This document shows, piece after piece, positions 1-64,000 of a DNA stretch of 64,000 nucleotides. The DNA is from Brachyspira alvinipulli ATCC 51933 (GTDB lineage: Bacteria > Spirochaetota > Brachyspiria > Brachyspirales > Brachyspiraceae): NCBI RefSeq assembly GCF_000518245.1, contig NZ_KI912407.1, positions 60,949 through 124,948 on the forward strand, given 5' to 3'. Positions within the stretch are counted from its first letter, which is position 1. The number at the start of each line of letters is the position of its first letter. The translations under genes were made by a program, and so were the position numbers. The notes under the pieces are model-generated. The model saw only the letters and a program-made list of their open reading frames with translations, was not told the origin of the DNA and ran no database searches.

Positions 1-55
1 CTAATACCTCTGCTGCTACTTTAATTAACTTAACGATTAATACTGGATTACTCAT
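1..55 (-). CDS. Small protein of unknown function, N-terminal fragment cut by window edge
   Basis: An ATG at 55-53 on the minus strand is preceded by a clear AAGGAG ribosome binding site six bases upstream. The frame stays open for 18 codons to the window edge. The visible residues MSNPVLIVKLIKVAAEVL are mostly hydrophobic with two lysines, so a membrane segment or amphipathic helix is possible. It is the last of a string of minus-strand small genes downstream of the csm operon. No function can be given from so short a piece. Confidence 0.5.
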   Translation of the reverse strand, partial: MSNPVLIVKLIKVAAEVL

Positions 56-83
56 AATAAACTCCTTAAAATTAACCCTTTAT

Positions 84-112
84 GTACCTAAATGTTCTAA
101 GCACATAGGTAC
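84..112 (-). promoter_or_regulatory. Hairpin upstream of the edge gene
   Basis: An inverted repeat pairs GTACCTA with TAGGTAC, and the inner TGT/ACA extend it past one bulge. It lies between the 73-residue gene (stop at 135) and the partial edge gene. It could be an operator, an mRNA processing site or a weak terminator. There is no T-run on either side. Confidence 0.4.
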
Positions 113-134
113 AGACAATACTTGTTATAATTAG

Positions 135-356
135 TTAAAATAGATCATTATTAGACATTTTCTTCAATATATTTTTCTTAATACAACTCTTTTTATCCGC
201 ATGAGATCTGTTTGAAGATTTAGGCATAAAATTTCTGCTGTACTTTTTGATTTTTACTAAGTTTTTAGATATTCTTACAATACTATTATCATGATGCAAA
301 TTTGATATCACAAAATAAATGTGATTAAGATTAGAAGAAAATAAATAGTTAGTCAT
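135..356 (-). CDS. Hypothetical small basic protein (73 aa)
   Basis: The frame can be read from a TTG at 368, but the ATG at 356 is preferred because GGAGGG lies just upstream of it. The 73-residue product is rich in Asn, Ser and Lys, ends in a lysine-rich stretch, and has no signal peptide or recognised motif. It follows hairpin repeat copy A by about 70 bases, in the same orientation as the csm operon. The strong ribosome binding site argues for a real gene. It may equally be a remnant, since composition this AT-rich gives chance frames. Confidence 0.4.
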   Translation of the reverse strand: MTNYLFSSNLNHIYFVISNLHHDNSIVRISKNLVKIKKYSRNFMPKSSNRSHADKKSCIKKNILKKMSNNDLF

Positions 357-426
357 AATACCCTCCAAATATTATTAATTTAACTTCATAAAAACCAATA
401 AAAAAGAAACTAATTTTGTCTTTTCA

Positions 427-489
427 AAATGGTTAGCTACAGCAATTTTCCTGTAACTTTTTACTAATATTTAGATTGGGTTAAAGAAC
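427..489 (-). repeat. 63-bp hairpin repeat, copy A
   Basis: This 63-base stretch matches 823-885 at 60 positions. It contains an inverted repeat (435-442 with 451-458, 8-base loop). Read as minus-strand RNA all eight pairs form, one of them a U-G wobble; read as plus-strand RNA that pair becomes a C-A mismatch, so the minus strand is probably the transcribed one. The repeat includes the last codons of the 89-residue gene (SLTQSKY and stop) and ends upstream of the 73-residue gene. It is not a CRISPR unit: only two copies exist, 396 bases apart. Confidence 0.75.
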
Positions 490-733
490 TATTTACATCA
501 TTAATTATAACCATATATTTCAAAAAGTCAATATCTTTTTTCATAAAAAATTGATAAAAACCTAAAATATACAAGTTATTATTTATAACTACATTATAGC
601 AAAAAAGATATAACAAGTCAATAGCAATATTAATATTTTTACCATAAAAACAACATTTTTCCGCAAAGCATAGAATTATATTTAACGAATTTGAGATAAT
701 TTTATTAAGAATTGAAAAAGAATCAATATTCAT
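464..733 (-). CDS. Hypothetical small protein (89 aa)
   Basis: The ATG at 733 is preceded by a GAGAGG-type ribosome binding site about nine bases upstream. The product has a hydrophobic, Cys-containing middle (several Cys within residues 20-50) and many Ile, Leu and Asn residues, so a membrane-associated peptide is possible. No family is recognised. Its last seven codons lie inside repeat copy A, and the same codons (SLTQSKY, stop) can be read in copy B with no intact gene in front. Copy B may therefore be the tail of a lost duplicate. Confidence 0.4.
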   Translation of the reverse strand: MNIDSFSILNKIISNSLNIILCFAEKCCFYGKNINIAIDLLYLFCYNVVINNNLYILGFYQFFMKKDIDFLKYMVIINDVNSSLTQSKY

Positions 734-763
734 ATGATAACCTCTCTAAATAATAATTTAATT

Positions 764-778
764 TTCTAAAATTTAGAA
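764..778. promoter_or_regulatory. Perfect palindrome between copy B and the 89-aa gene
   Basis: TTCTAAA and TTTAGAA flank a single A, forming a perfect odd-length palindrome about 30 bases upstream of the 89-residue gene. A short stem AGTTC/GAACT with a 4-base loop follows at 778-791. These could be an operator or mRNA structure. In DNA this AT-rich, a chance origin is also possible. Confidence 0.3.
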
Positions 779-822
779 GTTCCTAAGAACTACTAAACGT
801 TTAATGAACCATTTTATATTTT

Positions 823-885
823 AAATGGCTAGCTACAGCAATTTTTCTGTAACTTTTTATTAATATTTAGATTGGGTTAAAGAAC
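823..885 (-). repeat. 63-bp hairpin repeat, copy B
   Basis: This is the second copy of the repeat at 427-489, with three substitutions. Its hairpin arms are 831-838 and 847-854; all eight pairs and the 8-base loop length are kept, and one substitution lies in the loop. It sits about 55 bases after the stop of the last csm6 gene and about 90 bases before the 89-residue gene. It could act as a processing or attenuation structure between the csm operon and the small genes. Confidence 0.75.
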
Positions 886-938
886 AATATTTTACTAATT
901 ATAATATATCATTTATTAAAAATATGTCAAATAAATAA

Positions 939-2333
939 TTACAATTTTTCAAATATTCTTTTATTTATTTCGTCATAAACAAAATATTCTTTATCAAAAT
1001 TTTTTCCGCAAATTAATTTTAATAGTTCTGCACATTTTTCAATTATATCTTTCGACATACTGCCATTAGTTTCTTTTTTTATATCTTTTTCTGATAAATT
1101 AATCATTTTATGTGCCGCTATCCTTCTCAATGTATGTTCTATATTTTCTAGAAATTTAATAATTTTATTATTTCCTCTTGTATGCTTTATATTTTTTAAA
1201 AACGGAGTAAGCATTAATATAAAATCGGATAAATCCCCCCTTCTCTGTTTTAATTTCATTAAATAAAAATATTCTATTAATTTTTTCTCATTACCAATTG
1301 GAGTATTAAGTTTATCTTGAAATTCTTTCAAACATCCATCATTTAAATTAATATTTTCATTAATTAATTCTTTATCACTGTATTTCAGATTAGCTCTTAA
1401 ATCAGCATATCTTAAAAGAGTTAAAATATCAGGAAAATTACTTTTTATAAATTCATCATCTTTAAATAAATCATAACATGCTTTATATTCATAAGAGTTA
1501 TCAAGCAAAGCTTTCATTTGGGCTTCTATTTTATTCTGTATTAAAACAGATAATTTAGGAATAATATATTTTCTATCATATATATCATCCTTTTCTGCAA
1601 TATTATTTTCCCTATATATGGTATATTCTTCATACTCTTCCCATATAGTATTAATATTATCTAAACGATCTAACTTATTATTTTTTTCAGGTTCTTTATA
1701 TTCATATTCACTAGTTGTCTGATTTTTTGGCATCCTATTAGCTTTAACAGAATTGTCTTTTTTTCTTAAAGGATCTGCCAAATAAATAGGAATAACATTA
1801 ACATCACTATTAATGCATTCCAAAGCAATTCTAGTTTTTATTTGTGCTGTAGATGAAGTTATATTGACTAATATTTTAAAATTTTCATATCCTTTTTTTA
1901 GATCACTTATCATATCATAAAAAGATTCCTCATCTTCAGATACAATATCAAAATCAAACGTGTTATGGTATTTTATTAATTTCTTTTCTACTATACATTC
2001 TTCAGAACGTTTAGTAATCTCTTTTCTGAAAATATCAAAAATATTAACACCTTCACTATTTTCCTTTTTTATCATCTCCGGAGTAAATAAAAGTAAAACT
2101 TTAGCAGGCTTATATTTTCTCACTATAGAAAGAATCATTCCTTCAGTATTTTTATCTGCATTAGGATTTTCTTCAAGATAATCAATCATTGACTGTATTT
2201 CTTTTTCATAACAAGCTAATTTATCATTTTTTAAATCATAATTCAATTTATCTTTAACTTCATTAATCCTTAATTTATTTCCTATAAGATCATTAAAACC
2301 TACAGGTGAAAACAATATATATTTACTGTTCAT
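939..2333 (-). CDS. csm6: Csm6 family CARF-HEPN ribonuclease (second copy)
   Basis: Csm6 proteins bind cyclic oligoadenylate made by Cas10 through an N-terminal CARF domain and then cut RNA nonspecifically with a C-terminal HEPN domain. The CARF features are the N-terminal ILFSPVG strand, ILSIVRKYKPAKVLLLFT near residue 70, and the ligand-loop-like NITSSTAQIK near residue 155. The HEPN R-x4-H motif is R403 to H408 (RRIAAH). The 464-residue length fits the family. The start overlaps the end of the broken upstream csm6 by 11 bases and has a GGAG site. Since the neighbouring copy is frameshifted, this is probably the only working ancillary nuclease. The loop reads SSTAQ rather than the more usual SGTPQ, so ligand preference may differ. 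Confidence 0.85.
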   Translation of the reverse strand: MNSKYILFSPVGFNDLIGNKLRINEVKDKLNYDLKNDKLACYEKEIQSMIDYLEENPNADKNTEGMILSIVRKYKPAKVLLLFTPEMIKKENSEGVNIFDIFRKEITKRSEECIVEKKLIKYHNTFDFDIVSEDEESFYDMISDLKKGYENFKILVNITSSTAQIKTRIALECINSDVNVIPIYLADPLRKKDNSVKANRMPKNQTTSEYEYKEPEKNNKLDRLDNINTIWEEYEEYTIYRENNIAEKDDIYDRKYIIPKLSVLIQNKIEAQMKALLDNSYEYKACYDLFKDDEFIKSNFPDILTLLRYADLRANLKYSDKELINENINLNDGCLKEFQDKLNTPIGNEKKLIEYFYLMKLKQRRGDLSDFILMLTPFLKNIKHTRGNNKIIKFLENIEHTLRRIAAHKMINLSEKDIKKETNGSMSKDIIEKCAELLKLICGKNFDKEYFVYDEINKRIFEKL

Positions 2334-4146
2334 TATATTTCTCCAATGGTTCTTCTGATAATTTTTCTATATCTTTATTAATTATACAATTATAATCAAA
2401 TTTTAATTTTCCATCATATCCAATATCATTATCTGAAAGTTCATTGACAAATATTAACCTAAATAATTCATCGCATTTATCCAATATCATATCAGATGAT
2501 AATCCTACACTTCGTATAATATCATCTTCATCAATATTAACAAGTTTATGAGCAACTTCATGTCTTACTTTATGCTCTATAGACCTAAAATCTTCAAATA
2601 GTCTATAAATATTCAAATAATTATTATTATAACATTCAAACATTATCAATAAATGCTGTATAGTAGCATAAACTTTTTTTGAATAACTATCTGCTATATC
2701 CAATATTTCTGATTTATTTTTTAATTTTTCATATAAATCACATATATCATTAATTTCTGAAGATTCATCTTTATAGTTAATCAAATTAGGAAGTAAATTG
2801 ACTATTTTATATTTATTAAAACAAATATTATTTATATTGCCATAGATATTTAAAATTACTGTCCTCAAATCTTTAGAAATATTTTTATCCATCTTTGATA
2901 CAGAATATAATTTTTTTATTTTCTCATATACATTTGATATAATGTTATCGATACTGTTTATCTCAGAATATAAATGTGTAACATCTTTTAATGATGGATC
3001 TTTAGGAGTATATTTGTGATTAACATAAACTTCTAACATATATTTTGAAATTTTTTCTTGTAATTTCATATTTTTAATTTTAAGAATGTCTATATAATTA
3101 TCATTTCCCTTTTGTACAAAAGCATCTTTTAAATCTTCAATATTTAAATTAGATAAAAAATAATAAAAAAGTTCTGTAATAAAAGGAGTAATTCTAAGAA
3201 TGAAATTAGAAAGTTCTCCTTTTATTTTCTTTATTTTCATTACAAAATAATATTCTCTAAATCTATTCATCTCTTTTAATTTAGATTCTTCTATATCATT
3301 TTTATAATTTAAATTTACTCTATCCTTTGCATTTTCAATTTTACTCAACAGAGACTTTTTTATATGCTTATCATTTTTTAATAAATTATAAGCCGTATGA
3401 TAATTATATTTACCATTTTTATCAACATCTCCTGTAGATATTAATGAATGTAATTGAGACTTTATCTTAGGTTTTCTTATACTATGTATGTCAGGTTCCA
3501 CACATCTTCTAACAATTTCTTCATACTCTTCATATATCTTACAGACTTCTCTTTTAACATTTTTTTCTCCTGTGTGTAAATCATCAAGGGATACCAACAC
3601 CTGCACAGGAATTAATTTATCATTATTCAATGCCTCCAAGCAAAGTTTTAAATTAATATGAGGGGTAATGAAGTTATGTTAATTAATATTTTATGCCCTT
3701 TATATTTTTGAGGTATACTTTCTAGTTTACCATTAAAATTATCTATAGTGTGCTTCCAATCATGTATATAGTCTTTATCAAAATCTTCTATCTTTATAAT
3801 TTCACAATCTTTAGATAATTTTTGGATATTATCTTTTAATATATCATATTTTTCATCTACTTCTTCTTTAGAATTAGTAAAAAAAAGGACTACACACTCC
3901 GGTTTATAATGTCTTACAATATGAAGTATAGCTCCTTCCATAAATATAGGTTCTTTACTTCTCTTTGATTCTATATATTTTATTAATTCATCTGCTTTAT
4001 CTTGACTAATTTTACCTTCATTCAATTTTTTCTTTATTTCTTCAATCATATCATCTTTATAATACTTCGTCACCTACAGGATCATTTCCGCCAACAGGAG
4101 TAAATAAAACATATTTTTTATGATTATCATTATTTTTTTCTGACAT
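2323..4146 (-). pseudogene. csm6: csm6, first copy, disrupted by two compensating frameshifts
   Basis: Three segments make one CARF-HEPN protein. Segment 1 starts at ATG 4146 with a GAAGG site, reads about 28 residues including YVLFTPVGGNDPVGDE, and stops near 4058. Segment 2 (4073 to 3648) carries EGAILHIVRHYKPECVVLFF and ends at INITS. Segment 3 resumes with TPHINLKLCLEALNND near 3670 and runs to 2323, with the HEPN motif RHEVAH near its end. Segments 1 and 3 share one frame and segment 2 is shifted, so one indel near 4060-4073 and an opposite one near 3672 cancel. As read, no single product has both CARF and HEPN. Sequencing error at two places is the main alternative. The gene follows cas6 by about 15 bases in the csm operon. 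Confidence 0.8.
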
Positions 4147-4160
4147 AAAATATACCTTCA

Positions 4161-4940
4161 CTACTTTTTATTAGTTTTATAATAATTCCTAGATATCGAA
4201 ACTCCTCCCATAGAGACAGAAGTCTTTGCTCCTATTCCAGAGTAATTAGCAAAATCAAGAAGCATATTATAAATATTTACAAGCATATTATCCCCAAAAC
4301 AATGAAGTTTAATATCGCCTATAAAAGAATCCAACTTAACACCTTCCATACAAAAATGAGTACTTTTTAAATTATATTTAACCATCTCAACATTTTTAAC
4401 TATATTGTGTATAAGTTTATCTTCTTTTAAAGTTATATCTTTACTGTAATAATTCCATTTATCATATAAACTTATAAACATATTACTCAAATAAGGAAAA
4501 ATAGTATAATGTCCATGAACTTTATAAGTAGTAGGAGTTAAAAATTTAATATCAGCAGTTCTCACTGTATCATCAGATAAAAAATATCTGTCGGCAATAT
4601 CTTTATAACTATGAACATCGATAATTTCTTTGGAAATAATATCGATTTTTAAATTATGATATGTCAAAGCAAAAGAGTTTACATTATCATCAAACATTCT
4701 ATCTATAATTTTTTCTTTAGCTTCTTCATTTAAAGTAGATATTTTCCATATATAAACATTATTTTTCTTATCAAAATAAGAATACTGACTGTAAGGATTA
4801 AGTCTTAAACTGTGAAGTTTTTCAACATAATTAGTATCCAATTTCGAATACATATAACCATGAAACAAACTGCCGTAATCTTTTTTTATTACCGCATTAT
4901 CATCTCTGGGTTTCATTTTTATGATTAAACTAGCTAGCAT
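4161..4940 (-). CDS. cas6: Cas6 CRISPR RNA endoribonuclease
   Basis: Cas6 cuts the precursor CRISPR RNA within repeats. The protein (259 residues) has the RAMP-type C-terminal glycine-rich loop in the form FANYSGIGAKTSVSMGG near residues 230-247, typical of the family, and a candidate catalytic His27 in LFHGYMYSKL. The start overlaps the end of csm5 by 7 bases (ATGCTAGCTAG), implying translational coupling. Its presence means the operon can mature its own guide RNAs. The array it would process is not in this window. Confidence 0.85.
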   Translation of the reverse strand: MLASLIIKMKPRDDNAVIKKDYGSLFHGYMYSKLDTNYVEKLHSLRLNPYSQYSYFDKKNNVYIWKISTLNEEAKEKIIDRMFDDNVNSFALTYHNLKIDIISKEIIDVHSYKDIADRYFLSDDTVRTADIKFLTPTTYKVHGHYTIFPYLSNMFISLYDKWNYYSKDITLKEDKLIHNIVKNVEMVKYNLKSTHFCMEGVKLDSFIGDIKLHCFGDNMLVNIYNMLLDFANYSGIGAKTSVSMGGVSISRNYYKTNKK

Positions 4941-6142
4941 AATTCTTTTTCTATTTGTAAATTACATATTCCTATATTCATATATAATTCTTCATAATCA
5001 TCTAAAGTTTTATATTCTTTATCATCCTTAATATACTCTTTATCCAATTTACAAAGTCTTAATGTTCTTGGAGAAATTTCAGTATCTTTCATTCTATGTT
5101 TATGTTTACTATTTTTGTCAAAATGTTCCTTTAATTTATTCATATAATAATCATAATTAAAATCTTCAAGCAACATAGAATAAAAAATATTTTTAGAATA
5201 ATAACCATTATTTCCACCTAAAAAAATATTAGGCTTACAATCATCGAGTGATAAAAACTTTTTATAATATATATAATTATTATTAGAATCTAAAGAGCTT
5301 ACTTTAAGGCATTCATTAATATCAGGAAATGCTTTTGTATAAAATTCAAACTGATAATTAAAATATTTAGACAAAATAAGAAGTAAATTATTCATATCAA
5401 AATATTTAATTGATTTGTCTACTGTAATAGTAAAAAAAGTTTTAACATTTGGTTTTATAAATTCAATAGATTTAGGCATTTTATTGAAGTTACTCTCATA
5501 AGTACTAAAATCAATTCTTTTTGAAACAAATAATTTTTTTTCTTTTTCTAAAATATCTCCTGAATCTTCAACTTTTATTAAATTAAATATATTATTTTCA
5601 GAATTTTCTTTGAAGTTATATTTAGATGCCATCTCTGATATAATAAAGCTTTCTATTTTTGAAGAAGATGATCCAAAAATATCTATTTTTTCTTTTTTTA
5701 TAAAATCATACACTTTATCTCTATCATCCATAATTTCACAAGCGATAATAGCTGTTCTAATAGCTCCTTTTATACTACTTCCAGGAAAAAAAGGATTACC
5801 ATTTGATGATTTAATAAAAGTACTTATATTATTAGATATATCTCCATCTATTATATATTTATAAATATCTATCTCATTAAATTTTTTCTTAATGAATTTC
5901 CTTATAAATTCTTTAATTGTAAAATCTTTTGAAAAAAAATCAGATGTTAATTTCTTTATATCATACTTTTTGCTATATAAAAAATCTATCAATTTATTTT
6001 CATCTACCATAAATATTTTATTATTATCAAAGATATATCCATTCTTCTTAACTTCCTCACCGCTTCCTATAAAAACAGGAGATAAAGTAGTTAATTTCAT
6101 TAAATAAGTTTTATTATCAGCAATTTTAAATCCATTATTCAT
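4934..6142 (-). CDS. csm5: Csm5 RAMP subunit, type III-A CRISPR complex
   Basis: Csm5 caps the 3' end of the guide RNA in the Csm complex. The N-terminus has the RAMP strand YLMKLTTLSPVFIGSGEEV, and near residues 115-140 comes the family motif GNPFFPGSSIKGAIRTAI. The frame extends to a TTG at 6154, but the ATG at 6142 gives the expected N-terminus, so it is chosen. The ribosome binding site is weak (TTGGAT), and translation is probably coupled to csm4, which ends at 6155. Length, about 402 residues, is normal for the family. Confidence 0.85.
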   Translation of the reverse strand: MNNGFKIADNKTYLMKLTTLSPVFIGSGEEVKKNGYIFDNNKIFMVDENKLIDFLYSKKYDIKKLTSDFFSKDFTIKEFIRKFIKKKFNEIDIYKYIIDGDISNNISTFIKSSNGNPFFPGSSIKGAIRTAIIACEIMDDRDKVYDFIKKEKIDIFGSSSSKIESFIISEMASKYNFKENSENNIFNLIKVEDSGDILEKEKKLFVSKRIDFSTYESNFNKMPKSIEFIKPNVKTFFTITVDKSIKYFDMNNLLLILSKYFNYQFEFYTKAFPDINECLKVSSLDSNNNYIYYKKFLSLDDCKPNIFLGGNNGYYSKNIFYSMLLEDFNYDYYMNKLKEHFDKNSKHKHRMKDTEISPRTLRLCKLDKEYIKDDKEYKTLDDYEELYMNIGICNLQIEKELC

Positions 6143-6154
6143 ATATAAATCCAA

Positions 6155-7195
6155 TTAAAAATTAATATAAATACATAAAGCCTTACCATATCTGTAAACA
6201 TTGCCTTGTCTATCTTTGTTATTTACATTTAAGACATATCCTTTAATATCATCTTTAACATAAAAACAAGAACCTTCTTTAAACATAGATAAAGATTTTC
6301 TCTTTATTAAATTCTTTCCATGTATAGGAGAATATATAAAACCGTTTCTTTTAATCAAAGAATAATAAGATTTATTGAAATCTATATTACTTAATTCACA
6401 TAGCTTATCTTCTTTTGAATCATCAAAAGGAGAATATAAAGAAAGAAGCATCTTATAATTGCTTTCATTTTTGTTTTCAAATTCAAACATATTAATGTCT
6501 TCTTCTACTTTATACTCAAATAAACCATATCCTGAAGTTCTTTTTCCGCCTATACCTGAATATTTAAGACTTTCTAAAACACTTTCAAATAATTTTAAAT
6601 TGCTGTCACTTTTATATCCAAGTATAAAATAAAGTCCGCATCCTACATTAAAATAATAAGCTCCAACATCATATAATGCATTTTTTTCATCATTATTTCT
6701 TAATCCTACTTTTTGAATCAAACTATATTTAGCAAAATTATTATAGTCTTCTAATTCTTTAATATTTTCCAAAAAGTCCAAAAAACTATTATCATTATTT
6801 TTAACGCCTTTTAAATAGTTTTGAATATGAGAGATTTGTATATATGATATTTTTTTCATAGCTTTTCTATCATGTTTTTTATCTTTTTCAGAATTATCTG
6901 TATTATTATCTGATGTGTTTTTTTCAGATATAATCATAGGTCTTGGAATATAAAAACTATTATTTTTATATGGAAACAAAGAAGATATGAGTAAATCATT
7001 ATTATCAAATAATTTTTTAAACTCTATATCATCCAAAGTTTTATAACCATTTAATTTAATATACTCAGAACATAATGCAGAAAAAAAAGTATCGCTATGA
7101 CAAATTAAGTCTGCTTCTTCTAAACTAGTTCCTACTGTATCACTTCCAAAATGAATAGGAGATAAAAATTGTAATTTATATAATCTATACTTCAT
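6155..7195 (-). CDS. csm4: Csm4 RAMP subunit, type III-A CRISPR complex
   Basis: Csm4 binds the 5' tag of the guide RNA and contacts Cas10. The N-terminus reads YRLYKLQFLSPIHFGSD, as in Csm4. Residues near 55-75 hold SSLFPY and the FYIPRP strand, and a glycine-rich RAMP loop SGIGGKRTSGYGLFEY lies near residue 215. The start codon sits one base after the csm3 stop, so the genes are coupled. A charged low-complexity segment (Asp, Asn, Lys) near residues 95-115 is a likely surface loop. Confidence 0.87.
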   Translation of the reverse strand: MKYRLYKLQFLSPIHFGSDTVGTSLEEADLICHSDTFFSALCSEYIKLNGYKTLDDIEFKKLFDNNDLLISSLFPYKNNSFYIPRPMIISEKNTSDNNTDNSEKDKKHDRKAMKKISYIQISHIQNYLKGVKNNDNSFLDFLENIKELEDYNNFAKYSLIQKVGLRNNDEKNALYDVGAYYFNVGCGLYFILGYKSDSNLKLFESVLESLKYSGIGGKRTSGYGLFEYKVEEDINMFEFENKNESNYKMLLSLYSPFDDSKEDKLCELSNIDFNKSYYSLIKRNGFIYSPIHGKNLIKRKSLSMFKEGSCFYVKDDIKGYVLNVNNKDRQGNVYRYGKALCIYINF

Positions 7196-7196
7196 A

Positions 7197-7967
7197 TTAA
7201 TTATTTGTTTTTTTATTTTCAGCTTCTATTAATTGCTTTATAAATAATTCTGAATCTTTAAGTGATTCTTCTATAAGAGAACGCATTTTATCACTATTAA
7301 TACTTTCAAATTCTTTTTTATCAATATTGTAATTTTTTAAATCAGGATTTATAACTTTAAACTTATTGAATAATACTTTTCCATATCCTCTGCTTCCACT
7401 TCCTCCAAGATAATCTAATTGCAATGCTTTTATTGCATTTGATATAAACTCAAAATCCTTCTTAATGACATCATTATCAACATTTTCATTATTAGTATAA
7501 CAAAAATTATATATAAATTGAAAATTAAATACAGCACCTGCAGGTATTCTTTCTAATTGTCTTGGATTAGCCTCTAATGTTATTCTATCTATAGAGTTCT
7601 CAAATTTAGATTCAGTATAAATAAAATCCAAATTTTTTTGTTCTAATTTGCCTGGATTTTTAAGAAACAAGTCATAAAACTGTAGTCGGCTTTCATGTTC
7701 CGAAGAACCAAATAATACTTTTATTTCTTCAGGATCATCATCACATTTTGTTATCTTATAATCTTTATTATTATTAGATATTAGCTTAGCCATTAAAGTT
7801 CTAAGTTTTCCTTTAATAGATGAACCTGGTATAATAGGCTGTTTTGTTATAGGATCTTTTATTACAGGACTGTCAATAGCACCTATAGGAGAGAAATCAT
7901 TAGAAGCTCCTATATGCATACCTGTTAATAAAGTCATATTAGCAGAAATTTTAAATTTCAATAACAT
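7197..7967 (-). CDS. csm3: Csm3 backbone subunit and target-RNA nuclease
   Basis: Csm3 forms the helical backbone of the complex and cuts target RNA every six bases. The frame opens upstream at 7988, but the ATG at 7967 is chosen because GGAGG precedes it and it then places the catalytic aspartate (GAIDSP) at Asp32, as in characterised Csm3 proteins. Other family motifs are IIPGSSIKGKLRTLM near residue 55, ITLEANPRQLERIPAG near 130, and LDYLGGSGSRGYG near 190. The start lies one base past the csm2 stop. All expected active-site features are present, so slicing should be intact. Confidence 0.9.
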   Translation of the reverse strand: MLLKFKISANMTLLTGMHIGASNDFSPIGAIDSPVIKDPITKQPIIPGSSIKGKLRTLMAKLISNNNKDYKITKCDDDPEEIKVLFGSSEHESRLQFYDLFLKNPGKLEQKNLDFIYTESKFENSIDRITLEANPRQLERIPAGAVFNFQFIYNFCYTNNENVDNDVIKKDFEFISNAIKALQLDYLGGSGSRGYGKVLFNKFKVINPDLKNYNIDKKEFESINSDKMRSLIEESLKDSELFIKQLIEAENKKTNN

Positions 7968-7968
7968 A

Positions 7969-8619
7969 TCATTCCCCCTCCACTTCATAAAATTTATGAT
8001 AAGCTACTATTGATTCTATATATTTATATAATTCATCAAAATTTTTGAATAATTCATCGAAGTTTTTTTCTTTATTGTCTATAATATTTTCTATATTTTT
8101 TTGTATTCTCATATATAAAGCTTCTATTCCCTTTTTATTTCCTATTCTTATAGCAAAAGGAGAATTTGGATTTATATGCTCATTTATATCCTTTTCATGC
8201 AATCTATTGTTTTCTGCATCTTCACTATCAGCATCTTTATTAGGTCTAATATTTACTTTACTATTATCTTGTTTATTTCTACCTACTAAATATACAAGCT
8301 GTATATTCATATATTCTATCTCTTTAATAATATCATTAATAATATCAGAACTTTTTTCTTCATTAGAATTATTTAATTCTTTTGATTCATCTTCATCATC
8401 TAAATAAGAATTTAAAGATAACTGAGCATTTTTTATTTTATTACTGATCCTTATAAATGCAGATAAAAACTTTCTTATTTGGTTAGTTGTTATAAAACTA
8501 TGAGTTTTTTTATAACTTTCTCCTTTAGAATTTTTAAAATATTTAAAAATTATCAAATATTTTAAAACAAAATATTTAGCCTCTGATATATTTAATGCTT
8601 CTGCATTTTTATCTGACAT
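7969..8619 (-). CDS. csm2: Csm2 small subunit, type III-A CRISPR complex
   Basis: Csm2 is the helical small subunit lining the guide-target duplex. Family marks are ITTNQIRKFLSAF near residue 43, MNIQLVYLVGRN near 105, and the C-terminal YIESIVAYHKFYEVEGE. At 216 residues it is longer than typical Csm2 (about 120-170) because of two acidic, low-complexity inserts (near residues 70-90 and 120-145). A strong GGAGGAG site precedes the ATG. Csm2, rather than Cmr5, is one reason to call the operon type III-A. Confidence 0.82.
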   Translation of the reverse strand: MSDKNAEALNISEAKYFVLKYLIIFKYFKNSKGESYKKTHSFITTNQIRKFLSAFIRISNKIKNAQLSLNSYLDDEDESKELNNSNEEKSSDIINDIIKEIEYMNIQLVYLVGRNKQDNSKVNIRPNKDADSEDAENNRLHEKDINEHINPNSPFAIRIGNKKGIEALYMRIQKNIENIIDNKEKNFDELFKNFDELYKYIESIVAYHKFYEVEGE

Positions 8620-8633
8620 AAACTCCTCCGTAA

Positions 8634-11105
8634 TTATTCTTTTCTAAATAAATATATTATTAAATCTAAAGCAATATTTAAATATTTAATTTCCTTATTA
8701 AAGGATTTTTCATTTTCAATATTCTCATCTTTTTTATCTTTTTCTTTAGATTGATATGTAAACCAATTATATATTGTATCTTTAAATTTATTATAGTTTT
8801 CCTTATTGGCATTATTATAATTAATTCTTGCAAGTGAGTAAGCAAGCCTAGCTATATTCATACCTTCATCTTTATTATAAAATTCTATAAGCTGTTTTAA
8901 TCTGTATATCATAGAAGAAGATAAAAAAATCTTTTCTTTAATATCTTTTTCTTTAGCATCTTTTGAAAAATATCCCACGGAAAATAAAAAATCTATTTTT
9001 TCTTTAACTTTTTCAAACTCATTCCAACTAAATACATATTTAGATTCATCTTCCTGCAGTATTCCAAATAAAGCAACAGAATCCTTTTTACCGTTTTCAT
9101 TTTTTTTAGCTAAATCTTCAAGCTCACCTGTTTGAGATGCCATTTTAGATATAGGGTATTTATTATGGAAAAAACCTATACCAGCTGAAAAAGTAAGTTC
9201 ATCATTAGTGTATTTTTTAAATGCTTCTCTTAAATCTAAAGTAAAATTAAGAACATCAAGCCAATGACCAACTAAAAACACATCATCTCCGCCTGAATAT
9301 ACTATAACAATACGTTTTTTATATTTTTTCTCATTACTATACAAATTCCCAAATGGTTTATAATCAGAAATATTAGTATTACATTCACATACACAATTAA
9401 TATAATATTTGAAAAATAAACTTAAATGCCTTGAGAATGATGAAGTTCTCAATATATCAGCATGTCCTTTAAAACCATTCATAAAAGCATCACCCAAACT
9501 ATCAACGTCACATCTTAAAACAGCAAGCCTATTTATACCAACTGTAGGATTATCTTCTGTACCTTTTACTAAAGTCTCAAAATCTATTAAATTTCTATCA
9601 TTTTCGTTTTCTTTAAAATTATACTCTCCCAAAAACAAATTTGTATAATTATAATCATTATTATTCTTTGAATAAGCTCTTACTAAATTAGTATCTTTAA
9701 TATTTTTAATATCTTTAACATCTGCAAAATAGAAATATCTATTAGATTTTTCATTTTTTTTATCATAATCTAAAGATGGCAAATCAACTGCTTCATCAGC
9801 ATAATTTTTATCTATCAAGGACTTATCTTTAATTATGAAGATGCTTTTTTCTTTTGACAGCATGCATTTACCTAATTTACATAAATTAATACATATATCA
9901 CAAGCATAAACTTTATCTTCATTATCTGCAGAGAAAAAATCGGTCTTTTTTGTAGTTTTAGAAGAAGTATGACAAATACTACATTCATATTCTGCCTGAT
10001 TATCTTTAGGCATTAGTAAATTTTCTAACTGACTATTATTATCATCATAAAAATATCTTCTTTGTTTTATTTGAGTTAGTTTTTTAGAAAGTTTTTTAAA
10101 TACAGAAGCAAAATCTTCCAAATCTTTAAAATTAAACTCTTCTATTCCCATAGCAATATAAAGGTCTATAGAAAAATTATAAATAAACCAATCATTTAAT
10201 TTTTGCATTATATTGCTTATCTTTTCATTTATATCTTCAAAATTAGGAAGTATTATATAAAAATGTCCGCCGCCGGTATAAAGCAAATTAGCTCTTGTTA
10301 AATGGAAATATTCTAAAATCTCGTCTGCAATATGTTCAAGCATTATTTCAAGATAGAAAGACCTTGCTCTTAAAGATTTTAATGCACCTTTAGAAGATAT
10401 AGTATATATAAACTTTTGTATTCCAGAAATATCTCCTGAAAGTAAAACAAAATGATTTTTATTAGAATCCTCAGCATTATATGAATTATCTCTATCCTTT
10501 AATAAATACAAACATGAAGATAATGCTGTATTAATTTTTAATTTATCATAAAAAGATATATCTCCTATACCACATTCTGTACCTTTAGAATATGGAACAT
10601 AAGAAAAAAGATTTGATAATGCATTTAAAATACCATTTATATTTTTTGTATTAAGTATTTCTTTTAAATTTGTCTTATTAGCATTTTCATTAAAATTTTC
10701 TTTATAATCTAATCCTGATTTGAAAAAATCTTTTTTCAAATCAGGGTATATTATTTCATTCAAATCTTCTCTGCCATTATCTAAAACTGATAAAGGATAA
10801 TATTTTATATTTTTTAATTTTTTATCATCAGATTGATGTTTTTTAAATGTAGTAAATATAGATTTTAATGCTCCATTATTCTCAGAGACATCAATCTCAA
10901 AATTATTTTTATTTGATATAATAGAATAAAGAATTTTTGAAACACTTTCTAATATTTCATTATTTTCATAATTTAAAATATTTTTTAAATCAGAAATCTT
11001 TTTCCCTATATTACTCTCTAAGCCAAAAAATGAAATAATATCATCTATATCATAGAAAAGAGAATTTAACAAAAAATTACAATATTTATCATCTTCATTA
11101 TACAT
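8634..11105 (-). CDS. cas10: Cas10/Csm1 with active-type GGDD cyclase and degenerate HD domain
   Basis: Cas10 is the large subunit that makes cyclic oligoadenylate when target RNA binds. The family is clear from SGDISGIQKFIYTISSKGALKSLRAR, the first palm motif YTGGGHFYIILPN, a four-cysteine zinc site (CSICH and CDIC) and the cyclase motif YSGGDDVF (GGDD at 605-608 counted from the ATG at 11105). The N-terminal HD motif, usually LLHDIGK, reads LFYDIDD, and the usual later His of the DxSxxDH segment is Lys (DISFYDK). DNase activity is therefore unlikely. The frame opens at 11183, but a TTGACA/TATACT promoter lies inside those extra 26 codons, so the start at 11105 is preferred and would be nearly leaderless. 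Confidence 0.9.
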   Translation of the reverse strand: MYNEDDKYCNFLLNSLFYDIDDIISFFGLESNIGKKISDLKNILNYENNEILESVSKILYSIISNKNNFEIDVSENNGALKSIFTTFKKHQSDDKKLKNIKYYPLSVLDNGREDLNEIIYPDLKKDFFKSGLDYKENFNENANKTNLKEILNTKNINGILNALSNLFSYVPYSKGTECGIGDISFYDKLKINTALSSCLYLLKDRDNSYNAEDSNKNHFVLLSGDISGIQKFIYTISSKGALKSLRARSFYLEIMLEHIADEILEYFHLTRANLLYTGGGHFYIILPNFEDINEKISNIMQKLNDWFIYNFSIDLYIAMGIEEFNFKDLEDFASVFKKLSKKLTQIKQRRYFYDDNNSQLENLLMPKDNQAEYECSICHTSSKTTKKTDFFSADNEDKVYACDICINLCKLGKCMLSKEKSIFIIKDKSLIDKNYADEAVDLPSLDYDKKNEKSNRYFYFADVKDIKNIKDTNLVRAYSKNNNDYNYTNLFLGEYNFKENENDRNLIDFETLVKGTEDNPTVGINRLAVLRCDVDSLGDAFMNGFKGHADILRTSSFSRHLSLFFKYYINCVCECNTNISDYKPFGNLYSNEKKYKKRIVIVYSGGDDVFLVGHWLDVLNFTLDLREAFKKYTNDELTFSAGIGFFHNKYPISKMASQTGELEDLAKKNENGKKDSVALFGILQEDESKYVFSWNEFEKVKEKIDFLFSVGYFSKDAKEKDIKEKIFLSSSMIYRLKQLIEFYNKDEGMNIARLAYSLARINYNNANKENYNKFKDTIYNWFTYQSKEKDKKDENIENEKSFNKEIKYLNIALDLIIYLFRKE

Positions 11106-11112
11106 AAAAATA

Positions 11113-11140
11113 AGTATATAAAATAAAATTGAGATGTCAA
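11113..11140 (-). promoter_or_regulatory. csm operon promoter
   Basis: TTGACA (11140-11135) and TATACT (11118-11113) are separated by 16 bases on the minus strand. The ATG at 11105 begins 8 bases after the -10 box, so the transcript would start at or next to the start codon. No ribosome binding site exists there. This is the only strong promoter found ahead of the eight csm/cas genes. Confidence 0.65.
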
Positions 11141-11234
11141 CAATATATATATATTTTATAATTATTTTTTCATAATTTAACATAAAAAATAAATACTTTA
11201 TTTTAATACAGTATATATTAATTATTTTTTATAC

Positions 11235-11262
11235 TTGTAACTTTGTTGTTATATGATATAAT
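11235..11262 (+). promoter_or_regulatory. fabZ-lpxA-lpxB promoter
   Basis: TTGTAA (11235-11240) and TATAAT (11257-11262) lie 16 bases apart, 48 bases before fabZ. They stand back to back with the csm promoter in the same intergenic space. Confidence 0.55.
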
Positions 11263-11310
11263 TTTCTTTAAAATGTATTAAATTTTTTTTAATCAAGGAT
11301 TTGTTTAATA

Positions 11311-11775
11311 ATGGAAAAAATTAATATAACAAAAATAATGGAATTACTTCCTCATAGATACCCTTTTCTACTTGTTGATAAAGTAGAAAGTATTGAAGAA
11401 GGTAAAATACATGCTGTAAAAAATGTAACATTTAATGAGCCTCAATTCACAGGACATTTTCCAGAAAGCCCTATTATGCCTGGTGTTTTAATGATTGAAG
11501 CATTAGCTCAAACTTCAGGAATATACTGTTACACTAAAATTTTAAAACCTGATGAATATGGCAAAAAATTTATGTTCTTTGCAAAAATAGATAATGTTAA
11601 ATTTAAAAATCCTGTAATACCAGGTGATGTTATGGACATGATTGTTACAGTTGAAGCATTCAGCAATAATCTGCTTAAAACTCATGGAGAAGTTAAAGTA
11701 AATGATAAATTAGCTTGCTCTGCTGATTTAGGTTTATTTTTAGTTGACAAAGAAGCTATGAAAATAGAAAAATAA
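11311..11775 (+). CDS. fabZ: 3-hydroxyacyl-ACP dehydratase FabZ
   Basis: FabZ dehydrates 3-hydroxyacyl-ACP in fatty acid elongation. The hotdog fold and active site are visible: LLPHRYPFLLVDKV near residue 12, and GHFPESPIMPGVLMIEALAQ near residue 50 with the catalytic His and Glu. The length of 154 residues is standard. An AAGGAT site lies about 11 bases before the ATG. It is followed after 15 bases by lpxA, which draws on the same 3-hydroxyacyl-ACP pool, an arrangement common in bacteria that make lipid A. Confidence 0.95.
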   Translation: MEKINITKIMELLPHRYPFLLVDKVESIEEGKIHAVKNVTFNEPQFTGHFPESPIMPGVLMIEALAQTSGIYCYTKILKPDEYGKKFMFFAKIDNVKFKNPVIPGDVMDMIVTVEAFSNNLLKTHGEVKVNDKLACSADLGLFLVDKEAMKIEK

Positions 11776-11790
11776 TTTATAGGAATAAAA

Positions 11791-12585
11791 ATGTCAAATA
11801 ATATACATAGTACTGCTATTATTTCTGAATCTGCAAAAATAGCAGATAATGTAAAAATAGGTCCTTATGCTATAATAGAAGGTGAAGTTAGTATAGGTGA
11901 AAATACAACTATAGGAGCGCATTCTGTAATAAAAGAATACACAACTATAGGAAAAAATAATATAATACATGATCATGCGGTTATAGGAAATTTACCTCAG
12001 GATATACATTTTGATAGAAAAACAATCAGTTTTCTTGAGATAGGTGACGGCAATGAAATTAGAGAATTTGCCAATCTTCATAGATCATGTAAAGAAAATG
12101 GAAAAACTATTATAAAAAACAATTGTTATATAATGGCTACTGGGCATGTGGCACATGACTGTGAAATACATGATAATGTTATAATATGTAACGGAGCTTT
12201 GGTTGCCGGTCATGTAAGAGTAGAAAAGGGAGCATTTATATCTGGAAACTGTGTAGTTCATCAGTTCTGTGCTATAGGACAATATGCTATGATTAGCGGA
12301 ATGTCTGCTGTGGGAAGAGATATACTACCTTTTGCTTTAACTGCTCATGCTGGAGAAGCAATTATTTATAAGTTAAATTTAGTAGGAATGAGAAGAGCAG
12401 GGTTTACATCTGAGCAAATATCTCAAGCTGAAGAAGCTTATGATATGTGGTATAATTGGAATAAAACTAAACAGGAATTTTTAGATACATATTTAAATGA
12501 TAGTTCATTAAATGAAATAGCTAAAGATATTGTTATATTTATATCCAAGGCCAAACGCGGTATTACCCCTAAAAAAACTGTATAA
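11791..12585 (+). CDS. lpxA: UDP-N-acetylglucosamine acyltransferase LpxA
   Basis: LpxA puts the first 3-hydroxyacyl chain on UDP-GlcNAc, the first step of lipid A synthesis, in the cytoplasm. Residues 5-190 form a left-handed beta-helix of hexapeptide repeats (for example AKIADNVKIGPYAIIEGEVSIG). The catalytic His is in MATGHVAHDCEI near residue 120, and the C-terminal part is helical. Length of 264 residues matches the family. Together with lpxB it shows that the organism makes a lipid A-type outer membrane lipid. Confidence 0.95.
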   Translation: MSNNIHSTAIISESAKIADNVKIGPYAIIEGEVSIGENTTIGAHSVIKEYTTIGKNNIIHDHAVIGNLPQDIHFDRKTISFLEIGDGNEIREFANLHRSCKENGKTIIKNNCYIMATGHVAHDCEIHDNVIICNGALVAGHVRVEKGAFISGNCVVHQFCAIGQYAMISGMSAVGRDILPFALTAHAGEAIIYKLNLVGMRRAGFTSEQISQAEEAYDMWYNWNKTKQEFLDTYLNDSSLNEIAKDIVIFISKAKRGITPKKTV

Positions 12586-12609
12586 AAATAAAAACAAACG
12601 TAAAAAAAT

Positions 12610-13740
12610 ATGAGAATATTTATAGCTACTGGAGAAGTATCTGGGGACATTCAAGGTGCCTTATTAGCAAAAAAATTAAAAGAATTAAAACCTGATGTTA
12701 TTTTAGATGGTTTCGGCGGTGTAGAAATGCAAAAAGCAAATGTCAATATATTATCTGACATGTCTACATTATCAACCATGGGAATTTTTGAGGGTGCTAA
12801 TCCTGTTTATGCATTTAAAAAACTAGGTGCGTTTAACATTTTGCAGGAATATCTTAAAAATAATAAAGTAGACATAATGCTCTTAGTTGATAATCAAGGT
12901 GTTAATCTTTTATTAGCTAAATATTGCAAGGCTAATAATATAAAATATGTATACTATTTTCCTCCGCATGTTGGAATCTGGGGGGCTTGGAATGCAAAAA
13001 AGCTGCTTTCGGCAAGAAAAATAATAACACCTTTCTTATTTGATTATGAAGTATATAAAAAATACGGATGCGATGTAATGTATAGCGGGCATCCTTTTGC
13101 TGATTTAGAATATAATAAAACAATACCAGAATTAAATATGCCTAAAAAAGAATATACAGTTGGTGTATTATTTGGAAGCAGATATCAAGAAATAACTAAA
13201 TTAGCACCTGTATTTATAAAATCTATGAAAATGCTTAATGATATGCTTTCGTCTAATATAAGATTCATAATACCAATAGCATATCCTGAATATAAAGAAC
13301 CTATAGAAAAAATATTAAATGAATATAATAATATTTTAAAAGACATATCTTATTCTTTGTTATTAGGAGATGATAAAGATTATGTTTATTCATATTCTGA
13401 TGCTTTGATAATGTCTAGCGGTACAGCAAGTCTTCTCGCTGCATGTTATGGCAAACCTATGGTTATATGCTATAAAATCTCTCATATTACATTTTTTCTT
13501 GGTAAATTGCTTACAAATATAAAATATGTAGGTATGCCAAATGTACTTCTTAATGAAGAGGCAGTTCCAGAGCTACTACAAAATGACTGCAATCCTAATG
13601 CTATTACAAGTTATATTATAAAATACTTGACTGATAAAGAATATTATAAAAAAGTAAGCAATAATTTACTTAGAGTAAGAGAAACTTTAGGTGAAAAAAA
13701 TGTATTAGAACGTATAGCAAAAGAGATTATACAATTATGA
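12610..13740 (+). CDS. lpxB: Lipid-A-disaccharide synthase LpxB
   Basis: LpxB joins UDP-2,3-diacylglucosamine and lipid X into the lipid A disaccharide. It is a GT-B glycosyltransferase at the inner membrane. Family motifs are ATGEVSGDIQGA at the N-terminus, LFGSRYQEI near residue 195, and SSGTASLLAACYGKPMV near residue 280. The usual YYVSPQVWAW segment is changed to YYFPPHVGIWGAW, and the DAPDFN-like segment to VDNQGVN, so the acceptor site is divergent. Length of 376 residues is normal. The gene lies 25 bases after lpxA and overlaps the next gene by four bases (ATGA). Confidence 0.88.
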   Translation: MRIFIATGEVSGDIQGALLAKKLKELKPDVILDGFGGVEMQKANVNILSDMSTLSTMGIFEGANPVYAFKKLGAFNILQEYLKNNKVDIMLLVDNQGVNLLLAKYCKANNIKYVYYFPPHVGIWGAWNAKKLLSARKIITPFLFDYEVYKKYGCDVMYSGHPFADLEYNKTIPELNMPKKEYTVGVLFGSRYQEITKLAPVFIKSMKMLNDMLSSNIRFIIPIAYPEYKEPIEKILNEYNNILKDISYSLLLGDDKDYVYSYSDALIMSSGTASLLAACYGKPMVICYKISHITFFLGKLLTNIKYVGMPNVLLNEEAVPELLQNDCNPNAITSYIIKYLTDKEYYKKVSNNLLRVRETLGEKNVLERIAKEIIQL

Positions 13741-14552
13741 CTGATTTAGAATTAGAAGATATAAAAGATTATATAAAAAAAAATAAAAAATCTTCTTTAG
13801 AATTTAATATTATTTGGTTAAATAATAAAACCAAACAAAAAATAATGCTCATAATAGAAGAAGTACTAAAAAAATATAAAGTAGAAAAATATTATGATGA
13901 TGTTTGTTATATTATAATGGAACTTATATCAAATGCTATTAAAGCAAGATATTTACATGTAATAACTATAAAGATATTGAGGCAAAAACATAAAGATTTT
14001 AATCAAAAAATAGATACTGACGAATATTTTTATGATTATAAGATAATGAGTGAATATTCTGATACATTTAAAGACGATGAATCAAAAAAAATTCTTAAAG
14101 ATATAATAAAATTAGAAAATAATTTAATAAAAGATATGGACAGCAATATAGATATAGATAATGAAAAATATCAACAGCTGCTTTCATACAGAAATGATAC
14201 AAAAAAGAAATTTATAATAAAATTCTTAATAAAATTAAATAAAAATAATATAGAATTTGAAGTTATAAATGATGCACCTCTCATAATGATTAGCAGAACT
14301 AGAATAGATTCAAAAAGACTTACATTTGAAGAATATTATAAAAAGAATATGGTTGAAAATTTCTTTATAGAGCAATTAGATAATTCAGAAAGTGCTGGTT
14401 TTGGCTTAGCTTTATGCGATTTAAGGCTTTTTAATCAGAATTTAGACCCTCATACATGCTTAAGAATATTTGATGAAAATAACAGAACCCACTCTAAACT
14501 AATACTGCCAATCAAACAGGAATTCAGTTTCACAGTATATAATAAATATTAA
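13737..14552 (+). CDS. Histidine-kinase-type ATPase domain protein, function unknown
   Basis: This 271-residue protein carries the nucleotide-binding boxes of the GHKL/HATPase_c fold: an N-box MELISNAIKA at residues 61-70 and a G-box ESAGFGLALC near residue 222. There is no phospho-accepting histidine region, sensor or membrane segment. A long lysine-rich charged insert lies between the boxes. Candidates are a stand-alone anti-sigma-factor-like or signalling ATPase. The ATGA overlap with lpxB implies co-translation, which would tie it to envelope synthesis; that link is inference. Its stop overlaps the convergent smr gene by four bases. Confidence 0.7.
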   Translation: MTDLELEDIKDYIKKNKKSSLEFNIIWLNNKTKQKIMLIIEEVLKKYKVEKYYDDVCYIIMELISNAIKARYLHVITIKILRQKHKDFNQKIDTDEYFYDYKIMSEYSDTFKDDESKKILKDIIKLENNLIKDMDSNIDIDNEKYQQLLSYRNDTKKKFIIKFLIKLNKNNIEFEVINDAPLIMISRTRIDSKRLTFEEYYKKNMVENFFIEQLDNSESAGFGLALCDLRLFNQNLDPHTCLRIFDENNRTHSKLILPIKQEFSFTVYNKY

Positions 14553-15130
14553 TTATTATTACTTTCAATATGAAGATATATAATCTTAGCTCCGCCCCCT
14601 CCAAGATGAGAAGGAGCATTGGAAGAATATTTTATATAATGTTTTCCTTCTGTAGCAATATAGTATTCAACTAAATCTTTAAGAACTGCAATTCCATTTT
14701 CGCTTCTAAAACCTTTACCATGAATTATTAGTATAGGACTTAATTTATTTTTTTTGGATTCAGCTATAAATTTTCTTATTTTATGCAAAGCTATTTCTCT
14801 AGTATCTCCATGCAAATCAAGTCTATCTTTTGGAATAGCATTTTTTACATTAGGTTTAAATTTATAATTTGTTTTTTTATCATAAATAGATTTTTTAGAA
14901 TGATTAGTGCAATCGAGATTCTCAATTGCACTTAGAAACATTTCTTTATCTTCTTGAGTATAAATTAATTCTTCTTGATAATTTTTATAGTCAGTATTTT
15001 TATTTGTTGTTATATTTTCTTCTATTGTATTTTCTTTTTTAGAAGTATCAAAATCATCAGGATAATACCCATGCTTAAGATAGAATTCAAATAATTTTCT
15101 ATCCTCTTCTTCATTAGAATTTGTAGGCAT
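14549..15130 (-). CDS. Smr domain protein (MutS2-type small nuclease domain)
   Basis: The C-terminal half (from about residue 100) is an Smr domain: RLDLHGDTREIALHKI, LIIHGKGFRSENG and YSSNAPSHLGGGGAKIIYL. Stand-alone Smr proteins act on branched or nicked DNA or on RNA at stalled ribosomes; which applies here is not known. The N-terminal 95 residues are charged and low-complexity. The gene sits directly downstream of rho (25 bases apart) and probably shares its transcript. Confidence 0.85.
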   Translation of the reverse strand: MPTNSNEEEDRKLFEFYLKHGYYPDDFDTSKKENTIEENITTNKNTDYKNYQEELIYTQEDKEMFLSAIENLDCTNHSKKSIYDKKTNYKFKPNVKNAIPKDRLDLHGDTREIALHKIRKFIAESKKNKLSPILIIHGKGFRSENGIAVLKDLVEYYIATEGKHYIKYSSNAPSHLGGGGAKIIYLHIESNNN

Positions 15131-15154
15131 ATTAATAAAATCCTGATAAATATA

Positions 15155-16669
15155 TTATGAATTTAATAATTTTAAGAACTCTGCATTATCTTTAGTAGAA
15201 TTCATCTTATCAACAACTGTTTCTATAATCTCATCTTCATCTATACCCTGAGACTGCATAAACTTTCTTAAAGCCCACATCTTGCTCATCTCTTCAGGAC
15301 TAAGAAGTAAATCCTCTCTTCTAGTAGAAGAAGAATCAATATCAATGGCAGGGAAAAGTCTTCTATTAGCAAGTCTTCTATCTAAATGAAGCTCCATATT
15401 ACCAGTACCTTTAAACTCTTCATAAATATAATCATCCATTTTACTGCCTGTATCAACCAAAGCAGACGCAATTATAGTAAGAGAACCGCCTTCCTCTATA
15501 TTTCTAGCCGCACCGAAGAATCTTTTTGGTTTATGAAGTGCATTAGAATCTACACCTCCTGTTAATACCTTACCGCTTGCAGGAACTACCAAGTTATAAG
15601 CTCTTGAAAGTCTTGTAATAGAATCTAATATAATAACTACATCATGCTTATTTTCTACTAATCTCTTAGCTTTCTCTAATACCATCTCAGAAACCTGACA
15701 ATGTTTATCAGGAGTTTCATCAAAAGTAGATGCTATAACTTCAGCTTCCGGAACTTGTCTTTTCATATCAGTTACTTCTTCAGGACGTTCATCTATAAGA
15801 AGTATAAATAGTTTAATATCTGGATAATTTTTACATATAGCATTAGCGATTTCCTGAAGCATCATAGTTTTACCAGCTTTAGGAGGTGCTACAATTAAAC
15901 CTCTTTGACCTTTACCAATAGGAGAAACTAAATTAATAATACGTGTAGAAATTTTATTAGGAGCAAACTCTAAATCTATACGTTCATTAGGAAAAATTGG
16001 AGTAAGTTTATCAAAATGAGGTCTTTTATATAAATTATTAGGCTCTTCTCCATTTACAGTTTCTATTCTAAGTAAAGCAAAGAATTTTTCACCTACATTA
16101 TCTTTAGGAGGTCTAACTTCTCCTGTAATAATATCTCCAGTTCTAAGTCCGAAAAGTCTTATCTGAGCAGGAGAAATGTATATATCATCAGGTCCAACTA
16201 AATAATTACTGTTTTTAGAACGTAAAAAACCAAAACCATCTTGCAAAGTTTCCAAAGTACCTTCAGCAACGATTTTACCTTCCATAGAAATTTGTGCCTT
16301 TAATATGGCATGCATAAGTTCCTGACGTCTTATATTATTGCTTGTATCTTTTTTAATACCATAAGTTTCTGCAAATTCTAAAAGCTCCTCAAAAGTTAAA
16401 GAACTCAATTTACTGATATAAAGCACATCATGAGGTCTATTAATAACTTTCTTTTCAGAGTTTTCACTTTCTACTATTTCTTTCTGAGCATTTAATTCAT
16501 CTTTTTCTATATTATTTGATTCTGCATTATCTTGATTTTCAGTATTCGCTTCTAATTTAACAACCTTTTTTCTTATAGCTCTAGGCTTAACAGGCTGTTG
16601 TACAGCAGTAGGATTTTCTAATTCTTCATTCTCAACAGATGTTTTAGCATGTTTTTTTATATAAGCCAT
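15155..16669 (-). CDS. rho: Transcription termination factor Rho
   Basis: Rho is the hexameric RNA helicase that ends transcription. The order is a charged N-terminal extension (residues 1-85), the Rho N-terminal fold ([14 protein letters not shown]), an RNA-binding cold-shock domain (GFGFLRS near residue 145), then the RecA-like motor with Walker [23 protein letters not shown] and [12 protein letters not shown] strong GGAGGG site precedes the ATG. At 504 residues it is longer than E. coli Rho (419) because of the Lys- and Asn-rich N-terminal extension, as in several AT-rich lineages. Confidence 0.97.
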
Positions 16670-16701
16670 AATAATCCCTCCATAAACAATATATAATGTC
16701 T

Positions 16702-16727
16702 AGTTATAGCGATTAAACGCTATAACT
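16702..16727 (-). promoter_or_regulatory. Perfect 10-bp hairpin between rplQ and rho
   Basis: AGTTATAGCG and CGCTATAACT flank a 6-base loop, with all ten pairs perfect. It sits about 70 bases after rplQ and about 33 bases before rho. No T-run follows on the minus strand, so it is not a classical intrinsic terminator. It could mark the 3' end of the ribosomal transcript or serve in rho autoregulation. Confidence 0.6.
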
Positions 16728-16797
16728 TAAACATAAATATTATTTATTTTTTAATTTGCTTATTATATTGATTTATAATGTGATTTTTTTATTTAAA

Positions 16798-17184
16798 TTA
16801 TTTATTTTTAGTTTTAACAGAAGAGCTGTCAGATTCGCAAAGCATAACTACGCACATATCAGCAGCATCACCGAATCTTTTGTATGATAAAATTTTTCTT
16901 ACATAACCGCCGTTTTTACCAGCATATCTAGGAGCTATATCTTTAAAAAGTTTAGCAAGCACTGTTTTATCTTTTACATATTTAGCAATAGTTCTTCTAT
17001 TATGAAGATTATCAACTTTAGCTTTATAAATAATTTTATCAGCTAATTGCTTTATAGCTCTGCCCTTTTCTTTAGTAGTTTCTATTTTCTCATATTTTAA
17101 AAGAGAAGTAAGCATATTAGAAAGCATAGCTTTTTTATGTGCACTTGTTCTATTAAATTTTTTTACTGTAACTCTATGTCTCAT
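16798..17184 (-). CDS. rplQ: 50S ribosomal protein L17
   Basis: The N-terminal MRHRVTVKKFNRTSAHKKAML and the LLKYEKIETTKEKGRAIKQLADK segment identify L17, which lines the peptide exit region of the large subunit. The 128-residue length is normal, with a Ser/Lys-rich tail. It is the last gene of the ribosomal cluster, 23 bases after rpoA, the usual bacterial order. Confidence 0.96.
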   Translation of the reverse strand: MRHRVTVKKFNRTSAHKKAMLSNMLTSLLKYEKIETTKEKGRAIKQLADKIIYKAKVDNLHNRRTIAKYVKDKTVLAKLFKDIAPRYAGKNGGYVRKILSYKRFGDAADMCVVMLCESDSSSVKTKNK

Positions 17185-17207
17185 TTTACTATCCTTAAAA
17201 GTTTATA

Positions 17208-18182
17208 TTAACCTCTCATACCAAGATGAGCACCATATTCGGCAAGTTTTTCTTTAATTTCTTCTATGATCATCTCAGTAGCACCAATAAGTCTTAAAAG
17301 ATCAGCATCTGTTTTCACAGCAACCTTATCCAAAGTTTTTAAATCGGAAGACATTAAGAAATTAGCAGTTCTAACTGAGAATTCAACTTCTTCTATATGT
17401 TTACCCTTTAAAGAATCAAGCACAGAATCTTTAGGAGCTTCTTCTATTTTACCATCATCTCCATTAGCCTCTTCCGGCTGCATAAAATGAGTAAGGTTTT
17501 CTCTCAATATTTTAGCTGCCCAAGATAAAGCTTTTTCCGGAGCAACATTACCTTTAGTTTCAATTTCCAAAGTAAGTCTGCCGTAATCTATACGCTGTCC
17601 AACCCTTATATCATCAACACTATATTTAACACTTAAAATAGGTGAATATATAGCATCTATAGCGATAGCATTAACATCCTCTACAAGTTCCATATTCAAT
17701 TCAGCAGGAACATAACTGTATCCGCCTTCAATTTGAATATCCATTTCAAAAGTATAACCTTCAGCAATAGTAGCTATATAGTAATCTGGATTATGTACTA
17801 CAGCTTCAGAGTCTGATTCCACCAAATCTCCAGCAGTAATAACGCATGGACCTTCTTTTTTCATGTGTATAGTTTTAGTGTCCAAATGTTCTGGAAGAGA
17901 AACTACTACATTTTTTAGATGCATAATCATTACGATTGTGTCTTCTTTCATTCCAGGAACATTTTCAAATTCATTACTTACGCCATAAATTTTAATAGCA
18001 GCAATAGCATATCCAGGTATAGAAGATAATAATACTCTTCTTAAAGCATTTCCAACTGTAACCGCATATCCTCTTTCAAAAGGCTGAGCTATAAATTTAC
18101 CATAACTAGGTGTTAAATCTTTAGCTTCAAAAGTAACTCTATGAGGACGTCTAATAGATTCTAATATTTCTTTTAATGCCAT
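17208..18182 (-). CDS. rpoA: RNA polymerase alpha subunit
   Basis: The alpha subunit dimerises to nucleate RNA polymerase assembly. The N-terminal domain (residues 1-230) contains GYAVTVGNALRRVLLSSIPG. The C-terminal domain (about 250-324) contains EFSVRTANFL, keeping the DNA-contacting Arg and Asn (E. coli R265 and N268). The second DNA-contact loop, normally GRKS, reads GATE (LLRLIGATEMIIEEIKE), so UP-element binding may be weakened or altered. Length and operon place (rpsD-rpoA-rplQ) are standard. Confidence 0.97.
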   Translation of the reverse strand: MALKEILESIRRPHRVTFEAKDLTPSYGKFIAQPFERGYAVTVGNALRRVLLSSIPGYAIAAIKIYGVSNEFENVPGMKEDTIVMIMHLKNVVVSLPEHLDTKTIHMKKEGPCVITAGDLVESDSEAVVHNPDYYIATIAEGYTFEMDIQIEGGYSYVPAELNMELVEDVNAIAIDAIYSPILSVKYSVDDIRVGQRIDYGRLTLEIETKGNVAPEKALSWAAKILRENLTHFMQPEEANGDDGKIEEAPKDSVLDSLKGKHIEEVEFSVRTANFLMSSDLKTLDKVAVKTDADLLRLIGATEMIIEEIKEKLAEYGAHLGMRG

Positions 18183-18212
18183 TCTTATAATACCCCTTAT
18201 AAAAGAGTTCCA

Positions 18213-18839
18213 TTACTTAGAATAGTACTCAATGATGAGCTGTTCGTTGATAGGATACTCTATATGTTCTCTTATAGGCAAAGTAACTATTTCACCTGTT
18301 TTGCTGGAAAGATCTAAACTTAACCATGCTGGAACATATTCACTTTTCAAACCTTCTACTATATTTTTTACTTCAGCTACAGCATTTCCTCTTTCAGTGA
18401 AAGAGATTTTATCGCCAACTTTAACACAGTATGAAGGAATTGTCATACTTTTACCATTAACTGATATAAAACCATGAGCAACAAACTGTCTAGCCTGATT
18501 TCTGCTTTTAGTGAAGCCAAGTCTATAAACAACATTATCTAAACGTAATTCTAATAATCTGAGCAAATTTTCACCAGATACACCAGCAACACGTATAGCT
18601 TCATGATAATAATTTCTAAATTGTTTTTCTAAAACACCGTAAATACGTTTAACTTTTTGTTTTTCTCTCATCTGGATACCATATTCTGATAACTGTTTCA
18701 TTTTACGGTTAGCAGGACCTGGTACTTCTCTCTTTTTTGTTATAGCACATTTAGCAGTAAGACATCTTTCACCTTTCAACATAAGTTTCATACGTTCACG
18801 GCGACATAATCTACAACTAGCATCTCTATATCTTGCCAT
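18213..18839 (-). CDS. rpsD: 30S ribosomal protein S4
   Basis: S4 starts 30S assembly by binding 16S rRNA. The N-terminus has a zinc knuckle (CRLCRRE and CLTAKCAI). The body holds YGVLEKQFRNYYHEA and the S4 RNA-binding domain LRLLELRLDNVVYRLGF, followed by RNQARQFVAHGFISVNGK. The 208-residue length is typical. In many bacteria S4 represses its own operon; no repressor site could be confirmed here. Confidence 0.97.
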   Translation of the reverse strand: MARYRDASCRLCRRERMKLMLKGERCLTAKCAITKKREVPGPANRKMKQLSEYGIQMREKQKVKRIYGVLEKQFRNYYHEAIRVAGVSGENLLRLLELRLDNVVYRLGFTKSRNQARQFVAHGFISVNGKSMTIPSYCVKVGDKISFTERGNAVAEVKNIVEGLKSEYVPAWLSLDLSSKTGEIVTLPIREHIEYPINEQLIIEYYSK

Positions 18840-18877
18840 AATTATTTATCTCCTATTTTACAACTTAAATACAAAAA

Positions 18878-19288
18878 TTATATTCTTCTTCTTTTTCTAG
18901 GACGACAGCCGTTATGAGGCATTGGAGTTACGTCCTTAATAAGTTTAACTTTAAGTCCTGCAGCTTCAACTGCTCTGATTGAGCTTTCTCTTCCCATACC
19001 AGGACCTTTTACATAAACTTCTACTTCTCTAACACCCATTGCATAAGCTTTTTCAGATGCTTTCTGACTAGCAACCTGAGCTGCAAAAGGAGTAGATTTT
19101 TTACTGCTTTTATAATCGCCATCTAAACCAGCACTAGCCCAAGATAGAGTGTCTCCATTTCTATCTGTGATAGTAACTATTGTATTATTAAAGCTAGCTT
19201 TTATATGTACTATACCAAAAGCTTCAACTTTTCTATCTTTTTTAATTTTCTTATCTTTTAGAGTTTTTTTACCTTTTTGAGTAGCCAC
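18878..19288 (-). CDS. rpsK: 30S ribosomal protein S11
   Basis: S11 lies in the platform of the small subunit. Family features are [19 protein letters not shown] near residue 24, the [10 protein letters not shown] segment and the C-terminal [15 protein letters not shown]. The N-terminal 20 residues are lysine-rich. Length is 136 residues, and it lies 16 bases after rpsM. Confidence 0.97.
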
Positions 19289-19304
19289 TATTCTCCCCCA
19301 TTAA

Positions 19305-19694
19305 TTATTTTTTACCTGGTGCTTTTTTCTTACCAGCAATAGCTTTTCTAGCTCCGCCGCCCCTAGCATTACGAGAGTTAGTGCGGGTACGCTGACCATG
19401 TACAGGAAGCCTTTTAATATGACGCATTCCACGATATGAGTGAATGTCTTTTAAACGCTTTATATTGTTATAAAGCTCTGTACGCAAATCACCTTCTACT
19501 TTAGTAGTTGCTTCTATAGCATCTCTTAAAGCAGTAATTTGAGCATCTGTTAAATCTTTAGCTTTGATAGAATAATCTATATTAGCCTTATCACAAATAA
19601 CATGAGCAAGTGTACGTCCTATACCATATATATCAGTAAGGGCTATTTCTATTCTTTTATTATTTCTTATTTCAACACCCATTAAGCGTGCCAT
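19305..19694 (-). CDS. rpsM: 30S ribosomal protein S13
   Basis: S13 contacts the P-site tRNA and the large subunit. MARLMGVEIRNNKRIEIALTD, the helix-hairpin-helix YGIGRTLAHVI and the basic tail with SYRGMRHIKRLPVHGQRTRTN identify it. At 129 residues it is of normal length. It follows rpmJ by 22 bases. Confidence 0.97.
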   Translation of the reverse strand: MARLMGVEIRNNKRIEIALTDIYGIGRTLAHVICDKANIDYSIKAKDLTDAQITALRDAIEATTKVEGDLRTELYNNIKRLKDIHSYRGMRHIKRLPVHGQRTRTNSRNARGGGARKAIAGKKKAPGKK

Positions 19695-19716
19695 ATTAAT
19701 TATCTCCTTAAATTAA

Positions 19717-19833
19717 TTACTTCTGTTTTTGTTTATGTCTTGGATTTTTCTTACATATAACTCTAACTACGCCTTTTCTCTTAACTATTTGACAGTCGTT
19801 ACAGCGTTTTTTTATAGAACTTTTTACTTTCAT
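19717..19833 (-). CDS. rpmJ: 50S ribosomal protein L36
   Basis: This 38-residue frame is shorter than most automatic cutoffs. Translation gives [20 protein letters not shown], then [18 protein letters not shown]. The zinc ligands C-x2-C, C and H are all present, so it is the zinc-binding form of L36. Position between infA and rpsM is the standard one. Confidence 0.95.
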
Positions 19834-19858
19834 TGTAACTAATCTCCATTTACTTTAT

Positions 19859-20077
19859 TTACTTATAACGATAAATTATTCTACCCTTTGTTAAATCGTA
19901 GGGAGACATTTCTATAGTTACTTTATCACCAGGAAGTATGCGAATAAAATTCATACGCATTTTACCTGATATATGTGCTAATATCTTATGACCATTCTCT
20001 AATTCTACTCTAAAAGTAGCATTTGGAAGAGGTTCTACTACTACACCCTCAACCTCTATGTTTTCTTTCTCAGCCAT
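19859..20077 (-). CDS. infA: Translation initiation factor IF-1
   Basis: IF-1 binds the ribosomal A site during initiation. The 72-residue S1-type OB fold shows [38 protein letters not shown] and the C-terminal [12 protein letters not shown]. It comes directly after secY (5 bases apart), with neither adk nor map between, unlike many bacteria. Confidence 0.97.
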
Positions 20078-20082
20078 TTTGA

Positions 20083-21423
20083 TTACCTTCTAACTTTAGA
20101 TTTCTTTAATATGCCGTCATAGTTATGCATTTGTAAATAGGATTCTATTTGCTTCAATAACTCAACAGCAACACTTACACTAATCATTACAGATGTTCCA
20201 CCCATTAAATAAACAAGCGAATTATTTGTACCTCTGAAAGGAGCAAATATAGGAATCTTAGACATTAAATCTGGAAATACTGCTATAGCTGCTAAGAATA
20301 ATGAACCGCCTATAGTTATTCTGCTTAATACTGTTTTAAGATATTCAGCAGTCTGTGTACCAGGTCTGTAACCAGGTATAAAACCTCCTGATTTCTTAAG
20401 ATTCTCTGCTATATCATCTGGATTGAATTGTACTGATGTATAAACATAAGCAAACATGATAACCAAAAGACAATAAAGAACTATATATGCCCAACTACCA
20501 TAAGAGAAGAATCTAAGTAAAGCATCAAGCCATCTCCATTGAACTCCTCTAGTTAAGCTGGCAATCTGAGCAGGAATAGCCATTAAAGCTGAAGCGAATA
20601 TTATAGGTATTACACCTGACGGATTGATTTTGAAAGGTATATGAGTTGATTGAGCCCCAAATACTTTTCTTCCAACAACACGCTTAGCATATTGAACAGG
20701 AATTCTTCTTTGTCCGCTTTCTTCATAAACTACACAGAATATAACTATCGCAAAAATTATGAAGAAAAGAACTATTACTAAAGAATTCAAATATTCGCTG
20801 TCTCTCTTCTGTATAACATCATACACACCAGCAGGAATACGAGCAACGATACCGGCAAAGATTATAACAGATATACCGTTACCAAGGCCGCGTTCTGTAA
20901 TCTGGTCACCTAGCCACATCAAGAACATGGTACCGGCAGTAGCTGTTACAACTACTAGAAGTATGAAGCCTATACCAGGATTCATAAATATCATAGCACC
21001 TTCATTTATACTCTGTATCCAACTAGCCATAGCTACAGATTGTATCATACAAAGAACAAGCGTTAGATATCTAACATACTGATTTATTTTTTTACGACCA
21101 CTCTCCCCTTCTTTTTGCATTTTTTCCAAAGCAGGAATAACTACACCAAGAAGCTGCATGATAATAGAAGCAGAAATATAAGGCATTATACCTAATGCTA
21201 ATATAGAAAATCTAAATAATGCACCGCCTGAAAATAAATCCATTATAGTCAAAAGTCCTGCACCGCCTTGCGATGAGGATAAAAAACTCAATAAAGCTGT
21301 AGGATCTATGCCCGGTGTTGGAATATGACTTCCTATTCTATAAACTAATATTGCTAAAATAGTAAATAGAATCCTGCTTCTTAACTCTTGTACCTTAAAT
21401 ATATTAGCTAATGATTTCAACAT
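20083..21423 (-). CDS. secY: Preprotein translocase subunit SecY
   Basis: SecY is the channel of the general secretion pathway in the inner membrane. The 446-residue protein shows the expected ten hydrophobic segments. Marks include [13 protein letters not shown] in the first periplasmic loop, the plug region with [22 protein letters not shown], and the cytoplasmic loop [16 protein letters not shown]. It serves the many signal-peptide proteins encoded elsewhere in this window. It lies 8 bases after rplO. Confidence 0.97.
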
Positions 21424-21431
21424 AATTTACC

Positions 21432-21920
21432 TTAAGATTTTTTATCTTCTTTTTTTCTAATATATTTTTTACGTTCATGTATTATAACTTTACCGCCAGA
21501 TTTTTCAACCTTTTCTATAGCTTTTTTACTAGCCATATCAACGGTAATAGTGACAGCACTCTTTACTTCACCCATAGAAAGAAGTTTAATATAATCTCTC
21601 TTAGATGATAAGAAACCCAATTTTAATAAAGTTTCTCTGCTTATTTCATTACCTATAGAGTCTAAATCACCAACATTAATAATATTAACAAATTTTTTGA
21701 AAGCTGCATTAGTGAAACCGCTTTTAGGAATTCTTCTATGCAAAGGCATTTGTCCGCCTTCAAAACCAGCTCTTCTGCTGTAACCAGAACGAGACTGAGC
21801 TCCTTTATCACCTCTGCCTGCAGTACAGCCCCAGCCAGAACCTTGACCGCGTCCTACCCTATGACGCTTTTTACTTGAACCCTTTGGAGCTCTTAATATT
21901 TTTGTATTTTCTTGTGCCAT
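21432..21920 (-). CDS. rplO: 50S ribosomal protein L15
   Basis: The frame opens with a GTG at 21935, but the ATG at 21920 is preferred: it has a TGAGG site about nine bases upstream and gives the usual N-terminus. Family marks are APKGSSKKRHRVGRGQGSGWG and SRSGYSRRAGFEGGQMPLHRR. It is 162 residues long with a lysine-rich tail. It follows rpmD by 11 bases. Confidence 0.95.
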   Translation of the reverse strand: MAQENTKILRAPKGSSKKRHRVGRGQGSGWGCTAGRGDKGAQSRSGYSRRAGFEGGQMPLHRRIPKSGFTNAAFKKFVNIINVGDLDSIGNEISRETLLKLGFLSSKRDYIKLLSMGEVKSAVTITVDMASKKAIEKVEKSGGKVIIHERKKYIRKKEDKKS

Positions 21921-21931
21921 TTTTAAGAACC

Positions 21932-22111
21932 TCACTTATACTCTACTTTAAGAAGGTGTGATATTTTATTTATCATTCCATTTATTTGAGGAGTTGCCTC
22001 TTTTTCTACAACTCTTTTACCTCTTTTGAAACCTAAAGCTACAACTGTATCTCTTTGAGATTTTTCATAGCCTATAGGAGATTTAACTAATGTTATAACA
22101 ACTTTAGCCAT
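21932..22111 (-). CDS. rpmD: 50S ribosomal protein L30
   Basis: This 59-residue frame encodes [20 protein letters not shown] followed by DTVVALGFKRGKRVVEKEATPQ, the bacterial L30 pattern. The ATG overlaps the rpsE stop by one base (TAATG), so translation is coupled. Its place between rpsE and rplO is standard. Confidence 0.95.
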   Translation of the reverse strand: MAKVVITLVKSPIGYEKSQRDTVVALGFKRGKRVVEKEATPQINGMINKISHLLKVEYK

Positions 22112-22629
22112 TATTCTGTCCTCCCATAAATTTGGTCTATACTAATTCCTCTTTTATTAGCCATATATTCAACTGTTTTTAAAGATTTTAAACCCTCAAA
22201 AGTAGCTTTAGCTAAATTCATTGAGTTATTGTTACCAAGAGATTTAGAAAGAATATTCTTAACTCCTGCTAATTCTAATACAGCACGTGCAGGACCGCCT
22301 GAAATAACTCCAGTACCTTTAGAAGCTGGTTTCATAACTATTCTGCTGCTTCTAAATACTCCAACTGTATTATGAGGTATAGTTTCACCTTTTAGGTTAA
22401 CTTCTATCATGTTCTTCTTAGCCTGCTCTATAGCTTTTCTTATAGCGTCTGGTACCTCATTTGCTTTACCATAACCTAAACCAACATGACCGTTCTTATC
22501 ACCTAGAACCATTAAAGCGGCAAATCTAAAACGTCTTCCGCCTTTCATAACTTTAGCAACCCTATTTAAAGTTATAAGACGCTCTTCATACATACTTTTT
22601 TCTTCGTTGTTGTTCATATCGTGTGCCAA
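22111..22629 (-). CDS. rpsE: 30S ribosomal protein S5
   Basis: S5 helps keep decoding accurate at the mRNA entry site. The N-terminal double-stranded-RNA-binding fold shows [22 protein letters not shown], then [20 protein letters not shown]; the C-terminal part shows [22 protein letters not shown]. It has a short acidic, Asn-rich N-terminal extension (about 15 residues). Length is 172 residues. Confidence 0.97.
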
Positions 22630-22640
22630 GGTAATACTCC

Positions 22641-22997
22641 TTAAAATTTCAATCCTGCTTCACGAGCACCGTCAGCTAGGGATTTTATTTTTCCATGATA
22701 TATATATCCGTTTCTATCGAATACAACTTCACTTATATTCTTTTCTTTTGCTCTAGTAGCTAAAACTTTACCTATCTCTTTAGCTATATCTGTATTTTTA
22801 CCACTTTTTAGTTCTTTTTCTTGAGAAGATGCCGATACTAAAGTTACACCTTTACTATCATCTATTATCTGAGCAGATACATATTTAAGACTTTTATAAA
22901 CTGTAAGTCTAGGACGCTCAGCACTTCCTTCTATTTTTATACGTATACTTCTCTTTCTTCTTTCACGTTGAGCTTTAATTTTTTCTCTTAAACTCAT
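22641..22997 (-). CDS. rplR: 50S ribosomal protein L18
   Basis: L18 binds 5S rRNA. Marks are [19 protein letters not shown], the [20 protein letters not shown] segment and the C-terminal [19 protein letters not shown]. At 118 residues it is of normal length. It lies between rplF and rpsE with gaps near 10 bases. Confidence 0.96.
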
Positions 22998-23007
22998 ACC
23001 TTACCCC

Positions 23008-23580
23008 TTACTTAGCAGCTTTTTTACTTTCTTTCATTTTTACATGCTCGCCTTCAAATCTAACACCTTTGCCTTTATAAGGTTCAACAGGTCTTTTCTT
23101 TTTGATATTCATAGCAAGCTCGCCTACTTGTTCTTTATCATTACCTTCAATAATGATTTTAGTGTCCTTCTCTACTGTTACTTTTACACCTTGAGGTATC
23201 TTCATTTTTACATCGCTTGAGAAACCTAATTGAAGTGTTATAGTATCTCCTTGAACATTAGAACGGTAACCTGTACCTTCTAATTGAAGAACTTTTTTAT
23301 ATCCAGTAGTAACACCTTCTATCATATTAGAAATAAGCTTCCACACTAAACCTAATTGTGCAGAATATTTAGCTCTATTTTCTTTAATATCTTTCTCGTC
23401 AGTACTTTCAATTTTAGGAGGTTTAACCCAAAGAGAATTATTTTCGAGTTCAAGTATTATATAATTAAAAAACTCTCTTGTCAACTCTCCTCTCTTACCT
23501 TTTACGAAAACTTTGTGTCCGTCTACTTTAACTTCAACATCTTTAGGAATCGTTATAGGTTTATTAGCTAATCTACTCAT
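23008..23580 (-). CDS. rplF: 50S ribosomal protein L6
   Basis: L6 sits near the factor-binding site of the large subunit. MSRLANKPITIPKDVEVKVDG starts the first of two similar domains; the second ends with KKRPVEPYKGKGVRFEGEHV. Near residue 60 lies a short charged insert (IESTDEKDIKENRAKY) that makes it, at 190 residues, slightly longer than the usual 178-180. Confidence 0.96.
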   Translation of the reverse strand: MSRLANKPITIPKDVEVKVDGHKVFVKGKRGELTREFFNYIILELENNSLWVKPPKIESTDEKDIKENRAKYSAQLGLVWKLISNMIEGVTTGYKKVLQLEGTGYRSNVQGDTITLQLGFSSDVKMKIPQGVKVTVEKDTKIIIEGNDKEQVGELAMNIKKKRPVEPYKGKGVRFEGEHVKMKESKKAAK

Positions 23581-23601
23581 TATTAATACCCTCTTAATTT
23601 A

Positions 23602-24003
23602 TTACCAAACATAGCATAAAACTTCGCCGCCAACATTTTCTTTTCTAGCTTCTTTATCAGTCATTACGCCTTTGCTAGTAGATATAACAGATATACCAAA
23701 ACCGTTTTTTACTTGAGGTATAGTGTCTACTGAAGTATAAACTCTTAAACCTGGAGTTGATACTCTTTGAATTCCTTCTATTACTGAACTTCCTTCATAA
23801 TACTTCAAGTCTATCTCTATACGGAAGAAATTTTTATCTTTTACTTCTACTTTTTTGAAGTCATTAATATATCCTTCTTTCTTTAAAATTGCAAGTATAT
23901 TTTCCATTTTTGTAGAAAAAGGTATAGTAACAGCTTCTTTTTTAGCTCTACATCCATTTCTAATTATAGTTAAAGCATCCGCTATTGGATCATGTACACT
24001 CAT
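23602..24003 (-). CDS. rpsH: 30S ribosomal protein S8
   Basis: S8 binds the central domain of 16S rRNA. MSVHDPIADALTIIRNGCRAK, RVSTPGLRVYTSVDTIPQVK and the C-terminal GISVISTSKGVMTDKEARKE identify it. It is 133 residues long and lies 15 bases after rpsN. Confidence 0.97.
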   Translation of the reverse strand: MSVHDPIADALTIIRNGCRAKKEAVTIPFSTKMENILAILKKEGYINDFKKVEVKDKNFFRIEIDLKYYEGSSVIEGIQRVSTPGLRVYTSVDTIPQVKNGFGISVISTSKGVMTDKEARKENVGGEVLCYVW

Positions 24004-24018
24004 TATACTCTCCTTAAA

Positions 24019-24204
24019 TTACCAACTAGACTTAGTTACGCCCGGTATCAAACCTTTATTTGCTAAATCTCTAAAACATATTCTGCACATCTTGTACTGT
24101 CTTATATAAGCACGAGGTCTACCACATATTGGGCAGCGATTATATTGTCTTGTTTTATATTTTTGTTTTTTTGTAGCTTTAACTTTAAGTGCCAATCTAG
24201 CCAT
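24019..24204 (-). CDS. rpsZ: 30S ribosomal protein S14, zinc-binding type
   Basis: The 61-residue protein carries two CxxC pairs (CPICGRP and CRIC), the zinc-ribbon form of S14. The short zinc form is the only S14 seen here. The ATG overlaps the rplE stop by one base. Confidence 0.95.
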
Positions 24205-24767
24205 TATTTATTCTCCTGACTTTTAGGTGCAGCACGGAATGGCAAACCAACTCTCTCTAATAAAGTACGAGCCATATCATCGTTATCTGCTGTAGTTACT
24301 ATTGTTATATTTAAGCCTTTTACGGCATCTGTTTTATCAAAACTTATTTCTGGGAATATTGTATGTTCTTTTATTCCTAAATTGTAATTACCGTTTCCGT
24401 CAAATCCTTTTCTAGGAATACCTTGGAAGTCTCTTACTCTTGGTAAAGCGATAAATATTAATCTTTCAAGAAAATCATACATTCTATCGCCTCTCAAAGT
24501 TACTCTGCAGCCTATAGGCATACCTTGTCTTAATTTGAAGTTAGCTATAGACTTTTTAGCTCTTGTAACAACAGCTCTCTGTCCAGCTATTTGGCTTAGT
24601 TCTTCAACAGCAGAATCAACATATTTTTTATCTGATACTGCTTGAGTTACTCCCATATTAATTATTATCTTCTCAATCTTAGGAATAGCCATAGTAGAGC
24701 TTAAATTCATATCTTTTAGTAGAGATTGTTTAATCTCTTTTTCATACCTATCTTTCAATACTGACAT
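24204..24767 (-). CDS. rplE: 50S ribosomal protein L5
   Basis: L5 binds 5S rRNA and contacts the P-site tRNA. Marks are [31 protein letters not shown], the loop [22 protein letters not shown] and [21 protein letters not shown]. Length is 187 residues, slightly longer than the usual 179-180. Confidence 0.97.
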
Positions 24768-24783
24768 AATTTATTTCTCCTGC

Positions 24784-25125
24784 TTACTTATCAAGAACTT
24801 CGCCCGATTTTTTGGCATATCTTTTTAATTTACCATCTACTTCTTTTCTTCCAACTCTAGTAGCTTTTCCGCCTTTATTTACTACCATAACGTTAGAAAT
24901 ATGTATTGAAGCTTCTCTTTCAACTATACCGCCTTTCTGATTTTCCTGACTTTTTGGCATAGTTTTTTTAACCATATTTATATTTTTTACAAAAACTCTG
25001 CCTTTTTCTCTGTCTATAGACAATACTTCTCCACGTTCTCCGCTTTGTTCTCCAGCTATTACCTCAACAGTATCGCCTTTTTTTACTTTGTATTTTGTCT
25101 TACTTAAATCTTGTTTCTTTATCAT
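24784..25125 (-). CDS. rplX: 50S ribosomal protein L24
   Basis: The KOW motif is visible as VKKGDTVEVIAGEQSGERGEV near residue 13, followed by RVFVKNINMVKKTMPKSQEN and a lysine-rich C-terminus. L24 helps start large-subunit assembly. The 113-residue length is normal. It follows rplN directly. Confidence 0.96.
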   Translation of the reverse strand: MIKKQDLSKTKYKVKKGDTVEVIAGEQSGERGEVLSIDREKGRVFVKNINMVKKTMPKSQENQKGGIVEREASIHISNVMVVNKGGKATRVGRKEVDGKLKRYAKKSGEVLDK

Positions 25126-25127
25126 AA

Positions 25128-25496
25128 TTATATTACCTCTGGTGCAAGTGATACTATCTTCATAAAGCCTCTGTCTCTAAGCTCACGTGCTACTGGTCCG
25201 AATATACGTTTACCGCGAGGCTCTTTTTTATCATCCACTATAACAGCAGCATTCTCATCAAAACGTATATATGAACCGTCTGGACGTCTAACTTCTTTTT
25301 TAACTCTTACTATTACAGCTTTAACAACTTTACCTTTTTCTATAGAGCAAGTAGGTATTATATCTGTTACAGAGCAGATTATTACATCGCCTAAAGTAGC
25401 GTATCTGCGTCTACTTCCTCCTAATACTTTAATACATTTTAATTTTTTAACGCCAGTATTGTCAGCTACATTAAGAGTAGTTGGTACTTGTATCAT
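25128..25496 (-). CDS. rplN: 50S ribosomal protein L14
   Basis: [21 protein letters not shown] at the N-terminus, [17 protein letters not shown] in the middle and [25 protein letters not shown] at the end are characteristic of L14, which bridges to the small subunit. At 122 residues it is standard. Confidence 0.97.
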
Positions 25497-25501
25497 AGTT
25501 C

Positions 25502-25861
25502 TTACTCTCCTTCAACCTGTGAAACTGATGCTTCTGGAGCATGTTTTTCTCTTTTTAATACGCTTTCTACATCGCTATCCATAGAATCTTTTTCTATACG
25601 CTCAGCTTTCTTAACTATTTTAGTTAATCTGAATTTTTTATCTTTACTAATAGGTCTGCACTCTATTACCCTAACTAAATCGCCTTCACAACATTCATTT
25701 TTTTCATCATGAGCTTTATAGCGTTTATTTTTACTAATAGTTTTACCATAGAGAGGGTGTTTCTGCTTGCTTTCTACTTTTACAACTATAGTTTTATCCA
25801 TTTTATCAGAAACTACAATTCCCTCAAGTACTCTTTTATATTTTTTTGCTTTGCTTTCCAC
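25502..25861 (-). CDS. rpsQ: 30S ribosomal protein S17 with C-terminal extension
   Basis: Residues 8-85 are typical S17: [40 protein letters not shown] and [21 protein letters not shown]. About 35 further residues, rich in Glu, Lys and Ser, follow the usual end, taking it to 119 residues against about 85. The extension ends at a normal stop 5 bases before rplN and shows no sign of a frameshift. Its role is unknown. Confidence 0.95.
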
Positions 25862-25873
25862 AGTAATACCTCA

Positions 25874-26080
25874 CTATTTTTTTATACCAAGTTCATGCTG
25901 ACGAATAAATGTCTTAACTCTAGCTATATCTTTACGAGCTTTCTTAAGCTGATGAGTCTGTCTAGCATCTCCGACAACTTTTTCAAATCTATGCTCTTGA
26001 TATTCTTTCTCTAATTTTAGAAGTTCACCTTTAAGCTCTTCTAAACCTAATGACTTATAATCTTTTTTATTTTTAGCCAT
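25874..26080 (-). CDS. rpmC: 50S ribosomal protein L29
   Basis: This 68-residue coiled-coil protein shows [21 protein letters not shown] and [21 protein letters not shown], the L29 pattern. L29 sits at the exit tunnel where chaperones and SRP dock. It overlaps the rplP stop by one base and is followed by rpsQ. Confidence 0.95.
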
Positions 26081-26493
26081 TATATAGCCTCCCTCTTAAT
26101 GAACTTAGTTTTTATAGGAAGCTTAAAACCAGCCAATCTGAATGCAGACTGTGCTAATTCCTCTGGAACACCTGCTATTTCAAATATTACTTTTCCAGGC
26201 TTAACTACAGCTACCCAATATTCAACGTTACCTTTACCTTTACCCATTCTAGTTTCTGCAGGTTTTTTAGTATAAGGTTTATCTGGAAATACTTTTATCC
26301 ACATTTTACCTACACGCTTAACATGTCTTGATATAGCAATACGTGCAGCCTCAATTTGTCTATCTGTCAACCACACAGGTTCTAAAGCCATTAAACCATA
26401 ATCTCCGAAAGTTAAGTTACTGCCTCTCTTTGATTTGCCTTTCATTCTGCCTCTGTGCTGCTTACGATACTTAGTTCTTGATGGTTGTAACAT
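26080..26493 (-). CDS. rplP: 50S ribosomal protein L16
   Basis: L16 helps place tRNA in the A site. [19 protein letters not shown], the [21 protein letters not shown] helix and [20 protein letters not shown] identify it. At 137 residues it is standard. Start and stop overlap the neighbours by one base each, implying coupling. Confidence 0.97.
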
Positions 26494-27230
26494 TATCTAT
26501 CTCCTTTGGCACTGATAACTTTACCTGCATCATCTTGCTTATGCTCTTTTTTATCAAGAATTTCACCCTTATAGATCCACACTTTTATTCCGATAATACC
26601 AAATGTAGTTAGGGCTTCTGCAGTGCCATAATCTATGTTAGCTCTCAATGTATGTAATGGTACTGAACCATTTTTGTATTGTTCTGTTCTAGCAATATCT
26701 GCTCCTGCTAAACGGCCAGAACACATAACTTTTATTCCTTTAGCACCTTTCTTCATAGCTTGAGTTATAACACTTTTCATAGCTCTTCTGAAAGCAATAC
26801 GCATTTCTAATTGACGAGCTACACTTTGAGCTGCCAAGTTAGCATCTAATTCAGCATCTCTTATTTCTGTAATAGAGAAATGAACTGGTTTTTTAACCAT
26901 TTTTTGTACTGCTGTTTTTATAGTTTCAACTCTCTGACCTTTAGGTCCTATAACTACACCTGCTCTTGCAGTTGCTATGAATATGTTAATTCTATCTGGA
27001 AAACGTACTATCTCTATGTTAGATATAGCAGGGTCAAAAGACTCTTTTTTTCCGCCGATTTTTTTCTGCTCTTCTTTCAATGTTTTATAATAATAATTCA
27101 TTATATAACGTCTGATAGATAAATCTTCATGCAAACTGTCTGCATAAGTTCTGCTGTCTTCGAACCATCTACTAGACCAAGTTTTATTAATTCCGAGTCT
27201 TAAGCCTATTGGACTAACCTTTTGACCCAT
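26493..27230 (-). CDS. rpsC: 30S ribosomal protein S3
   Basis: S3 forms part of the mRNA entry channel. [20 protein letters not shown], the KH-domain loop [16 protein letters not shown] and the C-terminal domain with [21 protein letters not shown] identify it. Length of 245 residues includes a Lys/Asp-rich tail. It starts 3 bases after rplV. Confidence 0.97.
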
Positions 27231-27233
27231 AGT

Positions 27234-27641
27234 TTATACCTCCGCTGCTTTAGGTGCTTCTTCTGTTTTAGCACTCTTAGCTTTTAATTTTTTCTTTTCA
27301 GGTTTTTTATCATCACTTAATACTATAGTAATATGTGAAAGTCTTTTTAATATTGGGTCAGCACTACCTCTGCTTGCTGCACGTATTCTCTTTAGAGTTG
27401 GAGCTTTATCCACAAAAGCAGTTTTTACCCATAATGTATCTGGATTGATATTTCTTGATTGGAATATTGCATTAGCTATTCCACTCTTAATAGCCTTTCT
27501 TAGAACTACTGATGACATCTGTGGCATTGTTGCTAGATTAGATATAGCATGATTCACATACTCACCTTTAACAAAAGGAAGAAGTCTTGCTACTTTTCTG
27601 CGACCAATGCGTAAATAACGTACCTTTACTTTATAATCCAT
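27234..27641 (-). CDS. rplV: 50S ribosomal protein L22
   Basis: L22 lines the peptide exit tunnel with its beta-hairpin loop (TLWVKTAFVDKAPTLKRIRAA, ending in ASRGSADPILKRLSHITIVL). RIGRRKVARLLPFVKGEYVNHA is the N-terminal helix region. The 135-residue length includes a C-terminal tail of about 25 residues rich in Lys, Ala and Glu. Confidence 0.96.
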   Translation of the reverse strand: MDYKVKVRYLRIGRRKVARLLPFVKGEYVNHAISNLATMPQMSSVVLRKAIKSGIANAIFQSRNINPDTLWVKTAFVDKAPTLKRIRAASRGSADPILKRLSHITIVLSDDKKPEKKKLKAKSAKTEEAPKAAEV

Positions 27642-27652
27642 AGTCTAAATCC

Positions 27653-27922
27653 TTATTTCTTACCTACTTTAGCGGCACCTGCATGAGATATAAATTTTCT
27701 TGTTGGTGCAAATTCGCCTAATTTGTGACCTATCATATTCTCTTGTATATAAACTGCTACAAATGTTTTTCCATTATGTACATTTATAGTAAAACCTATC
27801 ATCTCTGGAATAATTGTTGAAGCACGGCTATAAGTTTTTATTTGGTGCTTGTTATCTCCAGCTTGTATTTTCTTAAAAAGATTCTTATCTACAAAAGGTC
27901 CTTTTTTAATAGAGCGAGACAT
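27653..27922 (-). CDS. rpsS: 30S ribosomal protein S19
   Basis: [41 protein letters not shown] and [20 protein letters not shown] are the S19 signature regions. S19 is in the head of the small subunit. The 89-residue length is standard, and its ATG overlaps the rplB stop by one base. Confidence 0.97.
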
Positions 27923-28758
27923 TACTTCTTACCCCCTCTTCTTTTTAATATTAATCTATCAGAATACTTATGTTTTTTTCTTGTTTTGTATCCCTTAGTA
28001 GGTACACCTGTTGGTGAAACTGGATGCGGGTTACCCTGTCCGCTTTTACCCTCACCACCACCGTGTGGGTGATCTACTGGGTTCATTACAACACCTCTTA
28101 CTTTTGGTCTTCTGCCTTTATGTCTTGTAGTACCAGCTTTACCATCTGTAGTATTGAAATGATCTAAGTTGCCAATTTGACCTATAGTTGCATAACAATT
28201 TTCTAGTATTCTTCTTTCTTCACCTGAGCGAAGTCTTATTACACAATAACCGCCTGACTTAGCTGTTATCTGAGCACCACCGCCTGCTGCTCTAACAAGC
28301 TGTCCACCTTTTCCAGGAGTTATTTCAATGTTATGTATTATAGTACCTAATGGAATTTTTTTCAATGGTAAAGTACATCCAACTTTAACTTTTGCATTTT
28401 CTCCGCTTACTACTCTATCGCCTACATTTAATCCCAATGGCCATATTATATATCTTTTTTCGCCATCTGTATAGTGTAAAAGTGCTATACGAGCAGTTCT
28501 ATTTGGATCATACTCTATAGAAACTACTTTTGCTTCTATATCATGCTTATCTCTTCTAAAGTCTACAAATCTAAAAAGTTTTTTATGTCCGCCTCCGCGA
28601 CGACGCATAGTTATACGACCATTTGAACCGCGACCGCTTATGCGTTTTTTTCCGCATACTAATGATTTACAAGGCTCATTTGTCGTAATATCCGAAAAGT
28701 CCACTACTGTGCGATAGCGTAAACTTGGTGTTGTCGGTTTAAATTTCTTAATAGCCAT
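27922..28758 (-). CDS. rplB: 50S ribosomal protein L2
   Basis: L2 supports the peptidyl transferase centre. [37 protein letters not shown], and the [23 protein letters not shown] region with its conserved His are all present. At 278 residues it is normal. It lies 12 bases after rplW. Confidence 0.98.
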
Positions 28759-28770
28759 CGGTGTCCCTCA

Positions 28771-29070
28771 TTATTTTACTATATCTATTGATTCTTTGCC
28801 GTCAAGAACTATTATCGCTTTCTTATAGCTGCGTGTATATCCGCGTCTGCTCATTCTGCGATTTTTCTTCTTAGGCTTTACATTTATTATCTTACAATCT
28901 AACGGATGAACATTAAATATTTTCTCAACCGCTTTCATTAACTCTTTCTTATTAGCATCCTGTCTTACTCTAAATACATAATAACGCTTCTCTGTTCCTC
29001 TAGGCTCAGTTCTAAGCATATTACTTTTTTCTGTAAGTATAGGCTCAATTAAAAGTGAATACATGCTCAT
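28771..29070 (-). CDS. rplW: 50S ribosomal protein L23
   Basis: L23 is the exit-tunnel docking site for trigger factor and SRP. LIEPILTEKSNML, YVFRVRQDANKKELMKAVEK and the basic loop RRMSRRGYTRSYKKAIIVL identify it. At 99 residues it is standard. Confidence 0.95.
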   Translation of the reverse strand: MSMYSLLIEPILTEKSNMLRTEPRGTEKRYYVFRVRQDANKKELMKAVEKIFNVHPLDCKIINVKPKKKNRRMSRRGYTRSYKKAIIVLDGKESIDIVK

Positions 29071-29075
29071 ATTTT

Positions 29076-29723
29076 TTAACCCTTAATTCTAGCATTTAAT
29101 TTAGATAAAGCTGTTTTAGTAAAATATACTTCATCAGCATAAAATAAAGGATGTATAGACATACTGTCTGCATTTACAAGCTTTAAATCTTTGATGTTTC
29201 TTAAAGATAATAATAATTTATTGTAATTATCACCTAAAGACTCATCTTTACCTACTACAAATGCTACCTTTCTTGTATTTGGTTCTTTAACCTTACTTAT
29301 AAAACTAGCCATTCTTTTTGTTTTTGGAGCATCAAAAGTGAAATCTTCAAAAACTTTAAGAACATTGCTGCCATATTTTAAAGATAAAACAGACAATAGA
29401 GCCTTACGCTTCATTTTCTTTGGCAATCTATAGCTATAATCACGTGGTTTTGGAGTATGTGTTTTACCACCGCCTACCCAAATTGGGGAACGTGTAGAAC
29501 CTGCTCTTGCTCTACCAGTACCTTTTTGTCTCCAAGGCTTTTTACCGCCTCCTGAAACTTCTGCTCTTGTTTTAGTAGAGTGAGTTCCCTGACGTCTGTT
29601 AGCTAATTCATTTTTGATTGCTTCGTAAAGTAGATTATTGTTAACTTCTGATTTAAATATCTCGTCAACAACCTCTAAATTGCCTACGCTATCTCCATTT
29701 TCATTTAGTATTACTACTTCCAT
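29076..29723 (-). CDS. rplD: 50S ribosomal protein L4
   Basis: L4 reaches into the exit tunnel with an extended loop: NRRQGTHSTKTRAEVSGGGKKPW, then GTGRARAGSTRSPIWVGGG. The C-terminal alpha/beta part includes NLLYEA at the N-end and ADEVYFTKTALSKL at the end. At 215 residues it is typical. In E. coli L4 represses this operon; no leader site could be confirmed here. Confidence 0.97.
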   Translation of the reverse strand: MEVVILNENGDSVGNLEVVDEIFKSEVNNNLLYEAIKNELANRRQGTHSTKTRAEVSGGGKKPWRQKGTGRARAGSTRSPIWVGGGKTHTPKPRDYSYRLPKKMKRKALLSVLSLKYGSNVLKVFEDFTFDAPKTKRMASFISKVKEPNTRKVAFVVGKDESLGDNYNKLLLSLRNIKDLKLVNADSMSIHPLFYADEVYFTKTALSKLNARIKG

Positions 29724-29752
29724 TTTATCATCCTGTTATTATTTCACTCTAA

Positions 29753-30406
29753 TTAATTCATTGAGTTCTTTTTCTTATTGCGCTTTTTTACTGCTGATGT
29801 TAATTTAACTATACTGTTAATGGCACCAGGTATAGCACCTTTTATCATAATTAAGTTATCATCCGGTCTTATTTCAACTACTTTTAAGTTTTGTATAGTA
29901 GTTAAAGCATTTCCCATATGACCAGGCATACCTTTGCCTTTCCATACTCTTGCAGGATAACTGTTACAACCTATAGAACCTGCTCTTCTTCTAAAGTTAG
30001 AACCATGGCTCATAGGACCACCATCGTAGTTATGTCTTTTCATTACACCGGCAAAACCACGACCTTTACTCAAAGAACTAACATCTATAAAATCGCCTGC
30101 TTGAAATATATCTACTTTAAGCTCTTGGCCTACTGTATAAGAACTAGCATCGTCCATTCTGAACTCTTTCAAATATTTCTTAGGCTCTAAATTTGCTTTT
30201 TTAAATTGCCCTATTTGCGGCTTGTTTAAATGCTTTTCTTTTACGGCACCATAACCCAATTGAATAGCACTATAACCGTCTTTCTCATTATCTCTTATCT
30301 GCATAACTGTGCATGGCCCAGCTTCTACAACTGTTACTGCTATAGCATTTCCAGTTTCATCAAAAACTGTTGTCATACCCAATTTTTTGCCAATTATTCC
30401 TACCAT
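29753..30406 (-). CDS. rplC: 50S ribosomal protein L3
   Basis: L3 is an early assembly protein near the peptidyl transferase centre. MVGIIGKKLGMTTVFDETGN, SKGRGFAGVMKRHNYDGGPMSHGS and GKGMPGHMGN are signature regions. It is 217 residues long. A GAGGA site lies about seven bases before the ATG, and a 100-base gap separates it from rpsJ. Confidence 0.97.
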   Translation of the reverse strand: MVGIIGKKLGMTTVFDETGNAIAVTVVEAGPCTVMQIRDNEKDGYSAIQLGYGAVKEKHLNKPQIGQFKKANLEPKKYLKEFRMDDASSYTVGQELKVDIFQAGDFIDVSSLSKGRGFAGVMKRHNYDGGPMSHGSNFRRRAGSIGCNSYPARVWKGKGMPGHMGNALTTIQNLKVVEIRPDDNLIMIKGAIPGAINSIVKLTSAVKKRNKKKNSMN

Positions 30407-30509
30407 CGGCGAATCCTCTATAATGATTTTACTTACTACTTTCTTTAACTTATCAAACTATTACAGATAAAACGTAGTAAAGCTTTATCTTTAATATTTA
30501 ATTAAACGC

Positions 30510-30815
30510 TTATTTAAGCTGAACATCAACCCCAGCTGGAAGCGCTAACTTTTTAAGAGAATCTGTAGTTTGAGAGTTTACATCAAATATATCTATTAAT
30601 CTCTTATATATACGCATCTCAAATTGTTCTCTTGATTTAATGTTTACATGCGGACTTCTTATTACTGTTACCTTACGTATGCTTGTAGGCAATGGTATAG
30701 GTCCTGATACTCTAGCACCTGTTTTCTTTACACTAGCAACTATGGACTGAGCTGATTGATCTATAAGCTCAATATCAAAGGCTTTTAGTTTAACTCGTAT
30801 TTTCTGTTCTTTCAT
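30510..30815 (-). CDS. rpsJ: 30S ribosomal protein S10
   Basis: [21 protein letters not shown] and [21 protein letters not shown] are the S10 signatures. S10 also acts in Nus-factor antitermination. At 101 residues it is standard. It follows tuf after a gap that holds a hairpin, so the S10 genes may be partly independent of tuf. Confidence 0.97.
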
Positions 30816-30849
30816 AGCTTGAATTACTCGCTTTCTCTTAATTTATTAA

Positions 30850-30879
30850 AGGGTATATCTTTAATAAAAGGTATACCCT
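30850..30879 (-). terminator. Hairpin between tuf and rpsJ
   Basis: AGGGTATA and TATACCCT form eight perfect pairs around a 14-base loop, just downstream of tuf. The minus-strand sequence after it has only a short T-run (TTTAAT), so it looks like a partial terminator or processing site that could make tuf mRNA more abundant than the downstream message. Confidence 0.5.
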
Positions 30880-30891
30880 TATTATTTTCTA

Positions 30892-32118
30892 TTACTCTAA
30901 TATTTTTGTTACAACACCGTTACCTACTGTTTTACCACCTTCACGTATAGCGAATCTTTGTTTTTCTTCCATAGCGATAGGAGTAATTAATTCAATAGTT
31001 AAGTTAGCATTGTCTCCAGGCATAATCATTTGAGCACCTTCCTGCAAATTGATTACTCCTGTTACGTCTGTTGTTCTGAAGTACATCTGAGGTCTGTATC
31101 CTGTTACGAAACCACTGTGTCTTCCGCCTTCTTCTTTTTTCAAGATATAAACTTCTGCTTCGAATTTTTTATGAGGTGTAATTGTACCTGGTTTAGCCAA
31201 TACCTGTCCTCTTTCTACTGCTTTACGTTCAATACCTCTTAAAAGACATCCAACGTTATAACCAGCTATACCTTCTACTTCTTTCTTAAACATTTCTACA
31301 CCAGTACAAGTTGTTTTCTGAGTAGGTTTGATACCAACGATTTCAACTTCATCACCTTTTTTGATTTTACCTCTCTCAATTCTTCCTGTAACAACTGTAC
31401 CTCTTCCAGGAATTGAGTATACGTCTTCGATTGACATTAAGAAGTCTTTATCTACTTCACGTACTGGATCTGGAATATATGTATCTAATGCATTTAATAA
31501 GTCTAATATACATTTACAATCTGCATCAGTTCTTGGATCTTTTCCTGCTTCTATAGCTTGAATAGCTTTAATAGCAGAACCTCTAATAATAGGAGTTTTA
31601 GAACCGTCAAAACCGTAGTGGTCTAATACGTCTATTACTTCTGCTTCTACAATTTCAGCCATTTCTGGGTCATCTAATTTATCACATTTGTTTAAGAATA
31701 CAACGATGTAGTTTACACCTACTTGTCTAGAAAGAAGTACGTGTTCTTTTGTTTGTGGCATTACACCGTCTTCTGCTGATACTACTAATATAGCACCATC
31801 CATCTGAGCAGCACCTGTAATCATGTTTTTGATGTAGTCAGCGTGACCTGGACAGTCTACGTGAGCGTAGTGTCTGTTATCAGATTCATATTCTACGTGT
31901 GAAGTTGCGATTGTTAATATTTTAGTTGGGTCTCTTCTTCCTTGACTTTCAGAAGCTTTTGCTACTGAGTCATAAGCAACTTTCTGTACTGTTGCTGGGA
32001 ACATAGCAGATGATACTGCTGTTATTGCTGATGTTAATGTTGTTTTACCATGGTCAACGTGTCCAATAGTACCAACGTTTACGTGTGTTTTTGTACCTTC
32101 GTAAGTTCCTTTAGCCAT
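30892..32118 (-). CDS. tuf: Elongation factor Tu with unusual switch I
   Basis: EF-Tu brings aminoacyl-tRNA to the ribosome. The P-loop [10 protein letters not shown] (19-28), DCPGHADY and NKCDKL are normal, and domains 2 and 3 are recognisable ([23 protein letters not shown]). The switch I segment, nearly always RGITINTSHVEYE, reads [13 protein letters not shown] at 66-78: the Mg-binding Thr69 stays, but Arg-Gly is replaced by Lys-Ile. There is also an extra stretch (SQGRRDPT) just before it and an insert near residue 185, giving 408 residues against about 395. Only one tuf is visible here. The change is clean in the DNA and not a frameshift. Confidence 0.96.
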
Positions 32119-32192
32119 TTTAATCCTCCAATTATTTATACTTTAGGAATTCTTTTTTTATTTTACTAATAGTAACTATTATATTTTGTTAC

Positions 32193-34274
32193 TTACTTAT
32201 TATTACCCATTCTAGCACCGATTATCTCTTCAGCTACGTTTTTAGGCACTTCCTCATAATGTGAGAACTGCATTGTGTAGCTTGCTCTACCTTGAGATAC
32301 GTTTCTTATACTTGTTGTATATCCGAACATCTCAGCAAGAGGTACTGTAGCATTAATAGATTTATAACCAGACTTATCTGTAAATCCGTGAACCTGTCCT
32401 CTTCTTGAAGCTAAGTCCCCTATTATATCACCCATATAATCTTCAGGAGTTACAACCTCTACTGTCATCATAGGCTCCAACAAATAAGGATCAGCTTTTT
32501 TACAACCCTCTTTGAATCCCATTGAAGCAGCAATTTTGAATGCCATTTCTGATGAGTCTACTGGGTGGAATGATCCGTCATAAGCAGATACTATTACATC
32601 AAGCATAGGATAGTTAGCAAGAACACCTGTATTCATAGATTCTACACAGCCTTTTTCTACAGCTGGTATATATTCTCTTGGAACTGCTCCTCCAACGATC
32701 TCGTTATTAAATTTGAATCCGCCGTTAGGTTCATTAGGTCCAATTCTCAACCATACATCACCATACTGACCTTTACCGCCTGACTGACGTACGAATTTAC
32801 CTTGTACCTCAACTGTTTTCTTAATACCTTCTCTATAAGATACTTGAGGACGTCCAACATTCGCCTCAACCTTATATTCTCTTTTCATTCTGTCACAGAT
32901 AATTTCTAGGTGTAATTCACCCATACCTGCGATGATTGTCTGACCTGTTTCTTCATCAAAGCTAACTCTGAATGTTGGGTCTTCTTCAGCAAGTCTTGAT
33001 AAAGCTATTGACATTTTATCTCTGTCGCCTTTTGTTTTAGGCTCTATAGCAACGTTAATTACTGGTTCTGGGAAGTTGATTGATTCTAAGATGATAGGAG
33101 CATTTTCAGGACATAATGTATCACCTGTTGTTGTTTCTTTAAGTCCTACTGCTGCTGCTATATCACCACAATATACTTGCTCAATCTCTTCTCTTTTGTT
33201 AGCGTGCATCTGAAGTATTCTTCCGATACGCTCTCTTTTACCTTTTGTTGCATTATATACATAAGAACCGCCCTCTAATATTCCAGAGTAAACTCTTAAG
33301 AATGCTATTTTTCCTACATGAGGGTCTGTCATTATTTTGAATGCTAATGCACTGAATTTTTCATCATCAGCTATTTTTCTCTTTATAACATTACCGTCTA
33401 AATCTGTACCTTCTACTTCAGGTTTATCTACAGGAGATGGTAAATAATCAACTACTGCATTTATTAATACTTGAATACCTTTGTTTTTGAAAGCTGTACC
33501 GCAGAACATAGGGAAGAAATCTGCTGTCAATGTAGCTGTTCTTATAAGTCTTTTTATAGTAGGAACATCTATTTCCTCGCCTTCAAAGAACTTATTCATA
33601 GCTTCATCATCATATTCAACGATTGCTTCTAATAAAGAATTTCTATATTCTTCTGCTTTTTCTTTTAATTCAGGTCTGATTTCTCTTTCTTCCATTTTCA
33701 TGCCGTCTTCAGAAACCCAAACTATTTCTTTCATATTTACTAAGTCAACAACACCCTCAAAGTTGCTTTCTGCACCTATAGGTATAACTACTGGGTGACT
33801 GTTAGCTTTTAATCTTTCTCTTGTTTGTTCTAAAACAGCGTAGAAATTAGCACCTATTCTGTCCATTTTATTAACAAAAATAGCTCTAGGAATTTTATAA
33901 TTACTTGCTTGTCTCCAAACTGTTTCACTCTGAGGCTGAACTCCTCCTACTGAACAGAAAACACCAACCGCACTATCTAATACTCTCAAAGATCTCTCTA
34001 CTTCTGCAGTAAAGTCAACGTGCCCTGGAGTGTCTATCAAATTAATTCTATGTCCATTCCAAAAACAAGTTGTTGCAGCTGAAGTAATAGTAATACCTCT
34101 TTCTCTTTCCTGCTCCATCCAGTCCATTTCTGCTGCACCTTCATGAACCTCTCCGATTTTATGAGTTTTACCTGTAAAGTATAAAATACGCTCACTCAAA
34201 GTAGTCTTACCAGCATCGATGTGAGCCATAATACCAATATTACGTGTGTTTTCTAATGAAATTTGACGTGCCAC
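32193..34274 (-). CDS. fusA: Elongation factor G
   Basis: EF-G drives translocation. The P-loop [15 protein letters not shown], a normal switch I ([16 protein letters not shown]), DTPGHVDF and NKMDRIG are present, followed by domains II-V, including [21 protein letters not shown] and GFTDKSG near the end. At 693 residues it is standard. It lies 21 bases after rpsG, and a 74-base gap with a short palindrome (TAATAGTTACTATTA) separates it from tuf. Confidence 0.98.
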
Positions 34275-34295
34275 TTTTTACTTACTCCTTAAAAA

Positions 34296-34766
34296 CTACC
34301 ATCTAAAGTGCGCGAATGCTTTGTTACCCTCAGCCATTCTATGAACTTCATCTCTCTTAGCAACTGCCTGACCTTTTCCGTCTATAGCATCTACAATCTC
34401 ATTTGATAAACGTTCAACCATACTTCTTCCGCCTCTTTTTCTTGAAGCATTTATAAGCCATTTGAACGCTAAAGATTTTTGTCTGTCTTCTCTTACATCT
34501 ACTGGAACCTGATAAGTAGATCCGCCAACTCTTCTTGATTTTACTTCTACACGTGGTTTAATATTTTCTATAGCTTCATTAAAAGCTTCTAAACCATCTT
34601 TATTTGTTTTCTCTTTAACTACATCTATAGCTTTATAAAATATATTTTCAGCCTTACTTTTCTTTCCATCATACATTAATTTGTTTATAAATTTACTTAT
34701 ATCAACACTACCATAAATAGGATCAGCGTCTATTTTTCTAGATTGTGCTCTTCTTCTTCTAGCCAT
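34296..34766 (-). CDS. rpsG: 30S ribosomal protein S7
   Basis: [41 protein letters not shown] and [16 protein letters not shown] are the S7 signatures. S7 starts assembly of the 30S head and contacts E-site tRNA. At 156 residues it is standard. It lies 14 bases after rpsL. Confidence 0.98.
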
Positions 34767-34780
34767 ATTAATTTACTCCA

Positions 34781-35155
34781 TTAAGCCTTTGGTTTCTTAG
34801 TACCATATTTACTTCTAGCTTTCATTCTCTTTTCTACACCTGTAGCTTCACGGCTTCCGCGAACTATGTGATAACGGCAACCAGGTAAGTCTTTAACACG
34901 ACCTCCTCTTATAAGTACACGGTTGTGTTCCTGTAATGTATGGTCTATACCAGGAATATAAGCTGTTACTTCCATACCATTAGTTACTCTTACACGAGCA
35001 ATTTTACGCATAGCTGAGTTAGGTTTTTTCGGTGTAGTTGTTGTTACACGAGTACAAACCCCTTCTCTTTGCGGACATTTCATTAATGCAGGCGATTTTG
35101 TCTTGTTTATTATACGCTTGCGACCTTTTCTTACTAATTGATTAATTGTAGGCAT
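34781..35155 (-). CDS. rpsL: 30S ribosomal protein S12
   Basis: S12 monitors decoding. [43 protein letters not shown] and the C-terminal [12 protein letters not shown] identify it. The streptomycin-related positions read [10 protein letters not shown]-like (here [10 protein letters not shown]), with the lysine of KKPN that is wild type in sensitive bacteria. At 124 residues it is standard. It is the first gene of the supercluster. Confidence 0.98.
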
Positions 35156-35353
35156 AAAATACTAAACCCTCTAATATTTATTTTTTGTACAAATTTTATT
35201 TCTTAAATTCCTAATCCTAACGGAAAGGTAATAACTAAATTATTCTTTAAAACTTCAAACACGAAACAGTATAAAACACACCGAGCATTTATAGTATTAA
35301 TAATTTAAGAAACTATACTATACGCTTTAATCGCTTTTTATGAAAGTTAGATG

Positions 35354-35382
35354 ATTATAAATCAATAAACCAAAAAAATCAA
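35354..35382 (-). promoter_or_regulatory. Promoter of the rpsL/str-S10-spc-alpha supercluster
   Basis: TTGATT (35382-35377) and a perfect TATAAT (35359-35354) are 17 bases apart on the minus strand. This is the best promoter in the window and the only clear one ahead of the long run of translation genes. Transcription would start near 35347, leaving a long untranslated leader. Confidence 0.75.
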
Positions 35383-35438
35383 TAGTATTTAATACTTTTT
35401 TTCACTTTTTTACTAAAATTATATTTTAATTTTTTTCA

Positions 35439-35467
35439 TTGAAAAATCATTATAAAAAGAATATAAT
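35439..35467 (+). promoter_or_regulatory. Promoter of the TauE/SafE-like gene
   Basis: TTGAAA (35439-35444) and TATAAT (35462-35467) are 17 bases apart. The ATG follows only 11 bases after the -10 box, so the transcript would have about four or five untranslated bases. No ribosome binding site is possible, and the gene would be read from a nearly leaderless message. Confidence 0.6.
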
Positions 35468-35478
35468 ATATAACTATT

Positions 35479-36285
35479 ATGGTTATAATATTTTTATTAG
35501 TAAGTTTATTTGCTTCAAGTATAGGTGCTATATTCGGTATAGGCGGAGGAGTTATAATAAAACCTGTATTAGATTCTTTAAATTTAATGGAAGTAAGTAA
35601 AATAAGTTTTCTATCATCATGCACAGTATTATCTATGAGTTTATATTCTTTTATAAATTCAAAAATATCCGGAAAAAGTTTAGTTGATACAAAAATAGCT
35701 ACTCCTTTTGCTTTAGGAGGAGTAATAGGGGGATTTGTAGGAAAGATACTATTTTCTCAAACTATAAAAGCATTCAATAATGAAAATATAGCGGGAATTT
35801 TTCAATCATCAATATTAATACTGCTGATATTATTTACTCTAATATTTACTATTAAAAATATGTCAAAAAATAAAATTAAACCTATGCATATAAAAAATAT
35901 ATTCTTATGTATTATTATAGGTATGTTTTTGGGGTTGCTTTCTTCATATTTAGGTATTGGTGGAGGGCCTTTTAATATTACTTTCCTATACCTATTTTTT
36001 GCTATGGATAATAAAATTGCTGCTGAAAACTCTCTTTATATAATACTATTTTCCCAAATATCAAGCGTACTTACCGCATTAATAAAAAATGAAATACAGG
36101 GAATTAATATATTCATTTTAATAGTAATGATTATAGGAGGAATAGGAGGAGGAATCATAGGAAGAAAGATTAATAAAAAAATGGATTCAAGCTCCTTTGA
36201 TAAAGTATTCATTATAATTTTAATACTTATAATATTAATAAGTATATATAATCTACATGTTTTCTCTTCTAAGCTTTCTATATAA
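35479..36285 (+). CDS. TauE/SafE family membrane exporter
   Basis: The 268-residue, very hydrophobic protein has two repeat halves, each with the family glycine motif: IGAIFGIGGGVIIKP near residue 15 and SYLGIGGGPFNITFL near residue 157. About eight membrane segments are expected. TauE/SafE members move sulfite, sulfoacetate or other small organic anions; the substrate here is not known. Being next to a sulfonate-type ABC importer operon hints at a sulfur compound. Its 3' end overlaps the convergent ROK gene by 33 bases. Confidence 0.8.
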   Translation: MVIIFLLVSLFASSIGAIFGIGGGVIIKPVLDSLNLMEVSKISFLSSCTVLSMSLYSFINSKISGKSLVDTKIATPFALGGVIGGFVGKILFSQTIKAFNNENIAGIFQSSILILLILFTLIFTIKNMSKNKIKPMHIKNIFLCIIIGMFLGLLSSYLGIGGGPFNITFLYLFFAMDNKIAAENSLYIILFSQISSVLTALIKNEIQGINIFILIVMIIGGIGGGIIGRKINKKMDSSSFDKVFIIILILIILISIYNLHVFSSKLSI

Positions 36286-37443
36286 ACTATACATATAAAA
36301 ATCATATATCGATATAGAAGCAGCTGCATGTATTTCTATTTCTTTAAAGTTTTCTACTATTCTTATATCCGTTAATAAATTATATGAATGAACTCTATTT
36401 TTAATTTCTTCTATAAAATCAGAACCTAAATAAAGCATTTCACCGCCTATAAATATTATTTCTGGGTCAAATGTATTTATTATATTATATATTCCTATAG
36501 AAACCCAATAAGCTAAAAAATTTTTATACACATCAATTACTATACTATCATTAATATGACTGCTTACAATATCATTAAAATTTAAATCTTTATATTTATT
36601 ATCTCTATTTGAAAGCTCTTTCATAAAAGCCTTTATACTTGCTACAGACTCCCAGCATCCCTTTTTGCCGCAGCTGCATATATAATTAGAATCTGTTACT
36701 ATAGTATGTGAGTAGTTAGCAGCTGTATCATGTGTACCATATAAAATTTTACCATTATTAGAAACTGATACACCAATCCAATTACTTAAGTACACATATA
36801 CAGAAGAACTTTGTATAGGCATAGATCTTTTCATTTCTTCAACAATATTGTATGTCAGCATGGCACAAGCATATCTGTCTACTATAACATCAATATTGAT
36901 ATTTTCTTCTATATATTTTTTTAAAGGTATATTATTCCATTCAGGTATTCCCATACAATCTATCAATAAATTATTTTTCTTTCCTGTCTTTCCTGGTACT
37001 GATATACCTGCAGAAAATATTTTTTTATCTTTATGATTGCTTACAAGTTCATTTATTTTCTTTATTATAGGCTCAAATGTTCTTTTATAATCATCATATA
37101 TATGAACATCTAATATACACTCTTCTAATATTTCATTTTCTAAATTAACTATAGCTATATGGCAAATTTCTCGTCTAAAATGAATTGCTATAAAATATCC
37201 TATATTTTTATTTATATCCAATAGTATAGGTTTTTTTCCTCCATGAGAAGATGATTCCCCATCACATTTCTCATATATTATACCCATATTAATCAAATCA
37301 TCTACAAGTACAGATATACTTGCTTTGCTTAATTCTAAATTGTATGCTAAATCAGCTCTAGAATAATTACCTATTTTTAGCATTTTCACTATATCAATAT
37401 AATTTTGCTCTTTTAAATGTTTTGCCTTTAATCTCTTCATCAT
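36253..37443 (-). CDS. ROK family transcriptional regulator (NagC/XylR type)
   Basis: The N-terminus is a winged helix-turn-helix (NYSRADLAYNLELSKASISVLVDDLI, near residues 20-50). The rest is a ROK sugar-kinase-like fold with a cysteine zinc site, CSCGKKGCWE near residue 255 of the long frame. The frame opens at 37479, but the ATG at 37443 (or 37440) fits the usual ROK N-terminus (MKRLKAKHLKEQN) and leaves out codons that overlap a hairpin. ROK regulators usually bind a sugar or sugar phosphate. The likely target is the operon at 37835-43573, which has a ROK-like dyad at its promoter. Confidence 0.85.
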   Translation of the reverse strand: MMKRLKAKHLKEQNYIDIVKMLKIGNYSRADLAYNLELSKASISVLVDDLINMGIIYEKCDGESSSHGGKKPILLDINKNIGYFIAIHFRREICHIAIVNLENEILEECILDVHIYDDYKRTFEPIIKKINELVSNHKDKKIFSAGISVPGKTGKKNNLLIDCMGIPEWNNIPLKKYIEENINIDVIVDRYACAMLTYNIVEEMKRSMPIQSSSVYVYLSNWIGVSVSNNGKILYGTHDTAANYSHTIVTDSNYICSCGKKGCWESVASIKAFMKELSNRDNKYKDLNFNDIVSSHINDSIVIDVYKNFLAYWVSIGIYNIINTFDPEIIFIGGEMLYLGSDFIEEIKNRVHSYNLLTDIRIVENFKEIEIHAAASISIYDFYMYSLYRKLRRENM

Positions 37444-37463
37444 ATTTATTATCACAATATAAA

Positions 37464-37491
37464 AAGATGATATATACATCTATATCATCTT
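37464..37491 (-). promoter_or_regulatory. Terminator-like hairpin just upstream of the ROK gene
   Basis: AAGATGATATA and TATATCATCTT pair perfectly (11 pairs, 6-base loop) and are followed on the minus strand by a T-run (CTTTTTAT). It lies about 20 bases before the chosen ROK start. It could be an attenuator or an operator for autoregulation. Confidence 0.5.
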
Positions 37492-37834
37492 AAACCATTT
37501 TTATTTATTACGGATAATTAATTAATATATATCTGCAATTTTGTCAATATAAAACTATATTTTAATGTTTTGATAAATTTATATTTGATTAATAATATAA
37601 ATAACCTAATAATATTTTTTATAGGTATAATATCAATTATTATAATATTTAACATATACAATATTTTTTAGAAAATATAGATTATTTTTATCTTTAATAT
37701 GTAATTGCTAAATATATTCCAACAAATATATTTAATTTACAAAAAATGAATACCTAAAAATTAAATATATACAAATATTATATAAAAAACTGGCAGTATT
37801 ATAATTTTTACAAAATACTGCCAGTAAATATAAA
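37492..37834. other. Intergenic region between ROK gene and ABC operon end
   Basis: About 340 very AT-rich bases. They hold a possible ROK promoter (TTGACA at 37547-37542 on the minus strand, without a good -10 box) and the operon terminator at 37783-37825. No gene is seen in either strand. Confidence 0.5.
37783..37825 (-). terminator. Intrinsic terminator of the ABC/propeller operon
   Basis: ACTGGCAGTATT and AATACTGCCAGT form twelve perfect pairs around a 13-base loop, followed on the minus strand by TTTTTTATA. It lies 10 bases after the stop of the last operon gene. It is the clearest Rho-independent terminator in the window. Confidence 0.88.
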
Positions 37835-38845
37835 TTATTTATTTAATATATTATCAGTAATATATTTTATTTGCACATAATTATTAACATCAACTGGTTC
37901 AGTAACCACTTCTGAGTTTATAAATATTTTTTGCTGAGCTTCATACCATTTAGCAGCTGTTCCGTCAGCATAAGTAGTTTTTATATCATTAGAAGTTAGC
38001 CATATAGCAGTTTCTTTCTCTAATGCTACAGAATCAACAGGAGTTCCATTTAATTTAGCAACTATTTCAACTGCCTCATCCATATTAGCATCTCTATAAT
38101 CCATAGCTTTAAATATAGCTCTTGTAAACTTATTTACTATTTCAGGATTATTATTTTGATAGTCAGGAGTAACTATCCAGCTACTTGGAAATACTGCTTC
38201 ATCCAAATAGTTTGTAATAGATGTTGCAACGAATACTTCATCTCCAAGCTGTTTTGATATTTCAAATGTATAAGGAGCCCATACAGATACTGCATCAACT
38301 TTCTTACCAACCATAGAAGATACTATACCGCTTACATCCATATTAACAACTTTTACATCATCTTTAGTAAGTCCTACTTTTCTTAAAGCAATATCCAATA
38401 CTATATCTCCAGAAGTACCTAATTGAGTACCAACTGTTTTACCTTTTAATCCTGCTAAATCTTGAACACCAGACCATTTTCCAATAATAATCTGTTCTGA
38501 TTTGCTTAATCCGTTAGGGAATAATACATTGACTTTGCCTTGAATAGCAAGAGAATGAGCACCATGTCCTATATACGCAAATTGAATATCTCCAGAAAGC
38601 ATAGCAGCAACTTCAGAAGGTCCATTTAAAAATTTAACTAATTCTACTTCTAAACCTTCTTCAGTAAAAAATCCTTTTTCCTGAGCGATAGCAGCTGCAG
38701 AAGTACCAGCAAAATCTGCTAAATAAGCTACTCTTATTTTAGCGGATTCAGTAGAATTCTGAGAAGCAGCATTGTTACCACCGCATGATACTGTTAAAAA
38801 CATTGATGCTATTAACAATAAAAAAATATGCATAGTTTTTTTCAT
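37835..38845 (-). CDS. ABC transporter substrate-binding lipoprotein, NMT1/SsuA type (1)
   Basis: A lipoprotein signal precedes the lipobox (MFLTVSCGG, cysteine near 21). The mature part is a periplasmic-binding fold of the nitrate/sulfonate/taurine group: RVAYLADFAGTSAAAIAQEKG, MLSGDIQFAYIGHGAHSLA and KGKTVGTQLGTSGDIVLD. It is 336 residues long. It is similar to the second binding protein at 41479-42462, so one importer appears to use two receptors. A GGAG-type site precedes the ATG. Confidence 0.85.
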   Translation of the reverse strand: MKKTMHIFLLLIASMFLTVSCGGNNAASQNSTESAKIRVAYLADFAGTSAAAIAQEKGFFTEEGLEVELVKFLNGPSEVAAMLSGDIQFAYIGHGAHSLAIQGKVNVLFPNGLSKSEQIIIGKWSGVQDLAGLKGKTVGTQLGTSGDIVLDIALRKVGLTKDDVKVVNMDVSGIVSSMVGKKVDAVSVWAPYTFEISKQLGDEVFVATSITNYLDEAVFPSSWIVTPDYQNNNPEIVNKFTRAIFKAMDYRDANMDEAVEIVAKLNGTPVDSVALEKETAIWLTSNDIKTTYADGTAAKWYEAQQKIFINSEVVTEPVDVNNYVQIKYITDNILNK

Positions 38846-38881
38846 TTAAAAGTCTCCTTAAAATAAATTATTTTTTATATA

Positions 38882-39829
38882 TTATCTTCTTAAAGCCATT
38901 CTTCTATATGTATGAACTTCACCCCTTAAAACTAATGATATAGCCATTGCATTCATAGGACTTGATATTCCACCTACTCCAGCATCTCCAATATGCATTA
39001 TATCTGCTCCAGCCATTTTAGACATTAATGCTATATTTTTTATAGTATCGATAGGAGATCCTTCCTGTGCCGTACCTATTGCTGTTTTTGTAAGCATTCC
39101 AAATCCTTTAGCTTCATCTATTAATTCATGTACCTTTTCTACTGTATATCCTGGTAAAGTTCCTGGAGCTCCAAACATTATTACATCAGCACCAGCATCT
39201 GCTATTTGTTTAACAGTTTTTTTAGTATCAGTATTTCCAGCACCTGCTCCATGCATCTTTCCTGCAACAATCATCATCTTTCCTTTTGCTACAGAAGCCA
39301 ATTCTTCAGTTGCTTTTGCTATAGTATCCATAGACACTTTTGTATGAGGATTACCCGTCAATACTATATAGTCAAATCCAAAATCTAATGCTCTTTTATA
39401 ATTATCTTTATTAGCCTTTAAACCTTCAGGATAATCAACATCATCAGGCACAGGCTCTAAATTAACACCTATAAATCTACCTGTATATTTTTTTATCCTT
39501 TCAATATGATCCTTCCTATTTCGTGAAGACTCATATAATTTTAATTGACCTTTAAATGTTCTCTCTGCTAAAGGCAAAGAATTATCAGCTTCAACCTCAT
39601 CTAAATCATATATAAAAGGGTTCAATAAGTCAAATATATTTAATGTTATAAGATCTACACCCATAGCAGCCAAAATTTCCGGGTCTGTAACTTTTTCTAC
39701 TAAAGGTCTTTTATATATAAGAGACTCAGCCATCAATGTTCTGCCTTCAGAATTTCTTATAGTTTCTATAAGAGTATTTGTATCCATATTAAAAGTATCG
39801 TTATAATTAAGTTCAAATATTCTCTTCAT
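38882..39829 (-). CDS. TIM-barrel protein of unknown function
   Basis: The 315-residue soluble protein shows barrel-like strand-helix repeats with glycine-rich ends: ILAAMGVDLITLNIFD, YIVLTGNPHTKVSMD, MMIVAGKMHGAGAGNTD, VIMFGAPGTLPGYT and DIMHIGDAGVGGISSP. The last strands look like a phosphate-binding site. The pattern resembles a family often found beside sugar transport genes (sometimes labelled PEP phosphonomutase-like or HAD-like), but I cannot assign a reaction. It sits between two ABC transport genes, so an enzyme acting on the imported compound is a fair guess. Confidence 0.65.
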   Translation of the reverse strand: MKRIFELNYNDTFNMDTNTLIETIRNSEGRTLMAESLIYKRPLVEKVTDPEILAAMGVDLITLNIFDLLNPFIYDLDEVEADNSLPLAERTFKGQLKLYESSRNRKDHIERIKKYTGRFIGVNLEPVPDDVDYPEGLKANKDNYKRALDFGFDYIVLTGNPHTKVSMDTIAKATEELASVAKGKMMIVAGKMHGAGAGNTDTKKTVKQIADAGADVIMFGAPGTLPGYTVEKVHELIDEAKGFGMLTKTAIGTAQEGSPIDTIKNIALMSKMAGADIMHIGDAGVGGISSPMNAMAISLVLRGEVHTYRRMALRR

Positions 39830-39851
39830 AATATTATAAACAACCCTTTAA

Positions 39852-40637
39852 TTATTTTTTTGCCTCTAAATATTCCTGATAAACTAATTGCCATAATTGG
39901 TTCTTTATATCATTGAACTCTTTAGATAATTTAGTTTCGGGTACTCTAGGATAATCTATAGGTACTTCAACTATTGCCTTTATTCTTCCAGGACGAGGAC
40001 TCATTATAACAACTCTTTGAGCCAAAAATACAGCCTCATCAACATCATGTGTAATGAAGAAACATGTTTTCTTTTCATTATCCCATGTATTCAATAATTC
40101 AGTTTGTAATTGTGCTCTAGTCTGTGCATCCAATGCTCCGAAAGGTTCGTCCATAAGAAGTATATTAGGATTAACAGCATAAGCTCTTGCTATTGCAACA
40201 CGCTGTTTCATACCTCCGGAAAGCTCTTTAGGATATGAGTTTTTAAAATCTATTAATCCAACAGCTTTTAAATAATGATCTACTATTTCATTTATTTCTG
40301 CCTTTGATTTCTTTTGAAGCTCTAATCCGAAAGCTACATTTTTAGCAACTGTAAGCCATGGAAATAAAGCATATTGTTGAAACACAACTCCCCTATCAAC
40401 TCCGGTACCTTCTATAGGCTTTCCATCTATTTCTATAGTTCCAGAATTAGGCGTATCAAGTCCTGCAAGTATATTAAGCAATGTACTTTTTCCGCATCCT
40501 GAAGAACCTATAACGCATACAAATTCATTCTTATAAATATCCAAGTTAACATTATCTAAGGCATGAACATCTTTGGATGTACCTTTATATATTTTACTAA
40601 CATTAGAAATTTTTACTTTTACTTCTTTGTTTGCCAT
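39852..40637 (-). CDS. ABC transporter ATPase, SsuB/TauB type
   Basis: Walker A GSSGCGKSTLL near residue 43, Q-loop VVFQQYALFPW, signature LSGGMKQRVAIARA, Walker B ILLMDEPFGALDAQTR and switch FITHDVDEAV are complete. PFGALDAQTR with the FPWLTV segment is typical of the nitrate/sulfonate/taurine importer group. It is 261 residues long and powers the permease encoded 18 bases upstream. Confidence 0.92.
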   Translation of the reverse strand: MANKEVKVKISNVSKIYKGTSKDVHALDNVNLDIYKNEFVCVIGSSGCGKSTLLNILAGLDTPNSGTIEIDGKPIEGTGVDRGVVFQQYALFPWLTVAKNVAFGLELQKKSKAEINEIVDHYLKAVGLIDFKNSYPKELSGGMKQRVAIARAYAVNPNILLMDEPFGALDAQTRAQLQTELLNTWDNEKKTCFFITHDVDEAVFLAQRVVIMSPRPGRIKAIVEVPIDYPRVPETKLSKEFNDIKNQLWQLVYQEYLEAKK

Positions 40638-40655
40638 AATTATATCTCTTTAAAA

Positions 40656-41426
40656 CTATCTTTTCTTTTTTTCTTGCCATACTGTTAATTTATTTTCTAT
40701 AATACTTACTATTAGATTAAGAACTAATCCTGTTATACCTATAAGTATTATACCAAGCATAACAATATCCATTCTAAAATATAAACTAGCTTCCTGTATC
40801 ATCTGACCTAAACCAGCACTTGAACCTGTTAATTCAGCTGCTATTAATGTAGTAAGTGAAGCACCAAGTCCTAAACGCATACCAACCAATATATAAGGAA
40901 CAGAAGCAGGTATTACAACTTTTAAGAAAATATCTTTATCTTTGGCTCCTAAAACTCTAGCTGCTTTTATTAAAGTTTGATCAACCTCTCTTACACCTTG
41001 ATAAACAGTAATAATCATAACTAAAAAAGTAGATATAAATATAACTGTTATTTTAGCACTTTCTCCAACTCCCTGAGCAACTACAACTAAAGGTATATAT
41101 GCCAAAGCTGGTATATTTCTTACAAATTGTATTACAGGCTCTATTAATAACTGAACCGGCTGATACCATCCCATTAAAAATGCTATAGGTATTGAAACTA
41201 TAAATGCTAAAGCAAATCCTGACAATACTCTAAACAAACTTATACCTATATGATTTAATAATTTTCCATTGCTCATTTCTCTTACAAATGACTTTAAAAC
41301 ATCAGCAGGACTTGCTATAACAGCACCTGCTACTGATGATGAAACTAATTGCCATACCAATAATGCTATTATAACAGAGGCAATGGTAAATATATATTTC
41401 TTCTTTCCCATAGGTTTACTATTCAT
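40656..41426 (-). CDS. ABC transporter permease, SsuC/TauC type
   Basis: The 256-residue protein has about six membrane segments and the coupling motif AARVLGAKDKDIFLKVVIPAS followed by VPYILVGMRLGLGAS near residues 155-195. IASPADVLKSF near residue 38 is typical of SsuC/TauC. It should dimerise in the inner membrane with the ATPase at 39852-40637. Confidence 0.92.
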   Translation of the reverse strand: MNSKPMGKKKYIFTIASVIIALLVWQLVSSSVAGAVIASPADVLKSFVREMSNGKLLNHIGISLFRVLSGFALAFIVSIPIAFLMGWYQPVQLLIEPVIQFVRNIPALAYIPLVVVAQGVGESAKITVIFISTFLVMIITVYQGVREVDQTLIKAARVLGAKDKDIFLKVVIPASVPYILVGMRLGLGASLTTLIAAELTGSSAGLGQMIQEASLYFRMDIVMLGIILIGITGLVLNLIVSIIENKLTVWQEKKKR

Positions 41427-41478
41427 AATTTTTCCTTTTTATAGTATATACTATGATTTACTAATAAAACTTTAATAT

Positions 41479-42462
41479 TTAGTTTAATGCTTTTTGTATA
41501 ATGTCAACTCTTGTGTATTTATCAACAGTTACAGGTTCTGTACTCAATCTATTATTCTGTACAAAATATTCTATTTGTTTTTGATACATATTAGTAAGGC
41601 TTCCATCTTGAATCATACTCTTCATTTTATCAGAATACATCCAATCAGAACTATATTTTTCTTTTGAAACTGTTTCCACATCCAATCCAACAAGCTCAGA
41701 TACATTAGTTATAGACTCATCTAAATGATCTTTTCTATAATCCATAGCCTTATATAAAGCTCTTAAAAAACGTATTACTGTATCTTCATTGGATTCTAAA
41801 TATTTTTGAGTTACAATCCAGCTTGCTGTAGAATCAACCTCTATTTCCTGAGGCTGTATTATATTAAGATTTTCTCTTCCTATTCTCTCATCTATTTCAA
41901 CAGTATAAGGAGGCCATACAGATATAGCATCTACTTTATTAGCTAAAAAAGAAGCAACAGCACTTGAAACCTCAGCATTAAGTATATTTATGTCTGACTT
42001 ATTAATTCCTGTACCTACTAATACTTGATCTATGATAGTTTCTCCTGATGTTCCTAATTGAGTTATTAAACTTTTTCCAACCAATTTTTCCACACTATCT
42101 ATACCGGAAGTTTTTAATGTTCTAATACCTTCAACAACTGCTATTCCGTCAGTAGCTATTATTTGAACTTTTCCTTCTGCTGCTAATGTATGAGCACCAA
42201 AACCTATATATCCGATTTGTATATCTCCGGAAACCATAGCTGCTATCTCAGTAGGACCGCTTGTAAATTTAACAAGTTCTATATCCAAACCTTCATCTTT
42301 AAAATAATTTTGATTGATACCTGTAATAATAGCAGATGCTCCTCCCATATTAGGATGATATGCAACTCTTACTTTATTAGAAGATGTATCATTTTGTTTG
42401 CCACAAGATGCTAATACAATTAAAGATATTATTAATATATATATTGTAGATTTTTTAATCAC
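41479..42462 (-). CDS. ABC transporter substrate-binding lipoprotein, NMT1/SsuA type (2)
   Basis: The lipobox is IVLASCGKQ (cysteine near 20). The fold matches the first receptor: VRVAYHPNMGGASAIITGINQ, MVSGDIQIGYIGFGAHTLA and LITQLGTSGETIIDQVL. The start is GTG with a GGAG site 7 bases upstream. At 327 residues it is clearly related to the receptor at 37835 but diverged, as expected for a different ligand or a duplicated receptor with changed specificity. Confidence 0.85.
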   Translation of the reverse strand: MIKKSTIYILIISLIVLASCGKQNDTSSNKVRVAYHPNMGGASAIITGINQNYFKDEGLDIELVKFTSGPTEIAAMVSGDIQIGYIGFGAHTLAAEGKVQIIATDGIAVVEGIRTLKTSGIDSVEKLVGKSLITQLGTSGETIIDQVLVGTGINKSDINILNAEVSSAVASFLANKVDAISVWPPYTVEIDERIGRENLNIIQPQEIEVDSTASWIVTQKYLESNEDTVIRFLRALYKAMDYRKDHLDESITNVSELVGLDVETVSKEKYSSDWMYSDKMKSMIQDGSLTNMYQKQIEYFVQNNRLSTEPVTVDKYTRVDIIQKALN

Positions 42463-42484
42463 TTTTTTTCTCCATAAATAAAAA

Positions 42485-43573
42485 TTATCTTAAAATATCT
42501 TCTATTTCAGCATTGCTCAAGAAATTCATAACTAAAGGCTGAGATTTATTATCCTGAGACTGCTGCCAAGTAGCATACATTCCATCCTTAGTTCTTAATA
42601 CATCAACATATCTTGAACATCCTGTACCATAAGGACTTATAAATAAAGGCAATTCTTTACTTATTCTTTCAATATGAGAGAATGATCCATTTTCTATATA
42701 TGCCACTCCGCCTAATTCCTCACATGAATATCCTCTAGGTCTTTTTACAGCTTTTTCATGCTCATCTAAATTTCTTACACATTCTCCACCATCATAGAAG
42801 AATAAACTTACTCTTTTATTTTGTAATATTCCAATCTGAGGCATATCAATAACACAAGTTCCTCTAGTCATAGCAATATCCCAAGTATGACCTTTTTCAA
42901 AGAAATAAAATACTGGGGCTTCAAAATTAAGTTTCTCACCTCTTCTTATCATATATCCTGTATTTGAACTAGTCCAGTTATATGGATGTGTACAGAACAT
43001 TAAATATTTTTCTCCATTATAACTATCATATACAAAAGGATCTTTTAAATGTATAAATCTTGAATCCTCACCTTTAATAAGCTCTTTTACATTAGAAGCA
43101 CTTAAATTTTCTATTTTATCAGCTACTATAACATCAATATCCCATACACCTGTGCCTGGTTTTAAATATTTTTTAAGATGATCTGGATATTTATTTTCAG
43201 ATTTTTCAGAAGAAATATAAAGCTCTACTTCATTATCCTTATTAAATCTCAAAGCAGTACCTTCTATAGATAAAACACCTCTTGGAAGCTCTTTTTTTAA
43301 TATGCTTTTTACTTTTGTCCAAGTATTTCCTTTATCAGAAGACTTAAATATAGCTAGTTCTGCTCCTCTGTCTCCCAAATCAAGTCCTGTTCTTGAATCT
43401 CCAGAATTTCTATATCTTCCAGAAATATATAAATTTCCTTCTTTATCTTCTACCATATTTCCGCCGCCGAACCAATATCCGATTTCAGGAGTTACCGGTA
43501 CTATTATTTTAGCTTTTTTTTCATCTATTAGCTTAAGAGAAAATTCCATTAATTTTTTTTCTAAATTTGTCAT
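42485..43573 (-). CDS. Asp-box beta-propeller protein, putative glycoside hydrolase/sialidase-like
   Basis: The 362-residue protein has propeller-like repeats and one sialidase-type Asp box, FKSSDKGNTWTKV near residue 75. Other polar motifs that could form an active site are EIGYWFGGGNMVEDKEG, HLKDPFVYD, WDIAMTRGTCVID and LFFYDGGECVR. No signal peptide is seen, so it probably acts in the cytoplasm on an imported compound. It could be a GH43/GH130-like or sialidase-like enzyme; the family is not certain. It is the first gene of the operon, with AAAGG before the ATG. Confidence 0.6.
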   Translation of the reverse strand: MTNLEKKLMEFSLKLIDEKKAKIIVPVTPEIGYWFGGGNMVEDKEGNLYISGRYRNSGDSRTGLDLGDRGAELAIFKSSDKGNTWTKVKSILKKELPRGVLSIEGTALRFNKDNEVELYISSEKSENKYPDHLKKYLKPGTGVWDIDVIVADKIENLSASNVKELIKGEDSRFIHLKDPFVYDSYNGEKYLMFCTHPYNWTSSNTGYMIRRGEKLNFEAPVFYFFEKGHTWDIAMTRGTCVIDMPQIGILQNKRVSLFFYDGGECVRNLDEHEKAVKRPRGYSCEELGGVAYIENGSFSHIERISKELPLFISPYGTGCSRYVDVLRTKDGMYATWQQSQDNKSQPLVMNFLSNAEIEDILR

Positions 43574-43901
43574 GATTATTACCTTTACTTTATTTTTTAG
43601 ATATTAATTAGTATAGTAAACTAACTAACCAAAATCAAGATAAAGCAATACAAAATAACAAATTATGATGATTTATTTTTTGAAATTTTAATATTATTAG
43701 TAATTGATATTTCTGCTATTTAAAACATTAATACAAACTTTAATTTATTCAGTAAATTTATAATATTTAATAAGAATTATTTTTATATCTTTCAATTTAT
43801 TCTACTATAATATAGAAACAGTTATATATTATGATTTATAATAGCATCTCTAATATATATTAAGAATATACTAATTTATAGTATATGATAAAAAACTATT
43901 A
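43574..43901. other. Intergenic region with operon promoter
   Basis: Apart from the promoter and dyad at 43608-43638, this 328-base stretch is AT-rich sequence. It holds a short stem TATACTA/TAGTATA (near 43868-43886) after the thioesterase gene that may help end that transcript. No gene is seen. Confidence 0.5.
43608..43638 (-). promoter_or_regulatory. Promoter and putative ROK operator of the propeller/ABC operon
   Basis: TTGATT (43638-43633) and TATACT (43615-43610) are 17 bases apart on the minus strand. Overlapping the -10 box is a dyad TTAGT-N7-ACTAA (43608-43624), extended as AATTAGT/ACTAACT with one mismatch. It resembles XylR-type ROK operators, which have TTAGTTT...AACTAA arms. A repressor bound here would block the promoter. 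Confidence 0.6.
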
Positions 43902-44414
43902 TTATGGAATATCTATAGTTTTAGGATCGCTTTCTTTTTTCTCTACAAACCAATCTTCTTCACTATTAGGATCCATCTCTGCTATTTTATCAAGCCCCAT
44001 ACAAATATAAGTACCTTTAGCAGTTACAGCGATTTTTCCATCATTTAAAAGTATATAACCCTCACCCTCATAAATTCTTCCATCTCCGGATGTAATTTTT
44101 CCTACTATTCGTATTTGTTCATTAATAGGAACAGGTTTTTTATATTTTGTAGTAAGAGTCATAGTAACACCCCATTTTTCCTCTCCAGTATAAGGCATCA
44201 TAGCTCTTCCTATAGTTTCATCTAAAATTGCGGCAAGTATTCCTCCATGCACTCTGGAAGGATATCCTTGATGAACATCTCTAAAAGTAACCAAAGCACA
44301 TAATGATTTATCTTCAAGTTCATAAAACTCAGCTTTCAAACTTAAATCATTTTTAAATCCGCACACTAAACACATTCTAGAATTATTCTGTTTATTTAAT
44401 ACCTTTAATTCCAT
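43902..44414 (-). CDS. PaaI-type hotdog thioesterase
   Basis: The 170-residue protein has the acyl-CoA thioesterase signature SRVHGGILAAILDETIGRAM near residue 55, with the HGG turn and downstream Asp-Glu, and strands typical of the 4HBT fold. A CLVCG start near residue 15 is seen in many members of this group. The substrate is unknown. It is a single gene, with no clear partner on either side. Confidence 0.85.
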   Translation of the reverse strand: MELKVLNKQNNSRMCLVCGFKNDLSLKAEFYELEDKSLCALVTFRDVHQGYPSRVHGGILAAILDETIGRAMMPYTGEEKWGVTMTLTTKYKKPVPINEQIRIVGKITSGDGRIYEGEGYILLNDGKIAVTAKGTYICMGLDKIAEMDPNSEEDWFVEKKESDPKTIDIP

Positions 44415-44526
44415 AAAAAACTCTCAAAACTTTATTCTATAATTTTGAGTTAAATATTAATACTTTTGTACAAAAAAACAATATCACTATTTATTTTTTA
44501 TTACTTTTTATGTAAAAATAAGTTTT

Positions 44527-44573
44527 ATAAAACGTTTTATTTAGTTGACAAAAACGAAAATTAAATTTAATAT
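44527..44573 (+). promoter_or_regulatory. Promoter of the YtxH operon with upstream palindrome
   Basis: TTGACA (44545-44550) and TAATAT (44568-44573) are 17 bases apart. Just upstream is a perfect 14-base palindrome, ATAAAACGTTTTAT (44527-44540), overlapping a second one, GTTTTATAAAAC. The position 5 bases before the -35 box suits an activator or repressor site. Confidence 0.6.
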
Positions 44574-44611
44574 TAAGCCAAAAGTTATATAACCTAGGAG
44601 GATATTTTATT

Positions 44612-44875
44612 ATGTCTAAAGAAGTATCAGGAGTATTTTCATTCTTATTGGGTTTAACTGCAGGTGTAGCATTAGGTATACTATTTGCTCCAAAAGCAGG
44701 AGAGGAAACAAGAGAAGATATTAAAGAAACTGTGGAAAATATAAAATATAAAGTAGATGATCTTTATCACAGAGGAGTTTTGAAAACTTCAGAATTTGTT
44801 GAAAAAGGAAAAGAAAAAACCAGCGATTTCTTTGATAAAAGAAGAAAAAAATCTAGCGAAGAAGCAGAAGAGTAA
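44612..44875 (+). CDS. YtxH domain protein
   Basis: The 87-residue protein has one N-terminal membrane segment (VFSFLLGLTAGVALGILFAP) followed by the YtxH mark FAPKAGEETREDIKETV and a charged helical tail. Members of this family are small membrane-anchored proteins, often stress linked. A strong AGGAGG site lies before the ATG. Its stop overlaps the next start by one base (TAATG). Confidence 0.85.
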   Translation: MSKEVSGVFSFLLGLTAGVALGILFAPKAGEETREDIKETVENIKYKVDDLYHRGVLKTSEFVEKGKEKTSDFFDKRRKKSSEEAEE

Positions 44876-45270
44876 TGCAGGATATTACATTTCAAATAAA
44901 TGTTATAGCTATATCATTAGCTTTTATTGCAATATCTACACTAATATTGGTGTTAGCTATATTTTTTGTAGTGCTTGCTAGTTATTTTAGATTCACTAAT
45001 AGATTTGATAAAATTCTAGAAAATGTTGAATCTATTAGTGAAAAAATAAATAATATTACAAACACTGTAAATGAAGAAGCAGACAAAGCTAGATCTACTT
45101 TAGATGTTGTACATGATACATTTAATAATTTAGCTGAGAGTGTTAATAGCTTTAGTATAATAACTAAAGATTTTATGAATAATTTTAATATATTTAATAT
45201 TGTTCAATCTATATTCAGTTTATTCACTGGAAAAAAGAAAAAAAACACAGATGATGATTTTGATTTATAA
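44875..45270 (+). CDS. Small membrane protein, DUF948-like
   Basis: The 131-residue protein has one long N-terminal membrane helix (ISLAFIAISTLILVLAIFFVVL) and then a predicted coiled coil with repeated Asn, Ile and Val (FDKILENVESISEKINNITNTV). This is the layout of DUF948 proteins, which often follow YtxH genes. It is co-translated with the YtxH gene. A joint role in the cell envelope is likely but not known. Confidence 0.7.
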   Translation: MQDITFQINVIAISLAFIAISTLILVLAIFFVVLASYFRFTNRFDKILENVESISEKINNITNTVNEEADKARSTLDVVHDTFNNLAESVNSFSIITKDFMNNFNIFNIVQSIFSLFTGKKKKNTDDDFDL

Positions 45271-45285
45271 TAGGATTTTTTATAT

Positions 45286-46368
45286 ATGTTAAGAAAGGTA
45301 TTATTTATAGTTTCGTTTATTACTTTATTATTTAATTTTTCATATTCTCAGGATGATTCTAATTGGGTCATAAGAATAAGAGATGCAGAAGGTAATGTAA
45401 AAAAACTTATTACAGTTGAAAATTGTCTAACTGAAATATCAAATCTTTCCATATTAAGAGGAGCTCCAGAAGAAGCTGTAAATATTATACTTACAAATGA
45501 TCTTCAATTATGGCAGTTTGCTTCCCAGCTTATAGAACAAGAATTAATGTACATGAAAGCTGTTGAAGAAGGCTATGATAAAGATGAAGAAATTGTTAAA
45601 TTAATCTCTAAAGAAAGAGATAATCAAATATCACAACTATATATGCAGGAAAAAGTAAGTGATGATTTCGGTGTAGTTTCTGATGAAGAAAAAAGAAGAT
45701 TCTTTAATAATAATAAAGCACGTATACAGGCAGCTGTAGGACCTAATGTAACTTATGAACAAGTTGCTATGGATATAGAAACTACTATTTTGCAAGAACG
45801 TATGCGTAATGAATATGATAAAATCATAGATGCTGCAAAAACAAATTATAATTTAGTATATTCTGTAAATAGTGATCCCTGTGTATCTATAGAAGACCAT
45901 ACTATCCCATTATCAGAATTTAATGATATGTTTAATGAATCTTTAAAACAGGCTGGCGGAAATATACCTGCCGCATTAAGAATACAAGCAAGAGACGGAA
46001 TGTTTAAAGCATTTGTGGCTAGAGAAGTTATGATTTATGAAGCTAAGAAAACAGGATTTTATGATACTCCTCAAGCTAAATCTATAGAAAACTTTTTAAC
46101 TAGAAGTGCTGTTACAACACACTATATAGATAAGACTATAAGATCAACTATACCAAAACCTACAGAAGAAGAAATTAATGCCGCTTATGAACAATACGGT
46201 AAAATATATAATATAGATTCTCTACCCTATGCTGATGCACAGAAAGCTCTCGAAACATTAGTTATAGAGGCTAAAACTCAGCAAAAATATCAATTATTAA
46301 TAACAGATTTGAGATATAGATACAATATAGAAAAAAATCTATCACTCTTAAATCCTAAAAAGGATTAA
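45286..46368 (+). CDS. SurA-like periplasmic chaperone without PPIase domain
   Basis: A signal peptide (MLRKVLFIVSFITLLFNFSYSQ, cut near residue 21) leads into 340 residues of mostly helical sequence. The segment LQLWQFASQLIEQELMYMKAVEEG, with helices before and after, resembles the SurA/PrsA-type N-terminal chaperone domain. No parvulin PPIase domain can be seen. It probably helps outer-membrane proteins cross the periplasm, and a beta-barrel gene follows directly. The assignment rests on pattern only. Confidence 0.55.
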   Translation: MLRKVLFIVSFITLLFNFSYSQDDSNWVIRIRDAEGNVKKLITVENCLTEISNLSILRGAPEEAVNIILTNDLQLWQFASQLIEQELMYMKAVEEGYDKDEEIVKLISKERDNQISQLYMQEKVSDDFGVVSDEEKRRFFNNNKARIQAAVGPNVTYEQVAMDIETTILQERMRNEYDKIIDAAKTNYNLVYSVNSDPCVSIEDHTIPLSEFNDMFNESLKQAGGNIPAALRIQARDGMFKAFVAREVMIYEAKKTGFYDTPQAKSIENFLTRSAVTTHYIDKTIRSTIPKPTEEEINAAYEQYGKIYNIDSLPYADAQKALETLVIEAKTQQKYQLLITDLRYRYNIEKNLSLLNPKKD

Positions 46369-46386
46369 TAAACTATTTAAAATTTT

Positions 46387-47283
46387 ATGAAGAATAGATT
46401 TTTAATTTTATATTTATCAATTTTGATACTATTCTGTTTTTCTAAATTTTCATTTGCTCAGAGAAATGATTATTATTTTGATATATCCCCTCTTATAGAA
46501 AAAAATAAAATGTTTTCTGTAGGTTTAGGAGGAATATTCAGTGAGTATAATTCTTGGTTTAACGGACAGCTTTATACATTGGATCCGTACAATCCAAATA
46601 TAAGCAGAAGAGATATATATTTCACATTTATGCCTTATTTTAAAGTGAGACCTATTAAATTTGTAGAGATAGGAGTTTCTACAAGTTTTGTATATCAAAG
46701 GCAAGATTCAAGAAATGATTTAACAAGTGCAACAAATATGACTGACAGTTTTGGATTCGATGCTATTAATACCTCTGTAAAAGCAACTCTTTTAGATTGG
46801 TATTTATCTATAGGTGCTAAATTTGGAGTAGGATATACATTTAGGAAAAATAATTTTTTATATAAGGATGTAAAAGACCCTCTAAATATATATGGAACAA
46901 TAATGATAGCTGGAATTCCTAAAGTTATACCTGTAAATTTTTTATTTGCATACACTTTTGATACCAGAGATAATTTATTAGAGGATATATTTAATATAGG
47001 AGAAATAGTAGGAGCAATAGAAATAATAACTTCCCCATTTATAACTCTGTATACAGGTGTAACTTATGTATTTCCATATACAAAAGACTCATCTATGACA
47101 TATTTAGAACCTTTCGTAAAATTCAAAGCTACAATATCAGATTTTTTATATATGACAGTATCATATCATAAAGTAGTATGGGGCAAAGGTTATGCTCCTA
47201 ATACATCTACTTTTAACTTTGCCATAGAATATATGTTTTATTCTCCAAAATGGGATTGGTGGCAAGGTAAATTTGTCAAATAG
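46387..47283 (+). CDS. Putative outer-membrane beta-barrel protein
   Basis: The signal peptide is MKNRFLILYLSILILFCFSK followed by FSFAQ, with the cut near residue 25. The mature 273 residues alternate aromatic and polar residues in short strands (RDIYFTFMPYFKVRPIKFVEIGV, KFGVGYTFRKNNFLY, DFLYMTVSYHKV), as in barrels. It ends with WWQGKFVK instead of a C-terminal Phe. It is last in the YtxH operon and overlaps the convergent M50 gene by 8 bases. Confidence 0.65.
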   Translation: MKNRFLILYLSILILFCFSKFSFAQRNDYYFDISPLIEKNKMFSVGLGGIFSEYNSWFNGQLYTLDPYNPNISRRDIYFTFMPYFKVRPIKFVEIGVSTSFVYQRQDSRNDLTSATNMTDSFGFDAINTSVKATLLDWYLSIGAKFGVGYTFRKNNFLYKDVKDPLNIYGTIMIAGIPKVIPVNFLFAYTFDTRDNLLEDIFNIGEIVGAIEIITSPFITLYTGVTYVFPYTKDSSMTYLEPFVKFKATISDFLYMTVSYHKVVWGKGYAPNTSTFNFAIEYMFYSPKWDWWQGKFVK

Positions 47284-48016
47284 AAAATATTACACCTATA
47301 GTAGATTTACCCAAAAAATATTGCGACATATTTTGTATAAATGCTAATATTGTTCTTAATATTCCAAAAAATAGTAATGCATAAAGTATTAAAAATCCAT
47401 AAGGATATACTTTATCATAAGTGCTTTTTCCTTTATCAGATAAGAAAAATCTTAATATCCATCCTCCATCCAATGGCGGAAATGGTAATAAATTAAAAAA
47501 CATAAGCATTATATTAATCATATAAAACATAAAAAGCATTGTTAAAATTATAGGAAGTCCGTTAATAACAAACTCAGCAGCAGCATTATTATAAGATTCT
47601 AATGATATTAAAATTTTATATATTACAAAAGTTCCATCTGTAGGCATAGTAAGTATTTTCATTATTACAAAGGATATAGTTGCTATTATAAGATTAGCAA
47701 AAGGTCCTGCAAATGATACTAATGCCTGATCTCTTTCAAAGTTTTTAAAATTATAAGGATTTACTGGAACCGCTTTCATCCAACCTATAACAGGTATTCC
47801 AGTAACAGCTGCTATTATAGGCAATATTACGCTTCCTAATATATCAATATGGGCAAAAGGATTAAGTGTAAGTCTGCCCAAATTCATTGCTGTTTCATCC
47901 CCAAGCATATAGGCCGTTCTAGCATGAGAATATTCATGTGTGCTTGCAGATATTATAAATACCATATAAGATATCAATCCTATAGATAATTTATTTGAAA
48001 ATATATCATAAACCAT
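47276..48016 (-). CDS. Site-2 protease family (M50) membrane metalloprotease
   Basis: The 246-residue protein has about six membrane segments. The zinc motif is HEYSH (ASTHEYSHARTAYMLGD near residue 27), and the third ligand is in LLPFPPLDGGWIL near residue 190. It belongs to the short S2P/FtsH-independent group without a PDZ domain. Substrates are unknown; related proteins release membrane-bound regulators. The start has an AAGGAAA site. Confidence 0.87.
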   Translation of the reverse strand: MVYDIFSNKLSIGLISYMVFIISASTHEYSHARTAYMLGDETAMNLGRLTLNPFAHIDILGSVILPIIAAVTGIPVIGWMKAVPVNPYNFKNFERDQALVSFAGPFANLIIATISFVIMKILTMPTDGTFVIYKILISLESYNNAAAEFVINGLPIILTMLFMFYMINIMLMFFNLLPFPPLDGGWILRFFLSDKGKSTYDKVYPYGFLILYALLFFGILRTILAFIQNMSQYFLGKSTIGVIFSI

Positions 48017-48158
48017 TTAATTGTTTCCTTTTTTCTATCTCTATATAAGAATATTTATTTTAGTATAAATTATCTTTTTTGCAAATTTAATTTTTATTTT
48101 ATAATATTTTTAAATAAAAAATATACAAATGAAATATATTAATTTTTTACAGAAAATA

Positions 48159-48187
48159 TTGCAAAAAAAACGTAATTATAGCATACT
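48159..48187 (+). promoter_or_regulatory. Probable hisIE promoter
   Basis: TTGCAA (48159-48164) and CATACT (48182-48187) are 17 bases apart, about 30 bases before the chosen ATG at 48216. It is a modest match, but it explains why the earlier ATG at 48129 has no ribosome binding site. Confidence 0.45.
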
Positions 48188-48215
48188 GTTAGAAATATTT
48201 TCAAGGATTTTATTT

Positions 48216-48869
48216 ATGAACGATATTTCCATAGATAATTTAAAATTTGATAATAATGGCTTAATACCAGCTATAGTTGTAGATTATTATACAAAAGAAG
48301 TGCTAACTTTAGCATATATGAATAAAGAAAGTTTAAAAATAAGTATAGAAGAAGGTAAAACTTGTTTCTACAGCAGAAGCAGACAAGAATTATGGAGAAA
48401 AGGAGAAACTTCAGGAAATTATCAGCATATACAATGTATAAAAAGCGACTGCGATAATGATGCATTAGTAGTAGAAGTTATTAAAGATGGACCTGCCTGC
48501 CATACAGGTGCTGAGTCATGCTTTATGAATGAAGTTTATTCAAAAGATGATTATAAAGACTTTTCTATAGATAAGCTATATGAACTTATAAAGGGAAGAA
48601 AGATTAATCAAACAGAAGGTTCATATACAACATATCTATTTAACAGCGGAATAGATAAAATATTAAAAAAAGTAGGAGAAGAATGCACAGAAGTTATAAT
48701 AGGTGCAAAAAATGATAGTAATAAAGAAACTATATACGAGCTTTCAGACTTGCTTTATCATAGTTTGGTATTGATGGTTGAGAAAGGAATTAGTATTAAT
48801 GATATAAAAAATGAACTTGCAAGCAGATCTATAATAGATAAAAAAGTAAAACAACAAAGTATGAAATAA
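48216..48869 (+). CDS. hisI: HisIE: phosphoribosyl-AMP cyclohydrolase / phosphoribosyl-ATP pyrophosphatase
   Basis: This fusion carries out the second and third steps of histidine synthesis. The HisI part (residues 1-110) shows LTLAYMNKESLKISIEEGKTCFYSRSR, with zinc/Mg ligands in the CIKSDCDND and GPACHTGAESCF segments. The HisE part shows KILKKVGEECTEVIIGAKN and ELSDLLYHSLVLM. The frame can be read from 48129, but the ATG at 48216 has AAGGA before it and gives the normal N-terminus. No other his gene is in the window, so it stands apart from any his operon here. Confidence 0.92.
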   Translation: MNDISIDNLKFDNNGLIPAIVVDYYTKEVLTLAYMNKESLKISIEEGKTCFYSRSRQELWRKGETSGNYQHIQCIKSDCDNDALVVEVIKDGPACHTGAESCFMNEVYSKDDYKDFSIDKLYELIKGRKINQTEGSYTTYLFNSGIDKILKKVGEECTEVIIGAKNDSNKETIYELSDLLYHSLVLMVEKGISINDIKNELASRSIIDKKVKQQSMK

Positions 48870-48966
48870 TGATTTTTTAACAAAAATTATAATTTTCATT
48901 AAACAAAGTAGAATTTTTTAAAAAAATCATAAATATTTAACAATTTTTAATTAAAAAAGTAAAATT

Positions 48967-49000
48967 TCATTATGAAAATATTGCATTATTTTCATAATGA
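48967..49000. promoter_or_regulatory. Perfect 14-bp inverted repeat upstream of the lipoprotein/OMP cluster
   Basis: TCATTATGAAAATA and TATTTTCATAATGA flank a 6-base centre TTGCAT with no mismatch. The centre could be the -35 box of a promoter whose -10 region is TATATA or TTATAT near 49003-49011, so a dimeric repressor or activator site is the best reading. It could also form a very stable hairpin in mRNA, but no T-run follows directly. Confidence 0.7.
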
Positions 49001-49040
49001 TTTATTATATAAACAATAACCTATTTTATGGAAATATAAT

Positions 49041-49580
49041 ATGAGAACAATATTTATTATACTGATTTTAGCAATTTTATCGTTAAATTCATGCACCAAA
49101 GATTTTGGAGTAAAAGTTACAAAACCAGGTGCAGATTTGATACTTTCTAAAATGCAAAGCGGAAATTGGGCTGGAGCTACTGCAAACGGCAATAAACTTA
49201 ATATTTCAAATGGAGGAAATCTTAATGGAGATTACACATTTGAAGAACCTGTACTAGGTATAGGCGGAATATATAAAGATAGTAACGGAAAATACATAAT
49301 GACTACTCCTGTAGGTGATACACTTTATGCTATGGAAATGAATCAGCAAGCTAAAGAAGCTGTTGATGCTATATTAGATATACTTGATGATGCAGGCGGA
49401 GAAGCTGTTATTGGAAACTTAATAAGTGCTGTTATAGATAATGGTGCTGATAAAATAGATTTAAGTAATTCTGATAAAATACTTGAAGGTACTAATTTAA
49501 CTCCTGATAAAAGAGCAGAAGTTGAAGCTATATTGAAAGCATCTTCAAACGGTTTTTCAAATGGTCAGGCTATAAAATAA
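49041..49580 (+). CDS. Lipoprotein of unknown function
   Basis: The 179-residue protein has a lipoprotein signal with lipobox ILSLNSCTK (cysteine at 18). The mature part is Asn- and Gly-rich with short repeats (NGNKLNISNGGNLNGDY) and helical segments near the end (AKEAVDAILDILDDAGGEAV). I do not recognise the family. It is first in a run of envelope genes and has the 14-bp dyad in front of it. Confidence 0.7.
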   Translation: MRTIFIILILAILSLNSCTKDFGVKVTKPGADLILSKMQSGNWAGATANGNKLNISNGGNLNGDYTFEEPVLGIGGIYKDSNGKYIMTTPVGDTLYAMEMNQQAKEAVDAILDILDDAGGEAVIGNLISAVIDNGADKIDLSNSDKILEGTNLTPDKRAEVEAILKASSNGFSNGQAIK

Positions 49581-49595
49581 TAATCGAGTTTTATT

Positions 49596-50501
49596 ATGAA
49601 AAGATATTTAATATTATTAATTATTTTATTTAGTAGTTTTTCCTTATTTGCTAAAGGTCTTCCTTTATCTACTGAGGTAACAGGAGAGGATTATAGCTGG
49701 ATAAAGGGAAGACAAATGATTAGTGTTAATCTTAATCCGGGCGGAGCTATATATTTTCCTTTGTTATTCAATACGGCAGCAAATAATGCTGTTAATTTAG
49801 GCGGATTATTTGGATTTAATTTAGGAGATGTAGCTAAATATTTTGATTATGCTGATGCTAAAGGAAGTGCTTGGTATATACCTGCTATTTCTTATTCTAT
49901 ATTTGTACATAATCAAATAGCTATGGAAGCTGGTATAGGGGTTTATTCCAGCACTTATGATTTAACTATTTCAAAAGAGAATGCAGGAAAATTATTAGAA
50001 GCATTAGGACAGGGTAATTATTCAGGTGTAGTTGGTACTGATACAAAGTTTAATGCATCATTTATATTTATGCCTGTTACATTCGGTGCGAAATTCTACG
50101 GACCTAAAAGACAATTTTATAATGCATTCCGTTTCGGTATAGATGCTTTCTTCTACACAGTTTCTACAGAAAATGGATTAACTGGTATAAAAACTGAGCA
50201 TACTGTATATGATGCTGCATTATATGTGTCTTATGAAATAGGATGGAATATAGAGTTATTCCCTACAAGAGAATGGAGAGTTAAACCTACTATAGATATA
50301 GCATTGCTTGAAATAGGTTATTATGTTAGACCTTGGGCAGAAAATGTATACAATACTGTAACAGGAGGAGTTACTTCATTAACTGCAGGCTTCTCTGCAT
50401 TTAATATTCCTGCTTGGAGCAGTTTCCCTAGTTGGGCAAAATATGCTGCTAATATAAGATTTGCATTATTCCCAAGAATAGGCTTTAGTTTAAGATTTTA
50501 A
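49596..50501 (+). CDS. Putative outer-membrane beta-barrel protein (pair 1, first member)
   Basis: A signal peptide (cut after FAKG near residue 20) precedes about 280 residues with barrel-type alternation and a C-terminal Phe (RIGFSLRF). The strand near the end, REWRVKPTIDIALLEIGYYV, matches WDVRPFIDISLLDIGYSF in the next gene, so the two are paralogues. A surface role is likely but no function is known. Confidence 0.7.
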   Translation: MKRYLILLIILFSSFSLFAKGLPLSTEVTGEDYSWIKGRQMISVNLNPGGAIYFPLLFNTAANNAVNLGGLFGFNLGDVAKYFDYADAKGSAWYIPAISYSIFVHNQIAMEAGIGVYSSTYDLTISKENAGKLLEALGQGNYSGVVGTDTKFNASFIFMPVTFGAKFYGPKRQFYNAFRFGIDAFFYTVSTENGLTGIKTEHTVYDAALYVSYEIGWNIELFPTREWRVKPTIDIALLEIGYYVRPWAENVYNTVTGGVTSLTAGFSAFNIPAWSSFPSWAKYAANIRFALFPRIGFSLRF

Positions 50502-50513
50502 TGGATTTGAAAT

Positions 50514-51227
50514 ATGAATACTAAAAAAATAATAATTTTTATATCTTTGTTAGTTTTTAGTTCCTTTTCTATGGTACATGCTCAAGACTACTTCAAGCAC
50601 TCTATTGCAGTAGATTTCGGTACTACTTTATTTTCTATGGGAACTATACCTCTTATTAGTGATTTAGTGTTTAAACCTCAGGAAGGAGCAAGCGGAAAAG
50701 TTTATGATGGTAAATTTGGTATTAGATTTGCTTATAATTATACATATCTTCCAAAACAGTCATTAGATATAACATTAGGTTTCTATGCTTTTGATACTCA
50801 TTATGGAGATTACGGCACACCTGGAATAGACAGCAGTACAGGAAACATTATAAGTTCTGCTACATTGGGAAAATTCTACAACGGTAGTACTATAGCAATA
50901 CCGGCATCTATAGGAGTAAGATTTTACTTTAATAAGAGCAATACCCCTAATGGTTTTTTCTTATTGCCTAAAGTTGGTATGACTACATTTATAGTTAATG
51001 GTAAAGAAGTAAGAGATGATGGAAGTGTGAAATATAAAAGAACAACAGTGTATGATTTTTATATATCCGGAGAAATGGGTTTTAGAATAGATTTATTTTC
51101 TAAAATGGGTGCTGATTGGGATGTACGTCCTTTCATAGATATATCATTGCTTGATATAGGTTATTCATTTACTCCAGGCATCAGATTAATACCTCTTCCA
51201 AGATTGGCTATAGGTATATCTTTTTAA
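50514..51227 (+). CDS. Putative outer-membrane beta-barrel protein (pair 1, second member)
   Basis: The signal peptide ends with VHAQD (cut near residue 24). The mature part is about 213 residues and ends in RLAIGISF, a barrel-type C-terminal Phe. It shares its last strands and overall layout with the gene 12 bases upstream. Tyr- and Phe-rich strands (FAYNYTYLPKQSLDITLGFYAF) support a barrel of 8-10 strands. Confidence 0.7.
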   Translation: MNTKKIIIFISLLVFSSFSMVHAQDYFKHSIAVDFGTTLFSMGTIPLISDLVFKPQEGASGKVYDGKFGIRFAYNYTYLPKQSLDITLGFYAFDTHYGDYGTPGIDSSTGNIISSATLGKFYNGSTIAIPASIGVRFYFNKSNTPNGFFLLPKVGMTTFIVNGKEVRDDGSVKYKRTTVYDFYISGEMGFRIDLFSKMGADWDVRPFIDISLLDIGYSFTPGIRLIPLPRLAIGISF

Positions 51228-51248
51228 TAATTACAGAAGGTTTTTATC

Positions 51249-51914
51249 ATGAAAAAAATTTTATTGATATTAATAATAACTTGTTTTATGAGTATGTCTC
51301 TATTTCCATTAGTTGAATCATTTTATATAGCACCTAAAATAATTTATAATTTCAATGATTCAGGAATACGTAATTCTAAAAATCAAAGAGTAATGAATAA
51401 TTATCTTGGTGCAGGTATTTCAGGCGGATTTGATTTTTACAGATATCAAAAGTCTATACCTGTTAGAGTAGAATTAGAATATGCTTTTAAAGATGGTATG
51501 ACTGGAAATTATCATATAAATAACATATTAAAACAATCTCAGCATACTATACTTGCTGCTGCTTATTACAGCTTCCATATTTATCATATAAAGAAAAGCG
51601 AATTAAAAGTATTAACGGCAGATGAAATATATAGAAGAACACCAATAATGTCATTATATTTAGGTATGCTAATTGGAACAAAAATAAATGTAAATACTTA
51701 TGACAAATGGTTTGAAGACGGCGGAAAAGTGAAAGCTACTGTGACTAAACCGGAAGCTACATTTGCAATAGGTGCAGCTTTAGGACTTGATTTTTATGTT
51801 ACAAGTTTTCTTAATATAGATATAGGCTATAGATTATTATACAGTTTGGATAAAACTTTGGCTCATGAATTTGCATTAGCTGCAAGATTCCCATTACCAG
51901 ACCTTAGGAAATAA
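51249..51914 (+). CDS. Putative outer-membrane beta-barrel protein (pair 2, intact member)
   Basis: Signal peptide near residues 1-20 (MKKILLILIITCFMSMSLFP). The mature part shows strands such as SGGFDFYRYQKSIPVRVELEYAF and LNIDIGYRLLY. IKKSELKVLTADEIYRRTP is conserved in the broken gene at 52200-52850 as LKNSELDTVTSKVLYQRTP, so the two form a duplicated pair. An AGAAGG-type site precedes the ATG. Confidence 0.7.
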   Translation: MKKILLILIITCFMSMSLFPLVESFYIAPKIIYNFNDSGIRNSKNQRVMNNYLGAGISGGFDFYRYQKSIPVRVELEYAFKDGMTGNYHINNILKQSQHTILAAAYYSFHIYHIKKSELKVLTADEIYRRTPIMSLYLGMLIGTKINVNTYDKWFEDGGKVKATVTKPEATFAIGAALGLDFYVTSFLNIDIGYRLLYSLDKTLAHEFALAARFPLPDLRK

Positions 51915-51917
51915 AAA

Positions 51918-52187
51918 ATGAAAAGAGTTATTTTACTATTTATTATTTCTATATTTATTTTTACATCCTGTAAAACTGGCACTTTAGTTATTGTTCCTAT
52001 ACCTAATATAGAAATACCGATATATCCGCCTCAGACTAATTTAAGCTTAAATACTAATAATATGATGTTTAATAATTATTCTTTAGGATTAGGCGGTTTT
52101 AATAGAAATTTATTTAGCAATAGTACTGTTTTTTTCAATGGTACTAATAGTAATTTATTTAAAAAGAATTTTGTTTACTTAAAATAA
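51918..52187 (+). CDS. Small Asn-rich lipoprotein
   Basis: The lipobox is IFTSCKTG (cysteine at 18). The mature 72 residues start with TLVIVPIPNIEIPIYPPQTN and then become rich in Asn, Phe and Leu (LGGFNRNLFSNSTVFFNGTN). No family is recognised. It lies three bases after the upstream barrel gene and 12 bases before the broken one, so it may travel with the duplicated pair. Confidence 0.6.
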   Translation: MKRVILLFIISIFIFTSCKTGTLVIVPIPNIEIPIYPPQTNLSLNTNNMMFNNYSLGLGGFNRNLFSNSTVFFNGTNSNLFKKNFVYLK

Positions 52188-52199
52188 AAGGGTTGTTAT

Positions 52200-52850
52200 A
52201 TGAAACGATTAGTGATTGTATTATTATTTTTTATAGTTGCCTTTTCAAATAAAACTTTATTGTCAGCAACATTTTCAGGTATTTATATAGCCCCTAAATT
52301 TAATTTTAAGCATGAAGCTTTAAAATCTACAAATATGTAAGAGACTCTTAAAAAAGGTTCTGTTGTTCTTGATAAAAATAATTATGTAGGGTTTGGTGTT
52401 GCTTTGGGATATGACTTATTTAGAAAAACAAGATTAATCCCTCTTAGAATTGATTTAGAATATATGTTTCAAGGAATGGTTGCAGGAAAAGATAAGGGCT
52501 ATTTTATGCAAAGTATAATGGGAAGTATTTATTATGATATTAATGTTTTCTTCCTAAAAAATAGTGAATTAGATACTGTTACATCAAAGGTGCTTTATCA
52601 AAGAACACCTCTTATGAACATATATATAGGCTTATCAATAGGAAACAGACTATTCCAAACTAGGTACAGTTATGATGGAATAGGAAATGCCCTTATTACG
52701 AAAAGTTCTTTTGTATTTGGAGTTAATGCAGGTTTAGTATATAATATATTTGATTGGCTTGCTATAGATTTGGGATACAGATATATAATAGGATTCGGCT
52801 TTACTGATGCTCATGAAGTTTTACTTGGAGCTAGATTTACTTTAAGATAA
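52200..52850 (+). pseudogene. Outer-membrane beta-barrel gene (pair 2) broken by an in-frame stop
   Basis: The ATG at 52200 starts a signal peptide (MKRLVIVLLFFIVAFSNKTL) and mature residues ATFSGIYIAPKFNFKHEALK, then TAA at 52338-52340 (codon 47). The same frame continues to 52850 with YVGFGVALGYDLFRKTRLIP and the paralogue's conserved segments. Only the one stop interrupts an otherwise full 216-residue protein, so the damage is recent or is a sequencing error. A later ATG at 52404 would give a product with no signal peptide, which could not reach the outer membrane. Confidence 0.8.
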
Positions 52851-52874
52851 TTATAATTTAGAAGAAGTTTAATT

Positions 52875-53438
52875 ATGAAAAATAATATATTAATATTGAT
52901 TTCTTTATTCTTTTTTGCTGTTTCATGCTCTACTACTAGTGAAAATGTTGTAATTTTGGCTTTTAGTAAACAGCTGCATGCGGTTATGTACAATAATAAT
53001 AGTGAATATAAAGATATTCCTGATGCCACTGTAAAAAAAACAGGAGACAGAACTGTACTAAATACTGGTAATGTTATAAATTTTGATTTTGATTCTTATC
53101 AATTAAAAGATGAATATAACAATGGAATAAATGAAATATATAAATATTTAAATGAAAATCAAAATGTTAATTTAATAATAGAAGGATATACTGACAGCAA
53201 AGGAAGCGACAGTTATAATATAAGATTATCTGAAAACAGAGCAAGGACTATACTTAATAAATTAGTAGCAAAAGGTATAGATAGAAAAAGACTAAGATAT
53301 ATAGGCTATGGTTCTACACGTGCTTCTCAGAATAATGAAAAAGATAGAAAATGTCAGTTTGTAATAATAAATAGTGCTGATGAAGAGGAAACATATAAAA
53401 AAAGAAATGAAACTGAGACTATTAAATTAAAAAGATAA
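52875..53438 (+). CDS. OmpA-type peptidoglycan-binding lipoprotein
   Basis: The lipobox is FFAVSCSTT (cysteine at 18). From about residue 70 comes an OmpA-like domain: VINFDFDSYQLKDEYNNGI, IIEGYTDSKGSDSYNIRLSENRA and RLRYIGYGSTRASQNNEKDRKCQF. The Asp and Arg that bind diaminopimelate-type peptidoglycan (TDSKG...LSENRA) are in place. It should tie the outer membrane to the cell wall. It closes the envelope gene run. Confidence 0.87.
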   Translation: MKNNILILISLFFFAVSCSTTSENVVILAFSKQLHAVMYNNNSEYKDIPDATVKKTGDRTVLNTGNVINFDFDSYQLKDEYNNGINEIYKYLNENQNVNLIIEGYTDSKGSDSYNIRLSENRARTILNKLVAKGIDRKRLRYIGYGSTRASQNNEKDRKCQFVIINSADEEETYKKRNETETIKLKR

Positions 53439-53520
53439 TTTTTTATATATTTTCGGCTTAAATAATAAAAAAATTTGTTTAACTATTATGCATATAAAAA
53501 TTAATATAATGGAGTTTTAT

Positions 53521-55044
53521 ATGCATACAAAAATATACTCTGAAGCTCTTTACGGAATAGAAGGAATACCTATAATAATAGAAGTAAATATATCAGAAGG
53601 TTTGCCTAAATTTGATGTTGTAGGACTTCCTGATCAAGCCGTTAATGAAGCTAAAGAGAGAGTAATAGCTGCTATAAATAACAGCGACAGATTTTTCCCG
53701 CCAAAAAGAATAACTATCAATTTAGCACCTGCTGATTTAAAGAAAACAGGAAGCATGTATGATTTGCCTTTTGCATTAGGCATACTTTCATCAAGTGCTC
53801 AGGTATTTTTTTCTGACTTTATGGAAAAAACTATTATATTAGGTGAATTAGCATTGGACGGAAGTGTGAGAGAAGTAAAGGGAATATTCTCAATGCTTTT
53901 AAATGCTAAAGAATTGGGTATAACAAATGCTATAATACCATTTAACAATATGGAAGAAGCTAATATAGTTGATGGTTTAAATTTATATCCTGTTAAAACT
54001 TTAAAAGATGCTATTGATGCTATAGAAGGAAAAAAAGCTCCTATTATATCCGAAGGAAAATTTAATTTTAATAGCGATGAAAATGATAATATAGATTTTT
54101 CAGATGTTAAAGGACAGGAATATGCAAAACGTGCGGCAATGATAGCAGCAGCCGGAGGACATAACTTTATAATGATAGGTTCTCCAGGCTGCGGAAAAAC
54201 TTTGATAGCAAAAAGAATACCTACAATATTACCTCCTCTAACTTTTGAAGAAGCTCTTGAAGTTACAAAAATTTATTCTTCCTATGGGCTTTTATCAAAA
54301 GATATGCCTATAGTAAAAAAACGCCCATTTAGAATACCGCATCATACATCTTCTTATGTAAGTCTTGTAGGAGGCGGAAGAAATATAAAGGCTGGAGAAA
54401 TAACTTTGGCACATAATGGAGTATTATTTCTTGATGAGTTTGTGGAGTTTCAAAGTTCAGCACTTCAAACTTTAAGAGAACCAATGGAAGAAAAAGTTGT
54501 TACAATAAGCAGAGCCAATGGAAGTATGTCATTTCCTGCTAATTTTACATTAATTGCTGCTATGAATCCATGTCCATGCGGTTATTACGGAGATGAAAAG
54601 CATACATGCCGATGTTCAGAAATAGCAAGAAAAAGATATATAGCTAAACTTTCAGGACCTATACTAGATAGAATAGATATTTCAATAGAAGTTCGTGCTG
54701 TTGATTATAATAAAATCATTTCTAAAGCTGATGAAGAGAGTTCTGCTTCTATGCGTAAAATAGTTATTGAGGCAAGAAAAAGACAAGAAAAAAGATTTAA
54801 AGAAAATGGACTTAAAATATTTTCAAATTCAGCTATGGGTATAAAGGATACCGAAAGATTTTGCAAAATGGATGATAAAGCTAGAAATCTGCTTAATATG
54901 GCTATGGAAAGATTTTCAATGAGTGCAAGAAGCTATGATAAAATATTAAAAGTATCTAGAACTATAGCTGATTTAGAGGATAAAGATACAATAGAAGTAA
55001 ATCATATAACAGAGGCTTTGCAGTACAGATTTAATATAAATTGA
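53521..55044 (+). CDS. comM: ComM/YifB family Mg-chelatase-like AAA ATPase
   Basis: The chosen start (53521) has GGAG six bases upstream; the frame also opens at 53488. Domain order is a Lon-type fold (residues 1-165, with EVNISEGLPKFDVVGLPDQAVNEA), then the AAA module with Walker A GSPGCGKTLIAKR, AHNGVLFLDEFVEF and FTLIAAMNPCPCG, and a cysteine cluster (CPCGYYGDEKHTCRC). In competent bacteria ComM is a helicase for branch migration in DNA uptake; its role in spirochaetes is not settled. Length is 507 residues, normal. Confidence 0.92.
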   Translation: MHTKIYSEALYGIEGIPIIIEVNISEGLPKFDVVGLPDQAVNEAKERVIAAINNSDRFFPPKRITINLAPADLKKTGSMYDLPFALGILSSSAQVFFSDFMEKTIILGELALDGSVREVKGIFSMLLNAKELGITNAIIPFNNMEEANIVDGLNLYPVKTLKDAIDAIEGKKAPIISEGKFNFNSDENDNIDFSDVKGQEYAKRAAMIAAAGGHNFIMIGSPGCGKTLIAKRIPTILPPLTFEEALEVTKIYSSYGLLSKDMPIVKKRPFRIPHHTSSYVSLVGGGRNIKAGEITLAHNGVLFLDEFVEFQSSALQTLREPMEEKVVTISRANGSMSFPANFTLIAAMNPCPCGYYGDEKHTCRCSEIARKRYIAKLSGPILDRIDISIEVRAVDYNKIISKADEESSASMRKIVIEARKRQEKRFKENGLKIFSNSAMGIKDTERFCKMDDKARNLLNMAMERFSMSARSYDKILKVSRTIADLEDKDTIEVNHITEALQYRFNIN

Positions 55045-55103
55045 TATACTATATTTTTTATATATTTATACAGCTATAATTTTAACTATTTTTATTAACT
55101 TAG

Positions 55104-55132
55104 GTTGATAATATATAATATATATGTTATTA
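55104..55132 (+). promoter_or_regulatory. Possible promoter of the AlbA_2 membrane gene
   Basis: TTGATA and TATTAT lie 17 bases apart in the AT-rich gap after comM, about 40 bases before the next ATG. In sequence with so many TATA strings this is only a moderate candidate. Confidence 0.35.
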
Positions 55133-55168
55133 TTAGAATCCACAATATAGGTATAAAATGGATATAGT

Positions 55169-56635
55169 ATGAAAATCGTATCTGGCAGATTCTTATCTAA
55201 ATCTGAGCTCAAGAATAGAATATTAAGAGATATACTAATAGCAATAATGTTCTTTTCCATAGTATTTTTGGTATATGTTCAAATGAGAAGTCCGGTACCA
55301 ATAAAATTTATATTTAAATCTCTTTTTCAGGATGTGAAAACATCAATAGTAGAAGAATACTCCAAGATATTTTATCCTACATATTACTTCTCCATGCAAA
55401 TGACTCCTATATTTGATATAGTTAATCAAGCTCCAGAAGCATATAGAATTCTTATAACTAATTTTTTCCCAAAACATACCTTCATAGAAAAAGCTGCTAT
55501 GCAAGTGGGTAATAATTATATGTCAATAACTAAAGAAGGAAATGGATATAAGGTAGTAGGACATATTGTAACCAACAGTAATAGTCATAACTATTCTTCT
55601 GTACCTTTTGAACAGTTAAGCATAGATTCATTTTATATAAAAGACGGAAAACCTTATATACATTTAATATACATAGCAAATGAAAATATAGCATTTGAAT
55701 ACATATCTCAATTCAATGTAAATTTCAATGAAGTTGAACTTAAAGATATTGATGATATATATGCATATTTGGTTACAGGAAACAGTAAAATTACATTTCC
55801 AGTATCATATTCTTCTAACACCAATAATAAAATAAATAATTTGGATTATGTAGCTATAGCTGATATTATGACTGAGGAGTTTAATGGAACAAATGAAGAT
55901 ATGATGAAAGTTTCATATAAAGACAATAATTATTGGGGTTATAAAGGAACTTTTTCTGTTGCAAATAATAATATAGAAATTGGAATTATTATACCTGAAA
56001 AAGCATTAATCAATAAAATACAAGTGCCTATAGTATTATTTTTAATTGTATTTGTAATTGTAACTATTGTATTAATAGTTGTACTTGCTATACACTATAT
56101 TAGAATAATAGAAGATTTAAGAAGAAATCATATGGATATAAAGAAGATTATTGAGGCAGGTGAAAATACAAATGTAGAGTTTAAATCTTCTTTAAGGTAT
56201 GACAGTAATACAGAAAAAATTAATAAAGCTTTAGAAGAAGTTATTATGAAATCTATTGCGGCGTTCAGTAATACAGAAGGCGGAAGATTATTTATAGGTA
56301 TTTCAAATGATGGTGAGATTCTAGGACTTGAACATGATTATTCTACATTAAAGCATGCCAATAAGGATTTCTTTGAACTGCATTTAAGAACATTAATAGA
56401 AACTTATTATGGAAATGCTTTCTCAGCTGAAGGTATTAGAATAGACTTTATTGTTGAAGACGGAAAAGATATTTGTATTGTATACATTAGTAAAGGAAGA
56501 GAACCTGTTTATACTAAAATTACAAATAAACAGGGTGCTAAAGAAGAAAAATTCTATATTCGTGTTGGAAACTCATCTAGAGAATTAGCAAATGCCAGTG
56601 AAATAATAGCTTATGTAAAAAAACATTTTAAATAA
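55169..56635 (+). CDS. Membrane-anchored protein with C-terminal AlbA_2 (Schlafen-type) domain
   Basis: Two membrane helices (about residues 20-42 and 288-312) flank an external domain of about 245 residues with no recognised family. After the second helix comes a cytoplasmic domain with the AlbA_2/divergent AAA-4 pattern: ENTNVEFKSSLRYD near residue 333, then AAFSNTEGGRLFIGISNDGEILG and GREPVYTKI. AlbA_2 domains bind nucleic acid or act as nucleases in Schlafen-like proteins. The layout suggests a sensor that passes an envelope signal to DNA or RNA; that is inference. Length is 488 residues. Confidence 0.75.
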   Translation: MKIVSGRFLSKSELKNRILRDILIAIMFFSIVFLVYVQMRSPVPIKFIFKSLFQDVKTSIVEEYSKIFYPTYYFSMQMTPIFDIVNQAPEAYRILITNFFPKHTFIEKAAMQVGNNYMSITKEGNGYKVVGHIVTNSNSHNYSSVPFEQLSIDSFYIKDGKPYIHLIYIANENIAFEYISQFNVNFNEVELKDIDDIYAYLVTGNSKITFPVSYSSNTNNKINNLDYVAIADIMTEEFNGTNEDMMKVSYKDNNYWGYKGTFSVANNNIEIGIIIPEKALINKIQVPIVLFLIVFVIVTIVLIVVLAIHYIRIIEDLRRNHMDIKKIIEAGENTNVEFKSSLRYDSNTEKINKALEEVIMKSIAAFSNTEGGRLFIGISNDGEILGLEHDYSTLKHANKDFFELHLRTLIETYYGNAFSAEGIRIDFIVEDGKDICIVYISKGREPVYTKITNKQGAKEEKFYIRVGNSSRELANASEIIAYVKKHFK

Positions 56636-56656
56636 AAAATGTTTTATATATCTAAC

Positions 56657-56685
56657 TTGACTATTTATAGTCAATATTATATAAT
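56657..56685 (+). promoter_or_regulatory. trxB promoter with overlapping dyad
   Basis: TTGACT (56657-56662) and TATAAT (56680-56685) are 17 bases apart. A perfect dyad TTGACTA-TTTA-TAGTCAA (56657-56674) covers the -35 box and the spacer, where a bound protein would block RNA polymerase. Candidates are redox or peroxide regulators, but the sequence does not say which. Confidence 0.7.
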
Positions 56686-56716
56686 AATTATTACTAATAA
56701 TTAAAGGAGTGTTTCT

Positions 56717-57655
56717 ATGTCTGAAAATGTATATGATAGTATTATAATAGGAGGAGGACCTGCTGGACTTTCTGCTATGTTATATTTAGGAAGAGCTTTA
56801 ACTAATTCCCTTTTAATAGAAAAAAAAGGTGTTGGCGGACAGATGATGAGCACTGATACTGTTGAAAATTACTTAGGTTTCCCTGAAGAAATGAGTGCTT
56901 TTGAGCTTGTAGCTAGAATGCAGCAGCATGCTGAAAAGTTCTCTAAAAACCCTATAGTTTATGATGAGGTTATAAAAGTAGAAAATATTAAAGATAAAAT
57001 CAAAAAAGTAATTACTGCTGATGGTAAAACTTATGAAACAAAAACAATAATACTTGCTATGGGCGGTTTTGCTAAAAAATTAGGTGCTAATGGTGAGGAA
57101 AAATTTGCAGGAAAAGGTGTTTCTTATTGTGCTACTTGTGACGGTGCTTTCTACAGAAATAAAACCGTTGCTGTAGTTGGCGGTGGAAACAGTGCTTTTG
57201 ATGAATCTTATTTCCTTACTAGATTCGTTAATAAAATATATTTAGTTCACAGAAGAAAAGAATTCAGAGCTGAGCCTATCAACGTAAAACATTTAACAGA
57301 TACTGGAAAAGTAGAATATGTACTTGATTCTGTAATAGATGAGATTTGCGGAGATGGTAAAGTTAATAGCATAAAAATAAAAAATGTATTAGATGGTTCT
57401 GTACATGATCAGCCTGTAGACGGTGTATTTGTATTCGTAGGTCAGGAGCCTGCAACTCATTTCTTAAAAGACACTGGCTTAGAATTAAAAGAAACTGGAC
57501 ATATAGTCACAAACATGTCTACAATGGAAACTAACATTGAAGGCGTATTTGCTTGCGGAGATTCTATATTAAAACCAGTACGTCAGGTTGCTAATGCTGT
57601 TGGAGAAGGTGCAGTTGCTGCTATGAGCGTAACTCATTATTTAAACAAGGCTTAA
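56717..57655 (+). CDS. trxB: Thioredoxin reductase
   Basis: TrxB moves electrons from NADPH to thioredoxin. FAD-binding IIIGGGPAGLSAMLYLGRA near residue 10, the redox-active CATCDG near residue 138, the NADPH-binding VAVVGGGNSAFDESYFL and the end motif VFACGDSI with VRQVANAVGEGAVAA are all present. A strong AAGGAG site precedes the ATG. The organism is probably an anaerobe with a thioredoxin-based oxygen defence. Length is 312 residues, standard. Confidence 0.96.
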   Translation: MSENVYDSIIIGGGPAGLSAMLYLGRALTNSLLIEKKGVGGQMMSTDTVENYLGFPEEMSAFELVARMQQHAEKFSKNPIVYDEVIKVENIKDKIKKVITADGKTYETKTIILAMGGFAKKLGANGEEKFAGKGVSYCATCDGAFYRNKTVAVVGGGNSAFDESYFLTRFVNKIYLVHRRKEFRAEPINVKHLTDTGKVEYVLDSVIDEICGDGKVNSIKIKNVLDGSVHDQPVDGVFVFVGQEPATHFLKDTGLELKETGHIVTNMSTMETNIEGVFACGDSILKPVRQVANAVGEGAVAAMSVTHYLNKA

Positions 57656-57676
57656 TTTTAATTTTATAAAAAACAA

Positions 57677-57712
57677 AAAAGAGTTTAACTTTTAATTAAG
57701 TTAAGCTCTTTT
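57677..57712. terminator. Bidirectional terminator between trxB and the DUF262 pair
   Basis: AAAAGAGTTTAACTT and AAGTTAAGCTCTTTT form 15 pairs, one a G-U wobble, around a short loop. On the plus strand a short T-run ends trxB; on the minus strand TTTTTTGTTTTTTA follows, ending the DUF262 transcript. It shows that the two converging units are separate. Confidence 0.85.
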
Positions 57713-57737
57713 ATTTAAACAATAAATTAATTATTAT

Positions 57738-60338
57738 TTATTTTGTAGAAAAAGCGTCTATAACAGATTTTAATATTTTTTTATATTCATCATCTAAAAT
57801 TTTATCATTACAAGTATCTAAATATTTCCAATAATAATATGCTCCACTATCATTACGATATTGATTTAACTTGCATAAAATATCATTATTAATTTTCTTA
57901 TTGATTTCATTAATTTTCTTTTCAGATACATTAAAATCATATTTTCTTATACCGCATTCAATACAATAACCATCAGTAGTAAATCCAACTAAAACTGTTT
58001 CATCTGCTATTTCTATTTCTTTAGCTAAAGTAATCCATTCATAACAATATAAAAATTCATTATTTGAATATTTTAATATTCTTGATTCTTCAATTTTAGG
58101 ATTATTAGAGCCATCAAAATAATATAATTTAAAGTCTGTATGTTTTTGTAAAAATTGATGAAACATTGTATGAACTTTAGTTGTTAATGGTATATCTAAA
58201 ATACTTTGTTTAGTTCCATTGTAATATAAATAATAACCTCTGTTTCCTTTCCATTTTATTGTACCAGATATATAATGAAATAAATTTGTTATATTGTCAT
58301 TCCCATAAGTAGCATCTTTTATTAATAAATATCTAAAATCATTTTCATCCTTTTTTATATAATTTTCTGTGTTATCAATTATATTCTGACAATTTTCTTT
58401 TATACTATCTTCTATATTTTTATCATTTATTTTTTTAGATATAGTCTTTATAAAATTAATAAATCTTTCTTTATCATTTTTTCTATTATCCCATAGTTTA
58501 TAATTTTTGAATATGTATTCCGTATATATATGATATTTATATTTATATTCTTTACACCCTTTCATTATATTTTCTATATCAATAAAAGAAAGCATAGCCC
58601 TATGTATTAAATAATTTCCATTTTCATTATTAAAGCCATCTTTAGTAAAAATATAATTTACTACATCAACTATATTTTCATTATCTATATTGCCTAATAA
58701 GAAATCAATATTACCTTGCAAAAATATATTATTTTCGCAGGCATAAATATTTTTATTAATATTTTCATTGTTTTTTTTTAATTTATCTAATTTATTTTTT
58801 TCGGAGTTTACCAAATCTTTTGTAAACAAAGTATTTTTTATGCTGTCTTTATTAGATAATTGTGTATTTATTACTTCAAATTCATCTTCAGTAATAATTT
58901 TATCAATTAATTTCATTTGATAATAAATGTTATCATATAGATTATAAGTATTATATAATAAATTTCTTATGAGTCTTAATTTATTAAAGTATTTATTTCT
59001 TATATTATTTATATCTTTTATATTTTTCTCATTTTTTAAATATTCATAATTAAGTATTTTAAATATAGCAAATATTAAAATACTTTTTCCTATGCTATTT
59101 GTAAATTCAAATAAATTATCATCATTATCATCATAAAATACATTTAAATTATCATAAAATGTAGAAATTTTTTCATATTTATCTTCATTATTATTTTCTG
59201 ATTCACTATAGTAAAATATTTTATTAAATAAGATATTCAAATTATCTTTTCCAAGTTCTGAAAGTATATCAAATATATTAATAATAAATTCTATATTATT
59301 TTTTAAAGCTGTTTTTTTATCCAATTCATTTTCTATGGGATTTGCTTTTAATTTTTTTATATATTCTTTTTTTTCATCACCTATATGGCTGAAAAATAAT
59401 TCAAAAAATTCTAAATTGGATTTTTCTATTTGTAGTTTTCTAGTATCTTCAACAATTTCTATTTGAGAATAATAAATCATTTCAAAAATAAAACTAAATA
59501 GTTTCATAAATAAAGAATCAACTTTTTTATAATCATTAGTTAATGTCCAAATAAAATTAACCCAAGAAGTATCTATTTTTATTTTATATTGCTGTAATAT
59601 ATCGTTGTTAATTTTATCTTTAAAAAAATCTTCCAATAATGCTTTAAAATTTTCAAAACTTGTTAAAGGCTTTCCTCTGGCATTCATTTTCAAATAAATT
59701 TCATCTGTTAATTTAAAATCTTCCAAAGGTAAAAAATAAAACTGTATTTTTTCTAAATTATCAAATAACTTAATAGAATTATTATCTTTCGTAATTTCAT
59801 TATATTTTTCATCTATTTTATCTATCATATTAAGCATAGCTTTTATAGTAGGGTCATTTTCATTTGTAAACCAATAAAAGTCTGTTATTATATTGGATAA
59901 TTCTACTTTCTTATTTTCTACTATTTTATTATCATAATATTTTTTTATTTTTTCTATATTATTTATTATATTTTTACAAAACTCTCTTGATGATACTCTT
60001 GTAGAATAAGTAAATTTTTTAAAACATTCTTTTATTTCTTCATTAAATCTATCCTCTCTTAATGCTATATACCAATAAAGCAGGAATAAAGTTGTAACTC
60101 TCTGCTGTCCGTCTAATAAATAAACTACATTATTTTTATCTACAGAGCCGTATATAAAATCTAATTCTAATTTTTTATTATCTTCTTTTAAACATTCAAA
60201 TATTTTATTTAAAAATCTGTCAGCCACTTCGCTTTCATTTTCTCTGCCCTGAGCATAATCTCTTTGTATCTTTGGTATTTCTATTCTGGAATATTTTTTA
60301 AAAAAATTTCTTAAACTTAATTTCTCATTCATCATCAT
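57738..60338 (-). CDS. DUF262 protein with long unrecognised C-terminus
   Basis: The N-terminal DUF262 (ParB/Srx-like NTPase) domain shows RIEIPKIQRDYAQG (residues 18-31), LLDGQQRVTTLFLLYW (DGQQR at 76-80) and KMNARGKPLTSFENFKALL near 215. A TYSTR segment follows near residue 110, as in the partner. The remaining 600 residues are charged, Asn- and Lys-rich and match nothing I know; no HNH motif is visible. It starts by ATGA overlap with the partner gene, with an AAGGAG site. Likely role: the second subunit of a DUF262 restriction/defence system. The function of the C-terminus is open. Confidence 0.75.
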   Translation of the reverse strand: MMMNEKLSLRNFFKKYSRIEIPKIQRDYAQGRENESEVADRFLNKIFECLKEDNKKLELDFIYGSVDKNNVVYLLDGQQRVTTLFLLYWYIALREDRFNEEIKECFKKFTYSTRVSSREFCKNIINNIEKIKKYYDNKIVENKKVELSNIITDFYWFTNENDPTIKAMLNMIDKIDEKYNEITKDNNSIKLFDNLEKIQFYFLPLEDFKLTDEIYLKMNARGKPLTSFENFKALLEDFFKDKINNDILQQYKIKIDTSWVNFIWTLTNDYKKVDSLFMKLFSFIFEMIYYSQIEIVEDTRKLQIEKSNLEFFELFFSHIGDEKKEYIKKLKANPIENELDKKTALKNNIEFIINIFDILSELGKDNLNILFNKIFYYSESENNNEDKYEKISTFYDNLNVFYDDNDDNLFEFTNSIGKSILIFAIFKILNYEYLKNEKNIKDINNIRNKYFNKLRLIRNLLYNTYNLYDNIYYQMKLIDKIITEDEFEVINTQLSNKDSIKNTLFTKDLVNSEKNKLDKLKKNNENINKNIYACENNIFLQGNIDFLLGNIDNENIVDVVNYIFTKDGFNNENGNYLIHRAMLSFIDIENIMKGCKEYKYKYHIYTEYIFKNYKLWDNRKNDKERFINFIKTISKKINDKNIEDSIKENCQNIIDNTENYIKKDENDFRYLLIKDATYGNDNITNLFHYISGTIKWKGNRGYYLYYNGTKQSILDIPLTTKVHTMFHQFLQKHTDFKLYYFDGSNNPKIEESRILKYSNNEFLYCYEWITLAKEIEIADETVLVGFTTDGYCIECGIRKYDFNVSEKKINEINKKINNDILCKLNQYRNDSGAYYYWKYLDTCNDKILDDEYKKILKSVIDAFSTK

Positions 60339-62236
60339 AAATTCTCCTTATCAGATAACTTAGGTAAAAATTCTTTTAATGTTTCACATATATCTGTTTC
60401 ATATGTTTCTGCATCATCTATTGTATATTTATATATTGTTGAAGCATTAGGATTAAAATATTTTAAAAATATATTCTTTGTACATATAGGTATAAAATTT
60501 CCCTTTTTATCTTCTTCTATAATCTTTTTTCTTTTTGATTTAAAAAATGAATTACCGTAACTTCTATTTGTATGGCTATCTAATAATGTTAAATTATATA
60601 AATTATCCCGATTAATTTTTTTATCATCTTTATAATCTTCATTATTGAATAAATGTTTTACTATCATAGTATATAATTCTTCAAAATTTTTATTATCATC
60701 ATCTAAATATTTTTTTATATCTGATTCAATATTATCATCAATATTCTCTTTATAATCTTCCATGACAATATTTAACCAATCTTTTTTATCTTCTTTTTTT
60801 ATAAGATTATTTGTAGTTCTAGGATCTATATGTTCAATATCCCAACTTTTTTCTTTGAATAAATCAAAAGGAAATTTAGCATTTGATGATTGATTTTTTA
60901 ACATATATTCTATATTATACAATAGAAGGATTTTTCTTATTTTAATTTTATCTTCGTAATTGATTTCACTGATATCTATATCATTAATAATTTTGTTTTT
61001 GATAATTTCTTTCAATTCTTTTATAAATTGATCTCGCATATTATCAGTATATAAATTATATATATTATAAAATCTTTCCACTTTTTTATTACTAAAGTAT
61101 ATTATATATCCAATATAATGATAAAGAGTTAAATCATGATACCATTTATTCATAGCATAAAAACAGTATCTTATTTCTTTCCAAGTATCTTGCAATAAAA
61201 GACATTTTTTTTCATTGTCTTTCCACTTTTTGTAAAAATATCTAAATGTTTTATAACCATCTTCTCCTATTTCTTTTAAATTTTCTTCAGATATTTTTTT
61301 ATCTTGTTTATCTTTTTCTAATAATTTATCTGAAACTATTTCAAAAATATAGTCTATCCTATTATATTTTTTATTCATATCATTATTAATGAATCCCCAA
61401 AATCTATCATATTGCAACGTATTTTCTATATAATCCCATTCGCTTGCAATTTCTATTTGAGCATGTTCATATAAAGCTTCATCAAAATTTTCATCATGTA
61501 CGAAATTAGCTTTCTGTAAAAATAAAGCTTTAATAAGTTCAGAATTAGTAAGAGGAATTTTTCCTATATTTATTCTTGTAAAAATTTCTATAGCATTAGT
61601 ATTATCACTAGGTTTAGGTTCATACCATATAAATTGTACTTTTTTTCCATCCAATAGAATATATTTTATGATTTCTTCTATGCTTTTGTTTTCATCTTTT
61701 TTACACTTATTTTCTTTATTGCTTTCAAACCATTCTATTATTGTATGATATGCATTATAGATATATTCAAAATCAATATGTTTTATACATTGTTCTTTTT
61801 CTTTTTCGGATAATTCTTTATCTGTTAATGTTTTTTCCAAAAATGTTTTAGAATCTGTTCTTGTACTATATGTTAAAGTGTATATATTTATATTATTATC
61901 ATGTATATTTTTTAAATATTTTAATATTAAATAAATTGTAGTTAATCTCTGCTGCCCGTCTATAACTTCGTATACATTATTTTTATCTTTAAGTTCTAAT
62001 TCATCTAATATTTTTTCATCTGATGCCTCTTTTAATACAAGAGGCTGAAGACAATAAAAGCCTTCATTATTATTTTGATGAAACTCATAAATATCGTTGA
62101 GCAAATCGTTTACCTGTATTTCATCCCATCTATACCCTCGCTGATAACTAGGTATAACGAAATTATAATTTAATAACTCTCCTATAGAGCACATTTTTAC
62201 AGATTCATTATTTTCTTGATTAGTTGTTTCTGTCAT
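60335..62236 (-). CDS. DUF262-DUF1524 protein, GmrSD-like restriction endonuclease
   Basis: The N-terminal DUF262 domain shows FVIPSYQRGYRWDE (residues 26-39), VIDGQQRLTTIYLILKYL (DGQQR at 93-97) and FTRINIGKIPLTNSELIKA near 220. The C-terminal DUF1524 HNH nuclease shows SWDIEHIDPRTTN near residue 467, YNLTLLDSHTNRSYGNSFF near 555 and the KRKKI end. GmrSD-type proteins use NTP binding to direct cutting of modified (for example glucosylated) phage DNA. All expected catalytic residues are present. At 633 residues it is a fused S-D type protein; its partner lacks the D half. Confidence 0.85.
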   Translation of the reverse strand: MTETTNQENNESVKMCSIGELLNYNFVIPSYQRGYRWDEIQVNDLLNDIYEFHQNNNEGFYCLQPLVLKEASDEKILDELELKDKNNVYEVIDGQQRLTTIYLILKYLKNIHDNNINIYTLTYSTRTDSKTFLEKTLTDKELSEKEKEQCIKHIDFEYIYNAYHTIIEWFESNKENKCKKDENKSIEEIIKYILLDGKKVQFIWYEPKPSDNTNAIEIFTRINIGKIPLTNSELIKALFLQKANFVHDENFDEALYEHAQIEIASEWDYIENTLQYDRFWGFINNDMNKKYNRIDYIFEIVSDKLLEKDKQDKKISEENLKEIGEDGYKTFRYFYKKWKDNEKKCLLLQDTWKEIRYCFYAMNKWYHDLTLYHYIGYIIYFSNKKVERFYNIYNLYTDNMRDQFIKELKEIIKNKIINDIDISEINYEDKIKIRKILLLYNIEYMLKNQSSNAKFPFDLFKEKSWDIEHIDPRTTNNLIKKEDKKDWLNIVMEDYKENIDDNIESDIKKYLDDDNKNFEELYTMIVKHLFNNEDYKDDKKINRDNLYNLTLLDSHTNRSYGNSFFKSKRKKIIEEDKKGNFIPICTKNIFLKYFNPNASTIYKYTIDDAETYETDICETLKEFLPKLSDKENL

Positions 62237-62268
62237 ATATAATCCTTAAAACTAAATATATGCCATAT

Positions 62269-62302
62269 AGTATAACACATTTTTACGACAAAAACTGTCG
62301 CA
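62269..62302 (-). promoter_or_regulatory. Promoter/operator region of the DUF262 pair
   Basis: A -10 box TATACT (62274-62269, minus strand) lies about 33 bases before the ATG. No good -35 box is seen; instead its place is taken by a dyad TACGACA-N5-TGTCGCA (62284-62302; five perfect inner pairs, plus outer pairs with one wobble). A regulated promoter that needs an activator, or one shut by a repressor, fits this layout. Confidence 0.5.
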
Positions 62303-62362
62303 AAATTTCGTTTTTATATATTAAGGGTTATATATGATTTTTATTGAAGTATTAATTATTTA

Positions 62363-63967
62363 TTACTCTAAATAAGCATTAAAAAATCTATATAAACCTT
62401 GCGAATCATATTCTACACCTTTTAATCTAGGTGAAACAAGCAAAGCTTCAGAATAAAAATATATTGGCATTATAGCATTGTCATTCATAAAAATATTTTC
62501 TGCTAAATGAAGAGCATGCATTCTTATTTGATTATTTTTGTTGGTAGATGCTATGTCTATATATTCATCAAAGGCACTATTTGAATATGAACCATAATTG
62601 TTTGGAGCATCACTTTTAAAAATATTTAAAAAGTTTATAGGATCATTATAATCTGCATACCATAAATAAACAGCTAAATCGAAATTTCTGTCATACATGT
62701 TTTGTAGATAAGAAGCCCATTCATGCTTAACTATTCTTACATCTATGTTTAAATTCTCTTTAAGCATACTCTGAACAGCATCAGCAATATTTATATCAAA
62801 CTCTCTTGTAGCTATAAGCAAATCAATTACAGGAAAATTTCTTCCGTTTTTGTATCCTGCTTGAGATAATAATTTTTTTGCTTCTTCTATGTTTTTCTGA
62901 TAGTTGGAAGATATTATATACTCTCCTGCTTTAGTTCTGAAATCTCCGTCTATATCATTAATACCATAAGGTACTAAACTTCCAGCAGGTTTTTCTCCGC
63001 ATTTTGTAATAGAGTTTACAATATATTCTCTATCAATGGCTAAGGATAATGCACGTCTTACTCTGCTGTCTTTCAATGCTTCTTTATTATCTAAATTAAA
63101 TCTGTAATAATATGATGCAGCTACTGGTACAATATGAACTATTCCTTTTTGCTTTAGGCTTTCAATATCGTTTCTAGGAAAAGGCTTTGCAAAATGAATT
63201 GAATTATTAAGCACACCAGCAAGAGAAGTATTAGGCTCTTCCATCAAAAGAAAAGTTAATTTATTAGGCTTTATATTTTCATTGTTCCAATAGTTGGTAT
63301 TTCTTTCTAGTATTATGCTCTTATCGAAATTTCTTTCAGTCATTTTAAAAGCCCCGTTTCCTATATATGTTTCAGGTTTTAGAGTCCATTTATCATTATA
63401 TTCATTTATTATATCTTCACGAACAGGATAAAAAGGAGGATAAGCAGCCAACTCTAAAAAGTATGCTGTAGGGCTATTTAATTCTACTTCAAATGTATAA
63501 TCATCTATTGCTTTTACTCCAAGTTCTTCTATAGTTTTTTCGCCGCTTATAACTTCTTTGGCATTTTTTATCACTTCAAAATAATAGCTGTATTTATTGG
63601 CAGTTTTAGGATCAACGGCTCTCCTCCAAGTATAAACAAAGTCCTGTGCTTTAACTTCTTTTCCATCGTTCCATTTCGCATTGGTTCTCAAATGAAAAGT
63701 GTAAATATTTCCTTCTCTATTAATATCCCAGCTTTCAGCAGCTCCTCCTATTATTTTATTGCTGGCATCTTTTTTTGTAAGCCCTTCAAAAGCATGAAGA
63801 ATATATATCATAGTGAGATTATCAGTGTTTAAAGTTGGATCCATAGTCAGAGGTTCCGGAGCAAGATTTATAACAATTTCATTATTTGTAATTATTTCTT
63901 TTTTAGAACAAGATACGAATACAATTAATAGCATTAATAAACCAGCAGTAATTATTTTTTTTAACAT
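62363..63967 (-). CDS. Oligopeptide ABC transporter substrate-binding lipoprotein (OppA/SBP_bac_5 family)
   Basis: The lipobox is IVFVSCSKK (cysteine near 20). Family marks in order: LAPEPLTMDPTLNTDN, HAFEGLTKKDASNKIIGGAAESW, YTFHLRTNAKWNDGKEVKAQDFVYTWRRAVDP near residues 87-117, DSRVRRALSLAIDREYIV near 298 and WYADYNDPINFLNIF near 435. It binds peptides in the periplasm for import. The rest of the transporter would lie beyond the right edge or elsewhere. The ATG has an AAGGAAA site. Length of 534 residues is normal. Confidence 0.93.
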   Translation of the reverse strand: MLKKIITAGLLMLLIVFVSCSKKEIITNNEIVINLAPEPLTMDPTLNTDNLTMIYILHAFEGLTKKDASNKIIGGAAESWDINREGNIYTFHLRTNAKWNDGKEVKAQDFVYTWRRAVDPKTANKYSYYFEVIKNAKEVISGEKTIEELGVKAIDDYTFEVELNSPTAYFLELAAYPPFYPVREDIINEYNDKWTLKPETYIGNGAFKMTERNFDKSIILERNTNYWNNENIKPNKLTFLLMEEPNTSLAGVLNNSIHFAKPFPRNDIESLKQKGIVHIVPVAASYYYRFNLDNKEALKDSRVRRALSLAIDREYIVNSITKCGEKPAGSLVPYGINDIDGDFRTKAGEYIISSNYQKNIEEAKKLLSQAGYKNGRNFPVIDLLIATREFDINIADAVQSMLKENLNIDVRIVKHEWASYLQNMYDRNFDLAVYLWYADYNDPINFLNIFKSDAPNNYGSYSNSAFDEYIDIASTNKNNQIRMHALHLAENIFMNDNAIMPIYFYSEALLVSPRLKGVEYDSQGLYRFFNAYLE

Positions 63968-64000
63968 TTGTTTTTCCTTTGCATTAATTTATAAAAATTA

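Follow-up and report, generated by a model that had tools for sequence, protein, structure and literature searches.

The stretch of DNA under study (the window; 64,000 nucleotides from Brachyspira alvinipulli ATCC 51933) contains a sugar-utilization operon, the unusual features of which are the class of its importer and two enzymes of unassigned function. The operon could serve to import an anionic, probably sulfated, amino sugar that stems from the mucin or glycosaminoglycan of the host, and to degrade it inside the cell; this is the assignment that is favoured here, tentatively. It is arrived at by combining the amino-sugar theme of one enzyme family, DUF7916, and the sulfated-sugar theme of the other, an Asp-box family, with receptors that would recognize an acid group and with a ROK regulator whose sugar site is altered.

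The genes are located on the minus strand between positions 36253 and 43573, and every gene named in the initial annotation was found there, the families being confirmed by Pfam and NCBIfam. In the order of transcription they encode an Asp-box protein (42485–43573; 362 amino acids, without signal peptide), which belongs to an unnamed spirochaete family, the lipoprotein receptor SBP2 of the NMT1/SsuA family (41479–42462), an ABC permease of the SsuC/TauC type (40656–41426; a BPD permease in Pfam/NCBIfam), an ABC ATPase of the nitrate/taurine type (39852–40637; Pfam/NCBIfam), a TIM-barrel protein of family DUF7916 (PF25509; 38882–39829; 330 bits, cut-off 27), and the lipoprotein receptor SBP1 of the SsuA family (37835–38845). 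A terminator hairpin (37783–37825, minus strand; -17.3 kcal/mol, z -4.8) with a subsequent T run is found 3' of SBP1 and is followed by the gene of a predicted ROK repressor (36253–37440; Pfam 114 bits).

The locus is kept in at least ten Brachyspira genomes, and its core is present in two other spirochaete genera, for which reason it is regarded as a real unit. The conserved uptake and catabolic unit that had been suspected is thereby confirmed; loss of the common arrangement in relatives, which had been named as evidence against it, was looked for and did not occur. The full order from the Asp-box gene to the ROK gene is found in five Brachyspira neighbourhoods and in loci of B. pilosicoli and B. 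hampsonii, with protein identities of 91–97% for the Asp-box protein, permease, ATPase, and DUF7916, and lower values for the receptors (72–82%) and ROK (76–80%). The window genome (G000) has a size of 3.42 Mb; its nearest relatives that carry a name are these two loci of B. pilosicoli and B. hampsonii. A third receptor adjoins SBP1 in two genomes. DUF7916 and SBP2 are missing from the operon in three further Brachyspira genomes (G016, G017, and G024), where the Asp-box protein, permease, ATPase, SBP1, a third receptor, and ROK are present, so that an amino-sugar step would be optional. Outside of the genus, G515 and G548 share the initial order Asp-box protein, SBP2, permease, and have a divergent GntR/UTRA regulator instead of ROK; in G515, ATPase and DUF7916 are also present before the contig ends. 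Within the genus, the unit occupies more than one chromosomal site, which suggests that it has moved.

Transcription of the operon would start at a single sigma-70-like promoter, TTGATT-N17-TATACT (43610–43638, minus strand), which precedes the Asp-box gene in each of the ten Brachyspira loci that were compared. The promoter is accepted on account of this conservation, since in AT-rich DNA a match to the consensus is by itself no evidence. Position 43638, where the initial annotation had placed the end of the locus, is the first base of its -35 element. In the same ten loci, a palindrome spans the spacer and the -10 element; in the window it reads TTAGTnTAnTAnACTAA (17 bp; 43608–43624, minus strand) and is matched once, with 0.02 matches expected. 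When two mismatches were allowed, a 21-bp form of it was found exactly once per genome, at the operon promoter, in four of four operon genomes tested, whereas 12 other Brachyspira genomes examined for it gave no match. The palindrome was not found upstream of the GntR-linked operon copies. Based on the conservation of this candidate operator and on the exchange of ROK for GntR, ROK would act as repressor of the single operon promoter, in agreement with the ROK control proposed earlier. Riboswitch control of the operon was considered and rejected, as Rfam gave no match of any family between positions 34000 and 46000 at E values up to 1.

The strong, T-tailed hairpin between SBP1 and ROK implies that ROK is probably transcribed separately from the operon; T-tailed repeats resembling the terminator of the window were seen by eye in the other loci compared. 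The ROK open reading frame reaches position 37479, and the true start of the protein is probably near 37440, where its relatives begin with MKRLKA. The N-terminal helix-turn-helix is weak by Pfam and clear upon alignment with Lmo0178, the closest PDB match, and Mlc. The ROK domain is present together with the zinc motif CxCGxxGCxE, the cysteines of which are kept. In all Brachyspira copies compared, the GExGH motif of the sugar site is replaced by ANYSH, implying that the effector is probably something other than a plain sugar.

A TauE/SafE gene (35479–36285; 110.8 bits), oriented opposite to the operon, overlaps the end of the ROK gene, and had been considered as a neighbouring exporter of a sulfur product. 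TauE genes of similar score (about 107–111 bits) are located far from the operon in G003, G009, G016, and G019, and G013 contains TauE and no Asp-box gene. TauE/SafE is, therefore, rejected as an operon member and is seen as a gene of the genus that is placed elsewhere in most operon genomes; export of a sulfur product finds no support in the window, TauE not being part of the unit. For the Asp-box family as a whole, such export may still be considered, given that homologues are located directly beside TauE/SafE in two distant spirochaetes (loci L152 and L160, the latter with TauE at G765:C203:4364-5047).

The model of the DUF7916 protein comprises eight beta/alpha units forming a TIM barrel (mean pLDDT 65, with poor ends), and the window copy keeps the residues that are invariant across 25 diverse members. 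Structure searches returned generic TIM-barrel matches, with IMPDH ranking first at a TM of about 0.4. In profile comparison, the closest of the families tested was the epimerase NanE, with a probability of 74%; a xylose-isomerase-like TIM barrel serving as control reached 9.5%, and the other controls stayed below 1%. This is a profile likeness, the Pfam scan yielding no NanE match. The family is named in no paper of the literature searched. It exceeds the cut-off in 39 of 398 genomes sampled from the Bacillota, the phylum of a Negativicutes contig. Of the loci outside the spirochaetes, 38 were examined (37 from this sample and one Enterococcus faecium plasmid); PTS genes lie no more than 4 kb away in 33 of them, and a representative linked IIBC passes the model of the N-acetylglucosamine-specific PTS (584 bits, cut-off 553). 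NagA, NagB, and MurQ, each scoring above its equivalog cut-off, are further neighbours in the Bacillota loci, as is an AgaS-like sugar isomerase. Other Brachyspira genomes possess a second kind of DUF7916, which in most loci examined lies beside a PTS IIC of the lactose/cellobiose family. In these GlcNAc/chitobiose PTS loci of Bacillota and PTS loci of Brachyspira, the DUF7916 proteins are about 40–50% identical to that of the operon, with conserved residues kept; the operon differs in having a sulfonate-type ABC importer instead of a PTS and in lacking NagA and NagB. From the PTS, NagA, NagB, and MurQ contexts and the NanE likeness, DUF7916 may be expected to convert an amino sugar or amino-sugar phosphate.

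The second enzyme family has a single recognizable motif, the Asp-box SSDKGNTW, and the protein has no significant match to any Pfam, NCBIfam, or PDB family. It had been described as propeller hydrolase-like on account of this one box; the AF2 model, built from three near-identical sequences, has a pLDDT of 31, and both a propeller fold and a hydrolase activity are putative. Comparison of the family profile with BNR_2 and GH130 gave no match beyond the Asp-box, by a method that also misses the link between BNR_2 and GH130. Two samples of spirochaete genomes were searched for the family, which is present in 13 of 296 genomes of the first and 22 of 297 of the second; it was found in none of the 398 Bacillota genomes and on none of the plasmids searched, and within these genomes and plasmids it is spirochaetal. 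On viral contigs, neither this family nor DUF7916 was found. An alignment of 20 members reveals as invariant residues R53, R55, R61, R69, R237, R278, R280, R321, K124, K138, and K177, the KDP motif (177–179), and E285/E286; the many basic residues among them would suit an anionic substrate.

In the second spirochaete sample, a sulfatase is encoded within 2 kb of the Asp-box gene in five of 19 genomes, with 0.23 expected (loci L150, L156, L162, L165, and L168, four of them with both genes on the same strand). The nominal P of about 5e-6 is optimistic, since the theme was noticed before the test; many of the contigs are short. The linked sulfatases keep the Cys-x-Pro-x-Arg motif, and in the four with a reliable start no signal peptide is visible by eye, so that desulfation would be intracellular. 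The link to sulfated sugars drawn in the initial annotation thus gains support from these cytosolic sulfatases, and from the two homologues beside TauE/SafE. Together with L152, the five loci constitute sulfatase/uronide clusters whose Asp-box proteins are about 46–54% identical to that of the operon; they differ from it by CUT1-type or TRAP importers, where one was seen, by their sulfatases, and in that DUF7916 was not found. ROK regulator genes occur in six Asp-box loci, and other neighbours are CUT1-type importers (by sequence), KduI, a GH88-like protein, GH95, xylose-isomerase-like barrels, and GFO/IDH oxidoreductases. In G644, the Asp-box gene is preceded by those of a zinc dehydrogenase and a ribose-type ABC permease, and a LacI regulator is encoded in the vicinity. 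The neighbourhood surveys, placing both enzyme families beside sugar genes in other genomes, agree with the proposed sugar catabolism.

The importer is, as stated earlier, of the sulfonate type with two receptors: both match the NMT1/SsuA family (83.5 and 83.8 bits), and in the SsuA/TauA family test SBP1 reaches 164.5 bits, just over the TIGR01728 cut-off of 163.5, and SBP2 113 bits, which is below it. As importer and receptors are closest to sulfonate systems, conventional scavenging of organosulfonates for their sulfur has to be considered, in which case the carbon skeleton would be handled by the two other enzymes. In the alignment of SBP1 with TauA, the hinge residue Glu106 and Trp176 are kept and Ser stands at the position of Thr132. 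However, Asp205, which in TauA binds the ammonium group of taurine (PMC6906117), is replaced by Ser in SBP1 and is also absent from SBP2, and a third receptor, present in sister species, has lost the Trp as well. Judging from the receptor alignment, these losses make taurine less likely and favour acidic ligands that are diversified, larger or different. In addition, the Pfam scan detected no desulfonating enzyme (SsuD/TauD) among the operon genes, the regulator is of a sugar type, and in other genomes the two enzyme families have sugar genes as neighbours. Sulfur scavenging is, therefore, considered improbable. While receptor, permease, and ATPase families are shared with SsuABC/TauABC, the operon, with its two or three receptors, ROK regulator, and sugar-linked enzymes, is not counted among the Tau and Ssu systems. 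Further matches of the receptors are THI5 and the N-formyl-aminopyrimidine-binding protein, and the genes directly upstream in G019 are those of a deaminase and a cytosine/purine-type permease, which would fit import of a vitamin or nucleobase-like precursor (the thiamine pyrimidine or a riboflavin part), as in other NMT1-family transporters. That pair was encountered in a single genome, though, the Pfam scan found no thiamine or riboflavin gene in the locus, the Rfam search found no riboswitch (34000–46000), and control would be by ROK, so this function is very improbable. Only slightly better placed is the import of another small anion, such as a plant aromatic or aliphatic acid, the two enzymes having been recruited to a new use; the breadth of the receptor class, the unassigned chemistry of the two enzymes, and the departure of the ROK effector site from the sugar consensus would allow for it, yet both enzyme families recur in sugar contexts in distant bacteria.

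Closer to the favoured assignment, though unlikely, is an acidic sugar without sulfate, that is, a disaccharide containing uronate or a sialic acid derivative, with a sialidase- or glycosidase-like Asp-box protein and receptors gripping the carboxylate. Clusters of Asp-box homologues with KduI, a KduD-like dehydrogenase, and a GH88-like protein point in this direction, as do weak matches of the Asp-box to sialidases and the likeness of DUF7916 to NanE. KduI and the GH88-like protein, however, occur in one locus each, and the KduI locus also has a sulfatase; the genome of the window already possesses an ordinary NanE elsewhere. Moreover, the Asp-box protein matches no sialidase profile: the best BNR_6 E value is 0.0069, such matches are found in three of 20 homologues, and the window copy has none. 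The sulfated amino-sugar assignment, for its part, is weakened by the operon copies that lack DUF7916 and in that no sulfatase, sugar kinase, or named glycosidase is found among the operon genes; DUF7916 likewise has no sulfatase in its neighbourhood in those Bacillota loci that were sampled, and we know of no sugar carried by this receptor class.

According to the favoured assignment to an anionic, probably sulfated, amino sugar, two to three SsuA-class lipoprotein receptors would catch the substrate by its acid group, and the single-permease ABC transporter, judging from its families, would bring it in unphosphorylated. In the cytosol, the Asp-box protein would take the first step, either hydrolysing the substrate or removing its acid group, and DUF7916 as a NanE-like TIM barrel would convert the amino sugar, or a phosphate of it, in the direction of central metabolism. 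When substrate is lacking, ROK would occupy the palindrome in the one promoter. Brachyspira species colonize the large intestine and are attracted to mucin to a varying degree (PMC2897892); sulfatase genes are known within the genus from that source and from the genome data presented here. A striking parallel is described for pneumococcus, where an island unites ROK, a Lac-family PTS, a "PEP phosphonomutase-like" protein, a sulfatase, and TauE, and where deletion of ROK raises the PTS and sulfatase transcripts (PMC3283741). In the same paper, an HHpred result for the PEP phosphonomutase-like protein is reported that agrees with the NanE likeness of DUF7916. By this description, operon and island would have in common a ROK repressor and a TIM-barrel protein of possibly the same kind, which in the island are accompanied by TauE and a sulfatase; the island differs from the operon by PTS uptake and by its own sulfatase, with an Asp-box protein not reported.

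A more far-reaching proposal would see in the Asp-box family a new class of intracellular carbohydrate-active enzymes for sulfated sugars, combined with an SsuA-class importer dedicated to a sulfated amino sugar, and is regarded as doubtful. To our knowledge, sulfated amino sugars have not previously been attributed to SsuA-class importers as a substrate class.

Summarizing, two protein families that have had no function assigned gain a concrete, testable role in the utilization of amino sugars or sulfated sugars, and one of them, DUF7916, is widespread in Bacillota, including plasmids of Enterococcus faecium. If the favoured assignment is true, annotation of such importers as taurine or sulfonate transporters would be misleading, and intestinal spirochaetes would own a dedicated route to feed on the charged sugars of mucus.

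The TauE/SafE gene (window 35479-36285), which overlaps the end of the ROK gene on the opposite strand, adjoins the str operon and is common to Brachyspira genomes. Immediately 5' of the importer operon in one Brachyspira genome, G019, the genes for an NCS1 permease of the cytosine/purine type and for a nucleoside deaminase are found (L025:2465-4444), a pair that was not observed at this position in the other genomes examined. At the B. pilosicoli locus of the importer operon, apparent transposase remnants separate the DUF7916 gene from that of the receptor SBP1 (L018:10997-11646). In the Brachyspira genome G024 the ROK gene is split into two ORFs (L123:4423-5615), through either a frameshift or faulty assembly.

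Among plasmids, DUF7916 genes are frequent in those of Enterococcus faecium and are also carried by those of E. coli (L069, L070, and 221 plasmid records). The names given to them there, PEP phosphonomutase and haloacid dehalogenase-like hydrolase, both lack support from the Pfam assignment. On the single E. faecium plasmid examined, the neighbours are a PTS IIC component, a tagatose-bisphosphate aldolase, and an AgaS-like isomerase.

Some Brachyspira genomes possess an orphan SBP1-like receptor, approximately 44% identical, a few kb away from a DUF7916 gene of the second kind (L027:13957-14988, L028:252-1337); neither a permease nor an ATPase of its own is present in the vicinity. In several Brachyspira operons, a third receptor paralogue is present (L022:9969-10985, L124:9316-10203), whose pocket motif reads SVQAPY or AVQAPY instead of SVWAPY and lacks the Trp of the sulfonate-type pocket. 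This loss suggests that receptors with differing ligands would feed one transporter.
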